A DNA stretch of 41,576 nt from an uncultured Pirellulaceae bacterium (GTDB lineage: Bacteria > Planctomycetota > Planctomycetia > Pirellulales > Pirellulaceae). The stretch lies in assembly GCA_947258905.1 (NCBI GenBank), contig CAMYKF010000675.1, positions 1 through 41,576 on the forward strand, in the 5' to 3' direction. A program made the position numbers and the translations under genes. Shown one piece after another: positions 1 through 41,576 of the stretch. The number at the start of each line of letters is the position of its first letter. Position 1 is the stretch's first letter. Under the pieces are notes generated by a model. It saw only the letters and a program-made list of their open reading frames with translations, had not been told where the DNA came from and made no database searches.

Positions 1-34
1 CAATTGACTACGTGCAAGCGCGGTCAACTCGTTT

Positions 35-1150
35 ATGGAAAATTCGCCCAAAGTCGATCTTTCGATTGTCGCCCGCAATCTCGAACTCCCCGAACATCAG
101 GTTCGCATTGCCGTCGAGTTGCTGGATGACGGCAACACGATTCCGTTTATCGCGCGTTATCGAAAAGACGAAACGGGCGGGCTCGCGGAACGTCCTTTGC
201 GCAACATCCATCAGGAAGTTGCCCGTCTGAATGCGCTGGCCGAGCGCAAGGCGACGATCCTCAAGTCGCTGGAAAACCAGGACAAACTGACCGGAGACTT
301 GCGGTCCCGTATCGAACAGGCAACCCAGTCACGCGCGCTGGAAGACCTGTATTTGCCCTACAAGCCCCGGAAGCAGACAGCTGCTGCCCTGGCTCGGCAA
401 CAAGGACTGGATCCGCTGGCCCGGGACATCCTCGAAGGCCGTGAGCCAGATGTCGACCTGGCGTCAAGAGCCACCGACTTTGTACGAGTCGACAAGGGAC
501 TGAACTCGGTCGATGAAGTCATCGAAGGCGTCAGGCACATACTTGCAGAAAAATTTGCCGAGCATGTTCAGCTAAGAAAACAAATCCGCAAGATCTATCG
601 CGAGTCCGCCAAGCTGGCAACGAAAGTCGCTGATCAGCAGCTGGAAGCGGACGGCAAACAACCGCCTGAGGCGAAACAGCAGCAAGCGAGAGCTGCCGGC
701 CAGCCGGATGTGGCGACAGAAACAGCCAATCCGGAATCCGCCGACCCGCCAACACCGAACAGCCAATCCGGAATCCGCCGACCCGCCAACACCGAAGGTT
801 CCGGCATCTGCCGAAACGCAGAACGCGGCCCCCGCCGAAACTCCGCAGCCGGATGTGGCAACAGAAACAGCCAATCCGGAATCCGCCGACCCGCCAACAC
901 CGAAAGATCCGGCATCTGCCGAAACGCAGAACGCGGCCCCCGCCGAGACTCCGCAGCCGGATGTGGCAACGGAAACAGCCAATCCGGAATCCGCCGACCC
1001 GCCGACTCCGAAAGATCCGGCATCTGCCGAAATGCAGAACGCGGCCCCCGCCGAAACTCCGCAGCCGGATACATCCAGCGAACCACTTGCCGCTGCCTCG
1101 CAGCCAGCGACCGAGACCACGCAACCCACCGAGACCACGCAACCCATTAG
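35..1150 (+). CDS. tex: Tex transcription accessory protein, N-terminal segment (frameshifted)
   Basis: This is the front half of a Tex (toxin expression) family protein, a cytoplasmic RNA-binding transcription accessory factor. The ATG at 35 is the only usable start, because an in-frame TGA lies at 5-7. Residues 1-200 match the Tex N-terminal helical region, including the typical stretch GNTIPFIARYRKDETGGL and LEDLYLPYKPRKQT. From about residue 220 the chain enters a Pro/Ala/Glu/Thr-rich repeat. A 37-bp duplication at 721-794 shifts the frame there, so residues encoded after about 757 are out of frame (Arg/Gly/Cys-rich, unlike Tex) up to the stop at 1150. The genuine continuation is the reading frame of 708-3350. 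Either the gene is broken or the duplication is a variable or assembly artefact. No clear Shine-Dalgarno sequence precedes the start. Confidence 0.8.
   Translation: MENSPKVDLSIVARNLELPEHQVRIAVELLDDGNTIPFIARYRKDETGGLAERPLRNIHQEVARLNALAERKATILKSLENQDKLTGDLRSRIEQATQSRALEDLYLPYKPRKQTAAALARQQGLDPLARDILEGREPDVDLASRATDFVRVDKGLNSVDEVIEGVRHILAEKFAEHVQLRKQIRKIYRESAKLATKVADQQLEADGKQPPEAKQQQARAAGQPDVATETANPESADPPTPNSQSGIRRPANTEGSGICRNAERGPRRNSAAGCGNRNSQSGIRRPANTERSGICRNAERGPRRDSAAGCGNGNSQSGIRRPADSERSGICRNAERGPRRNSAAGYIQRTTCRCLAASDRDHATHRDHATH
701..1061 (+). repeat. 108-bp tandem coding repeat in tex
   Basis: The sequence cagccggatg recurs at 701, 846, 954 and 1062. The last two spacings are exactly 108 bp. 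The first is 145 bp, which is 108 plus a 37-bp internal duplication. Each 108-bp unit codes for 36 residues rich in Pro, Ala, Glu and Thr, such as PDVATETANPESADPPTP followed by KDPASAETQNAAPAETPQ. Units differ by only a few bases, so they are recent or homogenised. The likely role is a flexible linker between the N-terminal region and the catalytic-like core of Tex. Confidence 0.93.
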
Positions 1151-3350
1151 CGCAGCCGGAAAAGACGACACAACGATCGCGGGTCAGGCCGAGCAGACGG
1201 CCACTGCCACGGCAATCGAATCGCCATCAACCACCGAGCCAGTGGCAGCACCATCCCGCCGCAAAAAGAAAAAAAAGAAGAAAGCCAAACCCGATCCCTT
1301 CGCGGAATTCCGCGACTTCTCGGAAACTGTGCAGAAATTGCCACCGCACCGCATCCTTGCCATTAATCGCGGGGAACGTGCGGGACGGATCGAGGTCAGG
1401 TTTCAGGCCGACGCAGATCGAATTCGCGAAGCATCGCGGAAGGCACTGATTCCCGAAAATCACCCCTTCACCGAGTTCCTGAACACCGCAGTCGAACAAT
1501 CGCTGAACGAGTTGATTCTGCCGAGCATCGAACGGGAAATCCGTCGCGATCTGACGGAACGTTCGGAAACACACGCCGTCAATGTGTTTGCCCGCAACCT
1601 GCGGCACCTGTTTCTGCAACCACCCGTCTCGGGCCATCGCATTCTGGGAGTCGATCCGGGATATCGTTCGGGCTGCAAGGCCGCCGCCATTGACGAAACC
1701 GGGCAGCCGCTCGGCCACGGTGTGTTTTCCATCGTGGGCAACGAAGAACGCATCAATCACAACAAACAACGCCTGGTCGATCTGGTCAACAAATTCGAGC
1801 CCGAATTGATTGCCATTGGAAACGGCAATGGTTGCCGCGCCGTCGAGCAATTTGTTTCGCAGGTCATCAACAACGAACTGGCCAATCGCAATCTGCAGTA
1901 CACAATCGTGAATCAGGCCGGCACCAGTGCCTACTCGACCGGCGAAACCGCGCGCGAGGAATTACCCGATCACGATCCGGTCATTCGCAGTGCTATCTCC
2001 ATCGCCCGACGGTTGCAGGATCCGCTCTCGGAACTCGTTAAAGTCAACCCGGCCAATATCGGCGTGGGCATGTACCAGCATGACATCAAGGCCCAGCACC
2101 TGGCGGACGCGCTGGATGCCGAAGTCGCATCCTGCGTCAACCTGGTCGGTGTGAATGCCAACACCGCTGGAGTTTCACTGCTCAAATACGTTTCCGGTCT
2201 GGGCCAGACGGCAGCCGCCAATCTGGTCGAATCTCGCAAAGCCAACGGGCCGTTCAGTTCGCGCGAAGATTTGAAAAAGGTTTCCGGATTTGGCGATGTA
2301 ACGTTCGTGCAAGCTGCCGGATTTCTGCGAATCGGTGACAGCGCCAACCAACTGGATCGGACGGCAATACACCCCGAAAGTTACGAGATTGCTGAGAAGA
2401 TTCTTGCCTCGCTGCAATGCAAGATCGAGGAACTGGAACTTCCCAAACAGGATTATTTGCGTCGTACCCAGGCGGCGCCCCCTGCGACCAGCGACGCCGG
2501 TCAGTCGACGGCGACGCCGGAAGGGCCGGCAACCACGCAGGAAGTAGCGACCCCAACGGATCCGGCCAGCGAGACGAGCCTCGAAAAAACGGAGGCCTCG
2601 CCAGCGGAATCCGCACCCAAACCACCTGCCACCGAACCGTCACCGGGCGAGTTTGCCGCGAAAAAGAAACGCCGCAACGAATTGGTGCACAAAATCAAGG
2701 CGCTGGATGCGGCCAAACTGGCTCGCGAAATGAATGTCGGTGAAATGAAAATTCGCGACATCCTGCGATCCATCCGCAACCCGCTGCAGGATCCGCGTGA
2801 CGAATCTCCCGCGCCCGTATTTCGCAAGGGAATTCTCAAACTCGAAGACCTCAAGCCGGGCATGCAATTGCGCGGGCAAATCGTCAATGTGGTTGACTTT
2901 GGCGTGTTCCTCAACGTAGGCATCGGTGAAAGCTGCCTGGTTCACATCAGCCGCCTGTCCAATCGCTACGTGCGTGATCCTCACTGGTTTTTTGCCGTGG
3001 GTGACGTGTTGAATGTGTGGGTGCAGGAAGTCGACAAGGAAAAACGGCGGGTGACGCTGACCGCGATTCGACCCGAATCAGCGAGGCGGGAACGACGCAG
3101 ACCTCCGCGAGGCGAAGCGCGGGGGGCGGGCAAGGCTGCGGGTCGCGGACGTGGCCGCGGCGGCGGTCGTAGCGGCAAGCCGCAGGGCAAGGGGAAACCG
3201 CATCACAAACGGACTCGCAAGCCAAAACCGGTCACGCCGATCACTCAGGAAATGGTCGAAGGCAAGAAACCCATGCGATCCTTCTCTGACTTGTTGCAGT
3301 TTCACAAAAAGAAGACTGACGACGAAAAGGACAAGGACAAGGAATCCTGA
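708..3350 (+). CDS. tex: Tex transcription accessory protein, central and C-terminal segment (YqgF-like, HhH, S1)
   Basis: This frame carries the rest of Tex. After the repeat linker and a lysine run (about 1258-1290) come the second part of the helical core, the YqgF/RNase H-like domain (starting HRILGVDPGYRSGCK), the helix-hairpin-helix region (LLKYVSGLGQTAAANLVE and VSGFGDVTFVQAAGFLRI), a second Pro/Ala/Thr linker, and an S1 RNA-binding domain (MQLRGQIVNVVDFGVFLNVG, then LVHISRLSNRYV). A basic Arg/Gly/Lys tail of about 100 residues follows. Tex is usually near 780 residues; both linkers and the tail make this one much longer. The ATG at 708 lies inside the repeat and is probably not a natural start. 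The real protein should begin at 35 and reach this frame if the 37-bp duplication were absent. Confidence 0.85.
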   Translation: MWRQKQPIRNPPTRQHRTANPESADPPTPKVPASAETQNAAPAETPQPDVATETANPESADPPTPKDPASAETQNAAPAETPQPDVATETANPESADPPTPKDPASAEMQNAAPAETPQPDTSSEPLAAASQPATETTQPTETTQPISAAGKDDTTIAGQAEQTATATAIESPSTTEPVAAPSRRKKKKKKKAKPDPFAEFRDFSETVQKLPPHRILAINRGERAGRIEVRFQADADRIREASRKALIPENHPFTEFLNTAVEQSLNELILPSIEREIRRDLTERSETHAVNVFARNLRHLFLQPPVSGHRILGVDPGYRSGCKAAAIDETGQPLGHGVFSIVGNEERINHNKQRLVDLVNKFEPELIAIGNGNGCRAVEQFVSQVINNELANRNLQYTIVNQAGTSAYSTGETAREELPDHDPVIRSAISIARRLQDPLSELVKVNPANIGVGMYQHDIKAQHLADALDAEVASCVNLVGVNANTAGVSLLKYVSGLGQTAAANLVESRKANGPFSSREDLKKVSGFGDVTFVQAAGFLRIGDSANQLDRTAIHPESYEIAEKILASLQCKIEELELPKQDYLRRTQAAPPATSDAGQSTATPEGPATTQEVATPTDPASETSLEKTEASPAESAPKPPATEPSPGEFAAKKKRRNELVHKIKALDAAKLAREMNVGEMKIRDILRSIRNPLQDPRDESPAPVFRKGILKLEDLKPGMQLRGQIVNVVDFGVFLNVGIGESCLVHISRLSNRYVRDPHWFFAVGDVLNVWVQEVDKEKRRVTLTAIRPESARRERRRPPRGEARGAGKAAGRGRGRGGGRSGKPQGKGKPHHKRTRKPKPVTPITQEMVEGKKPMRSFSDLLQFHKKKTDDEKDKDKES
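721..794 (+). repeat. 37-bp direct duplication that shifts the tex frame
   Basis: Bases 721-757 are repeated exactly at 758-794, both starting aacagccaatccggaatccg. Since 37 is 3x12+1, the duplication moves the reading frame from that of position 35 to that of position 708. Removing one copy would join the two tex frames into a single chain. The copy sits inside the 108-bp repeat, so replication slippage or an assembly error in a repetitive tract are both plausible. Confidence 0.93.
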
Positions 3351-3395
3351 TTCGTCACGCAGCCAATGTCGTGAGACTTTTGATCGCCACCTCGC

Positions 3396-3722
3396 CTAAC
3401 GCCGCCGGCCACCGGTTTTCCCCGCCGGCCCTTTTCCCTGTCGTCGCTGGTCCCGCTCCCCGCGTCTAAATTCGCCGGTTGCCACAGGATCTTCCGGTCC
3501 CACCACGACCGTCCAGAACAGGTAGATGGCAATCACCATTGGCAGCAGCGTAAACAAAACGCTCAAAAACAGCCCGACTGTGCGGTTGTGCACATCGACA
3601 CCGGTAATTTCACTCCAGCGAAACAGGACGGTCCACAAATTAGCGCCTGCCCAGACGGTTAGCGCCGCGGCCAGAGCCATCCGCGGCCATGGATTCTGAA
3701 AATTTCGGCTGGTTTGATTCAT
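3396..3722 (-). CDS. Small two-helix membrane protein of unknown function
   Basis: A 108-residue product if it starts at the ATG at 3722 (MNQTSRNF...); an in-frame ATG at 3758 would add 12 residues. Two hydrophobic segments are visible: about residues 15-33 (MALAAALTVWAGANLWTVLF) and about 50-73 (VGLFLSVLFTLLPMVIAIYL). The C-terminal tail of about 30 residues is strongly basic (Arg/Gly/Lys) and probably cytoplasmic. It is convergent with tex and divergent from the dioxygenase gene. I do not recognise a family. The hydrophobic pattern makes it more than a chance frame. Confidence 0.55.
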   Translation of the reverse strand: MNQTSRNFQNPWPRMALAAALTVWAGANLWTVLFRWSEITGVDVHNRTVGLFLSVLFTLLPMVIAIYLFWTVVVGPEDPVATGEFRRGERDQRRQGKGPAGKTGGRRR

Positions 3723-3827
3723 GATAGCGTGGGCAGGGGAATGCGGTTCAACACTCAATCTTTATATCGCGGATGACGGGAAATGTCGATGCAAATCGTT
3801 CACCACCCGTGTCATCTCCGCTCGCCA

Positions 3828-3855
3828 TTCACGTCAAACGAAGCCGGTATATAAT
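3828..3855 (+). promoter_or_regulatory. Predicted sigma-70-type promoter for hpd
   Basis: A perfect TATAAT lies at 3850-3855 and TTCACG at 3828-3833, with a 16-bp spacer. The predicted transcript start near 3862 gives a leader of about 84 nt before the ATG at 3946. This is seen in sequence only; promoter activity is inferred. Confidence 0.5.
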
Positions 3856-3945
3856 GTGAGCGACGGCGGATAGGTCATCCACGTCCTGAATCCTGTTTCA
3901 ATCGTCCTTGAGGCGTATACAACACATAAATATATCGGAGTCCTA

Positions 3946-5124
3946 ATGAGTACTGCTTCACCCCAAACGGGCGGCAAGTCCGAGCCGTCAACGGATCCGT
4001 TGCGGCTGGTCGATGTCGACTACGTTGAATTCTATGTTGGCAATGCCAAACAAGCGGCCTACTTTTATGCCCAGTGTTTCGGATTCGAGATCGAGCAGGT
4101 TAACGATCTGACCACCGGCAATCGCGAGACTGCCTCCTACCTGTTGACGCAGGGCAACATCCGTTTCGTGCTGACCACCGGGCTGACACCGGACAGTCCC
4201 ATCCAGAAGGAAGTGCGATTGTACGGAGACGGCATCAAGGACATCGCGTTCACGGTTGACGACGCGGTGGCCGCTTACGAACAGGCACTGAAAAACGGCG
4301 CCGAGAGCGCTTACGAACCATCCGAATCCAGCGACGACAATGGCACGGTCGTGCGGTCGGGTATCAAAACCATGGGTCGGGTAGTGCATTCGTTTGTGTC
4401 CCGCACCGACCAGTACCATCTTGACCACTACAAGAAAAACGGCGGGGCGTTCATGCCCAGCTTTGACTCCATGCAGCATCTGGCCATCAACGAGTACAAC
4501 CGCAACAACCCGGTCGGCCTGTTCTACGTCGATCACTGCGTCGGCAACGTAGAGCTTGGCAAGATGGATCACTGGGTCAAATGGTACGAAGACATCCTCG
4601 GGTTCAAGCTGTTCAAGCACTTTGATGACAAGGATATCTCGACCGAGTATTCGGCGTTGATGAGCAAGGTCATGGACTCGGGTCGGGAACTGATCAAGAT
4701 CCCGATCAACGAACCGGCCGAAGGCAAACATAAAAGCCAGATTGAGGAATACCTGGACTGGCACAACCATACGCCCGGCATCCAGCACCTGGCCTTGCTG
4801 ACCAAGGACGAGATTCACAGCGTCAGCCGTTTGCGGGAACGTGGTGTTGATTTCCTCGACATCCCCGAAACCTATTACGATATCGTGTGGGATCGCGTGG
4901 GTGACATTCGGGAGGACACCGACAAGGTCAAGGACCTGCGCGTGCTGGTCGACCGCGATGACAAGGGCTATCTGCTGCAAATCTTTACCAAGCCGTTGCA
5001 GGATCGTCCGACGCTGTTCTTTGAAATCATCTGCCGGCGTGGCAGCGAGTCATTCGGCAAGGGTAACTTCAAGGCCCTGTTTGAATCGCTGGAACTCGAA
5101 CAGGCCCGCCGCGGCAATCTGTAA
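3946..5124 (+). CDS. hpd: 4-hydroxyphenylpyruvate dioxygenase
   Basis: Converts 4-hydroxyphenylpyruvate to homogentisate in tyrosine catabolism, using non-haem Fe(II) and O2 in the cytoplasm. The 392-residue length fits the family. It has two vicinal-oxygen-chelate halves: DYVEFYVGNAKQAAYFY near residue 26, and DHCVGNVELGKMDHWVKWYE near 196. The three iron ligands can be placed: His197 (DHCVGN), His281 (GIQHLAL) and Glu360 (FFEIICRRG). The C-terminus also has the family signature FGKGNFKALFESLE. GGAG at 3937-3940, five bases before the ATG, supports the start. A promoter precedes it and a strong terminator follows, so it is probably monocistronic. No other homogentisate-pathway gene is next to it. 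Confidence 0.96.
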   Translation: MSTASPQTGGKSEPSTDPLRLVDVDYVEFYVGNAKQAAYFYAQCFGFEIEQVNDLTTGNRETASYLLTQGNIRFVLTTGLTPDSPIQKEVRLYGDGIKDIAFTVDDAVAAYEQALKNGAESAYEPSESSDDNGTVVRSGIKTMGRVVHSFVSRTDQYHLDHYKKNGGAFMPSFDSMQHLAINEYNRNNPVGLFYVDHCVGNVELGKMDHWVKWYEDILGFKLFKHFDDKDISTEYSALMSKVMDSGRELIKIPINEPAEGKHKSQIEEYLDWHNHTPGIQHLALLTKDEIHSVSRLRERGVDFLDIPETYYDIVWDRVGDIREDTDKVKDLRVLVDRDDKGYLLQIFTKPLQDRPTLFFEIICRRGSESFGKGNFKALFESLELEQARRGNL

Positions 5125-5148
5125 AGAGCCCGCAAGTTGCCATATAGG

Positions 5149-5178
5149 AAACGGGGTCGTGAGACCCCGTTTTTTTTG
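5149..5178 (+). terminator. Rho-independent terminator of hpd
   Basis: The stem acggggtc (5151-5158) pairs perfectly with gaccccgt (5163-5170) around a gtga loop, and A-T pairs can extend it outward. A run of T follows to 5178. It starts 24 bp after the hpd stop. The opposing gene ends at 5202, so it may also help that convergent transcript end. Confidence 0.9.
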
Positions 5179-5201
5179 TTGTGTCTCCCGATTGTTGCTG
5201 A

Positions 5202-6644
5202 CTAGCGAGGGGCAGGCATTTGAAAGAGCTTGATATTGGCAACCGGAATCTCGATCGTGTGATCACCAATGGAGATGGTCAGTCCGTCATTGTTGCGTTC
5301 TTTCAACGCAAATGCGGCCTCGGTTTCGTCTCCGCTGAGGACATATTCTTCTCCGATGCAAGTGCGGATCAGCCCGGTATCTTCAGCACGCTGTATCGGC
5401 GGTGAAAACCAGATCGACAGCATATTGTTCGTGGCAATCTCATTCACGTCCTTAATGCCATGAAAAGCGAGCATATCGGTCAGGTGTTCCGGGTTGTCCT
5501 CAAGTCTTTTGGCATTGGCCTCAAACTGACCCAGCACTTCAGCACCATCCAAACTGATTTTGGTTGTGCCATCCGCGAAATCGAGGGGCGGCGAATTGAT
5601 GATGATGTCGTACAGCGGACTGACCAAAACCGCCTTGTCACCGGCAAACATCCCTGCCGCAACGTTGGGATACATGGCCACGCGATGGCCGCCCCAGAAT
5701 CCTGCGACTGATTCTGCCGGAATCGTGACTTCTGGCGCAGCCGCGAGCACAAACGACTCGGTCGCGGCCTCGCATCGGAGCACTGAACCGTCGGAGAGCA
5801 TCACCATCGTTCCCTCGACGAGCTCATGAACCTTTTCATCAAGGGCTCCGGGTCCGTGATACCACTTCAAGCCTGGCAAACCCAGTTCTGCCGCATCTGC
5901 GGTATCTTCGGTACCGTCTCCCCTGACCACCAAAAGCTCCGCGACCCCCCGTCGCTCCGGGTCGGCTACCAGTTCGTCAAACACCAGATCGTCGATCGCG
6001 AAATCCCTATTCAACCTGTCTGTCTGCAGGTACTCGTTGGAACGCACCAGCAACCAGGCAATGGGCAAGCTGGAATCAAACCCCATAAAGCTGGTACGAT
6101 CCTGCGTGGATTGAGTCACCGCGATGCGATGGCCTGAGGAATTGTACGCCTCCACGATGGTGTGCTCGGGGATCACGATTTCGGTAAACAGGCCGGCCTG
6201 CCGGACCGTCGCGCCGGAACCGGAATTGCCGGGAACGCAAAAATCAATCCGCATGATTCCCTGATAACTAATCTTCTTTCCGCCACGATCTGTATCGATG
6301 TAGAAGTTGCCCAGTGATCGTTGTCGGCTGATGCTTTTCTTGAAACGGAATCCGCATACAATGACATGCCCTTCCGGTTCCACGCAGCGAAATCGCGCTC
6401 CCGCATAGGCAAACATGGTGTCCACGTCCGTGTCGCGATCACCCCTCTTGGGCAACTCACCCAGCGCGTCCTTCTCAAATCCGATTTGCGCAAACCCCGG
6501 CCGGATCGTTCCGTCATCAAAAAAGTAGTCAGCGTCGGTGATCAGCCGGACCGGTGGATCCGTCTGCGCAACACCAACCTGACAAATCGCCATCAGCCAA
6601 CCGGCGCAACATATCAGCAAACCGTTTTGAATCGTGCCCTTCAT
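5202..6644 (-). CDS. Predicted secreted protein of unknown function
   Basis: A 480-residue protein starting at the ATG at 6644. A clear GGAGG lies just upstream with suitable spacing, which favours this start over the in-frame ATG at 6659. The N-terminus looks like a signal peptide: MKGTIQNG, then a hydrophobic core LLICCAGWLMAICQVGVAQ, with cleavage likely near residue 28. The mature part is mixed alpha/beta with no family I can name. A stretch around VEGTMVMLSDGSVLRCEAAT resembles beta-rich segments in planctomycete exported proteins, but this is only an impression. The gene is convergent with hpd and appears to stand alone. Confidence 0.8.
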   Translation of the reverse strand: MKGTIQNGLLICCAGWLMAICQVGVAQTDPPVRLITDADYFFDDGTIRPGFAQIGFEKDALGELPKRGDRDTDVDTMFAYAGARFRCVEPEGHVIVCGFRFKKSISRQRSLGNFYIDTDRGGKKISYQGIMRIDFCVPGNSGSGATVRQAGLFTEIVIPEHTIVEAYNSSGHRIAVTQSTQDRTSFMGFDSSLPIAWLLVRSNEYLQTDRLNRDFAIDDLVFDELVADPERRGVAELLVVRGDGTEDTADAAELGLPGLKWYHGPGALDEKVHELVEGTMVMLSDGSVLRCEAATESFVLAAAPEVTIPAESVAGFWGGHRVAMYPNVAAGMFAGDKAVLVSPLYDIIINSPPLDFADGTTKISLDGAEVLGQFEANAKRLEDNPEHLTDMLAFHGIKDVNEIATNNMLSIWFSPPIQRAEDTGLIRTCIGEEYVLSGDETEAAFALKERNNDGLTISIGDHTIEIPVANIKLFQMPAPR

Positions 6645-6765
6645 TTTGTTCCTCCGCATAAACCTGGTGAATCAGGATGACAACGCAAATATATCAGTCA
6701 GTTTGTTGCTGTGCGAAGAAAGTGCGGTGCCAGCGCGATGGGGAACGAGGTGCCGGCCGCCAGAA

Positions 6766-7155
6766 TCAGTCGTTGTGCAGATCCTCGACGCCGTATTTTC
6801 CGCGAAACACGGCCGCGGGATACTTTGCCTGGTTCTTGATCATTTTGGCCTGTAGCGAGGCCGACAGATCAATCTGCAATTCGTTGGCCAGTCCCAGCAA
6901 ATAGCAAAGGACATCCGACATTTCTTCGGCCACTTCCTGCAGCTTCTCCCCGTCGTTGACCACGTCGCGCGAAGCCTGCATGGAAATCCACTGAAAGTGT
7001 TCCATCAATTCGGCCGCCTCAATCGCCATTGCCATGCTGAGATTCTTGGGCGAGTGGAATTGTCGCCAGTCACGCTGGTCCACAAATTCAGCCACCAGTT
7101 GCTTGAGTTCGGCGACAGTAACGTCGTGATCTGTGGAATCGGGCGACTTGTTCAT
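6766..7155 (-). CDS. MazG-like nucleotide pyrophosphohydrolase
   Basis: A 129-residue all-alpha NTP pyrophosphohydrolase of the MazG-like/dCTP pyrophosphatase type. Such enzymes hydrolyse (d)NTPs to (d)NMP and PPi, often to clear non-canonical nucleotides. The metal-binding acidic pairs are visible: E46xxE49 in AIEAAELMEHFQW, and E78xxD81 in VAEEMSDVLCYLL. FHSPKNLSMAMAIEAAEL is typical of this short single-domain branch rather than the longer two-domain MazG. No clear Shine-Dalgarno sequence precedes the ATG. It is separated from sucB by about 260 bp of palindromic repeats, so an operon with sucB is unlikely. Exact substrate unknown. Confidence 0.88.
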   Translation of the reverse strand: MNKSPDSTDHDVTVAELKQLVAEFVDQRDWRQFHSPKNLSMAMAIEAAELMEHFQWISMQASRDVVNDGEKLQEVAEEMSDVLCYLLGLANELQIDLSASLQAKMIKNQAKYPAAVFRGKYGVEDLHND

Positions 7156-7225
7156 GGCGAAGATTCAATGAGTGGGGTCAGCAAACTTCGAGTGCTGCAA
7201 TTGTCACCGGGAATCCCGTTCCAAC

Positions 7226-7289
7226 AATAGCCCGACGCGCCAGTGAGGGATTAACCGGCAGAAGATCCCTCGCTGCGCTTCGGGCTATT
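7226..7289. repeat. Palindromic intergenic repeat
   Basis: AATAGCCCG (7226-7234) pairs with CGGGCTATT (7281-7289), and inside it gagggat pairs with atccctc. The whole forms a 64-bp imperfect hairpin. The opening caatagccc is shared with another palindrome near 31688, which suggests a dispersed repeat family. Confidence 0.75.
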
Positions 7290-7326
7290 GAGCCGCATCA
7301 ACTGCAGGGCATTTCAAAACGGCAGG

Positions 7327-7350
7327 CGAGTCCCGGCGCGCCGGGACTCG
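7327..7350. repeat. Perfect 24-bp palindrome
   Basis: cgagtcccggcg (7327-7338) is followed directly by its exact reverse complement, with no loop. It lies in the gap between the MazG-like gene and the 3' end of sucB, and could be a protein-binding site or part of a repeat. A separate small stem follows: cccggt at 7367-7372 pairs with accggg at 7382-7387. Confidence 0.8.
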
Positions 7351-7418
7351 TGTTGACCTGTCTTTTCCCGGTTTCGGAGAGACCGGGCTACCGTAAGAGA
7401 CTGGTTTTGAAACGACTT

Positions 7419-8675
7419 CTAGACTTCCAGGAACAATCGGGCCGGTTCTTCCAGCACTTCCTTGATGGTCTTGAGAAACTGCACCGCTTCCCGGCCATCC
7501 ACGATTCGATGGTCGTAGGTCAATGCCACATACATCATGGGCCGGATTACGACCTGGTCATCGACTGCCACCGGCCGTTTTTGAATCGCGTGCAGTCCCA
7601 GTATGCCGCTTTGCGGCGGGTTCACAATCGGCGTCGACAACAGCGAGCCATAGACACCGCCGTTGCTGATGGTAAACGTGCCGCCTTCGAGGTCTTCGGG
7701 CGTGAGTTTGTTGTCCTGAGCCAGTGCTGCAAAGTGGCCAATCGACCGTTCGATCGTGGCGAAACTCATCCGCTCGACGCTGCGCAACACCGGCACGACC
7801 AGGCCCTTGCCCCCGCCGATGGCGATGCCAATGTCACAGTAATTGCGATAGATCACATTATTGCCGTCGACTTCCGAGTTGATTGCGGGATAGCGTTTCA
7901 GGGCCTCCACCGCTGCCTTGGCAAAAAACGACATGAACCCCAGCTTCACACCGTGCTTCTCCAGAAACGGCTCCTTGTACTTGCTACGCAGCTGCATCAC
8001 CGGCTGCATATCGATTTCGTTGAAGGTGGTCAGCAACGCCGCCGTCTGCTGGGCCTCGACCAGGCGATTGGCGATGGTGCGACGAATCATGCTCATCGGT
8101 TTGACATCTTCGGTGCGCTCCATCGAATCCAGCAGACTGTTGAATTCCTCGATGTCCGGTGCGATGGCAAGCGGTGCTGGAGCTGGTGGCGGAGGGGCGG
8201 CCGGTTGAACGGGTGCAGCTGCAGCGCCGCCTCCGTTTTGCGCACGCTCGACGTGCCGCAATACATCTTCCTTCATCAATCGCCCGCCCGGTCCGGTCGC
8301 CGGCACCTGGTCTGCCGTCAAATTGTTCTCGTGCAATAGCCGCTCGGCTGCCGGCATCACTGAAGTCGCAGTCCCGCCGCCAGCGGCAGCCACGTGAACC
8401 GGAGCCTCTGCAGCCGCCGCCGGTGCCGCGGCGGGCCGTTCGGCCGGCTCCATTTTCGCAATCACGTCGCCGACCGCTACAAAAGCGCCATCGGCATGGA
8501 GTAATTCGGTAATGATCCCCGATTCGGGCGAGGGCAGGGCCTGGGACGCCTTTTCCGATTCCAGTTCCACCAGGTCTTCGTCCTTGCCCACAAACTCGCC
8601 GACCTGTTTCAGCCACTGCGAGATCTGGACTTCCTGAATGGACTCACCGAATTCGGGTACTTTGACTTCGATCAT
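7419..8675 (-). CDS. sucB: Dihydrolipoyllysine succinyltransferase, E2 of 2-oxoglutarate dehydrogenase
   Basis: Transfers the succinyl group from the E1 product to CoA in the TCA-cycle 2-oxoglutarate dehydrogenase complex. At 418 residues it has the full E2 layout: a lipoyl domain with Lys42 in [10 protein letters not shown], an Ala/Pro linker, an E3/E1-binding domain ([20 protein letters not shown]), a second Ala/Pro linker, and the catalytic domain. The catalytic motif [12 protein letters not shown] contains His389 and Asp393. The stretch [19 protein letters not shown] is typical of SucB rather than the pyruvate dehydrogenase E2. The usual partner sucA is not adjacent; 342 bp without a gene lie upstream. 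No clear Shine-Dalgarno sequence is seen. Confidence 0.94.
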
Positions 8676-9017
8676 GAGGGTTGTCGTTACAGCTGAGGAA
8701 TAAATCGTGATGAATGGTATGGGGGCCCGGATAACCGGGGCACGTCGGGGTCCGTGTCTATCGGGGACCGTGTCTATTCTAGCGATTTGCGGCCCAAGTG
8801 AACCGGCCTGTGCGTGCCACGAAATTTATCGGCCAGCCCGTCACGCGGCCTGTGGCCCGCCAATATCGGTCCGGACAATCCGTTTGAAAGGGAACCTGCA
8901 CGTAAACGGTGTCAGAAAATCCTGTTTGGTGCATAATAAACCTGCAGAACGACCCGGCCGGAATCACCCCGGGCCAGGCCCGCAATCCGCAGTTCGACCC
9001 ATGCGACGTTTCATTCT
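8676..9017. other. Divergent intergenic region between sucB and the DUF1553 gene
   Basis: 342 bp without a convincing gene. It must hold the promoters for sucB (minus) and probably for the gene at 9018 (plus). The only clear structure is the tandem 16-bp repeat at 8746-8777. I could not identify a convincing -35/-10 pair. Confidence 0.6.
8746..8777 (+). repeat. Two 16-bp tandem repeats, possible operator
   Basis: cggggtccgtgtctat (8746-8761) is followed immediately by cggggaccgtgtctat (8762-8777), with one difference. They sit about 70-100 bp upstream of the sucB start. Head-to-tail repeats in a promoter region could bind a regulator; no activity is shown by the sequence alone. Confidence 0.6.
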
Positions 9018-12000
9018 GTGATCAAGACCCCTACAACCGGCTTCATCCCGCTCCTGATCGCTGGCTTCGCGCTGGTCTGTCCGGTTGACTCGGCCACAGC
9101 ACAGGATCGCGTCAGCTACAACAGCCAGATTCGTCCGGTATTCTCCGACAAGTGCTACGCCTGTCACGGTCCCGACGAAGGCCAGCGGCAAGCCGACTTG
9201 CGACTGGACATTCGCGAGGATGCCATCGACTACGGTGCGATTGACCCCGACGACTGGCAGCAATCGTTGATCCTTGAACGTATTGTCACCGACGATCCCG
9301 ATCTCGTCATGCCGCCACCCTCGGCGCACAAGGACCTGACTGACGAGGAGAAGTCTCTGATTCGGCAGTGGCTGGAACAGGGAGCCGACTATGAACCGCA
9401 CTGGTCGTTTGCCCCCCTGTCACGCCCCGACCTTCCACCGGGTGACGCTGCCAATCCGATCGACCGCTTTATCGACCGGCGTTTGGCGGAAGCAAATCTA
9501 CAGCCTGCGTTGCGTGCCGAGCCACACACGCTGCTGCGACGGGTTTTTCTGGACCTGACTGGCCTGCCACCAGACTGGCACGATGTGCAGGCCTTTGCTG
9601 CCGCTTCCGATCGGGCGGCATACGAACAACACGTTGACCGACTGCTTCAATCACCGGCCTACGGTCAGCGGATGGCCTCGTCCTGGCTGGATGTCGTCCG
9701 GTATGCCGACACGGTCGGCTACCACGGTGATCAAAACCAAAACGTATGGGCCTATCGCGACTGGGTCATCGAGGCCCTTAACGACAACAAGCCGTTTAAT
9801 GAATTCACGATCGAGCAACTGGCTGGCGACCTGTTGCCCGATCCATCGACGGATCAGTTGGTTGCCACCTGCTTCAATCGGCTGAACATGATGACTCGCG
9901 AAGGTGGAGCACAACCCGGCGAGTACCTGACCAAGTACACTGCCGATCGCGTCCGCACCGTGGGCATGGCATGGCTGGGACTGACCCTGGGCTGCGCCGA
10001 GTGTCATGACCACAAGTTCGATCCGATCGCCACACGCGATTTCTATTCCATGGGAGCTTTCTTTGCGGACATCCGCCAATGGGGCGTCTATCACGATTAC
10101 CGATACACGCCCAATCCGGACTTGCGCGGATTCAGCAACGACCATCCGTTTCCACCAGAAATCACCGTCGAGAGCGAGTTCCTCAGGCAAAGAATCAGTA
10201 CTCTGCTCGATGAACAACGATCGCTGCTGGATGACTTGCAGCCCGCCGGGCAGCCACTAACGGAATGGGCGAAATCCATCGGCGAATTTCTGGAACAGCA
10301 TCCCGATGGCTGGCAACAACCTGAAGTGGAACGCCTGGCGGAAGGTATTTCCCTGCTGGAGGATCGCAGCATCCTCGTCACGGGTGACGTGGCGACCACG
10401 ATCGAACTGGGGGTGCAGGGCACGATCGCCTCGATGCAGATCGAACTGCTCCCGCACGAGCAGCATGGCGGCAGCATTCGACGCGGCGGCAATCAGCGCC
10501 CCTTCGATCTGCGTCCACAAGTGAAAATCAAACGTGCCGGGCAAGTGGATCCGCAAGACGTGCCCCTTCACACAGGCACTGGCATGCCGTTTTCGCCCCG
10601 TTTCAGCAACGGTTTCCAGCACATCGGCATCCTGCGCGGCTGGCGCACGGCTGCTCACGATCAAACGCATCGTGGCGTTTGGGTGTTTCGCCACCCGATT
10701 ACGCTACAAGAGGGTGATACGCTCGTCGTCGATTGCCGGGATAACAAGTGTATCGGTCGCCTGCGGATTTCGCTGTCGCCACTGGCCGCTGTCCGACCTG
10801 ACCAGCCTCTGGATCTCGACACCGACAAATTGCAGTCGTTGATTGAGGGCGTGGCCAATCATGAAACCCGGGAGCAACTTTCTGGAAACCTGGATCGCGC
10901 AACGGACGTGTTACCGTTTTTTGTTCGTTCCACTGGCCAGCCGCCTGAAATCTTCGGTCGATTACAGCAGATCGACAATGAAATTCTCCAATGTCGCGAC
11001 GGCAATACGCCCGTGCTTGTGACACGCGTTCTTGAGGAACCTGTCGTGGCCCGCGTCTTGCCGCGTGGGGACTGGCAGAATGAGTCCGGCGAAGTGGTGC
11101 AACCGGCGGTGCCTCAATTCCTGCCCGGCGCGGCGAACCCCGACAACCGTCGCCTGACCCGACTGGACCTGGCCGAATGGCTGGTCTCCGACGACAATCC
11201 GCTGACCGCCCGTGTGGTCATGAATCGCCTGTGGCGCGAATTCTTCGGCGAGGGATTGAGCCCCATGACCGATGACGTCGGCGCTCAGGGGCAATCGCCA
11301 TCGCATCCCGAGTTGCTGGACTGGCTGGCCGTGGAATTACGCGAAAGTGGCTGGGACCTGAAACACATGGTGCGATTGATCGTAACGAGTCAGGCGTATC
11401 AGCGCAGTTCGCGGTCAACCGGAGTCCAACGGCAAGATGATCCTGAAAACAAGTGGCTGGCGCGACAACGGCCCCGGCGATTGCCAGCCGAGATGGTCCG
11501 TGATAATGCGCTGGCCATTGCCGGACTGCTGGACAAGACCCACGGTGGCCCGCCGATCAAGCCCTATCAACCAGCTCGCTACTATCGGCACTTGCAGTTT
11601 CCCAATCGCACTTACCGGGCTTCGTCTGCCCGGGATCAGTATCGCCGTGGCGTTTACATGCATTGGCAGAGAACATTTCTGCATCCCATGCTGGCCAATT
11701 TTGATGCGCCCAATCGCGAGGATTGCGTTGCCATGCGTAACGAAGCCAACAACCCGCAACAGGCACTGACGCTGCTGAATGATCCGGCTTTTGTTGAAAT
11801 GTCGCGTGTGATGGCGGGCAATTTGCTGGCTCAACATTCCGACGCGGACGGCTCGGAAAAATTGTCTTTCCTGTTCCGTGCAGCACTGGCCCGCGATCCA
11901 TCCGACGACGAACGCCAGTCGCTGCTGAAACTGGCTGACTCGCTGACACAACACTACAACGATCATCCCGAGGACGCCCGCAAGCTGCAGGCGGTCGGCA

Positions 12001-12104
12001 TGGCTCCGACGCCGGCAGAGACCATTGCCGTTGAGCAACTGGCTGCGTGGACCAACGTCTGCCGCGTGATTTTGAATTTACACGAAACCATTACGAGGTA
12101 TTAA
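9018..12104 (+). CDS. Exported cytochrome-like PSCyt1/DUF1549/DUF1553 protein
   Basis: A 1028-residue planctomycete-type protein. The GTG at 9018 gives a good signal peptide (MIKTPTTGFIPLLIAGFALV, Ala-x-Ala-type cleavage near residue 28). The N-terminal PSCyt1 domain has the haem-binding motif C46YAC49H50 and MPPPSAHKDLTDEEK. DUF1549 follows (FLDLTGLPPDW, MASSWLDVVRYADTVGYHG) and contains a second CxxCH, C326AEC329H330, in CAECHDHKFDP. DUF1553 occupies the C-terminal third (VVMNRLWREFFGEG, MVRLIVTSQAYQRSS). The central region of about 300 residues is variable. It sits 73 bp before a DUF1501 gene, the standard pairing for this family. Function is not established; an exported redox or polymer-degrading role is often suggested. 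Confidence 0.93.
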   Translation: MIKTPTTGFIPLLIAGFALVCPVDSATAQDRVSYNSQIRPVFSDKCYACHGPDEGQRQADLRLDIREDAIDYGAIDPDDWQQSLILERIVTDDPDLVMPPPSAHKDLTDEEKSLIRQWLEQGADYEPHWSFAPLSRPDLPPGDAANPIDRFIDRRLAEANLQPALRAEPHTLLRRVFLDLTGLPPDWHDVQAFAAASDRAAYEQHVDRLLQSPAYGQRMASSWLDVVRYADTVGYHGDQNQNVWAYRDWVIEALNDNKPFNEFTIEQLAGDLLPDPSTDQLVATCFNRLNMMTREGGAQPGEYLTKYTADRVRTVGMAWLGLTLGCAECHDHKFDPIATRDFYSMGAFFADIRQWGVYHDYRYTPNPDLRGFSNDHPFPPEITVESEFLRQRISTLLDEQRSLLDDLQPAGQPLTEWAKSIGEFLEQHPDGWQQPEVERLAEGISLLEDRSILVTGDVATTIELGVQGTIASMQIELLPHEQHGGSIRRGGNQRPFDLRPQVKIKRAGQVDPQDVPLHTGTGMPFSPRFSNGFQHIGILRGWRTAAHDQTHRGVWVFRHPITLQEGDTLVVDCRDNKCIGRLRISLSPLAAVRPDQPLDLDTDKLQSLIEGVANHETREQLSGNLDRATDVLPFFVRSTGQPPEIFGRLQQIDNEILQCRDGNTPVLVTRVLEEPVVARVLPRGDWQNESGEVVQPAVPQFLPGAANPDNRRLTRLDLAEWLVSDDNPLTARVVMNRLWREFFGEGLSPMTDDVGAQGQSPSHPELLDWLAVELRESGWDLKHMVRLIVTSQAYQRSSRSTGVQRQDDPENKWLARQRPRRLPAEMVRDNALAIAGLLDKTHGGPPIKPYQPARYYRHLQFPNRTYRASSARDQYRRGVYMHWQRTFLHPMLANFDAPNREDCVAMRNEANNPQQALTLLNDPAFVEMSRVMAGNLLAQHSDADGSEKLSFLFRAALARDPSDDERQSLLKLADSLTQHYNDHPEDARKLQAVGMAPTPAETIAVEQLAAWTNVCRVILNLHETITRY

Positions 12105-12108
12105 CAAC

Positions 12109-12166
12109 GTGGGGCGGGCTTCCAGCCTGCCATCTCTGACAATGGCAGGCTGGAAGCCTGCCCCAC
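12109..12166. repeat. Palindromic repeat between the DUF1553 and DUF1501 genes
   Basis: Left arm 12109-12133 (gtggggcgggcttccagcct...) pairs with right arm 12142-12166 over 25 positions, with one G-T mismatch that would be G-U in RNA. The loop is 8 nt. There is no T run, so it is not a classic terminator. It is a very stable hairpin that could protect mRNA ends or modulate expression between the two genes. It also creates a false upstream GTG for the next gene. Confidence 0.88.
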
Positions 12167-12177
12167 GGGAAACCGTT

Positions 12178-13608
12178 ATGTCCGATCCTGTTAACAACCT
12201 GCGAATCCAGCGCCGCAGTTTCCTGCAAAACTCGGCGATCGGTCTCGGCGGAATTGCCCTGACCCAGCTGTTGCCCGAACGCTCGTTGGCCAGCACCGTC
12301 GATGATCCGAACCGCGGTATTATCCAGCCGTTGCATTACCCGGCCCGGGCCAAGCGCATTATCCATTTGTGCATGGCCGGGGGGCCCTCGCAAGTTGAAT
12401 CGTTTGACCCCAAGCCGGTTTTGGATGAACACGATGGCCAGCCTTTTCCCGAGTCGCTGACCCGCGGTCAGCAACTGGCTCAGTTGCAAAACACCGTGTT
12501 GAAGGCCCGTGGTTCGTTTACGTCGTTTCAGAAACACGGTCATTCCGGTCAGGAAATCTCCGACCTGTTTCCCTTTACGGCGCGGATGGCCGATGACCTG
12601 TGCATCGTGCGATCGATGGAGACCGAGCAGATCAATCACGACCCGGCCCAGGCGTTTATGAACAGCGGCTCGATCCTCAAGGGTCGGCCCAGTATGGGAT
12701 CGTGGCTGTTGTACGGTCTCGGTGCGGAAACCGAGAACCTGCCCGGTTTTGTTGTCCTCGTTTCGCAAACCAAAGGCGGCGGCATTCAGCCGGTGGCGGC
12801 CCGTCAATGGTCAGCCGGATTCCTGCCCGGAAGATTTCAGGGCGTGGAATTGCAAACGCAAGGGGATGCGGTGCATTACATTGGCAACCCGGACGGCGTT
12901 TGCCAGAGTACCCAGCGGCTGGTCGTCGATGAAATCAAGCGGCTCAACGGAATGCTGGACGAGCGTGTTCACGATCCCGAACTGACAACGCGAATCGCCC
13001 AATACGAATTGGCTTTTCGCATGCAGACGTCGGTTCCCGAGCTGTCCGATTTTTCCGCGGAATCCAGCGAGACACTGGAGATGTACGGAGTCGACAAGCC
13101 GGGAGACGGCAGCTTTGCATCCAACTGCCTGATGGCGAGACGACTGGCCGAGCGTGGCGTGCGCTTTATACAGCTGTACCATCGCGGCTGGGATCACCAC
13201 GGTTCGATCGAACAGAATATGCCGATCGCGGCCCTGGAAACCGACCAGGCTTGCTGGGCGCTCGTAAAAGATCTGAAACAGCGCGGCATGCTGGACGACA
13301 CCCTCGTGATTTGGGGCGGTGAATTCGGACGTACGCCGATGGGCCAGGGCAGTGGGCGCGACCATCACATCCTGGCGTTCAGCATCTGGATGGCGGGCGG
13401 GGGCATCCGTCCCGGAATTAGTTACGGTCAAACCGACGATTTCAGTTACCGCGTCGCCGAAGATGCCGTGACCATGCACGACCTGCACGCCACAATTCTG
13501 AAGTTATGCGGCATCGACCACGAACGCTTTTCCGTCAAGTTTCAGGGACTGGATGCCAAACTGACTGGCGTGGAAAAGGCCACCGCCATTGATGCCTTGA
13601 TCGCCTGA
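12178..13608 (+). CDS. Tat-exported DUF1501 protein
   Basis: A 476-residue DUF1501 protein, part of the alkaline-phosphatase/sulfatase-like superfamily. The ATG at 12178 is chosen because it gives a twin-arginine signal, R12-R13 in IQRRSFLQNSAIGLGG; an upstream in-frame GTG lies inside a palindromic repeat. Family landmarks are IIHLCMAGGPSQVESFDPKP, SWLLYGLGAETENLPGFVVL, GVRFIQLYHRGWDHHG and the C-terminal LVIWGGEFGRTPMGQGSGRD with HHILAFSIWMAGGG. It follows the DUF1549/DUF1553 gene in the same direction, the usual planctomycete pair, so the two probably act together outside the cytoplasm. The substrate is unknown. Confidence 0.94.
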   Translation: MSDPVNNLRIQRRSFLQNSAIGLGGIALTQLLPERSLASTVDDPNRGIIQPLHYPARAKRIIHLCMAGGPSQVESFDPKPVLDEHDGQPFPESLTRGQQLAQLQNTVLKARGSFTSFQKHGHSGQEISDLFPFTARMADDLCIVRSMETEQINHDPAQAFMNSGSILKGRPSMGSWLLYGLGAETENLPGFVVLVSQTKGGGIQPVAARQWSAGFLPGRFQGVELQTQGDAVHYIGNPDGVCQSTQRLVVDEIKRLNGMLDERVHDPELTTRIAQYELAFRMQTSVPELSDFSAESSETLEMYGVDKPGDGSFASNCLMARRLAERGVRFIQLYHRGWDHHGSIEQNMPIAALETDQACWALVKDLKQRGMLDDTLVIWGGEFGRTPMGQGSGRDHHILAFSIWMAGGGIRPGISYGQTDDFSYRVAEDAVTMHDLHATILKLCGIDHERFSVKFQGLDAKLTGVEKATAIDALIA

Positions 13609-13637
13609 TGCGGAGTCGCGTGACCACGACAACAGAC

Positions 13638-14312
13638 TCACGACGATGACGTCGCAGGGATGGCCTGGATAATGAAGCTCTCGACCTGCTCCGCCTGAGG
13701 ATCGGTGGAATGCAACGGGTAACGAGCCACAGGCTGAATCACCAGCCCCCTGGTCAACCCGCGTGATTTCGCTTCGCTCACTTCTTCGACCCACCGCGGA
13801 CCCTTGAGGGCCAACATACGTCGTGCGGCCAGCCAACGACCGTCCAGCCATGTTAGCAGCTTCCACATCGGACCAACGGCGCGGGCGACACAACAATCAA
13901 AGCTCATATCATCAAGCACGTTTTCGGCCCGGTCGTGGAACACGGATACCGGCAATTGCAGCTTGTCGACAAATTCGTTCAGCAACTTCGCCTTTTTGCC
14001 CACCGATTCACAGACGGATATTTGCAAGTCGGGTCGCACAATGGCCAGTACCAGACCGGGCACTCCACCGCCGGACCCGATATCCAGCACCTCCTGTCCC
14101 TGGTCAAGCAGACGAGACAGCTGCATTACATCGACCAGATCACGGGCCACAAATGTAGGAAAATCCAGATGCCGCGTCAGGTTGACCTGACGATTGGCCT
14201 CCCACAGCAACTCGCAAAACCGCGCCAGTTGGCTCACGGTTTTCTTTGGAAACTCGTACCCGTGTTGCCGCAGCGAATCCTGCAACGAACATCGCTGGTC
14301 GCTGCTGGTCAT
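13638..14312 (-). CDS. rsmG: 16S rRNA (guanine-527-N7) methyltransferase
   Basis: Methylates N7 of G527 in 16S rRNA using S-adenosylmethionine. The 224-residue length fits RsmG. The SAM-binding loop is VLDIGSGGGVPGLVLAI, and RQVNLTRHLDFPTFVARDLVD and FDCCVARAVGPMWKLLTW are typical family segments. The start at 14312 is preferred over a longer frame reaching 14525, because the extra N-terminus is unlike RsmG and would overlap the upstream gene. The ATG overlaps the stop of the upstream cdsA-like gene as TAATG, so translation is probably coupled. The gene ends 29 bp from the convergent DUF1501 gene. Confidence 0.93.
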   Translation of the reverse strand: MTSSDQRCSLQDSLRQHGYEFPKKTVSQLARFCELLWEANRQVNLTRHLDFPTFVARDLVDVMQLSRLLDQGQEVLDIGSGGGVPGLVLAIVRPDLQISVCESVGKKAKLLNEFVDKLQLPVSVFHDRAENVLDDMSFDCCVARAVGPMWKLLTWLDGRWLAARRMLALKGPRWVEEVSEAKSRGLTRGLVIQPVARYPLHSTDPQAEQVESFIIQAIPATSSS

Positions 14313-15382
14313 TAGCAAATCCACCAGGGAATCTGCCAGATCAGCGTTTGCAATGGCTCGGTCGCCTCTTCGGCGGGCGGGGTGACCGGCCGGCCGAGGA
14401 ACAATCGGGTGACGTGAAAGAAGATCGGTGCAGCAAAACAAATCGATGCGATCTGGTCCAGGACGCCGCGATTGTGGACCAGTGTGCCCTGACGGGCGAT
14501 GCCACGGTCCCGCTTGATCGCCCACATGGTCATGCTGCCGGAACTGGCCATCACGGAAATAATCAGTGCCATGGCCCCGGAGCCAATAACCTGGAACGGA
14601 GTCACGGGCAACAACAGCTGAATCAGCACGCCCACCACGGCCGAGGCAAAGGCCGCCGCGATCACACCTTCCCAGCTTTTGGTTTCGTGAACCTTTGGCG
14701 CAATCACCTGTTTCCCGAACGTCCGGTCCACCACAAAGTGCACCATGTCGCTGAATTGCACAATCACGACCAGATACAGCAGCAATCCGCCCTTGGCACC
14801 CTCCCAGGGAATCAGGCCGCCTGCTTCACTGTCCCAGGTTTGCCAGGGCTCCCAGGTCAGCAGTGCCGGTGCGTGACTGAGCGCATATACGCAAATCAGC
14901 AAACCGAACTGGATCTTGGCAATGCGTTCCAGAAAGCCCTCCTGGTCGTTGGCAAATGCAATACGGGCCGCCACAAACAGCGACCCGTAAACCGGAATCA
15001 AAATCGAGTACAGTTCGTACCACGCCATGCCCACCAGGACATATTGCGCGATGGGAAATACCAGGATGACCCAGAACAACGTGCGATGATCACCGGGGCG
15101 CGTCGGTGTCAGCGTGATGAATTCGCGCTGTGCCCAGAACGAAACGAACCAGAAGAAGATAACCGTGAACAGCACGTTGACCATCAACGCCAGTGCCAGT
15201 ACGACGCACATCACAATCCACGACAACATGTTGCGGCTGAAGGCTCGTACGACATCCTTGTCGATTTCCGATTCGGATCGCTTGCGCAAAAACCGTCCCA
15301 CGCCAAACAGCACCGCCAGCACTGTCACGTTGGACAGCAGCAAGATAATGGCCGGTTGATCAAGCAGCCTGAAATCGAACAA
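14312..15382 (-). CDS. Divergent CDP-diglyceride synthetase (CdsA-like) membrane protein
   Basis: A 356-residue multi-pass membrane protein of the phosphatidate cytidylyltransferase family, which would make CDP-diacylglycerol from phosphatidate and CTP. At least eight hydrophobic segments are visible, for example MLSWIVMCVVLALALMVNVL. The C-terminal region SMTMWAIKRDRGIARQGTLV followed by HNRGVLDQI aligns with the CdsA signature but lacks the usual KDxG and HGG forms. A second, canonical CdsA lies at 24911-25828. This one sits 29 bp after plsC and overlaps rsmG, so it is part of a phospholipid operon. It may act on a different lipid or be a specialised paralogue. Confidence 0.82.
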   Translation of the reverse strand: MFDFRLLDQPAIILLLSNVTVLAVLFGVGRFLRKRSESEIDKDVVRAFSRNMLSWIVMCVVLALALMVNVLFTVIFFWFVSFWAQREFITLTPTRPGDHRTLFWVILVFPIAQYVLVGMAWYELYSILIPVYGSLFVAARIAFANDQEGFLERIAKIQFGLLICVYALSHAPALLTWEPWQTWDSEAGGLIPWEGAKGGLLLYLVVIVQFSDMVHFVVDRTFGKQVIAPKVHETKSWEGVIAAAFASAVVGVLIQLLLPVTPFQVIGSGAMALIISVMASSGSMTMWAIKRDRGIARQGTLVHNRGVLDQIASICFAAPIFFHVTRLFLGRPVTPPAEEATEPLQTLIWQIPWWIC

Positions 15383-15411
15383 GGGTTTGCATCCGGGCGA
15401 TGGGAAGGGAA

Positions 15412-16020
15412 TTACAAATCACGCAGCTTTTCAATGGCCTGGCGTGCGCGATCAAGAAAATCGTTTTTGGATTCGCCCGTCTCCAGCCACATGGGCGGGC
15501 CAATCGTTATGCAGCTTACCAGCGGAACCGGCAAAAACTCTCCCTTGGGCATGATGCGATTCATGTTATTAAGGAAGACGGGAACCAGTTCCAGGTCCGG
15601 CCGTTTTTTGCTGAGGTAGTACAGCCCGCTCTTGAACGGCCGCATTTCATTGTCGGTATTGCGGCTGCCTTCGGGAAACACAATCAGCGAGTACTCGTTG
15701 CCTATCTCATTGATCATCATGTTGATCGGGCTGTTGTGAACCTTGATTTTTTCGCGATCAATCAACAGGGCGTTGAACACGCCGGACATATAGCGGCGAA
15801 TCGGTCCCCGCACCCAGTAATCCTTGGCGGCCACCGGTCGGGTGATCGCTCGAATTTGACGCGGCAGCGATGCCCATAAAATCAATGCGTCCAAATGGCT
15901 GGTGTGATTGGCGAAATAAACCCGCTGGCAAGTATCCGGCTGACAATCCACCCAGCGCAGCGTGGCACCCGAAAACAACTTGGCAATCGCCACGAGCGCA
16001 GGAATGGTGATGGCTTTCAT
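15412..16020 (-). CDS. 1-acyl-glycerol-3-phosphate acyltransferase family protein (PlsC-like)
   Basis: Transfers an acyl chain to lysophosphatidate or a related lysophospholipid at the membrane. The 202-residue protein has the HX4D catalytic motif at His39-Asp44 in YFANHTSHLDALIL. The substrate-binding block LIVFPEGSRNTDNEMRPFKS and the later LVPVFLNN are also typical. The N-terminal hydrophobic stretch (ITIPALVAIAKLFSG) would hold it at the membrane. It heads the unit plsC - cdsA-like - rsmG on the minus strand. Pairing with a CdsA homologue fits consecutive steps: acylation to phosphatidate, then CDP-activation. The exact acyl acceptor is not shown by the sequence. Confidence 0.88.
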   Translation of the reverse strand: MKAITIPALVAIAKLFSGATLRWVDCQPDTCQRVYFANHTSHLDALILWASLPRQIRAITRPVAAKDYWVRGPIRRYMSGVFNALLIDREKIKVHNSPINMMINEIGNEYSLIVFPEGSRNTDNEMRPFKSGLYYLSKKRPDLELVPVFLNNMNRIMPKGEFLPVPLVSCITIGPPMWLETGESKNDFLDRARQAIEKLRDL

Positions 16021-16125
16021 GGGTGGATCAAAACCGACGCAGGAACACCCGGTATTGTAACAGTTCCCGGTTTCAGCGGAATTCGGGAAATCGCTCGCGA
16101 GACGCTGATTCCCGAGTCGAATCCG

Positions 16126-17352
16126 CTATGGGTGAGAAGGTGTAACGGGGAATCCTGTTACAACGGCCGATGTCATGGGAGCGCGACACAGCCGGGAAAT
16201 CTTGCGCCACCAGACTGTTTCGATCAATTCGGTATAACCGGCGGTCATCGTTTGCAGTGATCCATAGCCGATCACGTGCTGGCGTCCCGCCTTGCCAAAC
16301 TGGTCGGACAAGGCACGGTCGCTCAGCAACCGGCTCCAGCTTTCCACATATGCGGATTGGTCGCCGGGCGGAACGAGAAAGCCCGTTGTACCGTGCAGCA
16401 CCGCCTGATCAATCGAGCCGACCTGCGGAGCCACCACGGGCAGGCCTGTCGACATCGCTTCGAGGATGGACACCGGGCTTGCTTCGTTGTGGCTGGTCAG
16501 GGCAAACAAGTCCATTGCCGACAATGCACCACGCACATCCCGGGAATTGCCCGCAAAATGCAGCCGCCCGCAACATTCCATGGAACTCGCCAGCGACTCC
16601 AGCCGCTGACGTTCGGTACCATCCCCCACGATCAGGAAATGTGCGTCGGGAACCTGTTGCAGCGTGGATTGAGCGACTCGAAAAAACAGTTCGTGGTTCT
16701 TTTCCGGTCGTAATGCCGCCACGATGCCACATACCGGGCTGGACGCCGGAATGGCAAAGCGTTCCCGCCACGCCTGCGCCGCAGACCGGTCACGAACGAA
16801 TTGATCCGTATCGATTCCATTGGGAATCAGGAACACCTTGCCGCCGGGCAATCCTTCGCGTTCCACGAGATGACGCCGGTGCGGTTCGGCCACAGCGATA
16901 AAGGCGTCGGTGATTGGTGTCAGCATCCGGTTCAGTCGCCCGATGCCATCGGGCCAGCCAGTGGAATGCAGGGCCGACAGCACGGCCGGTACGCCTGCCC
17001 GCCGGGCCGCGAGTCGCCCCCAGAACATTTTGTCGCCGGCACCTACCGTGACCAGTGCATCGATAGATGCGTTCTGAAACAGCCGCTTGAGCCGCCCGAG
17101 CACCCGCGCATCATACTTGCCTTTGATCAAGTTGCTGTACACGCTGAACTCGCCGGCGATCGATTCACCCAGCTCACCGGCGTGTTTTAGACAGGTAACG
17201 GATGGCAGGATGCGTTCCGGATCGAAGCGACGCATCATGTTGACCAACAACGTCTCTGCTCCACCCACCTCGAGGCTGGTAATCAGAAACATGACACGCA
17301 ACGGGCGTGTGGTTGCGTATTCGGGTATTCGTGTCGATTCGGGGCTCGGCAT
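16126..17352 (-). CDS. Glycosyltransferase family 4 protein
   Basis: A 408-residue GT-B fold glycosyltransferase, probably cytoplasmic or peripheral, acting in surface polysaccharide synthesis. The N-terminal acceptor domain starts RVMFLITSLEVGGAETLLVN. The donor-binding domain contains PVCGIVAALRPEKNHELFFR, FLIVGDGTERQRLESLA and the E-x7-E-like region SPVSILEAMSTGLPVVAPQV followed by GTTGFLVPPGD. The donor sugar cannot be read from this. It starts 6 bp after the polysaccharide deacetylase stop, so the two are almost certainly co-transcribed. Confidence 0.9.
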   Translation of the reverse strand: MPSPESTRIPEYATTRPLRVMFLITSLEVGGAETLLVNMMRRFDPERILPSVTCLKHAGELGESIAGEFSVYSNLIKGKYDARVLGRLKRLFQNASIDALVTVGAGDKMFWGRLAARRAGVPAVLSALHSTGWPDGIGRLNRMLTPITDAFIAVAEPHRRHLVEREGLPGGKVFLIPNGIDTDQFVRDRSAAQAWRERFAIPASSPVCGIVAALRPEKNHELFFRVAQSTLQQVPDAHFLIVGDGTERQRLESLASSMECCGRLHFAGNSRDVRGALSAMDLFALTSHNEASPVSILEAMSTGLPVVAPQVGSIDQAVLHGTTGFLVPPGDQSAYVESWSRLLSDRALSDQFGKAGRQHVIGYGSLQTMTAGYTELIETVWWRKISRLCRAPMTSAVVTGFPVTPSHP

Positions 17353-17358
17353 GGCAAT

Positions 17359-18258
17359 TCAATTCAGCGGTAACGCCTGCTTGTCCGCCCGGTTATCACC
17401 GGCCGACTGATCGATGAGTGACTGGGCCGCCCGGGTCTGCCAGACATTTCGTTTGCGTGGATCGAAGGTCAGCCAGTTTTTCAGCCGGGCCATCTCGGGA
17501 TCACCGTGAAATCGCTGCAGATGAAAGGCGTCGCCGCCGACTTCGTTCCAGCCACCGTAAGCCGAACAGACGCCCGCAAAGCCGTGCTCTCTTGCCAGCC
17601 GAAAAACGGCGGCGTTCAGGTTTTCAATCTGCCCAAACGGAAAGGCAAAGTATCGAATGGGACGGTCGATTTGCTGTTCCATTTCACGTGTCGCAACCAC
17701 GACTTCGTCAAACAGTTGTTCCGGATCCGTCAACGCACCGAGATCGGGATGATTTCGGGTGTGGCCACCGATCTCGACCCCGGCATCGGCCAACGCCCGC
17801 AGCGTGTCAAGCGAGTGCGGAGCCAGAGGCCGCCCCCGTTCGACGTCATGATCAAATGGCTGGCCCGCCGTTGCGTGGCCGGTAGTAACAAAATACGTCA
17901 CCGGGATTTTTCGCTTGATCAACAGCGGCAAGGCAAAGGCCGAGTTGTCCGCATAACCGTCGTCAAACGTCAGACACAGCGTGGGAACCCGATTTTCGCC
18001 ACTGCGTATTCTGGCCTGGGCTTCAGCCAGCGAAACGATTTCAAATCTGCTTTGTAACCAGTCAATCTGTCGCCGAAACGCCGCGCAGGAAATGGTCCAG
18101 GGATTGGGATCCACATCGGCAACGCGATGGTAAAACAGGATGCCCACGGGAACCGATCCGTTACGGCGAGCCTGTTGCGAGGACAGGTATCGCCACGGCG
18201 CAGTCACGCAGCGATAAGCATCAATCATCAAGGGCTTAAGCGTATTTAGCGGGGTCAC
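17359..18258 (-). CDS. Polysaccharide deacetylase (NodB homology domain)
   Basis: A 299-residue carbohydrate esterase family 4 protein that removes acetyl groups from N-acetylated sugars in a polysaccharide. NodB motifs are visible: TLCLTFDDGYADN, with Asp99 and Asp100 (base and metal ligand), then EIGGHTRNHPDLGAL, supplying the two metal-binding histidines, and later IRYFAFPFGQ. No strong signal peptide is seen; the N-terminus has only a weak hydrophobic patch. It leads a two-gene unit with the glycosyltransferase at 16126-17352. A divergent WecG-type glycosyltransferase lies across 268 bp, so this is an exopolysaccharide locus. An alternative start is the ATG at 18228. Confidence 0.9.
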   Translation of the reverse strand: MTPLNTLKPLMIDAYRCVTAPWRYLSSQQARRNGSVPVGILFYHRVADVDPNPWTISCAAFRRQIDWLQSRFEIVSLAEAQARIRSGENRVPTLCLTFDDGYADNSAFALPLLIKRKIPVTYFVTTGHATAGQPFDHDVERGRPLAPHSLDTLRALADAGVEIGGHTRNHPDLGALTDPEQLFDEVVVATREMEQQIDRPIRYFAFPFGQIENLNAAVFRLAREHGFAGVCSAYGGWNEVGGDAFHLQRFHGDPEMARLKNWLTFDPRKRNVWQTRAAQSLIDQSAGDNRADKQALPLN

Positions 18259-18526
18259 GGTACGTCACAGAAAACGTGGAAACGGCGTACTCTCCATTTT
18301 AGGCAATCGCTGGCCGGGTCCCGACAGGCAAATTCCTGTTCGTGCCAGATTGAAACTGACGGCGATCACCATAACCCGTACAACCCGCCAAACCGATTCG
18401 CAAGGCGATTCGATTTCCAGACCGGCCACGTTACACACGCGAATCCCGGTCGTTCTTGCTGCACGATAGGAAAAGGACATTGCTTGTGTCCAATCGCCCG
18501 CTTACTTTCGCAGACCCAACGTCGCC

Positions 18527-19312
18527 ATGTCTGATTGCCAAAGAGAGTTGTTCGGTATCCGCATCGATGCACTGGAGATGGATCAGGCCATATTCCGCCT
18601 GTTGGAGTGGGCCAGGGAACCAGCGGATCGCTGTCGCTATGTCGTCACACCCAACGTGGACCACACGGTTCTGCTGCGCGACAACGAATTGTTGCAGAGT
18701 GCCTACGACGAAGCTGATCTGGTTCTGGCCGATGGTCATCCCATCGTGTGGGCTTCGCGTCTGCTGGGCCAACCGGTTCCCGAACGGGTTCCCGGGTCGG
18801 ATCTGGTCCCGCGTCTGTTTTCCGCTGTTGAACCGAACCGCGAATTAAGGGTATTCCTGCTGGGTGCGGCGCCCGGCGTCGCCCGGCGTGCGGCTCGCAA
18901 CATGGCCGAAACATGGCCGCAAGTCAAAACTGTTGGCGTTTACAGTCCACCTCCCGGATTCGAAAACAGCGAGGACGAATGCGAGTTGATTCTGGGAAGA
19001 ATTGCCCTGTGCCGTCCCGATGTCCTGATTGTGGGACTGGGCGCGCCCAAACAGGAATGCTGGGTGTACCGGCATCGCACACAAATTCGCGCATCGGTGG
19101 CGCTGTGCGTGGGTGCAACGATCGATTTCCTCGCCGGTGAAAAGTGCCGGGCGCCCTTATGGATGCAAAGGGCGGGTGTCGAATGGCTGCATCGGATGTG
19201 CAGCGAACCACGCCGAATGGTCAAGCGTTATGCCCGCGACGCATGGGTCTTTCCCCAGCTGGTTATGCAGCAATGGATGGACGACCACAGCCAGAATCCG
19301 TCACGCCAGTAG
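18527..19312 (+). CDS. WecG/TagA/CpsF family glycosyltransferase (GT26)
   Basis: A 261-residue GT26 glycosyltransferase, which typically adds N-acetylmannosamine or a related sugar to an undecaprenyl-linked intermediate at the membrane. Family landmarks are VVTPNVDHTVLL, ADLVLADGHPIVWASRLLGQ, ERVPGSDLVPRLF, VFLLGAAPGVARRAA, PDVLIVGLGAPKQECWVYRH and the C-terminal GVEWLHRMCSEPRRMVKRYA. It is divergent from the deacetylase/glycosyltransferase pair, and this placement supports a shared surface-glycan role. Its 3' end is 6 bp from the convergent msrB fusion. The sugar donor is inferred from the family only. Confidence 0.92.
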   Translation: MSDCQRELFGIRIDALEMDQAIFRLLEWAREPADRCRYVVTPNVDHTVLLRDNELLQSAYDEADLVLADGHPIVWASRLLGQPVPERVPGSDLVPRLFSAVEPNRELRVFLLGAAPGVARRAARNMAETWPQVKTVGVYSPPPGFENSEDECELILGRIALCRPDVLIVGLGAPKQECWVYRHRTQIRASVALCVGATIDFLAGEKCRAPLWMQRAGVEWLHRMCSEPRRMVKRYARDAWVFPQLVMQQWMDDHSQNPSRQ

Positions 19313-19318
19313 CATTCG

Positions 19319-20518
19319 CTATTTCTTGATCGTTTCCGGCAACGTCTCGCCGTCGGCTATGAAACGCATGGAAATCGAATTAACGCAGTGTCGCGTATTC
19401 TTTTCGGTGTACGCCTCGCCGAGGAAAACGTGACCGAGGTGCCCGCCGCAGTTCTCACAAAGAATTTCCGTGCGCATGCCGTCGGCATCCGGTTCGCGTC
19501 GCACGGCTCCTTCGATTTCATCATCAAAGCTGGGCCAGCCGCAATCACTTTCAAATTTCGCTTCCGACAAATAAAGCGGTGCGTTGCATTGGCGGCAAAT
19601 ATAGGTCCCGCGCTGTTTGTTATCCGTGTATTCGCCCGTGAACGCGCGTTCGGTGCCCTTGCGCAGAATCACACGCTGCTCCTCGGGAGTTAGCGGGTTG
19701 TACTGGACGCCGGACAGGTCGTTGCCGGACGATTCGGGAGTTGTCATGGTTTCATTTCCTTTTGCAAACAGTTGGGCGATTGCCTGGTTGCTTTCCGATT
19801 GCAGTCCCTCCATCTCGATGCCCAGCTCTCCCGCCACGCGTTTCATTTCGGCAGTTAGCGCATCAATGGCGGCTTGATCCAGCTGCTCGGGCGGCGAAAA
19901 CTCCTTGCCGTCAACGAACGTCAGCAGTCGCGGCGAAATCTGCTGGTTCTGCATCTTGATGAACGCTTCAAAATACTCGTCGTTATTCAGCAGTGTTTCA
20001 ATGCCACGCGCCGGTTTGAGAAACAGCGTGACTACGTCAGCGGCCTTGTCTCGATATTCGTCAGGCGAGCCGGTGGCGGAAGTCGGCCAGCCTGGTGCAT
20101 AGTCCTCGCCGATCGTTAGTTGCAGTTTGGCCACGCGATCCAATACGACAGAGAATCGTTGCGGGTCCCGCATCATGGACGGATTGATGACTGCGCCAAT
20201 CTGATTGGATCTTGCGCCAACGCCCTGCCGCACCGCTGCCGCCTGGTCGGCAACCGGTGGAAACATCTGAAAGTCGAGCATGACGCGCAGCTGGCCGGCA
20301 TAAAAACACACGCCGGCTTCCTCAAGATTGCCCGCCTGAAATTGCTGGCCGCAATGTTCAAACAAGCGGGTCGCGTTGGCCGTTTCGATCACAAACGTTG
20401 CGTCATCTTCTGCCGTTTGCGAATTCGAGGCAGCTTCCTGAAAGGCCCCCGCAGGCAGCGTGACACTCCACGTCAGGACAGCGATCAGGGCAGGAAATCC
20501 TCGGCGAGCAGCATTCAT
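19319..20518 (-). CDS. msrB: Exported protein with C-terminal methionine-R-sulfoxide reductase (MsrB) domain
   Basis: A 399-residue fusion. Residues 1-25 look like a signal peptide ([20 protein letters not shown]). Residues about 30-245 form a domain I do not recognise. The last 140 residues are a complete MsrB, which reduces methionine-R-sulfoxide in proteins: zinc cysteines C308RQC311 and C354ENC357, Cys326 in SDCGWPSF as a possible resolving residue, and catalytic Cys378 in [12 protein letters not shown]. An internal ATG at 19747, preceded by aaaagga at suitable spacing, sits exactly at the start of the MsrB domain. It could give a separate 142-residue cytoplasmic form. The gene is convergent with the GT26 gene. 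Confidence 0.9.
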
Positions 20519-20673
20519 GATTCGGGACCTGTGTGCGGGGTATTGGAATCAGGGCCGGACGCGGAGGCGACCCTTACTGGCCTCGAACTACTATTTCGCC
20601 GGAATCCGTTTCGATCAACCGCAGATTCGCGATGCTGCGGATGACGGGTCCATAGCACGCGAACCCGAAAAAA

Positions 20674-20757
20674 TGCCGGAGACAGGAGTTGAACCTGCAC
20701 GCCCTTGCGGGCACATGAACCTGAATCATGCGCGTCTGCCAATTCCGCCACTCCGGC
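20674..20757 (-). tRNA. tRNA-Leu (anticodon CAG)
   Basis: On the minus strand the acceptor GCCGGAG pairs with CTCCGGC, followed by discriminator A. The anticodon stem CATGA/TCATG holds loop TTCAGGT with anticodon CAG, which reads CUG leucine codons. The long variable arm GCCC-GCAA-GGGC is the class II feature expected for leucine. The T arm is CAGGTTCAACTCCTG. CCA is not encoded. The 3' end is followed directly by a run of T, probably its terminator. Confidence 0.95.
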
Positions 20758-20849
20758 TCGGTGAGTTGCCTGGCTGACAGCCAAAAAGCCAGCCACTTTT
20801 TATATGGCTGGGGAATCCGTTCGGCAAGTGGACTTTTTGGCCGCCCCAT

Positions 20850-21185
20850 CTAGTAACGAGGGACGGCCGGATCGATCTCGCATGCCCACGCCTCGATTCC
20901 GCCTGCCATGCTCTGAACCTGCGCGAATCCCTGTTTTCGCAGCCAGCGGGCAGCCCGCAAACTGCGAATGCCGTGATGACAATAAACCACGATCCGCTGA
21001 CCGGTATCGCCCAGTGAACCAGCCTGCTCGGGAATCTGTCCCAGTGGCATCAGTCGCGAGCCATCTAGATGACACCATCGGTGCTCGGCTGGTTCCCGGC
21101 AATCCAGCAAAACAAAATCGACCCGGGAATCCATCAGTTGCCGAACCTGCTGTACGCTGATCTCGATCGGCAACGACTCGTTCAT
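20850..21185 (-). CDS. Rhodanese-like single-domain protein
   Basis: An 111-residue rhodanese domain, a sulfur carrier/sulfurtransferase fold. The likely persulfide-forming residue is Cys69 in IVVYCHHGIRSL. The CDREP-like N-terminal block FVLLDCREPAEH and the C-terminal GGIEAWACEIDPAVPRY are typical of small cytoplasmic rhodaneses. The start at 21185 (MNESLPIEIS) puts the domain at the N-terminus as usual. An in-frame ATG at 21266 would add 27 residues with a weakly hydrophobic stretch and cannot be excluded. It is divergent from the CCA-adding enzyme gene. The physiological acceptor is unknown. Confidence 0.88.
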   Translation of the reverse strand: MNESLPIEISVQQVRQLMDSRVDFVLLDCREPAEHRWCHLDGSRLMPLGQIPEQAGSLGDTGQRIVVYCHHGIRSLRAARWLRKQGFAQVQSMAGGIEAWACEIDPAVPRY

Positions 21186-21297
21186 CAGCGGCAGGGCCTC
21201 GACTGCTGGTATGGAAAACCACAAACTGATCATCGCAGCCTGCGACAACGCGGATGCATGCCGCACACCATGTGCAACATCCCGTGTAATTTAGAGT

Positions 21298-21316
21298 CTG
21301 GCGAGCAGATCGCCAG
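21298..21316. promoter_or_regulatory. Inverted repeat in the rhodanese/cca divergent region
   Basis: CTGGCGA (21298-21304) and TCGCCAG (21310-21316) are perfect inverted halves around gcaga. It lies between the two divergent starts (21185 and 21366), a suitable place for an operator, but the role is inferred from position only. Confidence 0.4.
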
Positions 21317-21365
21317 TCTGTCGATCTGTGTTTCTGTCATTTCCGTCACTGAGGCATTCGCGTCC

Positions 21366-22610
21366 ATGAAACAAAGTCCGCGCGAATTTGCGATGGAGGT
21401 CGCCCTCCGGTTGCAGGAATCCGGTTACCAGGCCCTGTGGGCCGGCGGTTGCGTGCGCGATCAGTTGCTGGGCACCGAGCCCAGGGACTACGACGTGGCC
21501 ACCAACGCCACACCTGAGCAAATTCGCGGAATCTTTGGCAAGAAACGGACGCTCGCGATCGGTGCCGCGTTCGGCGTGATTACCGTATTGGGCCCCAGAT
21601 CCGCCGGCAACATCGAAGTTGCCACGTTCCGGCAGGACGCCGCTTACAGTGATGGCCGCCATCCCGACGCGGTCCGTTTCAGCACGGCCGAAATGGATGC
21701 GCAGCGTCGCGATTTCACCATCAACGGTTTGTTCTACGATCCGCTGGCCGAACGCGTCATCGATTACGTCGGCGGACAGCAGGATTTGCAACAACGCATC
21801 GTGCGGGCGATAGGCCGCGCCGAGGAACGGATCGCTGAAGACAAATTGCGTATGCTACGCGCCGTCCGATTCGCTGCCGCACTCGATTTCGAGCTGGAAC
21901 AACACACGCTGCAGACTATTCGCGATCACGCACAGGAAATCCACGTGGTCAGCGCCGAAAGGATTGCCGGCGAACTGCAGGGGATGCTGCTGCATCCCTC
22001 GCGCCGTCGTGCCGTCGAGTTGTTACAGGACAGCGGATTGCTTGAGCAAGTGCTGCCCGCCACCCGCGACTGGGTTACCGATGACGAGCAACTGCAAACG
22101 ATCCTCTCGCGATTGCAGAGGCTCCGGCAGCCCACGCTGGCCGTGGCCCTGACGACGCTGCTGGAACCGTCCCTCGACGATGAGTCGTCACTGGTCGACA
22201 TCTGCCGCGAATTGCGTCTGCCCAACGAAGTGGCATCGACCGGCGTCTGGATGTTGCAGGCAGCGCCGGTCATAGAGGACGCCCGCCAGTTGCCCTGGTC
22301 CCGCGTTCAACCGGTGCTGGTTGATCCGCGAATCGATCAGGCTTTGCAATTCGTCGCCGCACGCGAGCCCGGTTCCAGCGAAGTCTCAGACGGACTGGCG
22401 TTTTGCCGTGCACAATTGCAGCGGGACGCCTCGGAACTGGATCCGCCCATGATCCTGACCGGGGACGAGTTGCGTGACCACGGGTTTTGCCCGGGGCCGG
22501 GATTTGCAACCGCCTTGCGGGAGATGCGTCGTGCCCAGCTGGACGGCGAAATTTCCAGCGTGGAAGAGGCTCTGCAGATTGCCAGGCAGGTACTGGACAA
22601 TACGGATTGA
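21366..22610 (+). CDS. cca: CCA-adding tRNA nucleotidyltransferase / poly(A) polymerase family protein
   Basis: A class II nucleotidyltransferase of 414 residues that adds CCA to tRNA 3' ends, or A tails to RNA. The head has GGCVRDQLLGTEPRDYDVAT, with catalytic Asp41 and Asp43. DFTINGLFYDP, EDKLRMLRAVRFAAAL and the neck segment VSAERIAGELQGMLLHPSRR follow. No HD domain is visible. CCA-adding and poly(A) activities cannot be separated with certainty by reading, but the nearby tRNA-Leu lacks encoded CCA, so the genome needs the first. The ATG at 21366 fits the family N-terminus; an open frame continues upstream but overlaps the rhodanese gene. Confidence 0.88.
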   Translation: MKQSPREFAMEVALRLQESGYQALWAGGCVRDQLLGTEPRDYDVATNATPEQIRGIFGKKRTLAIGAAFGVITVLGPRSAGNIEVATFRQDAAYSDGRHPDAVRFSTAEMDAQRRDFTINGLFYDPLAERVIDYVGGQQDLQQRIVRAIGRAEERIAEDKLRMLRAVRFAAALDFELEQHTLQTIRDHAQEIHVVSAERIAGELQGMLLHPSRRRAVELLQDSGLLEQVLPATRDWVTDDEQLQTILSRLQRLRQPTLAVALTTLLEPSLDDESSLVDICRELRLPNEVASTGVWMLQAAPVIEDARQLPWSRVQPVLVDPRIDQALQFVAAREPGSSEVSDGLAFCRAQLQRDASELDPPMILTGDELRDHGFCPGPGFATALREMRRAQLDGEISSVEEALQIARQVLDNTD

Positions 22611-22744
22611 CGCCGTGTGCCTGGAGTTGATTTCCAGTCCGGCCGCCCTGCCTCCACTCGCATCCGCGGCCTGAATCGCCCACAATGATTCGGGCTTGTT
22701 CATCTGCCCGCTGCTTGTGGCCTTCTGGTTTTGGGAGCTGTTTC

Positions 22745-24046
22745 GTGTCCAACTTGTGCGTAATTGGTCTGCAATGGGGCGACGAGGCTAAAGGGAAACT
22801 CGTCGATCTGTTGACGGAGCGGTTTCAAATCGTGGTGCGATATCAGGGAGGCGCCAATGCCGGCCATACGGTGGTGGCGGGCAGCGAGACCTACAAGTTG
22901 CACCTGATTCCCAGCGGGATCTTGAATCCCCAAGCCACCAATGTTGTAGCGCCCGGCGTCGTTGTGCACCCCGCAACGTTACTGCGGGAAATCCATGGAC
23001 TGGAGGAACGTGGTGTGGATGTGGCCGGACATCTTCGTTTGAGCGAACGCGCACACGTGGTGCTTCCCTGGCACGTCGAGGAAGACCGTATCGCCAACGA
23101 GACCGAACCTGGCGAAGAATCGATCGGCACGACGTTACGCGGCATCGGTCCGTGTTACCGTGACAAGGTCGGCCGGCGGTATGCCCTGCGGCTGGGTGAT
23201 CTGCTGCGTGACGATTTTGAGGAACGCGTACACCAGATTTGCAAATTTAAAAAACGCTACCTGTCCGAATTCAGCGAATATCCTGTGGAACTGGATGCCG
23301 ACCAGATCATTCGGGATTATGGAACGATGGGCCAGGAATTGTCGGCGATGATCGGTGATACCAACACGTTTTTGCTGGATGCGGCCGAGAGTGGCCAATC
23401 CATCCTGTTCGAAGGCGCCCAGGGAGCGTTGCTGGACGTCGATCACGGAACGTTTCCGTACGTCACCAGCAGCAACAGTTCCGGGGTCGGAGTGTGCAGT
23501 GGCTCGGGCTTGCCACCGCGGTTTATTCATCAGGTCATAGGCGTGGCCAAATGTTACAGCACACGAGTCGGCGGCGGACCTTTTCCCACCGAACAGGACA
23601 ACGAAACCGGCGAACACATTCGCCAGCTGGGCAAGGAATTTGGCACGACCACCGGCCGGCCGCGCCGCTGTGGCTGGTTTGATGCCGTCGCCGTGCGCTA
23701 CACGGCCCGGCTGAGCGGCGTCGACCGGCTGTCCATGATGATGCTGGATGTGTTAAGCGAACTCGACGAAATCAGGATTTGTGTGGCCTACGAAATCGAT
23801 GGCCGGCAGATTGACGATTTTCCCAGCCATGTCGAGGACTTGCGCAAGGTCCGGCCGGTATACGAAACGCTGCCCGGCTGGCAAACCGACATAACCGGCG
23901 TCCGCAGTCTGGAGGACTTGCCCGCCAATGCCGTGGCTTATGTCCAGCGGATCAGCCAGCTGGTGGGCCGGCCAGTGGAAGTCATCTCGGTGGGACCGGA
24001 TCGCACTCAGACGATTTTTTGCAACGAAATGCTTTCCGTGGTCTGA
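22745..24046 (+). CDS. purA: Adenylosuccinate synthetase
   Basis: Joins IMP and aspartate with GTP to make adenylosuccinate, the first committed step to AMP. The 433-residue length is standard. The GTG at 22745 is chosen because GGAG lies at 22734-22737 and because it places the catalytic pair at the canonical numbers: Asp13 in [14 protein letters not shown] and His41 in [10 protein letters not shown]. Further signatures are [47 protein letters not shown] and [12 protein letters not shown]. An ATG at 22685 would add 20 residues and has no ribosome site. The gene is followed by uppS after 85 bp. Confidence 0.97.
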
Positions 24047-24054
24047 CGACTGTT

Positions 24055-24086
24055 GTTTTGCTAGACTGGAGTTTTGCTAGACTGGA
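24055..24086 (+). repeat. 16-bp tandem duplication in the purA-uppS gap
   Basis: gttttgctagactgga occurs at 24055-24070 and again at 24071-24086 without change. It lies just after the purA stop and before the uppS ribosome site. It is probably a replication slip; a regulatory role is possible but unsupported. Confidence 0.85.
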
Positions 24087-24131
24087 GCAGTCGTTTTGCA
24101 TTTCCCGGCATCCCGGCCATTCAGGAATTTC

Positions 24132-24917
24132 GTGTCGAGTCCGTCAGCCACAGACACCGCCGAGTCCGCATTGGATTTGCGGGCCGATCAGTTGCCGGCC
24201 CATATTGCCATGATCATGGACGGCAATGGGCGTTGGGCGCAGCGCAATAATCTGCCCCGTATTGAAGGCCACCGGCGTGGCACCCGCACCGTGGGCGACA
24301 TTGTCGAAGAGTGCCAGCGTCTGGGCATCCGTCAGGTTACTCTGTACTGTCTGTCCAGCGAAAACTGGAAGCGACCGCAACAGGAACTCGAATTTCTGAT
24401 GCACCTGCTTGAGCAGTTCATGATCGAGTCCCGCGCGAAGCTGATCGAGAAGAAGATTCGCTTGCAGGTGATCGGACGACGCAACAAACTCCCCCCGGAC
24501 GTGCAGGCCGAAATGGACAAGACGCTGGAAATGACGCGCCACTTTTCCGATTTCTGTCTCTGTCTGGCGATCAACTACGGTGCCCGCCAGGAAATGGTGG
24601 ATGCCGTGCGGCGGATCGCCAACGGCGTTCGCGACGGGACGCTGGATCCGGCCGACATCAATGAGGACACCGTTTCCTCTAATTTGTATACCGCTGGCAT
24701 GCCCGATCCCGATTTGTTGATCCGCACCGCCGGAGAAATGCGTGTCAGCAATTACCTGTTGTGGCAAATCAGTTATGCCGAATTGTGGGTCACCGATCGA
24801 TGCTGGCCTGAATTTCGCGTCGAGGATTTGCATCAGGCACTTCGCGATTTTGCCAGCCGCGAACGCCGTTATGGAGGACTGGTGGACGAGGAAGGAACCG
24901 GAGCTCATTCGTGCTGA
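24132..24917 (+). CDS. uppS: Undecaprenyl diphosphate synthase (cis-prenyltransferase)
   Basis: Condenses isopentenyl diphosphate onto farnesyl diphosphate to make the C55 lipid carrier for peptidoglycan and surface glycans. The 261-residue protein has the catalytic Asp30 in IAMIMDGNGRWAQ, then GHRRGTRTVGDIVEECQRLG, LYCLSSENWKRP, LAINYGARQEMV and PDPDLLIRTAGEMRVSNYLL. The GTG at 24132 is preferred because agga lies a few bases upstream; a TTG at 24096 is also in frame but less likely. The stop overlaps the cdsA start by 7 bp. This uppS-cdsA order is widespread in bacteria. Confidence 0.96.
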   Translation: MSSPSATDTAESALDLRADQLPAHIAMIMDGNGRWAQRNNLPRIEGHRRGTRTVGDIVEECQRLGIRQVTLYCLSSENWKRPQQELEFLMHLLEQFMIESRAKLIEKKIRLQVIGRRNKLPPDVQAEMDKTLEMTRHFSDFCLCLAINYGARQEMVDAVRRIANGVRDGTLDPADINEDTVSSNLYTAGMPDPDLLIRTAGEMRVSNYLLWQISYAELWVTDRCWPEFRVEDLHQALRDFASRERRYGGLVDEEGTGAHSC

Positions 24918-25828
24918 AAAAGCGATTGATTTCGGCAGCGATCGTTCTGCTTGTGATCGCCGTGCTGGTCTGGCTGGACATGTTACTGGGTTCGCCCGAG
25001 TCACTGGGACGACCGGGCGTCGTTTTGTTCGGGTGTTGTCTGGTGCTCGGCCTGATGGCTGCCAGCGAAGTCCTGTACTTCAACCCTGAAATCGCGCAAC
25101 AGTTCAAACACTGGCCCGCCATGGTTGGCACGGCGCTGGTGATTGTGCTGGCCTTTGTGCCCGTCTGGTGGCAGCAGTACCCGGCGGACTGTGCCATCGG
25201 CCGTCTGGGCTGGATTCTCTACGGATTGGTGGCAGCCGTGGGCCTGGCCCTGATCAACCAGATCCTGACGTGGAAACCGGGTAATCCCGTATTCGACAAC
25301 GTGGCCCGCACGATTCTGGTTCCGGCCTACGTAGGCGTATTGTTGGGTTTTTGGTCGCCGCTGCGGGCCTTTCACGACAACTATTGGGGCATCGTGGCCC
25401 TGTTATCATTGTTCTTCACGGTCAAGTTGTCGGATGTAATGGCGTTTACCGTTGGCAAAATGTTTGGCAAACACAAACTGGCGCCGAACCTCAGTCCGGG
25501 TAAAACGGTCGAAGGTGCTGCGGGCGGCTTGCTGGGCGGTTGCCTCGGAGCATTGATCGTGTTCTACCTATTTGCACCCTGGTTGACCGGCTCCGTCACC
25601 GCCGCACCGTGGTGGGCTGTGCTGGTTTTCGGAGCGGTTCTGACCGTGGTCGGGGTGATCGGTGATCTGTCGGTGTCCCTGTTCAAACGCGAGGGGGGCG
25701 TCAAGGATTCCAGCCGCTGGCTGCCGGGACTGGGCGGCATTATGGACATGGTTGATTCGATCCTGCCCGCGGCTCCGGTCGCCTACGCCTTTTGGAGTAC
25801 CGGGTGGTTCGGTCCGCTGGCCGCCTGA
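24911..25828 (+). CDS. cdsA: Phosphatidate cytidylyltransferase (canonical)
   Basis: Makes CDP-diacylglycerol from phosphatidate and CTP in the membrane. The 305-residue protein has about eight transmembrane segments and the full CdsA C-terminal signature SLFKREGGVKDSSRWLPGLG with GGIMDMVDS after it, including the conserved KD and terminal Asp. It starts with a GTG at 24911 that overlaps the uppS stop, so translation is probably coupled. The second, divergent CdsA homologue in this window is at 14312-15382. This one is the likely housekeeping enzyme. Confidence 0.95.
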   Translation: MLKKRLISAAIVLLVIAVLVWLDMLLGSPESLGRPGVVLFGCCLVLGLMAASEVLYFNPEIAQQFKHWPAMVGTALVIVLAFVPVWWQQYPADCAIGRLGWILYGLVAAVGLALINQILTWKPGNPVFDNVARTILVPAYVGVLLGFWSPLRAFHDNYWGIVALLSLFFTVKLSDVMAFTVGKMFGKHKLAPNLSPGKTVEGAAGGLLGGCLGALIVFYLFAPWLTGSVTAAPWWAVLVFGAVLTVVGVIGDLSVSLFKREGGVKDSSRWLPGLGGIMDMVDSILPAAPVAYAFWSTGWFGPLAA

Positions 25829-26021
25829 TTATTCCGGCTAATCCTTGTCGGGCGTTTGATCACTACGATCGGTCCGTTGCCGGATGCCCGGCGGTTTCGT
25901 CCTGCAAATAGCCACCAAAACCACTTTTTTAACTTGTTTGCTGGCAGCAGTTTCCATTGCGGCACAGCCCCAGGCCCGGCGACGGCGGCTCGGAATCAGC
26001 TATATTTGAAGCAGGAGATTT

Positions 26022-27005
26022 TTGTCTCAGGTGCGGTGTACTGACGCCACCGCAGCATTAATGACCGAAGCTACAATTTCATCCATTGAGCCCCAACTGG
26101 TTCTGCCGTTGTTCGGCGCAAAGGACCAGCATCTCAATCGGCTCCGTGAACGATTTGACGTCGAGATCGTTCACCGTGACGGACAAATCCGGGTCCAGGG
26201 AAGCGACGATAACGTCGCACGCGCCACACAGGTTATCGAGCAGCTGACCAATATCGTGCGCCGACGCGGCAGTTTGACTCCCGACCTGTTTGATGAAGCG
26301 ATCGCCAGTGTGACCGGCGAAGCCGTTGTGGCTCCGCAGCCCAGCGCCATCGACGTCATGCAACTGGGTCAGGAGATTCGTCCACGTACCTCCGGGCAAG
26401 CCCGCTACATCAAGGCGATCCGCAACAATGATCTGGTCTTCTCCACTGGTCCGGCCGGCTGTGGCAAGACGTATCTGGCGGTGGCCATGGCCGTCGAAGC
26501 GCTAAAACACCAGACGGTTCGCAAAATCGTCCTGGTACGGCCGGCCGTCGAAGCGGGCGAAAATCTCGGTTTCCTGCCGGGTGACCTGCAGGCCAAAATC
26601 AACCCCTATCTGCGGCCCTTGCTGGACGCGGCCTACGAGATGATCGGCTTTGACCAGATTCAGCGTCTGGTACAACAGGACGTGATTGAGATCGTGCCAC
26701 TGGCTTATATGCGTGGCCGCACGCTAAATGAGGCCTTTATCATCCTCGACGAAGCCCAAAACACTACCGTTTCCCAGATGAAAATGTTCCTGACACGGAT
26801 GGGCGAACACTCTAAAATTGTCGTCTCGGGCGACCCCACTCAGGTCGACCTGCCGCGGCACACACGTAACGGACTGAAGGATGCCATACATCGGCTGAAA
26901 AACATTGACGGCGTGTCCTTTGTCGAATTGACCGTGGCGGACATTGTTCGTCACCGGCTGGTTCAGGATATCGTGGACGCCTACGAACTGGATTCTGGCA
27001 AGTAA
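26022..27005 (+). CDS. phoH: PhoH-like ATPase
   Basis: A 327-residue PhoH-family P-loop ATPase, thought to act in RNA metabolism. An N-terminal KH-like part (LVLPLFGAKDQHLNRLRERF) precedes the ATPase core. Walker A is GPAGCGKTYLA (residues 143-150) and Walker B is FIILDEAQN with Asp243-Glu244, followed by IVVSGDPTQVDLP. The TTG at 26022 has AGGAG at 26013-26017 but only four bases of spacing; the GTG at 26031 and ATG at 26061 are alternatives. It begins the classic cluster phoH - HD phosphohydrolase - ybeY - CBS protein. Confidence 0.94.
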   Translation: MSQVRCTDATAALMTEATISSIEPQLVLPLFGAKDQHLNRLRERFDVEIVHRDGQIRVQGSDDNVARATQVIEQLTNIVRRRGSLTPDLFDEAIASVTGEAVVAPQPSAIDVMQLGQEIRPRTSGQARYIKAIRNNDLVFSTGPAGCGKTYLAVAMAVEALKHQTVRKIVLVRPAVEAGENLGFLPGDLQAKINPYLRPLLDAAYEMIGFDQIQRLVQQDVIEIVPLAYMRGRTLNEAFIILDEAQNTTVSQMKMFLTRMGEHSKIVVSGDPTQVDLPRHTRNGLKDAIHRLKNIDGVSFVELTVADIVRHRLVQDIVDAYELDSGK

Positions 27006-27027
27006 CCCAGGCACACGCCTATTTCCC

Positions 27028-29472
27028 ATGCCCAACGCAAACCCCAAACCGGCCCGCTGGACTGCGCCTGTGCCGCAAAGTCCGTTCGCGATGATGCTGG
27101 ACAAACTTCGGGAGCTCGATGTTTGGACGCGGGTGTTGTTGTGCGCGGTCACTGGCCTGATTTTGTGGGTCGTCACCGCTGGCTGGTCACCCAGTTTTCC
27201 CTATCGGGCCCGCCAGGCACCCCGGCACAACTTGCACGCCCGAGCTGAATTCGAGTACTACGATGCCGTGGCAACCGACCGGGCGCGGGATGAATCACGA
27301 CGCACGGCGATGGTTCATTACTCCAACGACCCGCGCGCCCTGGACGATCTGCAAACCGCGCTGACCGACCGCCTGTTCGTGATCAAGGACAACGCCTACG
27401 ACGAAATCGATCCGGAGCTGTGGGAAGAATTTCTGGGCGAAAAATATGCGGCCGCTCCGGTCGTCGCGGGCTCACCGGTAGACCAGCCCGACGAAGATGA
27501 CCAGGCGGTTGGCGAACCGGCCGCTGACTCCAGCCAGGCAAATGACGACCCGGAAACCGTGGCCCAGGAACAAGGCGAAGAGACGCAGGAACCGGAACCC
27601 ACCGAACCCTCACACATTGCCTATGTGCGTTTCGCACAGGCCATCCAGCAGGACCCGTCGCTGGAATCGCTCAAGTTGGCTGTGGAGAACGCATTTCTCA
27701 GCGTTGTAAAAAATGGCTTGCTGGAAAACCTCGAGCACGAGTTTGGTGAGGGCAGCACCAAGGAAATCATGGTGCGAACGGCGGACAGCGATATCCAGCA
27801 GGTAGTTCCGGTATCTGAAGTCCGCATCGGAGAAGTTTCCGGTGAATTGTACGCCCGGATACGCGCCAATCTCGACAACGATGACAACATCGCCGACCCG
27901 CGGTTTGTCGCTGACAGGATTTTTGACTGGCTGCGTCCCAAATTGCCAACCACGCTGAAACTGGACGAGGCGGCCACTGAGCGGTCCATGCGGCGTGCCG
28001 AACTGAACACCAAGCCCAAAAACAAACTTTATTCCCGGGGCAGCCCCCTGGAGCGACGCTCCATGACAGTCGAGGATGCCGACGTGATCACGGCAGGACG
28101 GCCGCTGGACGACGAGGATATCCAGTTGTTGCGTGTCGAGCATCGGGCCTATGTGGATTCCATGAGTGTCCACGAACGCGTGTTCTACTCTCTGGCCAAC
28201 TGGGGCATGTACGTGGCCGTGTTTTCTTTGTTAGGCGGCTATTTGTATTATCGCGACCGCACGCTAATTGAAGACTTGCGCCAGTTTGCACTGCTGCTGG
28301 GCCTGTTCCTGATTACGGTCGTCACGATGTGGGTGCTCGCCATCAACGTCCATTGGCGAGCCGAGATCATTCCCATCACCATGTTCGCCATGACCATCTC
28401 CGTGGCCTACCACCGTGAACTGGCCCTGTTGCTGGCCGCACTGGTCGCGCTGGTGTTTACGGCGGCCCACGGATACGGGGTCAACGAGTTTGTGATTCTC
28501 ACTGCCACCAGTTTTGTGGCAGCCCTGTTGTGCGGACGCATTCGCAGCCGGACGCGACTGGTCTACATCGGCCTGATCGGCGCTGCCGTGGCCTTTCCCA
28601 CCACGCTGGGCATCGGCACCATGACTGGCCAGCCGCTGGGTTCGGGACTGATTCTTGACGGTTTGTGGTTCGCCGGAGGAGCGTTGCTGGCTGGCCTGTT
28701 CATGACGGCGTTGCTGCCTTTCCTCGAGCAATGGTTTGGCATCGGCACCGACATCAGTCTGCTGGAACTCAGTGACGCCAACCATCCGTTGCTCAAACAA
28801 CTCGTGCAACGCGCGCCGGGTACCTACAACCACAGCATCAATGTGGCCTCGATTTCCGAAGCAGCCGCCGAGGCCATCGGTGCCAACGGGCTATTGTGCC
28901 GCGTCGGCGCCTATTTTCACGACATCGGCAAAATGCGCAAGCCCGAATACTTCGTGGAAAACCAGGGATCCGATGGCAACAAGCACGACGATCTGGTCCC
29001 CACCATGAGTACGCTGGTCATTATCGCGCACGTCAAGGACGGTGCGGAAATGGCCCGCAAACATCATCTGCCACAACGCATCATCGACATGATCGAACAG
29101 CATCATGGCACGACGCTGGTCGAGTACTTTTACCGACAGCAAACTCAGAAAAAGGAAGGGGCAGGGGAGCCGACGGACGTCGAGGAAGCCGATTTCCGGT
29201 ACCCCGGTCCCAAACCGCAAACCCGCGAAGCAGCCGTCATGATGCTGTCCGATTCCGTGGAAAGCGCCAGTCGCACGCTGCGGGAACCGACTCCCGCACG
29301 ACTGGAAAACCTCGTCAAAAGTATCTCCAAGAAGAAACTCGATGATGGCCAGTTCGATCAATGTGCACTGACATTGCAGGAACTGAGGATCATCGAGAAC
29401 AGTCTGATCAAGTCGCTCAATGCGATGTATCATGCCCGAGTCAAATACCCTGACCAGCAACAGCCCGCATAG
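27028..29472 (+). CDS. pgpH: Membrane HD phosphohydrolase, PgpH-like cyclic-di-AMP phosphodiesterase
   Basis: An 814-residue 7TMR-HD family protein; characterised members hydrolyse cyclic-di-AMP. It has one N-terminal transmembrane helix (VLLCAVTGLILWVVTAGW), an extracytoplasmic domain, a block of about seven transmembrane segments from about residue 390 to 580, and a cytoplasmic HD domain. The HD ligands include His in TYNHSINVAS near 601 and His631-Asp632 in YFHDIGKMRKPEYF. HGTTLVEYFY follows. An acidic Glu/Asp/Gln-rich insert sits at about residues 150-192 in the extracytoplasmic part. The ATG at 27028 is chosen because an upstream frame overlaps phoH. The 3' end overlaps ybeY. Confidence 0.93.
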   Translation: MPNANPKPARWTAPVPQSPFAMMLDKLRELDVWTRVLLCAVTGLILWVVTAGWSPSFPYRARQAPRHNLHARAEFEYYDAVATDRARDESRRTAMVHYSNDPRALDDLQTALTDRLFVIKDNAYDEIDPELWEEFLGEKYAAAPVVAGSPVDQPDEDDQAVGEPAADSSQANDDPETVAQEQGEETQEPEPTEPSHIAYVRFAQAIQQDPSLESLKLAVENAFLSVVKNGLLENLEHEFGEGSTKEIMVRTADSDIQQVVPVSEVRIGEVSGELYARIRANLDNDDNIADPRFVADRIFDWLRPKLPTTLKLDEAATERSMRRAELNTKPKNKLYSRGSPLERRSMTVEDADVITAGRPLDDEDIQLLRVEHRAYVDSMSVHERVFYSLANWGMYVAVFSLLGGYLYYRDRTLIEDLRQFALLLGLFLITVVTMWVLAINVHWRAEIIPITMFAMTISVAYHRELALLLAALVALVFTAAHGYGVNEFVILTATSFVAALLCGRIRSRTRLVYIGLIGAAVAFPTTLGIGTMTGQPLGSGLILDGLWFAGGALLAGLFMTALLPFLEQWFGIGTDISLLELSDANHPLLKQLVQRAPGTYNHSINVASISEAAAEAIGANGLLCRVGAYFHDIGKMRKPEYFVENQGSDGNKHDDLVPTMSTLVIIAHVKDGAEMARKHHLPQRIIDMIEQHHGTTLVEYFYRQQTQKKEGAGEPTDVEEADFRYPGPKPQTREAAVMMLSDSVESASRTLREPTPARLENLVKSISKKKLDDGQFDQCALTLQELRIIENSLIKSLNAMYHARVKYPDQQQPA

Positions 29473-29947
29473 TTTTCAGGGATCGATTGAAATCAATCAG
29501 GCGGCCGATTTTGAAATCGACGAGCCACTGATTGGTGCGATCATCTCGCAAATTCTTGCCGACGCCGGTATTCGAGATGGCAACATCAGCATCGCCATCG
29601 TCGACGATGACACCATTCACCGGCTGAATCGCCAGTTCCTGCAACACGATTACGCCACCGACGTGCTGAGTTTTGTGCTGGATGCCGATCCGCAGCGCCA
29701 GTGGCTGGAAGGCGAAATCATCGCCAGCTATCAGACTGCCACCCGCATGGCCGGAGAATACGGCTGGAGTCCTTCCGCCGAGTTGCTGCTGTACCTGATC
29801 CACGGAGCGTTGCACCTGACGGGTATGGACGACGCCAGCGAGAAACAACGGCGGCAAATGCAGGAAGCCGAAAGCAGGTACCTGCTACGCGTTGGACTGA
29901 CCCGTCCGCCCGACCAAACCGGGGAGGAACCGATAACCGCCCCATGA
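29420..29947 (+). CDS. ybeY: rRNA maturation endoribonuclease YbeY
   Basis: A 175-residue YbeY, the metal-dependent RNase needed for 16S rRNA 3'-end maturation and ribosome quality control. Typical blocks are HRLNRQFLQHDYATDVLSFV and the metal site LIHGALHLTGMDDAS. In that site His128 and His132 are present, but the third ligand, usually His, is Asp138. Aspartate at this place is also found in some other YbeY groups as I recall, so activity may remain. The gene overlaps the end of pgpH by 53 bp and its stop overlaps the next ATG. The start could also be the ATG at 29432. Confidence 0.92.
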   Translation: MRCIMPESNTLTSNSPHSFQGSIEINQAADFEIDEPLIGAIISQILADAGIRDGNISIAIVDDDTIHRLNRQFLQHDYATDVLSFVLDADPQRQWLEGEIIASYQTATRMAGEYGWSPSAELLLYLIHGALHLTGMDDASEKQRRQMQEAESRYLLRVGLTRPPDQTGEEPITAP

Positions 29948-31254
29948 CATCTGGCCTGCTGTTGATTCTGACCTTGTTTTCGATCGTCGTGATGTCGGCT
30001 TCGGCCACCGCTGCACAGGTGCTGCAGGAGTTCATGCGGCACGAACTGGAGGAGTACTGCCTTCGCCGGGGCAGGCTCAGCTGGTTTGCTCACATCATCG
30101 AACGGCGCCGCGAATTGACTCTGGGAGCCCAGACGCTGCAGATGATCAGTATCGCAACCAGTATCATCTTTGGCTTGCTGTATTTCTTTGCCGATCGTGC
30201 GCTGTCGGAAGTTTCGCCCTTCGGGCTGCTGGGATTGATCGGTCTGTGGTCCCTGATTCTGCTGGCCGCCAATTGCTGGATTCCCTGGGGCGTGCTGAAA
30301 ATTGCCGCGCCGCAGTTTCTGTTCGCCACGTGGCGATTATGGTGGCTGGTCTCCCTGGCACTGGCACCGCTGATCGCCGGCGTGGAAGTCGTCTCGTCGC
30401 TGTTTCAGCGATTGTCGGGCCAGCCGGAAGACGAGGAAAACGAAGAAGAAAATTTCGAGGACGAAATTCTTTCCATGGTTTCCGAGGGCGAACAGGAGGG
30501 ACTGCTGGAAGCCGATGCGCGCGACATGATCGAAGGCGTGTTCGAACTCGATGACAGTGTCGTGGGCAAGGTGATGACGCCCCGCTCCAAAGTCGATGTG
30601 ATCGACGTCAACGCCAACTGGCAGGAAATGACCCATCGTGTGGCCGATACCGGTCGCACCCGATTGCCGGTCGTCGAGGGTCAGTTCTCGAAGGTCGAAG
30701 ATGTGATCGGGATTTTGTTTGCCAAGGATTTGCTGGCCCAGTTCAACCAGCCTGCCGAGTCCCGACTTGGTTTGCGTGAACTCGTGCGCCACCCCATGAT
30801 TGTGCCGCTATCCAAAACCCTGGATGAAATGTTGCAGCAGTTCCTGAGCGAACGCTCGCACATGGCGATCGTCGTCGACGAGTACCAATCGGTGGCAGGA
30901 GTGATTACCATCGAGGACATCCTCGAGGAAATTGTCGGCGAAATTGTTGACGAAATGGACGAGGAAGAACCCGGAGAGATCCTCCGGATCAGCGACCGGG
31001 TTGTGGAAGTTGACGGCACCGTACGAATCGATTTGCTGAACAACGAACTTGGCCTCGGCCTGCCCGAAAACGAGGACTATGACACCCTCTCCGGCTGGAT
31101 CATGAGCACGCTGAAGTCGATTCCCAAGCGTGGCCAGCAATTACAGGCCAATGGCTTGCACGTCGATATCCAGCAAGCCAGCCGCCGTACCATTGAACGC
31201 GTTCGGCTGACGTTGCTCGACACCGATCGCGGCAATGGCACGCTGGACGAGTAG
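29944..31254 (+). CDS. CNNM/CorC-HlyC family membrane protein with CBS pair
   Basis: A 436-residue protein of the CorC/HlyC family, often linked to Mg2+/Co2+ homeostasis. The N-terminal DUF21-like part has three to four hydrophobic segments (GLLLILTLFSIVVMSASATA, LMLG-type helices, LLGLIGLWSLILLAANCWIP). A linker rich in Glu (EDEENEEENFEDEILSMVSE) leads to two CBS domains, VMTPRSKVDVIDVN...RLPVVEG and MAIVVDEYQSVAGVITIEDI. A C-terminal CorC_HlyC domain follows (VEVDGTVRIDLLNNELGL). The ATG at 29944 overlaps the ybeY stop as ATGA. It completes the phoH-pgpH-ybeY cluster. Confidence 0.92.
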   Translation: MTSGLLLILTLFSIVVMSASATAAQVLQEFMRHELEEYCLRRGRLSWFAHIIERRRELTLGAQTLQMISIATSIIFGLLYFFADRALSEVSPFGLLGLIGLWSLILLAANCWIPWGVLKIAAPQFLFATWRLWWLVSLALAPLIAGVEVVSSLFQRLSGQPEDEENEEENFEDEILSMVSEGEQEGLLEADARDMIEGVFELDDSVVGKVMTPRSKVDVIDVNANWQEMTHRVADTGRTRLPVVEGQFSKVEDVIGILFAKDLLAQFNQPAESRLGLRELVRHPMIVPLSKTLDEMLQQFLSERSHMAIVVDEYQSVAGVITIEDILEEIVGEIVDEMDEEEPGEILRISDRVVEVDGTVRIDLLNNELGLGLPENEDYDTLSGWIMSTLKSIPKRGQQLQANGLHVDIQQASRRTIERVRLTLLDTDRGNGTLDE

Positions 31255-31370
31255 CATTGACCCGCTCGTCAGACGACTTGCCTGCCATTGTTGTGGCGGA
31301 CTATTTGCAAGGGACGACGCTCAGGGCGGCCATCGCACATCACTCACGAGCAAAGCTTTCATACACAGCC

Positions 31371-31589
31371 ATGGACGACAAAACGAAACAAAAGCTGGTT
31401 GAATTGGAAACATCCTGGGGTCTGCTGCAGCACGACGTGGAACAGCAGAACGGGGAAATCCTGCGACTCACCCGGCAACTGCAGGCCCTGGAGAATACGG
31501 TCGCCCGGTTGCTGGACCAAATGCAGCGCATGCAGCTATCCAGTGAACAAACGCCCGCTGACGAGGAACCACCGCCCCCGCATTACTAG
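31371..31589 (+). CDS. SlyX-like small coiled-coil protein
   Basis: A 72-residue protein resembling SlyX. It is mostly one helical heptad region (KLVELETSWGLLQHDVEQQN, then LRLTRQLQALENTVARLLDQ) with a Pro/Glu tail ending PPPPHY, typical of SlyX. The ATG at 31371 is chosen because the frame upstream looks like non-coding filler. The function of SlyX is not established. It is the last gene of the forward cluster, 116 bp after the CBS protein. Confidence 0.75.
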   Translation: MDDKTKQKLVELETSWGLLQHDVEQQNGEILRLTRQLQALENTVARLLDQMQRMQLSSEQTPADEEPPPPHY

Positions 31590-31627
31590 CTCGCCTCGGG
31601 CTTTACCGGTTGGCCATTGCCACGGGC

Positions 31628-31747
31628 CCGAGGCTAGCGCCTTCGGCTCAGAGGAAGCGAACGTTGAGCCTCGGAGCGACGGCATGCAATAGCCCACGGC
31701 GTAAGCCGTGGGTAACGATCACGCAGAATTCGTGAACCCCGTAGGGG
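31628..31747. repeat. Cluster of three intergenic palindromes
   Basis: Three inverted repeats follow the slyX-like gene: ccgaggct (31628-31635) with agcctcgg (31667-31674), cccacggc (31693-31700) with gccgtggg (31705-31712) around gtaa, and cccc/gggg at 31737-31747. The second starts with caatagccc just before it, like the palindrome at 7226. No T runs are present, so these look like dispersed repeats rather than terminators. Confidence 0.75.
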
Positions 31748-31822
31748 CGGCTTTCTAACAGCGTGGGTTCGCTGGATCGCGCATACTCAGGTTATCGCCA
31801 ACGTACTCTTGTGGATCACCTG

Positions 31823-32478
31823 ATGAAACACTTTTTTATCACCGTCTTGATTTCCGCGATCTTGATCTCCGGTTGCCAACCACCGGCCGAACCGGCCGCT
31901 GAGACACCGCGTAATGTCGAGCAAGTCGCCACCGAGTACTTTGCCACGTTCGCCGAACGTGCCGATTGGGACAAACTGCTTTCCTTCTATTCACCGGACT
32001 TGAAATTCGAAGACATCGTCTTGCAGATGAAGCTGGAGAGCTTTGACGAGTTCAAGGAATTCTACGATTGGCCCAATCCTGATTTTGAGAAGCTGACTCC
32101 CGATCAACAGCACCTGGTCGTGGAAACTTTGGCCACGTACGACAACCGCGTCGCCGTCGCCCGCGGCCATCTCAGTCCCTTCATGTGGAAAGGGAAATAG
32201 TTGACCCGCCCACCGGCCTCGAATTCACCATCTGGCTCTACTTCGACGACAACCTCAAAATCATCCGCCAGATCGACTGGATGGAATACGATCACGGCGT
32301 GTTGGAAAGCGTGATCAAGCGGGTGCGGGAGGAAGGAGAGGACCAAGACCTCTCCGGTCGTAGCGGAAGTCGCCAGACTTTCCAATTTCCTTTCGGAACT
32401 CTGGCGAGTTCCGCTACGCCCAGCTGCGCCAGCGCTCGGCGACTGCCGCGAACAGGACCGAGGGAGTCCCCTAACTAG
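31823..32478 (+). pseudogene. Frameshifted lipoprotein with SnoaL/NTF2-like domain
   Basis: The first frame (ATG 31823 to TAG at 32198-32200) has a lipoprotein signal, MKHFFITVLISAILISGC, with the lipobox ending at Cys18, and then VEQVATEYFATFAERADWDK, typical of SnoaL-like domains. It stops after GHLSPFMWKGK. The next frame from about 32190 continues naturally: EIVDPPTGLEFTIWLYFDDN, then LKIIRQIDWMEYD. Adding one G in the aaagggaaa stretch at about 32188-32196 would join them. After about 32345 the second frame runs into a palindromic repeat and ends at 32478 inside a terminal inverted repeat. Decay or a sequencing slip are both possible. Confidence 0.75.
32359..32418. repeat. Palindromic repeat
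   Basis: CGTAGCGGAAGTCGCCAGA (32359-32377) pairs with the arm at 32400-32418 with one mismatch in 19. The loop is about 22 nt. It overlaps the degraded 3' end of the lipoprotein gene, so an insertion or repeat spread may have truncated that gene. Confidence 0.8.
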
Positions 32479-32670
32479 CTACTGAAACTGAGCAGATTTG
32501 CAGATCGCTCAAGAATGTAGGCGAACGAGGCCCTTCGTTCGCCAGGCAGCATGTCCGACCGGATGGTTGCAGATCATCTGCGTTTCAGCATCAAATCACG
32601 GCGAATCCGACATCTGCTGAGCGAAGGACCTCGCTCAGCTACACAAAAAGTGCACAGTTTGAGTAGCTAG
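32475..32670. mobile_element. MITE-like 196-bp element with 20-bp terminal inverted repeats
   Basis: The left end CTAGCTACTGAAACTGAGCA (32475-32494) and the right end (32651-32670) are inverted copies with 18 of 20 matches. Further in, gtaggcgaacgaggcccttc (from 32517) and the inverted gtagctgagcgaggtccttc (ending 32643) form a second inverted pair. There is no coding potential, so any transposase would act in trans. I see no clear target-site duplication. The ends give TAG stops in both directions: the lipoprotein frame ends at 32478 and the gene at 32667-32897 ends within the right repeat. Confidence 0.55.
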
Positions 32671-32897
32671 GCAGGAAAGATGGCGTCAACCTGCGTTGCA
32701 CGCCATGCCAGAAAAGCCAGCGCGATCATCCAGCAGCCATAGATCACGGCCACCGCAGCAAACAGTCGGGGTCGGGGTCGCGGTGGTTTGATCACCACCT
32801 CGGCATTTTCAGCGGCGGGTTTCGGCAACTCCCTGGCCGGCACAGCTTCTGCCTCTGCTTTTGCTATCCCTGCTTTTCGCGTTTTTCGTTTTGTCAC
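32667..32897 (-). CDS. Small single-pass membrane protein
   Basis: A 76-residue protein. The first 45 residues are polar and rich in Lys, Arg, Ala, Glu and Pro (MTKRKTRKAGIAKAEAEAVP, then IKPPRPRPR). A single hydrophobic helix follows (LFAAVAVIYGCWMIALAFLA) with a short tail. No family is recognised. The stop codon is supplied by the CTAG end of the element at 32475-32670, so the original 3' end may have been altered. It follows the Minf_1886 gene by 15 bp and probably shares its transcript. Confidence 0.65.
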   Translation of the reverse strand: MTKRKTRKAGIAKAEAEAVPARELPKPAAENAEVVIKPPRPRPRLFAAVAVIYGCWMIALAFLAWRATQVDAIFPA

Positions 32898-32912
32898 CGA
32901 TTATCCCACAGC

Positions 32913-33365
32913 TCAGGAACCCGACAGTTTCATTTCGAATTTCTTGTCGAACACTTCGTCAAAGTCATAGACATCATCAAAGTGCGTGCGGCAGTCGCGA
33001 GGCGATTTCTTCATCAAGCCCACGTCAATCATGTTGTAAACGATGTCGCCGAAATCGCTGGTGCGGGTAATTCCCCAGTTCTTCAAAACCACGCGGGACA
33101 TGTATCCGAACTGGTTAACCGCGTAATGACGAATGGCTTCGCAAAGTTCCTGCCCGGTCAAATGTCGCTCGGCGATCGGTTGCAATTCCTGCTGGATGGC
33201 ATCCAGTTCCAGGCAGGGTTCGGGATCAGCATGCAGGGAATCACTGCCAAGATTCAAAACATCCGAAGCATAACTCAGCGCTTCCCGAACAAACACGTAG
33301 GCTTCCAGGGGAAATCGCCTGTCACTGTTCAACAGCTGATGGAGTGACCGCACTTCGTCTTTCAT
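32913..33365 (-). CDS. Minf_1886 family protein
   Basis: A 150-residue protein of the uncharacterised Minf_1886 family, found mainly in the Planctomycetes-Verrucomicrobia group. Landmarks are RRFPLEAYVFVREALSYASD, RHLTGQELCEAIRHYAVNQF and the C-terminal LKNWGITRTSDFGDIVYNMI with DVGLMKKSPRDCRTHFDDVY. The ATG at 33365 is preferred; an in-frame ATG at 33422 would add 19 residues with no conserved look. No enzymatic residues are apparent. It lies downstream of the PSP1 gene on the same strand. Confidence 0.85.
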   Translation of the reverse strand: MKDEVRSLHQLLNSDRRFPLEAYVFVREALSYASDVLNLGSDSLHADPEPCLELDAIQQELQPIAERHLTGQELCEAIRHYAVNQFGYMSRVVLKNWGITRTSDFGDIVYNMIDVGLMKKSPRDCRTHFDDVYDFDEVFDKKFEMKLSGS

Positions 33366-33456
33366 GGAACTGGTTGGGGTTGGATGTTTCGTGGCCGTCG
33401 CAGATGGCAGCAGCAGATTCAATTTTACTTGATCGGCCGTGAAATTCTAAGGTTGC

Positions 33457-34317
33457 TCATTTCCTGATGACTGACAGCACCTCGCTAACGTCAATCAGCA
33501 CGCGTCGGTTATCCTCAGTCTCCACAAGGACTTGCTGAGCCAGAATCTCGTGGCCCAGCACCTTGCCCTGTCCCATATTTGTGACCACCCGGGCACCCAC
33601 TCGCGGCAATTCCTTTTGCATTTGCTCGTAAGTATCGTACTCATATCGCAGACAACATTTCAGCCGACCGCAGCGACCCGATATCTTGGTGGGATCCAGC
33701 GTGGCCTTCTGGATTTTTGCCATCTTCATGGACACGGGCGGCATGGACGTCAAATGGGTGTTGCAGCAAACCGGTTTGCCGCAGTCTCCGTAATCGGCCA
33801 GCAATCTGGCCTCGTCCCTGACTCCGATCTGACGCATTTCAATTCGCGTCTGGAACTCTCCTGCGAGGGATTTAACAAGCTCCCGAAAGTCGATACGCTG
33901 CTCGGCCAAATAGTAGACGACGATCCGCTCGCCTCCAAACAAATGTTCAAGGTCAACCAGCTTCATGTCAAGTTTGAACTTGTCGATATGCTCCTGGCAA
34001 GTCTTGAGTTTCTCGTCGCGGCCGGATTGCAGCCAGGTATATTCGTTGAGGTCGTCGTCGGTCATTTCCCGCAGAATCTGGCCAGTGGGTGGCTCATCCA
34101 GGTGCGATAGTGCGTCGTCGCTGGCCTCGCACAAAACCATGCCCGTTTCCAGACCTCGGTTGGTCCGCGCAATCACACTCATGCCGCGACGATAATCCTC
34201 CCGCTTGCCGCGCGTGTGGAAGATACCCAGGGAGCGCATCGAGCCATAACGCACGACGTACCTGGACACTTGTTTTTCTGGCTGCGGATCGCCGGACATG
34301 TCGCCGTTGTTCGTCAT
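33457..34317 (-). CDS. PSP1 domain protein (RicT/YaaT-like)
   Basis: A 286-residue PSP1-family protein related to B. subtilis RicT (YaaT), which joins a complex affecting RNase Y-dependent mRNA processing. The N-terminal YVVRYGSMRSLGIFHTRGKR is followed by the PSP1 core, FGGERIVVYYLAEQRIDFRE. The family cysteine blocks CGKPVCCNTHL and SGRCGRLKCCLRYE are present; in characterised RicT such cysteines take part in iron-sulfur binding. It begins 2 bp after the stop of the SEC-C/TPR gene, so coupling is likely. The basic C-terminal KOW-like part runs GARVVTNMGQGKVLGHE. Confidence 0.9.
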   Translation of the reverse strand: MTNNGDMSGDPQPEKQVSRYVVRYGSMRSLGIFHTRGKREDYRRGMSVIARTNRGLETGMVLCEASDDALSHLDEPPTGQILREMTDDDLNEYTWLQSGRDEKLKTCQEHIDKFKLDMKLVDLEHLFGGERIVVYYLAEQRIDFRELVKSLAGEFQTRIEMRQIGVRDEARLLADYGDCGKPVCCNTHLTSMPPVSMKMAKIQKATLDPTKISGRCGRLKCCLRYEYDTYEQMQKELPRVGARVVTNMGQGKVLGHEILAQQVLVETEDNRRVLIDVSEVLSVIRK

Positions 34318-34319
34318 TT

Positions 34320-36461
34320 CTAGTCAGGCAGCCACAACTTTGATTTGCCGGGCTCTGCGGATTCAGCGGCCGGTTCGCCGGGCGTCCAGATCTGGTTTTC
34401 GGCCCCGGTCGCTACCGGTTCCGGTTCGCCGGGCGGCTGGTCACGCATGCTGCCGTCGGGACCCATGATGCCGAAGCGCTGCAGAACCGACGCCAGCCGG
34501 TATTGGGTGCGTGGTTCACGCAAATGGCCTGCCTGCAAGACGCGGAGTAATTCCTGACAACCATCGGGCCGGTTGCGTTCCAGCCGCAATTCCAGTTCGT
34601 CCACCAGCAAGTCACCGATCGGTCGATCGGCGGCTGCCGCGTGTTGCCGTGCCTTGTGCATCAAGTGCAAGGCCTCGTCGGTATCCACGGTCAACCGCGC
34701 CAACATGCCGTAGACCATTTCAAAGCGGATAAACTTCTCCATCTCGGGCCGCGACAGGATTACCGGAGCCGCCGAGCGCAATACACGCAAATTGCCGGCG
34801 CTGCTGGCCATCACGTAGGCCTTGATCAGGAATTCATCCGGCAGATTATCGAAATCAAGTCGCTGGACCTGAATTGGCGACAGGTAATCCAGATCCACCT
34901 CGCTGCCGGTAATCGGCTGCGGCTCGGGCAGACCCAGGTGCTGCCGCAGCCGATTGAAATCGAAACTGTCCACCGCCTGCGCATCAGCTCCCTGCTCCAG
35001 CAGCAGCACCAGGGCTTCGACGTCCAGTTGCGCATCCCGGTCGTTGGCAACTTCCGCGGGCGTGCGATCACCCAGAGGAATAAACGGGATGTTTGGCCAG
35101 ATTTCCAGATACTCGCGGACCCGCTGCCGCTGTACGAATTCCTGACGCTGCTCCAGCGTCATGTCCTCTGGCAAGTGCCACTTGAAACTCATGGCATGAT
35201 CCAGCACGCCTACCTGCTGAACCACTTCGTCGGTCAGACGCTGGCCCAGAGTATCGCCGAACACATCCTGCAGCCGGGTGTGAATGTCGTCGAACTGGTC
35301 ATCACAGACGACGAATGTCTCGAGGCGGGCCGGACGATCGGTTTCCCGACCGTAGACCAGCATTTCACCAATCACGCGTGGAAAATCGTCCTCGTCGGCA
35401 GCGGCGAGGCTGGCGACGGCGTCCTTGTCCAGCAACAGGTAGCCAGCCACCGGTGGCGGTGCATTGTCATCGATAAAGTGATGACTGAACAGCGAACCGG
35501 TTCTGATGCGCAGGCTGGAAACAGCGGTCTCATTAAACTTGTCAGTGTCCGACAGTGCGTAGGTCGTCCTGATGAATTCATGGCTGCCTGTGATCGGCTG
35601 GTCGTCAATCAGCAGCGACATGGCCCGCGCTTCCACGGCTTCGTCGTGATCCACGCCCGGCAATTCGGACAGTTCCCGGAACGCGGCACTCCCACTCATC
35701 GTATCGCCCAGGTTCATCGACCACGTGGCAATGGCCCGCACAATGGCCGGCTGGCCGGGATACTCGGCGTCCAGCTTGCTGGCGATGATGCGCGCCGCAC
35801 GCCAGCGACCGCGTTCAGCAAACAAGGCGGCATTGAGGAAGCGGTCCGCCCACGGCTGGTTCTCTTCATGGCCTGTCAGGACAACCGGGAACTCGGACTT
35901 CAACAACAACGGTACTTCAGGAGAACTGAATGTCTGCAGCACCAGTTGGCCGGTCACTTCATCCTCGCCGTCACGCATACGCGATGCGAAAATCAGATGC
36001 GCCCGTCCTGCCACGACATCGCCATGGGACATCAACATCATCCCCACGATGCGGAAGGCATTGCCCAGAATCAGCGGCACGCCACTGGTCGGCGCCACTT
36101 CCAGCGCATCCTGCAGCGCATCGACGGCGTCATCGGTGCGTCCTTCGGCGGCCATCAACAAGGCGTGATGCGCGTAGCCAGTCGGATTGTCCGGATGTTC
36201 ACGCAGGAACGCTGCGTTGACTTCGTTGGCTTGCGCGTACTCTTTCAGGTTGATCAGCAAATGTGTCTTTAACACCGAGAGGCAGGCCCGCGGCCCCGAC
36301 TTGTCCAGCAACCGATCGACCTTTTCCAGCGCGGCAACATGCTGTTTACCGCGGGTCAGGTTCAGGATCTGATCCAGATCATGCACAATGTCCTTGGCGC
36401 AACAGAACTTGATTTTCTTGCCAGAATGACAAGGGCAGGGTTGATAGATATCGATATCCAT
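34320..36461 (-). CDS. TPR protein with N-terminal SEC-C zinc motif
   Basis: A 713-residue protein. Residues 7-22 form a SEC-C zinc motif, PCPCHSGKKIKFCC (Cys9, Cys11, Cys20, Cys21), more often found at protein C-termini, as in SecA. From about 25 to 270 it has TPR-like helical repeats (for example DNPTGYAHHALLMAAEGRTD). The middle and C-terminal parts are acidic and helical without a family I recognise, and the last 60 residues are Pro/Glu-rich. The function is unknown; protein or ribosome association is a guess. It heads the minus-strand operon with PSP1 and Minf_1886. Confidence 0.85.
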   Translation of the reverse strand: MDIDIYQPCPCHSGKKIKFCCAKDIVHDLDQILNLTRGKQHVAALEKVDRLLDKSGPRACLSVLKTHLLINLKEYAQANEVNAAFLREHPDNPTGYAHHALLMAAEGRTDDAVDALQDALEVAPTSGVPLILGNAFRIVGMMLMSHGDVVAGRAHLIFASRMRDGEDEVTGQLVLQTFSSPEVPLLLKSEFPVVLTGHEENQPWADRFLNAALFAERGRWRAARIIASKLDAEYPGQPAIVRAIATWSMNLGDTMSGSAAFRELSELPGVDHDEAVEARAMSLLIDDQPITGSHEFIRTTYALSDTDKFNETAVSSLRIRTGSLFSHHFIDDNAPPPVAGYLLLDKDAVASLAAADEDDFPRVIGEMLVYGRETDRPARLETFVVCDDQFDDIHTRLQDVFGDTLGQRLTDEVVQQVGVLDHAMSFKWHLPEDMTLEQRQEFVQRQRVREYLEIWPNIPFIPLGDRTPAEVANDRDAQLDVEALVLLLEQGADAQAVDSFDFNRLRQHLGLPEPQPITGSEVDLDYLSPIQVQRLDFDNLPDEFLIKAYVMASSAGNLRVLRSAAPVILSRPEMEKFIRFEMVYGMLARLTVDTDEALHLMHKARQHAAAADRPIGDLLVDELELRLERNRPDGCQELLRVLQAGHLREPRTQYRLASVLQRFGIMGPDGSMRDQPPGEPEPVATGAENQIWTPGEPAAESAEPGKSKLWLPD

Positions 36462-36591
36462 AATGGTCGATTCTGAATTTGATCTCGAAAAAGCAGGGAT
36501 GAGTTCCCAACTTTGAATTTATGACATTCAGAGATCAAAAGATACCCTTGGAACGCCTGCCCGGGCGGGTTCAGGGGAGGGTTGAGCGAAT

Positions 36592-37686
36592 TCAGCGGCG
36601 ACGCAACAGCCGGCCCGCCCACGGCTGAACCCGGCGAAAACCACGCAACATACAGCGAGACAAAGGGCCACCGATGGCGACCCGGTATCGGTAACGCATC
36701 CTCGATTCGTTGCACCACCTGGCCACCGCAGGACTGAGCACCCCCATGGTGTCAACGGTTGCCACGTCGCGTGACTCGTGCCAGTGCTTGAGCTGCAGAT
36801 AAAGCAACAGCTGCCCAGGGCTGAACTCGGCAAAGTCCGGATCGAAACTTACCTTGTGCGAGTGCCAGGTCGATTTGGCGGTGCAGCCGATTTCAAATGC
36901 CACGCGTAGCTGGCCCACCTTGAGGAATTGGATCTCCAGCATGCCGGCCGCGGCCAGCTCCCTGCAACATGCGATGTAGAACTGGCGACAATCCTCGTTG
37001 GCAATCAGGGAACTGCCCTCGCAGCCCTTCCAACTCCGATCCTCCATTGCCAGGGCCTGGCCAAGTAACTGCTCCAGTTCCCAATCATCATCAAACCGGT
37101 GAAACCGTTCGAACTCGACTGGTCCCAGTTGTTGTAACCGACGCAGGCTGCGACGCATGTGCTTGCGATGGTTTTTGGAAAGCGAAGCAAGGTACTCGTC
37201 CCAGCTGTCCTGAATCCGTACCAGCCCGGTCTCGAAATTCGGCTGGCGCAGCACCTCGCATCCCTCTCGCCTGAGCGCCGCAATCAACTGCACGACTCCC
37301 GGCGTCTCCACCAGTCCTTCCAGAAACAGGAAGGACGCGGGCAAACCACTGATTTGAAATGCGAGCTGGTCAAAGGTCTCCTCGCTGGCCAGATGGCGGT
37401 CCACCAGCAAATCGGCGCATTGCATCCACGGATTGGAAGCCAGTCGAAAACACGGGACGTTGCCCGACATACGCGCTGCGGTCAAGGGCAGGGCAGCGGT
37501 CCAGCGATCTTGCGAAACAGACCGGACAATCACCGGCGAATCACCGTTGCCGAACGTCTGTTGCCAATTGGCCAAACAGGCGGAGCGCAACATCGGCGAT
37601 GTGACGCCGCTGCGTTGCCACAAATCATCCAGCGCCTGCGATTCTCGCAGGGCATCGATCGACGGTACAGACAGTTTTTGAATCAT
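36592..37686 (-). CDS. GNAT-type acetyltransferase (FemAB/CelD-like), first of two
   Basis: A 364-residue protein of the Acetyltransf_6/CelD-like group. The central block WDEYLASLSKNHRKHMRRSL (residues about 158-177) and the later MLEIQFLKVGQLRVAFEIGC and FSPGQLLLYLQLKHWHE match this family. Members sit in cellulose or exopolysaccharide loci and probably transfer acyl or aminoacyl groups to a glycan or its precursor. It is 21 bp downstream of a second such gene at 37708-38829. The substrate is unknown. Confidence 0.8.
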   Translation of the reverse strand: MIQKLSVPSIDALRESQALDDLWQRSGVTSPMLRSACLANWQQTFGNGDSPVIVRSVSQDRWTAALPLTAARMSGNVPCFRLASNPWMQCADLLVDRHLASEETFDQLAFQISGLPASFLFLEGLVETPGVVQLIAALRREGCEVLRQPNFETGLVRIQDSWDEYLASLSKNHRKHMRRSLRRLQQLGPVEFERFHRFDDDWELEQLLGQALAMEDRSWKGCEGSSLIANEDCRQFYIACCRELAAAGMLEIQFLKVGQLRVAFEIGCTAKSTWHSHKVSFDPDFAEFSPGQLLLYLQLKHWHESRDVATVDTMGVLSPAVARWCNESRMRYRYRVAIGGPLSRCMLRGFRRVQPWAGRLLRRR

Positions 37687-37707
37687 GGTCGCCCGGGTCA
37701 GGAATTA

Positions 37708-38829
37708 CTAATGAGAAGAACGGCCGGTCATCGTTTGCGTCCAGTCACGAAATTGCCGGCCGGCATTCCACAGTGAACTGCGGACACGCGGCATCCAGCG
37801 GTCGGGGACGATTCGCGTTCGCCACAGCGGCGCGCGTGTGGCTTTCCAGCGGGATTTGTACACTTCGTCTCCACGCAGGAAATCAAACCAGCGGAATCCG
37901 CGTTCGATTGATGCCTGAATCGCCCAGGTAAAGTTAATGTGACCAGGTTCCAGCGACAGATATTCCGGGTCCATGCCCGTTTGGTACATGAAAACCGAGT
38001 CTCCCGCGATGAATTCAAGATTGGCAGTGATCGGGCGGCCCTTGTAATGCACCAGATTGATCTGGGAATGTGCGGATTCAGCCAGTCGCAGCGAGGCTGT
38101 TTGCAGAAACCGTTCAAAGTGCGGGTCGGCGAAACATCCGGGCTGTCCCAGACTCTGCCGACGCATTTGATGCAGGTCGGCAAAGATTGGCCAGGCACGT
38201 TGCAACTGTTTTGGCGTCAGGAAGACCTCGCCGGAAAATTCCGCGTTGGCCAGTCGCTTTTCCGCCTTGCGTGTCTTGCGACGAAATGACCTGTGCAACG
38301 TCGCTTCGTATTCGTGCCAGTCGGCTGGCAGTGCCGATCGCCAGGTGCCGCCGATTTCGTGCATCACCACACTCGCGTTGCGGCATGCGGCGGCCTCGTG
38401 CAACAACTGGATGGCGGGGTCGGTGGCCAGGTGCCCTTCAATCTCGAACAGATCCACGTCAGCAAACAACTCATGTACGTCGCGGCCCAGCATCAATCGT
38501 CCCAATGCAACGATCACCGGTGCCGTAAAACCTGGACGGATCGCCAGACTGACGTAATCGCTGCAGGCGGAGCCGCTGGCCAGCGTTTGAATCACCCTTC
38601 CGCGAGCCGGCGAAGTCGACTTGTACCACGGCGCTATGCCAACCCAGTGACCACGATCATCTTCGAACACAACGATGGCCAGTTCTCCACCGCTGCAATA
38701 CTGTTCCCACCAGCTGAACATCCATTCCCAGCGATGAAATACGCGATCGCCCGCCAGCTCATTCCAGCGCTGGCGACACCCGCGGAATTCATCGAATTCG
38801 GTAATCAGTCTTGTTTGCAATCTCGACAT
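37708..38829 (-). CDS. GNAT-type acetyltransferase (FemAB/CelD-like), second of two
   Basis: A 373-residue paralogue of the neighbouring protein at 36592-37686. The family block YEATLHRSFRRKTRKAEKRL and the C-terminal INLVHYKGRPITANLEFIAG, then GHINFTWAIQASIERGFRWF and DFLRGDEVYKSRWKA, are clear FemAB/CelD-like features. The ATG at 38829 (MSRLQTRLITEFDEF) is chosen; a longer frame to 38922 would overlap the upstream acyltransferase. The start is only 5 bp after that gene's stop, so the three genes form one operon. Acting on a surface glycan is inferred from context. Confidence 0.82.
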   Translation of the reverse strand: MSRLQTRLITEFDEFRGCRQRWNELAGDRVFHRWEWMFSWWEQYCSGGELAIVVFEDDRGHWVGIAPWYKSTSPARGRVIQTLASGSACSDYVSLAIRPGFTAPVIVALGRLMLGRDVHELFADVDLFEIEGHLATDPAIQLLHEAAACRNASVVMHEIGGTWRSALPADWHEYEATLHRSFRRKTRKAEKRLANAEFSGEVFLTPKQLQRAWPIFADLHQMRRQSLGQPGCFADPHFERFLQTASLRLAESAHSQINLVHYKGRPITANLEFIAGDSVFMYQTGMDPEYLSLEPGHINFTWAIQASIERGFRWFDFLRGDEVYKSRWKATRAPLWRTRIVPDRWMPRVRSSLWNAGRQFRDWTQTMTGRSSH

Positions 38830-38834
38830 GGCAA

Positions 38835-39965
38835 TCAATCGTTGGGAGCCGCGCGTCTGGCAGCCTTGAATCGCGCGATGGCCGGAGTGCGTGCCGCCTG
38901 CACTTCGCGAAAAGCGGCCCACCGTTTGCGCAGGTAGCTGGTTAGCGGCATCTCGATCTTGTACGTCACCACCGCCGACACCGCGATGACAAACAGGATT
39001 CCCGCGACCATTGACAACTGGGGCGACAAACCGGCCTGATTCACATGCCAGATAAACACACAGCCCAGGTTGTTGTGCATCAAATACAGGGCGTAGGAAA
39101 TTGTGCTGATAAATACCAGGGGCCTCATTCGCAACAAGGGCACACGCCCCCAGGCACTGAAGGCCAACAGGACAAACAGAATCAGGGTCGCGGCCGGATT
39201 GTGATCGTGACGATCCACCACATGGAAGACAACGATACTGGCCACGATTCCCAGCGCATGCAGGGTCGGGTTGCCACGTTTGTTCTTGATCTCATTCAAG
39301 AGGATCCCGATGGTGAACAGCGGCAAATATTCCAGAATCAGCAAATCGCGCGACGTCGTCATCCAGGCCATCCAGGTCGCGTCGTGCGGCCTGGCCGACA
39401 GGAAGTTGATCGACAAACATGTCACCAACGACAACGCCAGCAACCACATGACCGTGCGGAAAGGCGTCTCCAGCGCTCCGGTCATGAACATCAGCAAAAT
39501 CATGCCGTAAAACAAAACCTCGACCTGCAGCGTCCACGTCACCGGCTCCATGCACTCGTAACCAAGCAGGTTGGGCATGATGGTCAGATTCGCTGCAATC
39601 TGATCGCCAGTAAATGCGGCGACCGTTAACGGGGCCAACCCGATGATCAGCAAGTTGATCACGATCACCGACCAGTAGGAGGGGCAGATGCGAATGATGC
39701 GGCTGGCCAGGAAATCCGCCGACTTGCGTTTCTTCAGCAGCGTCATGGCGTTGACAAATCCGCTGAGCATGAAGAACAACTGGACGCCGTATTTCCCGAA
39801 CGGGAACTCAAATCCCAGCGGCGACGTATAACCGTACTTGACCGCATACACGTGCGTGAAATGAAACAGCACGAGGTTCAGGGCCGCCAGCGCTCGTAGC
39901 GAATCCAGTTCGACAATCCGTTTGGTTTTTTTGACCGCGGGGGCGGACTGGGCGGGCTGGGACAT
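38835..39965 (-). CDS. Acyltransferase family 3 membrane protein (OafA/YrhL-like)
   Basis: A 376-residue multi-pass inner-membrane O-acyltransferase, which usually moves an acetyl group onto a surface polysaccharide or lipid-linked sugar. The family N-terminus is present: IVELDSLRALAALNLVLFHF, then GVQLFFMLSGFVNAMTL, and ASRIIRICPSYWSVIVINLL. About ten hydrophobic segments follow, ending near SYALYLMHNNLG and a basic tail. The ATG at 39965 (MSQPAQSAP) is chosen over a longer frame reaching 40082. It leads the unit with the two GNAT genes. Modification of exopolysaccharide is the likely theme. Confidence 0.92.
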   Translation of the reverse strand: MSQPAQSAPAVKKTKRIVELDSLRALAALNLVLFHFTHVYAVKYGYTSPLGFEFPFGKYGVQLFFMLSGFVNAMTLLKKRKSADFLASRIIRICPSYWSVIVINLLIIGLAPLTVAAFTGDQIAANLTIMPNLLGYECMEPVTWTLQVEVLFYGMILLMFMTGALETPFRTVMWLLALSLVTCLSINFLSARPHDATWMAWMTTSRDLLILEYLPLFTIGILLNEIKNKRGNPTLHALGIVASIVVFHVVDRHDHNPAATLILFVLLAFSAWGRVPLLRMRPLVFISTISYALYLMHNNLGCVFIWHVNQAGLSPQLSMVAGILFVIAVSAVVTYKIEMPLTSYLRKRWAAFREVQAARTPAIARFKAARRAAPND

Positions 39966-40289
39966 GGCTGGCTGGAGAAGGGCGGGCGGGTTGCGGCACT
40001 CTGCAAGCGGGTTCAGGCGAAACAACTTGCAAATGCCAGACCGCAGCAGTCGTTGGCAGCAGGACGTCCGATGAGCCGGCAAAACGCGGGTGTCTTGGCC
40101 GGCCCGAAATTGACCAGGATTCCAATGTTGCCAAAACGCAACATGCTCGCCCCAAATGTGACCACCTCTGCATACACAATGCAGCGACCCGCAGGCTTCC
40201 GATTTTGGCTAATCGGGCTGGTTTGTTTCGTTTGATAGCGTGCCCACGATTGCCACTGCTGACAAATCCGCTTTTGACAGAAAAATCTA
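39966..40289. other. Gene-poor intergenic stretch
   Basis: No convincing gene is seen here. Short open frames exist on both strands but lack coding character or a ribosome site. It should contain the promoter of the minus-strand acyltransferase operon. Structured sequence begins after this stretch. Confidence 0.6.
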
Positions 40290-40318
40290 TTGACCCCGTT
40301 GTGACGATTCACTAATTT
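40290..40318 (+). promoter_or_regulatory. Possible promoter of the structured RNA
   Basis: TTGACC (40290-40295) and TAATTT (40313-40318) are separated by 17 bp. The first box is close to consensus; the second matches only in part. The predicted start near 40325 is just before the first hairpin of the downstream structured region, and that agreement is the main reason to propose it. Confidence 0.4.
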
Positions 40319-40324
40319 TCGCGA

Positions 40325-40589
40325 GTTGTTTGGGAGTTACCCAAAAACAAAAGCCAATTCGAAACACGGATTGGATCCAGCGTTAATGGCATTATGGTTT
40401 TTCGGCCACGCTAATACTGGAATCGGCGGATCAGCAAGGAAGCAACATTCGCCGAGGACAATTGACACTTGATCCAATCCTTGGTTGATCAGGGCACGGA
40501 AGCTCCTGATCCACCGTCCAATCGCTCTCGGACCAACTTCAGTGTTCCTCAGCCCCCCTTGGAACTCTGGGTTACCGAGAGCCTTTTTT
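40325..40589 (+). ncRNA. Candidate structured non-coding RNA of unknown class
   Basis: About 265 nt with an ordered set of complementary segments. H1: tttggg 40329-40334 with cccaaa 40340-40345. H2: a long-range perfect 10-bp helix, ggattggatc 40368-40377 with gatccaatcc 40471-40480. H2 encloses H3 (agcg 40379-40382 and tggc 40387-40390 with gccacgct 40405-40412) and H4 (40423-40431 with 40447-40455, 9 bp including one G-U). H5: 40483-40493 with 40505-40515, one mismatch. H6: gctctcgg 40524-40531 with ccgagagc 40575-40582, then a T run. I compared it mentally with RNase P, tmRNA, SRP, 6S and common riboswitches and saw none of their hallmarks. Strand is set by the terminal T run. Confidence 0.55.
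40524..40589 (+). terminator. Terminator of the structured RNA
   Basis: gctctcgg (40524-40531) pairs with ccgagagc (40575-40582); inside, gttcc (40544-40548) pairs with ggaac (40561-40565). Six T follow at 40584-40589. The loop is longer than usual, so the inner stem must form first. It ends about 95 bp before the next gene start, so it could end a separate RNA or attenuate that gene. Confidence 0.65.
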
Positions 40590-40684
40590 ATGCGCCGACC
40601 TGATTCTGGAGCTTGCCAGGCCCGTTTGTGGCCTATGTTTTGGCAGTCGCACCAATCCGTTTTGACTGGCCCGGAAAACTAATC

Positions 40685-41191
40685 ATGAACGACACCGGTT
40701 TTCATTCGCCGGAAGATGACGTGGTCTTTCTCGATCGCCTGGTTGGCCTGCCCTGCCCCAAATGCCAGGGCGAGTTGGTTATTGCATCTGCCAGCGGTCT
40801 AAAGATCGCCGGCTGCCAGCAGTGCCACGGTCTGCTGCTGCAAAAAAACGTGATGGCGGGTTTGATCCGCAATCGACGGGCGACCTGGCCCGGCGAAGAC
40901 GCCAATCCGCGACCGGTCGATCCGGACGAACTGCGGGAAAGCTGTTATTGCGTGGCCTGCGAGCAAGAAATGGAAACGCATATCTATGGCGGACCGGGAA
41001 ACGTCATCATCGATTCCTGTGCCCAGTGCGGGCTAGCATGGCTGGATGTCACCGAGTTGCGTCGCATCACCGAAGCACCCGGCAATCGCGACTGCACGGC
41101 CGGCGATCTGGCAGGTCTGGATGCCCACATGCTGGACCGCAGTGAGATTACCTGGGCAGCATTCGTCGAGGCATTCGTCGAGGCGTTTTAG
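40685..41191 (+). CDS. Double zinc-ribbon (TFIIB-like) protein
   Basis: A 168-residue protein with two zf-TFIIB-type ribbons. The first uses Cys24, Cys27, Cys44 and Cys47 (GLPCPKCQGEL and GCQQCHGLLL). The second uses Cys89, Cys92, Cys112 and Cys115 (CYCVACEQEMETHIYG and IDSCAQCGLAWLDVTELRRI). The WLD-x-x-E-L ending is typical of this family. The C-terminus ends FVEAFVEAF because of a 12-bp tandem repeat at 41159-41182. The ATG at 40685 is chosen. Its role is unknown; it may bind DNA, RNA or protein. It lies downstream of the structured RNA. Confidence 0.8.
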   Translation: MNDTGFHSPEDDVVFLDRLVGLPCPKCQGELVIASASGLKIAGCQQCHGLLLQKNVMAGLIRNRRATWPGEDANPRPVDPDELRESCYCVACEQEMETHIYGGPGNVIIDSCAQCGLAWLDVTELRRITEAPGNRDCTAGDLAGLDAHMLDRSEITWAAFVEAFVEAF

Positions 41192-41279
41192 CTATTGCGA
41201 GGCGTGGCCAAACTCAGCGGACATGTTCCCGGCTGACGCTTCGAGTCCCCGTGTTCCATCTCAGCGACACCCTGTTTGC

Positions 41280-41576
41280 CTACTGCGACAGGTCCACGGA
41301 CACGATTTCCTTGTCGTTGCGGGCAAACATGTGTTTGTCGGAAAACGCCGGATGCGACCATACGACCTTGCGACCACGGGCAACGCTGGTGGGCTCAAGA
41401 ATGCTGGCGCGGTCGATTTCCTCAAATCCGTCAGGTGACAGGCGGGCAATCATCAACTCACCGTTGTCGTTAAACATGAAATAGCGACCGTGGTTGGCAA
41501 CGATAAAGGCGGTGGCAAACGTCACCGGTTCATCTTCCAGCCAGTTCTCCTCGGTCCATTTCATCTCGCCGGATTC
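41280..41576 (-). CDS. PQQ-type beta-propeller repeat protein (C-terminal part, cut by window edge)
   Basis: The last 98 or so residues of a protein whose frame stays open to the window edge. The pattern GRYFMFNDNGELMIARLSPD, then VVWSHPAFSDKHMFARNDKE with VSVDLSQ at the end, is typical of PQQ-like/BamB-like beta-propeller blades, which are frequent in exported planctomycete proteins. The in-frame ATG at 41564 is not the real start because the codons before it continue (ESGE-M). The full length and any signal peptide are outside the window. Confidence 0.8.
   Translation of the reverse strand, partial: ESGEMKWTEENWLEDEPVTFATAFIVANHGRYFMFNDNGELMIARLSPDGFEEIDRASILEPTSVARGRKVVWSHPAFSDKHMFARNDKEIVSVDLSQ

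Follow-up and report, generated by a model that had tools for sequence, protein, structure and literature searches.

A REP pair inside a MITE-like element from a planctomycete family whose duplicated target resembles facing stop codons

Introduction

Among the systems closest to the element described here are the bacterial MITEs, exemplified by NEMIS/Correia, RUP and Nezha (listed in PMC3733652), which are non-coding, multicopy elements of 70-300 bp with terminal inverted repeats and a target duplication. The family analyzed here resembles them in all of these respects, but it has other ends and another target (one resembling two facing stop codons), and its parent element was not found. A second group comprises the GTAG REPs and REPINs (PMC3733652, in its sections on these repeats; PMC3116915), with which our sequences share the GTAG tag, a short stem, the head-to-head pair with GTAG outside, the dispersed units and the presence of tyrosine transposase genes. 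The same sections of PMC3733652, a survey that includes planctomycetes, describe the head-to-head pair with GTAG outside as the preferred dimer in most families, and report that REPtrons have been lost in some species. In contrast to these repeats, the pair studied here lies inside transposon ends with a duplication, and no RAYT is directly flanked.

Two further cases are relevant. The GTAG-15 dimers of A. variabilis lie in long palindromes, such that one inverted sequence regularly encloses REP dimers, as is also true here. However, in the section of PMC3733652 that covers it, the A. variabilis palindrome is reported only in association with REPs and there is no mention of a duplication, whereas the ends studied here enclose other interiors and carry duplications. 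TIRtrons and TIRYT repeats, as treated in the corresponding part of PMC3733652, are likewise inverted-repeat families in genomes holding Y1 transposase genes, but our ends surround no Y1_Tnp gene of their own genome and flank 6-7-bp duplications.

Herein we analyze an element in a stretch of planctomycete DNA of 41,576 nucleotides (the window). We conclude that it is very probably a non-autonomous MITE, one copy of a multicopy planctomycete family, with a REP pair inside and transposon ends outside, that is presumably moved in trans into TRR(N)YYA targets. The family is a new one; it combines known kinds of element and is unusual in its target preference. In the open-access literature searched, we found no description of MITEs that insert into a stop-codon-shaped target and whose interiors are REP pairs in one species but different repeats in others. 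A MITE with ordinary transposon ends that carries a REP pair links two classes of miniature mobile DNA that have mostly been considered separately.

Results and Discussion

Boundaries and parts of the element

A sequence-only reading of the window had proposed a 196-bp element with 20-bp terminal inverted repeats at 32475-32494 and 32651-32670. This inverted pair is real, matching at 18 of 20 positions, and is the sole pair in the window with a match of at least 18/20 and a length of 120-260 bp; ten shuffled windows yielded none. However, the outer seven bases of each 20-bp arm (CTAGCTA and TAGCTAG) consist of the palindromic target duplication and one additional base. The actual terminal inverted repeat is therefore 13 bp (CTGAAACTGAGCA versus CTCAAACTGTGCA, 11 of 13 matching), and the element proper is 182 bp. 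The 13-bp ends, which are common to all full copies, are written CTCAAACTGAGCRGTTT in joint notation and CTCAAACTGAGCGGTTT as the end sequence for comparison with IS elements. As had been noted, there is no gene inside: the element proper lacks a notable reading frame and agrees with MITEs in being non-coding and in size, about 70-400 bp being usual for them. A second inverted pair noted within the element also exists, and consists of two opposed 27-nt GTAG hairpins of one repeat family, although their identity as a REP pair had been missed. The parts are as follows.

32476-32481, no strand: target-site duplication, left copy TAGCTA; contains the TAG stop (32476-32478) of the plus-strand frame
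32482-32663, plus strand: element proper, type A, 182 bp; exactly this span is common to about ten further copies
32482-32494, plus strand: left terminal inverted repeat CTGAAACTGAGCA; family consensus CTCAAACTGAGCR
32517-32543, plus strand: REP unit 1, GTAGGCGAACGAGGCCCTTCGTTCGCC; dispersed family with stem covariation
32544-32615, no strand: spacer between the REP units, with a weaker inverted pair inside
32616-32642, minus strand: REP unit 2, facing unit 1 head to head; a GTAG hairpin whose stem is of the CTGAGCGA subtype
32651-32663, minus strand: right terminal inverted repeat, read CTCAAACTGTGCA
32664-32669, no strand: target-site duplication, right copy TAGCTA; contains the stop of the minus-strand frame 32897-32667

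The TANNTA at the ends is target duplication and not part of the element. Reading it as an extension of the inverted end was rejected because the non-palindromic cases repeat directly. The stop codons that CTAG ends had been thought to supply to frames from both sides are indeed there, but they belong to the duplicated target rather than to the element.

Copies in the host genome and absence from relatives

The window carries PSCyt1/PSCyt2/PSD1 and DUF1501 genes, which indicates a planctomycete host; the MAG that represents this host totals 5.5 Mb and comprises 763 contigs. Approximately ten further copies, near-full or partial and 83-96% identical, are present in this MAG at unrelated sites. 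When aligned with their flanks, the copies are similar from end to end while the flanks are unrelated. The element is absent from the 39 relatives searched, including two genomes of the same genus. In these two sister genomes, a mere ~130 bp separate the SlyX-like gene from the small membrane-protein gene, and no element lies between them. This is the opposite of a single copy conserved in place with no similar ends elsewhere, the outcome that had been named as fatal to a mobile element.

The ends are more widely distributed in the host genome than the type A element. With at most one mismatch, CTCAAACTGAGCR occurs at 41 sites, compared to 12 for the reversed control. Two other kinds of small element have these ends, namely type B, with three other hairpins (contigs C99, C190 and C220), and type C/D, which is 162 bp long and again includes a REP pair (C424). 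One type B copy has inserted into a C/D copy and is flanked there by a perfect CATCTA duplication; a C/D paralogue without the insertion represents the unfilled counterpart of this site. Thus, the expected empty site was recovered as a filled and unfilled paralogous pair for the nested insertion, but not for the window copy, for which the sister genomes, being too diverged, offer no exact empty site. Together, the copies, shared ends, duplications and nested insertion support the proposal that this is a small non-autonomous element.

Several individual copies have peculiarities. At locus L009 other sequence takes the place of the left arm up to precisely the GTAG of REP unit 1, which suggests a break at the REP boundary, and the contig terminates within the right end of the copy. 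At L011 the right REP and part of the spacer are tandemly duplicated, and a perfect non-palindromic TACTTA duplication surrounds the copy. Loci L003 and L004 have a common left flank (found also at the end of C152, L020) and different right flanks, reflecting either an assembly fork or a strain mixture.

The target duplication and its coincidence with stop codons

Among 66 candidate sites of the end family, which include some chance pairs and broken copies, 21 have perfect 6-7-bp direct repeats and 19 more have repeats with one mismatch; several copies lack a recognizable duplication. The direct repeats vary between copies and agree within each copy. This left-right agreement exceeds all between-copy permutations in the pooled set and in the outside genomes, and is evident for type A alone (p = 0.0004), whereas there are not enough copies of type B or type C/D for it to emerge in either type separately.

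The duplicated target reads TRR(N)YYA, which corresponds to two facing stop codons. The 21 perfect duplications have 42 ends, 30 of which are stop codons when read inward from either side, versus 4.8 in shuffled targets. Because the target reads as a stop in both directions, insertions are frequently located at the stop codons of genes and each frame keeps its stop. Sufficient sequence was available for 84 flanks, and a frame ends exactly in the duplication for 18 of them, each belonging to a different one of 42 copies, compared to 0-4 at seven control offsets, where reading frames of at least 120 codons were considered and were called mechanically rather than taken from curated genes. Sites of the TRR(N)YYA motif outside long frames coincide with the stop of a frame in 16% of cases (68/419), and against this background the binomial probability is 0.0005 (computed with 16 of 42, the observed count being 18). 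Selection against insertions inside genes may add to the coincidence.

In the window, the plus-strand frame ending at 32478 and the minus-strand frame 32897-32667 each stop in one TAGCTA copy. Before insertion, both frames would have shared a single TAGCTA for their stops, and therefore neither is likely to have been broken by the element. The gene on the left side, at 31823-32478, encodes a SnoaL-like lipoprotein and appears to be frameshifted near 32190, with the frame 32185-32478 continuing the protein, which could reflect decay or an assembly error.

The position between convergent reading frames, and the many copies directly behind stop codons, also fit a large bidirectional hairpin that is kept for an RNA function, such as 3'-end protection or termination, and that is not a transposon. 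Moreover, the element strand folds better than 200 of 200 shuffled sequences both as DNA (z = -5.3) and as RNA (z = -6.1). However, the element is multicopy with duplications, is not conserved in place in relatives, belongs to no Rfam family and shows no intrinsic-terminator pattern, and we consider this explanation highly improbable. A function as intrinsic terminator was rejected on the last of these grounds. A MITE copy may nevertheless have a secondary role at mRNA 3' ends.

The interior is a REP pair

The interior has the GTAG REP format and is a REPIN-type head-to-head pair. Its two REP units, at 32517-32543 (+) and 32616-32642 (-), are oppositely oriented with GTAG outside. Each is composed of GTAG, a GGCCCT-type loop and a 9-bp stem, the final G of the tag being part of the first base pair of the stem. 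With at most two mismatches, the motif GTAGNNGANCGAGGCCCTTCG matches 54 sites in the genome versus none for the reversed pattern, and many REP sites lie outside type A elements, either alone, paired or in short arrays. Across 16 distinct REP units, 97.2% of stem cells pair and 18 cells are changed on both sides. The stem covariation score is 0.399, compared to 0.173 for shuffled sequences and at most 0.078 when the stem is slid.

Nine Y1_Tnp (Y1 transposase) matches were identified in the genome, and the two that were compared with the model for REP-associated tyrosine transposases scored 75.1 and 69.3 bits, just under the 80-bit cut-off. No unit of this REP family directly flanks any of the nine matches, as it would in a REPtron, although some contigs are cut there; the nearest unit, on contig C409, is separated from an IS200-type gene by ~2.3 kb. 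We infer that REP-associated tyrosine transposases of the same genome handle these REPs.

The whole unit could also be a large REP-type element moved by a REP- or TIR-associated tyrosine (HUH) transposase, with the outer repeats serving as part of its recognition structure and the direct repeats reflecting a target preference rather than a duplication. The REP pair inside the element and the two Y1 transposase genes near the RAYT model are in keeping with this possibility, as are the tyrosine transposase genes with long flanking inverted repeats, and the repeat families of such ends, described in the part of PMC3733652 that deals with them. However, each copy has its own 6-7-bp direct repeat, which agrees left and right, and no Y1_Tnp locus of the host genome is bounded on both sides by a close match to the ends. 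Interiors without REPs also occur between the same ends, which argues against a REP-driven origin. IS200/IS605-type enzymes are not known to make a target duplication, and the presence of one argues against movement of the whole unit by such an enzyme. We therefore regard this reading as unlikely. Classification as an IS200/IS605-type single-strand element, which should lack both a duplication and terminal inverted repeats, was rejected because both are present.

Other repeats of this kind were encountered. An array of three REP units, a head-to-head pair plus a third, lies outside any MITE (L178). Just upstream of the window element, at 32356-32418, there is another GTAG-tagged inverted repeat (GTAGCGGAAGTCGCCAGAC ... 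GTTCCGCTAC), and a GTAGCGGAAGTCGCCA stretch similar to it borders the type B copy on C220 (L174).

A wider family of ends and the search for a transposase

A scan of 85,000 genomes with TANNTACTCAAACTGAGCGG matched 13 stretches, 12 of which are in planctomycete MAGs. Two of the matching genomes contain many elements of 233-241 bp with the same ends and a different interior, and in relatives of these two the elements measure 165-184 bp and 173 bp and have further different interiors. Overall, elements of ~165-241 bp in other planctomycete MAGs combine the same ends with unrelated interiors and many perfect 6-7-bp duplications. The end family is patchy, since the 14-nt end is near chance level outside the host genome in a broad sample of the phylum. 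We found no support for the idea that inner palindromes of the G214-type element are dispersed outside elements; the extra matches inspected, among the loci at hand, lie in truncated copies. A minimal element of 94 bp in another genome from a planctomycete order (G628, L281) lies between TAATCA and TAACCA; it shares the ends but has no obvious inner hairpin.

The sequence-only reading had also called for a transposase with matching ends, and none was found in the genomes examined. Pairs of end motifs 1-6 kb apart around end sites in genomes G000, G214, G215, G216, G217, G600 and G606 enclose no transposase, and the DDE_Tnp_1 loci of four carrier genomes do not have these ends on both sides. 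No autonomous relative with the same ends was thus found in the MAGs examined, although this is weak evidence given that the MAGs are fragmented and that DDE_Tnp_1 was the family searched. ISDol1, which makes 6-7-bp duplications, was considered as a parent. Three end matches in viral contigs have no partner, and plasmids gave no match. The ends, which are shared between planctomycete groups, offer a handle for the missing transposase.

Proposed mode of spread

The mobilizer is probably a DDE-type transposase, and we infer that it acts in trans. Such an enzyme would recognize the CTCAAACTGAGCRGTTT ends and cut at CTC...GAG, after which the element would be joined to a staggered, short, AT-rich palindromic TRR(N)YYA target, duplicating 6-7 bp. 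Copies would in this way often arrive on the stop codons of genes, as for the window copy between its two convergent frames, and the duplication would preserve each stop. The REP pair, a REPIN-type unit, would ride inside the element as a passenger.

Carriage by a MITE would offer REPs a second route of spreading besides RAYTs, and a stop-codon-shaped target suggests how small elements can accumulate next to gene 3' ends while leaving the genes intact. A broader reading, which we put forward tentatively and consider rather doubtful, is that one planctomycete transposase lineage with CTCAAACTGAGCRGTTT ends spreads gene-less elements whose unrelated interiors are swapped (REP pairs in the species of the window) and which are aimed at facing stops, such that insertion at the end of a gene would double its stop and cause little damage, a safe-site strategy with REPINs as cargo.

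Another feature of the window

Elsewhere in the window, a Tex/S1-type gene is split over two frames (35-1150 and 708-3350) and contains a tandemly repeated coding segment (QPDVATETANPESADPPTPK...) at 600-1150.
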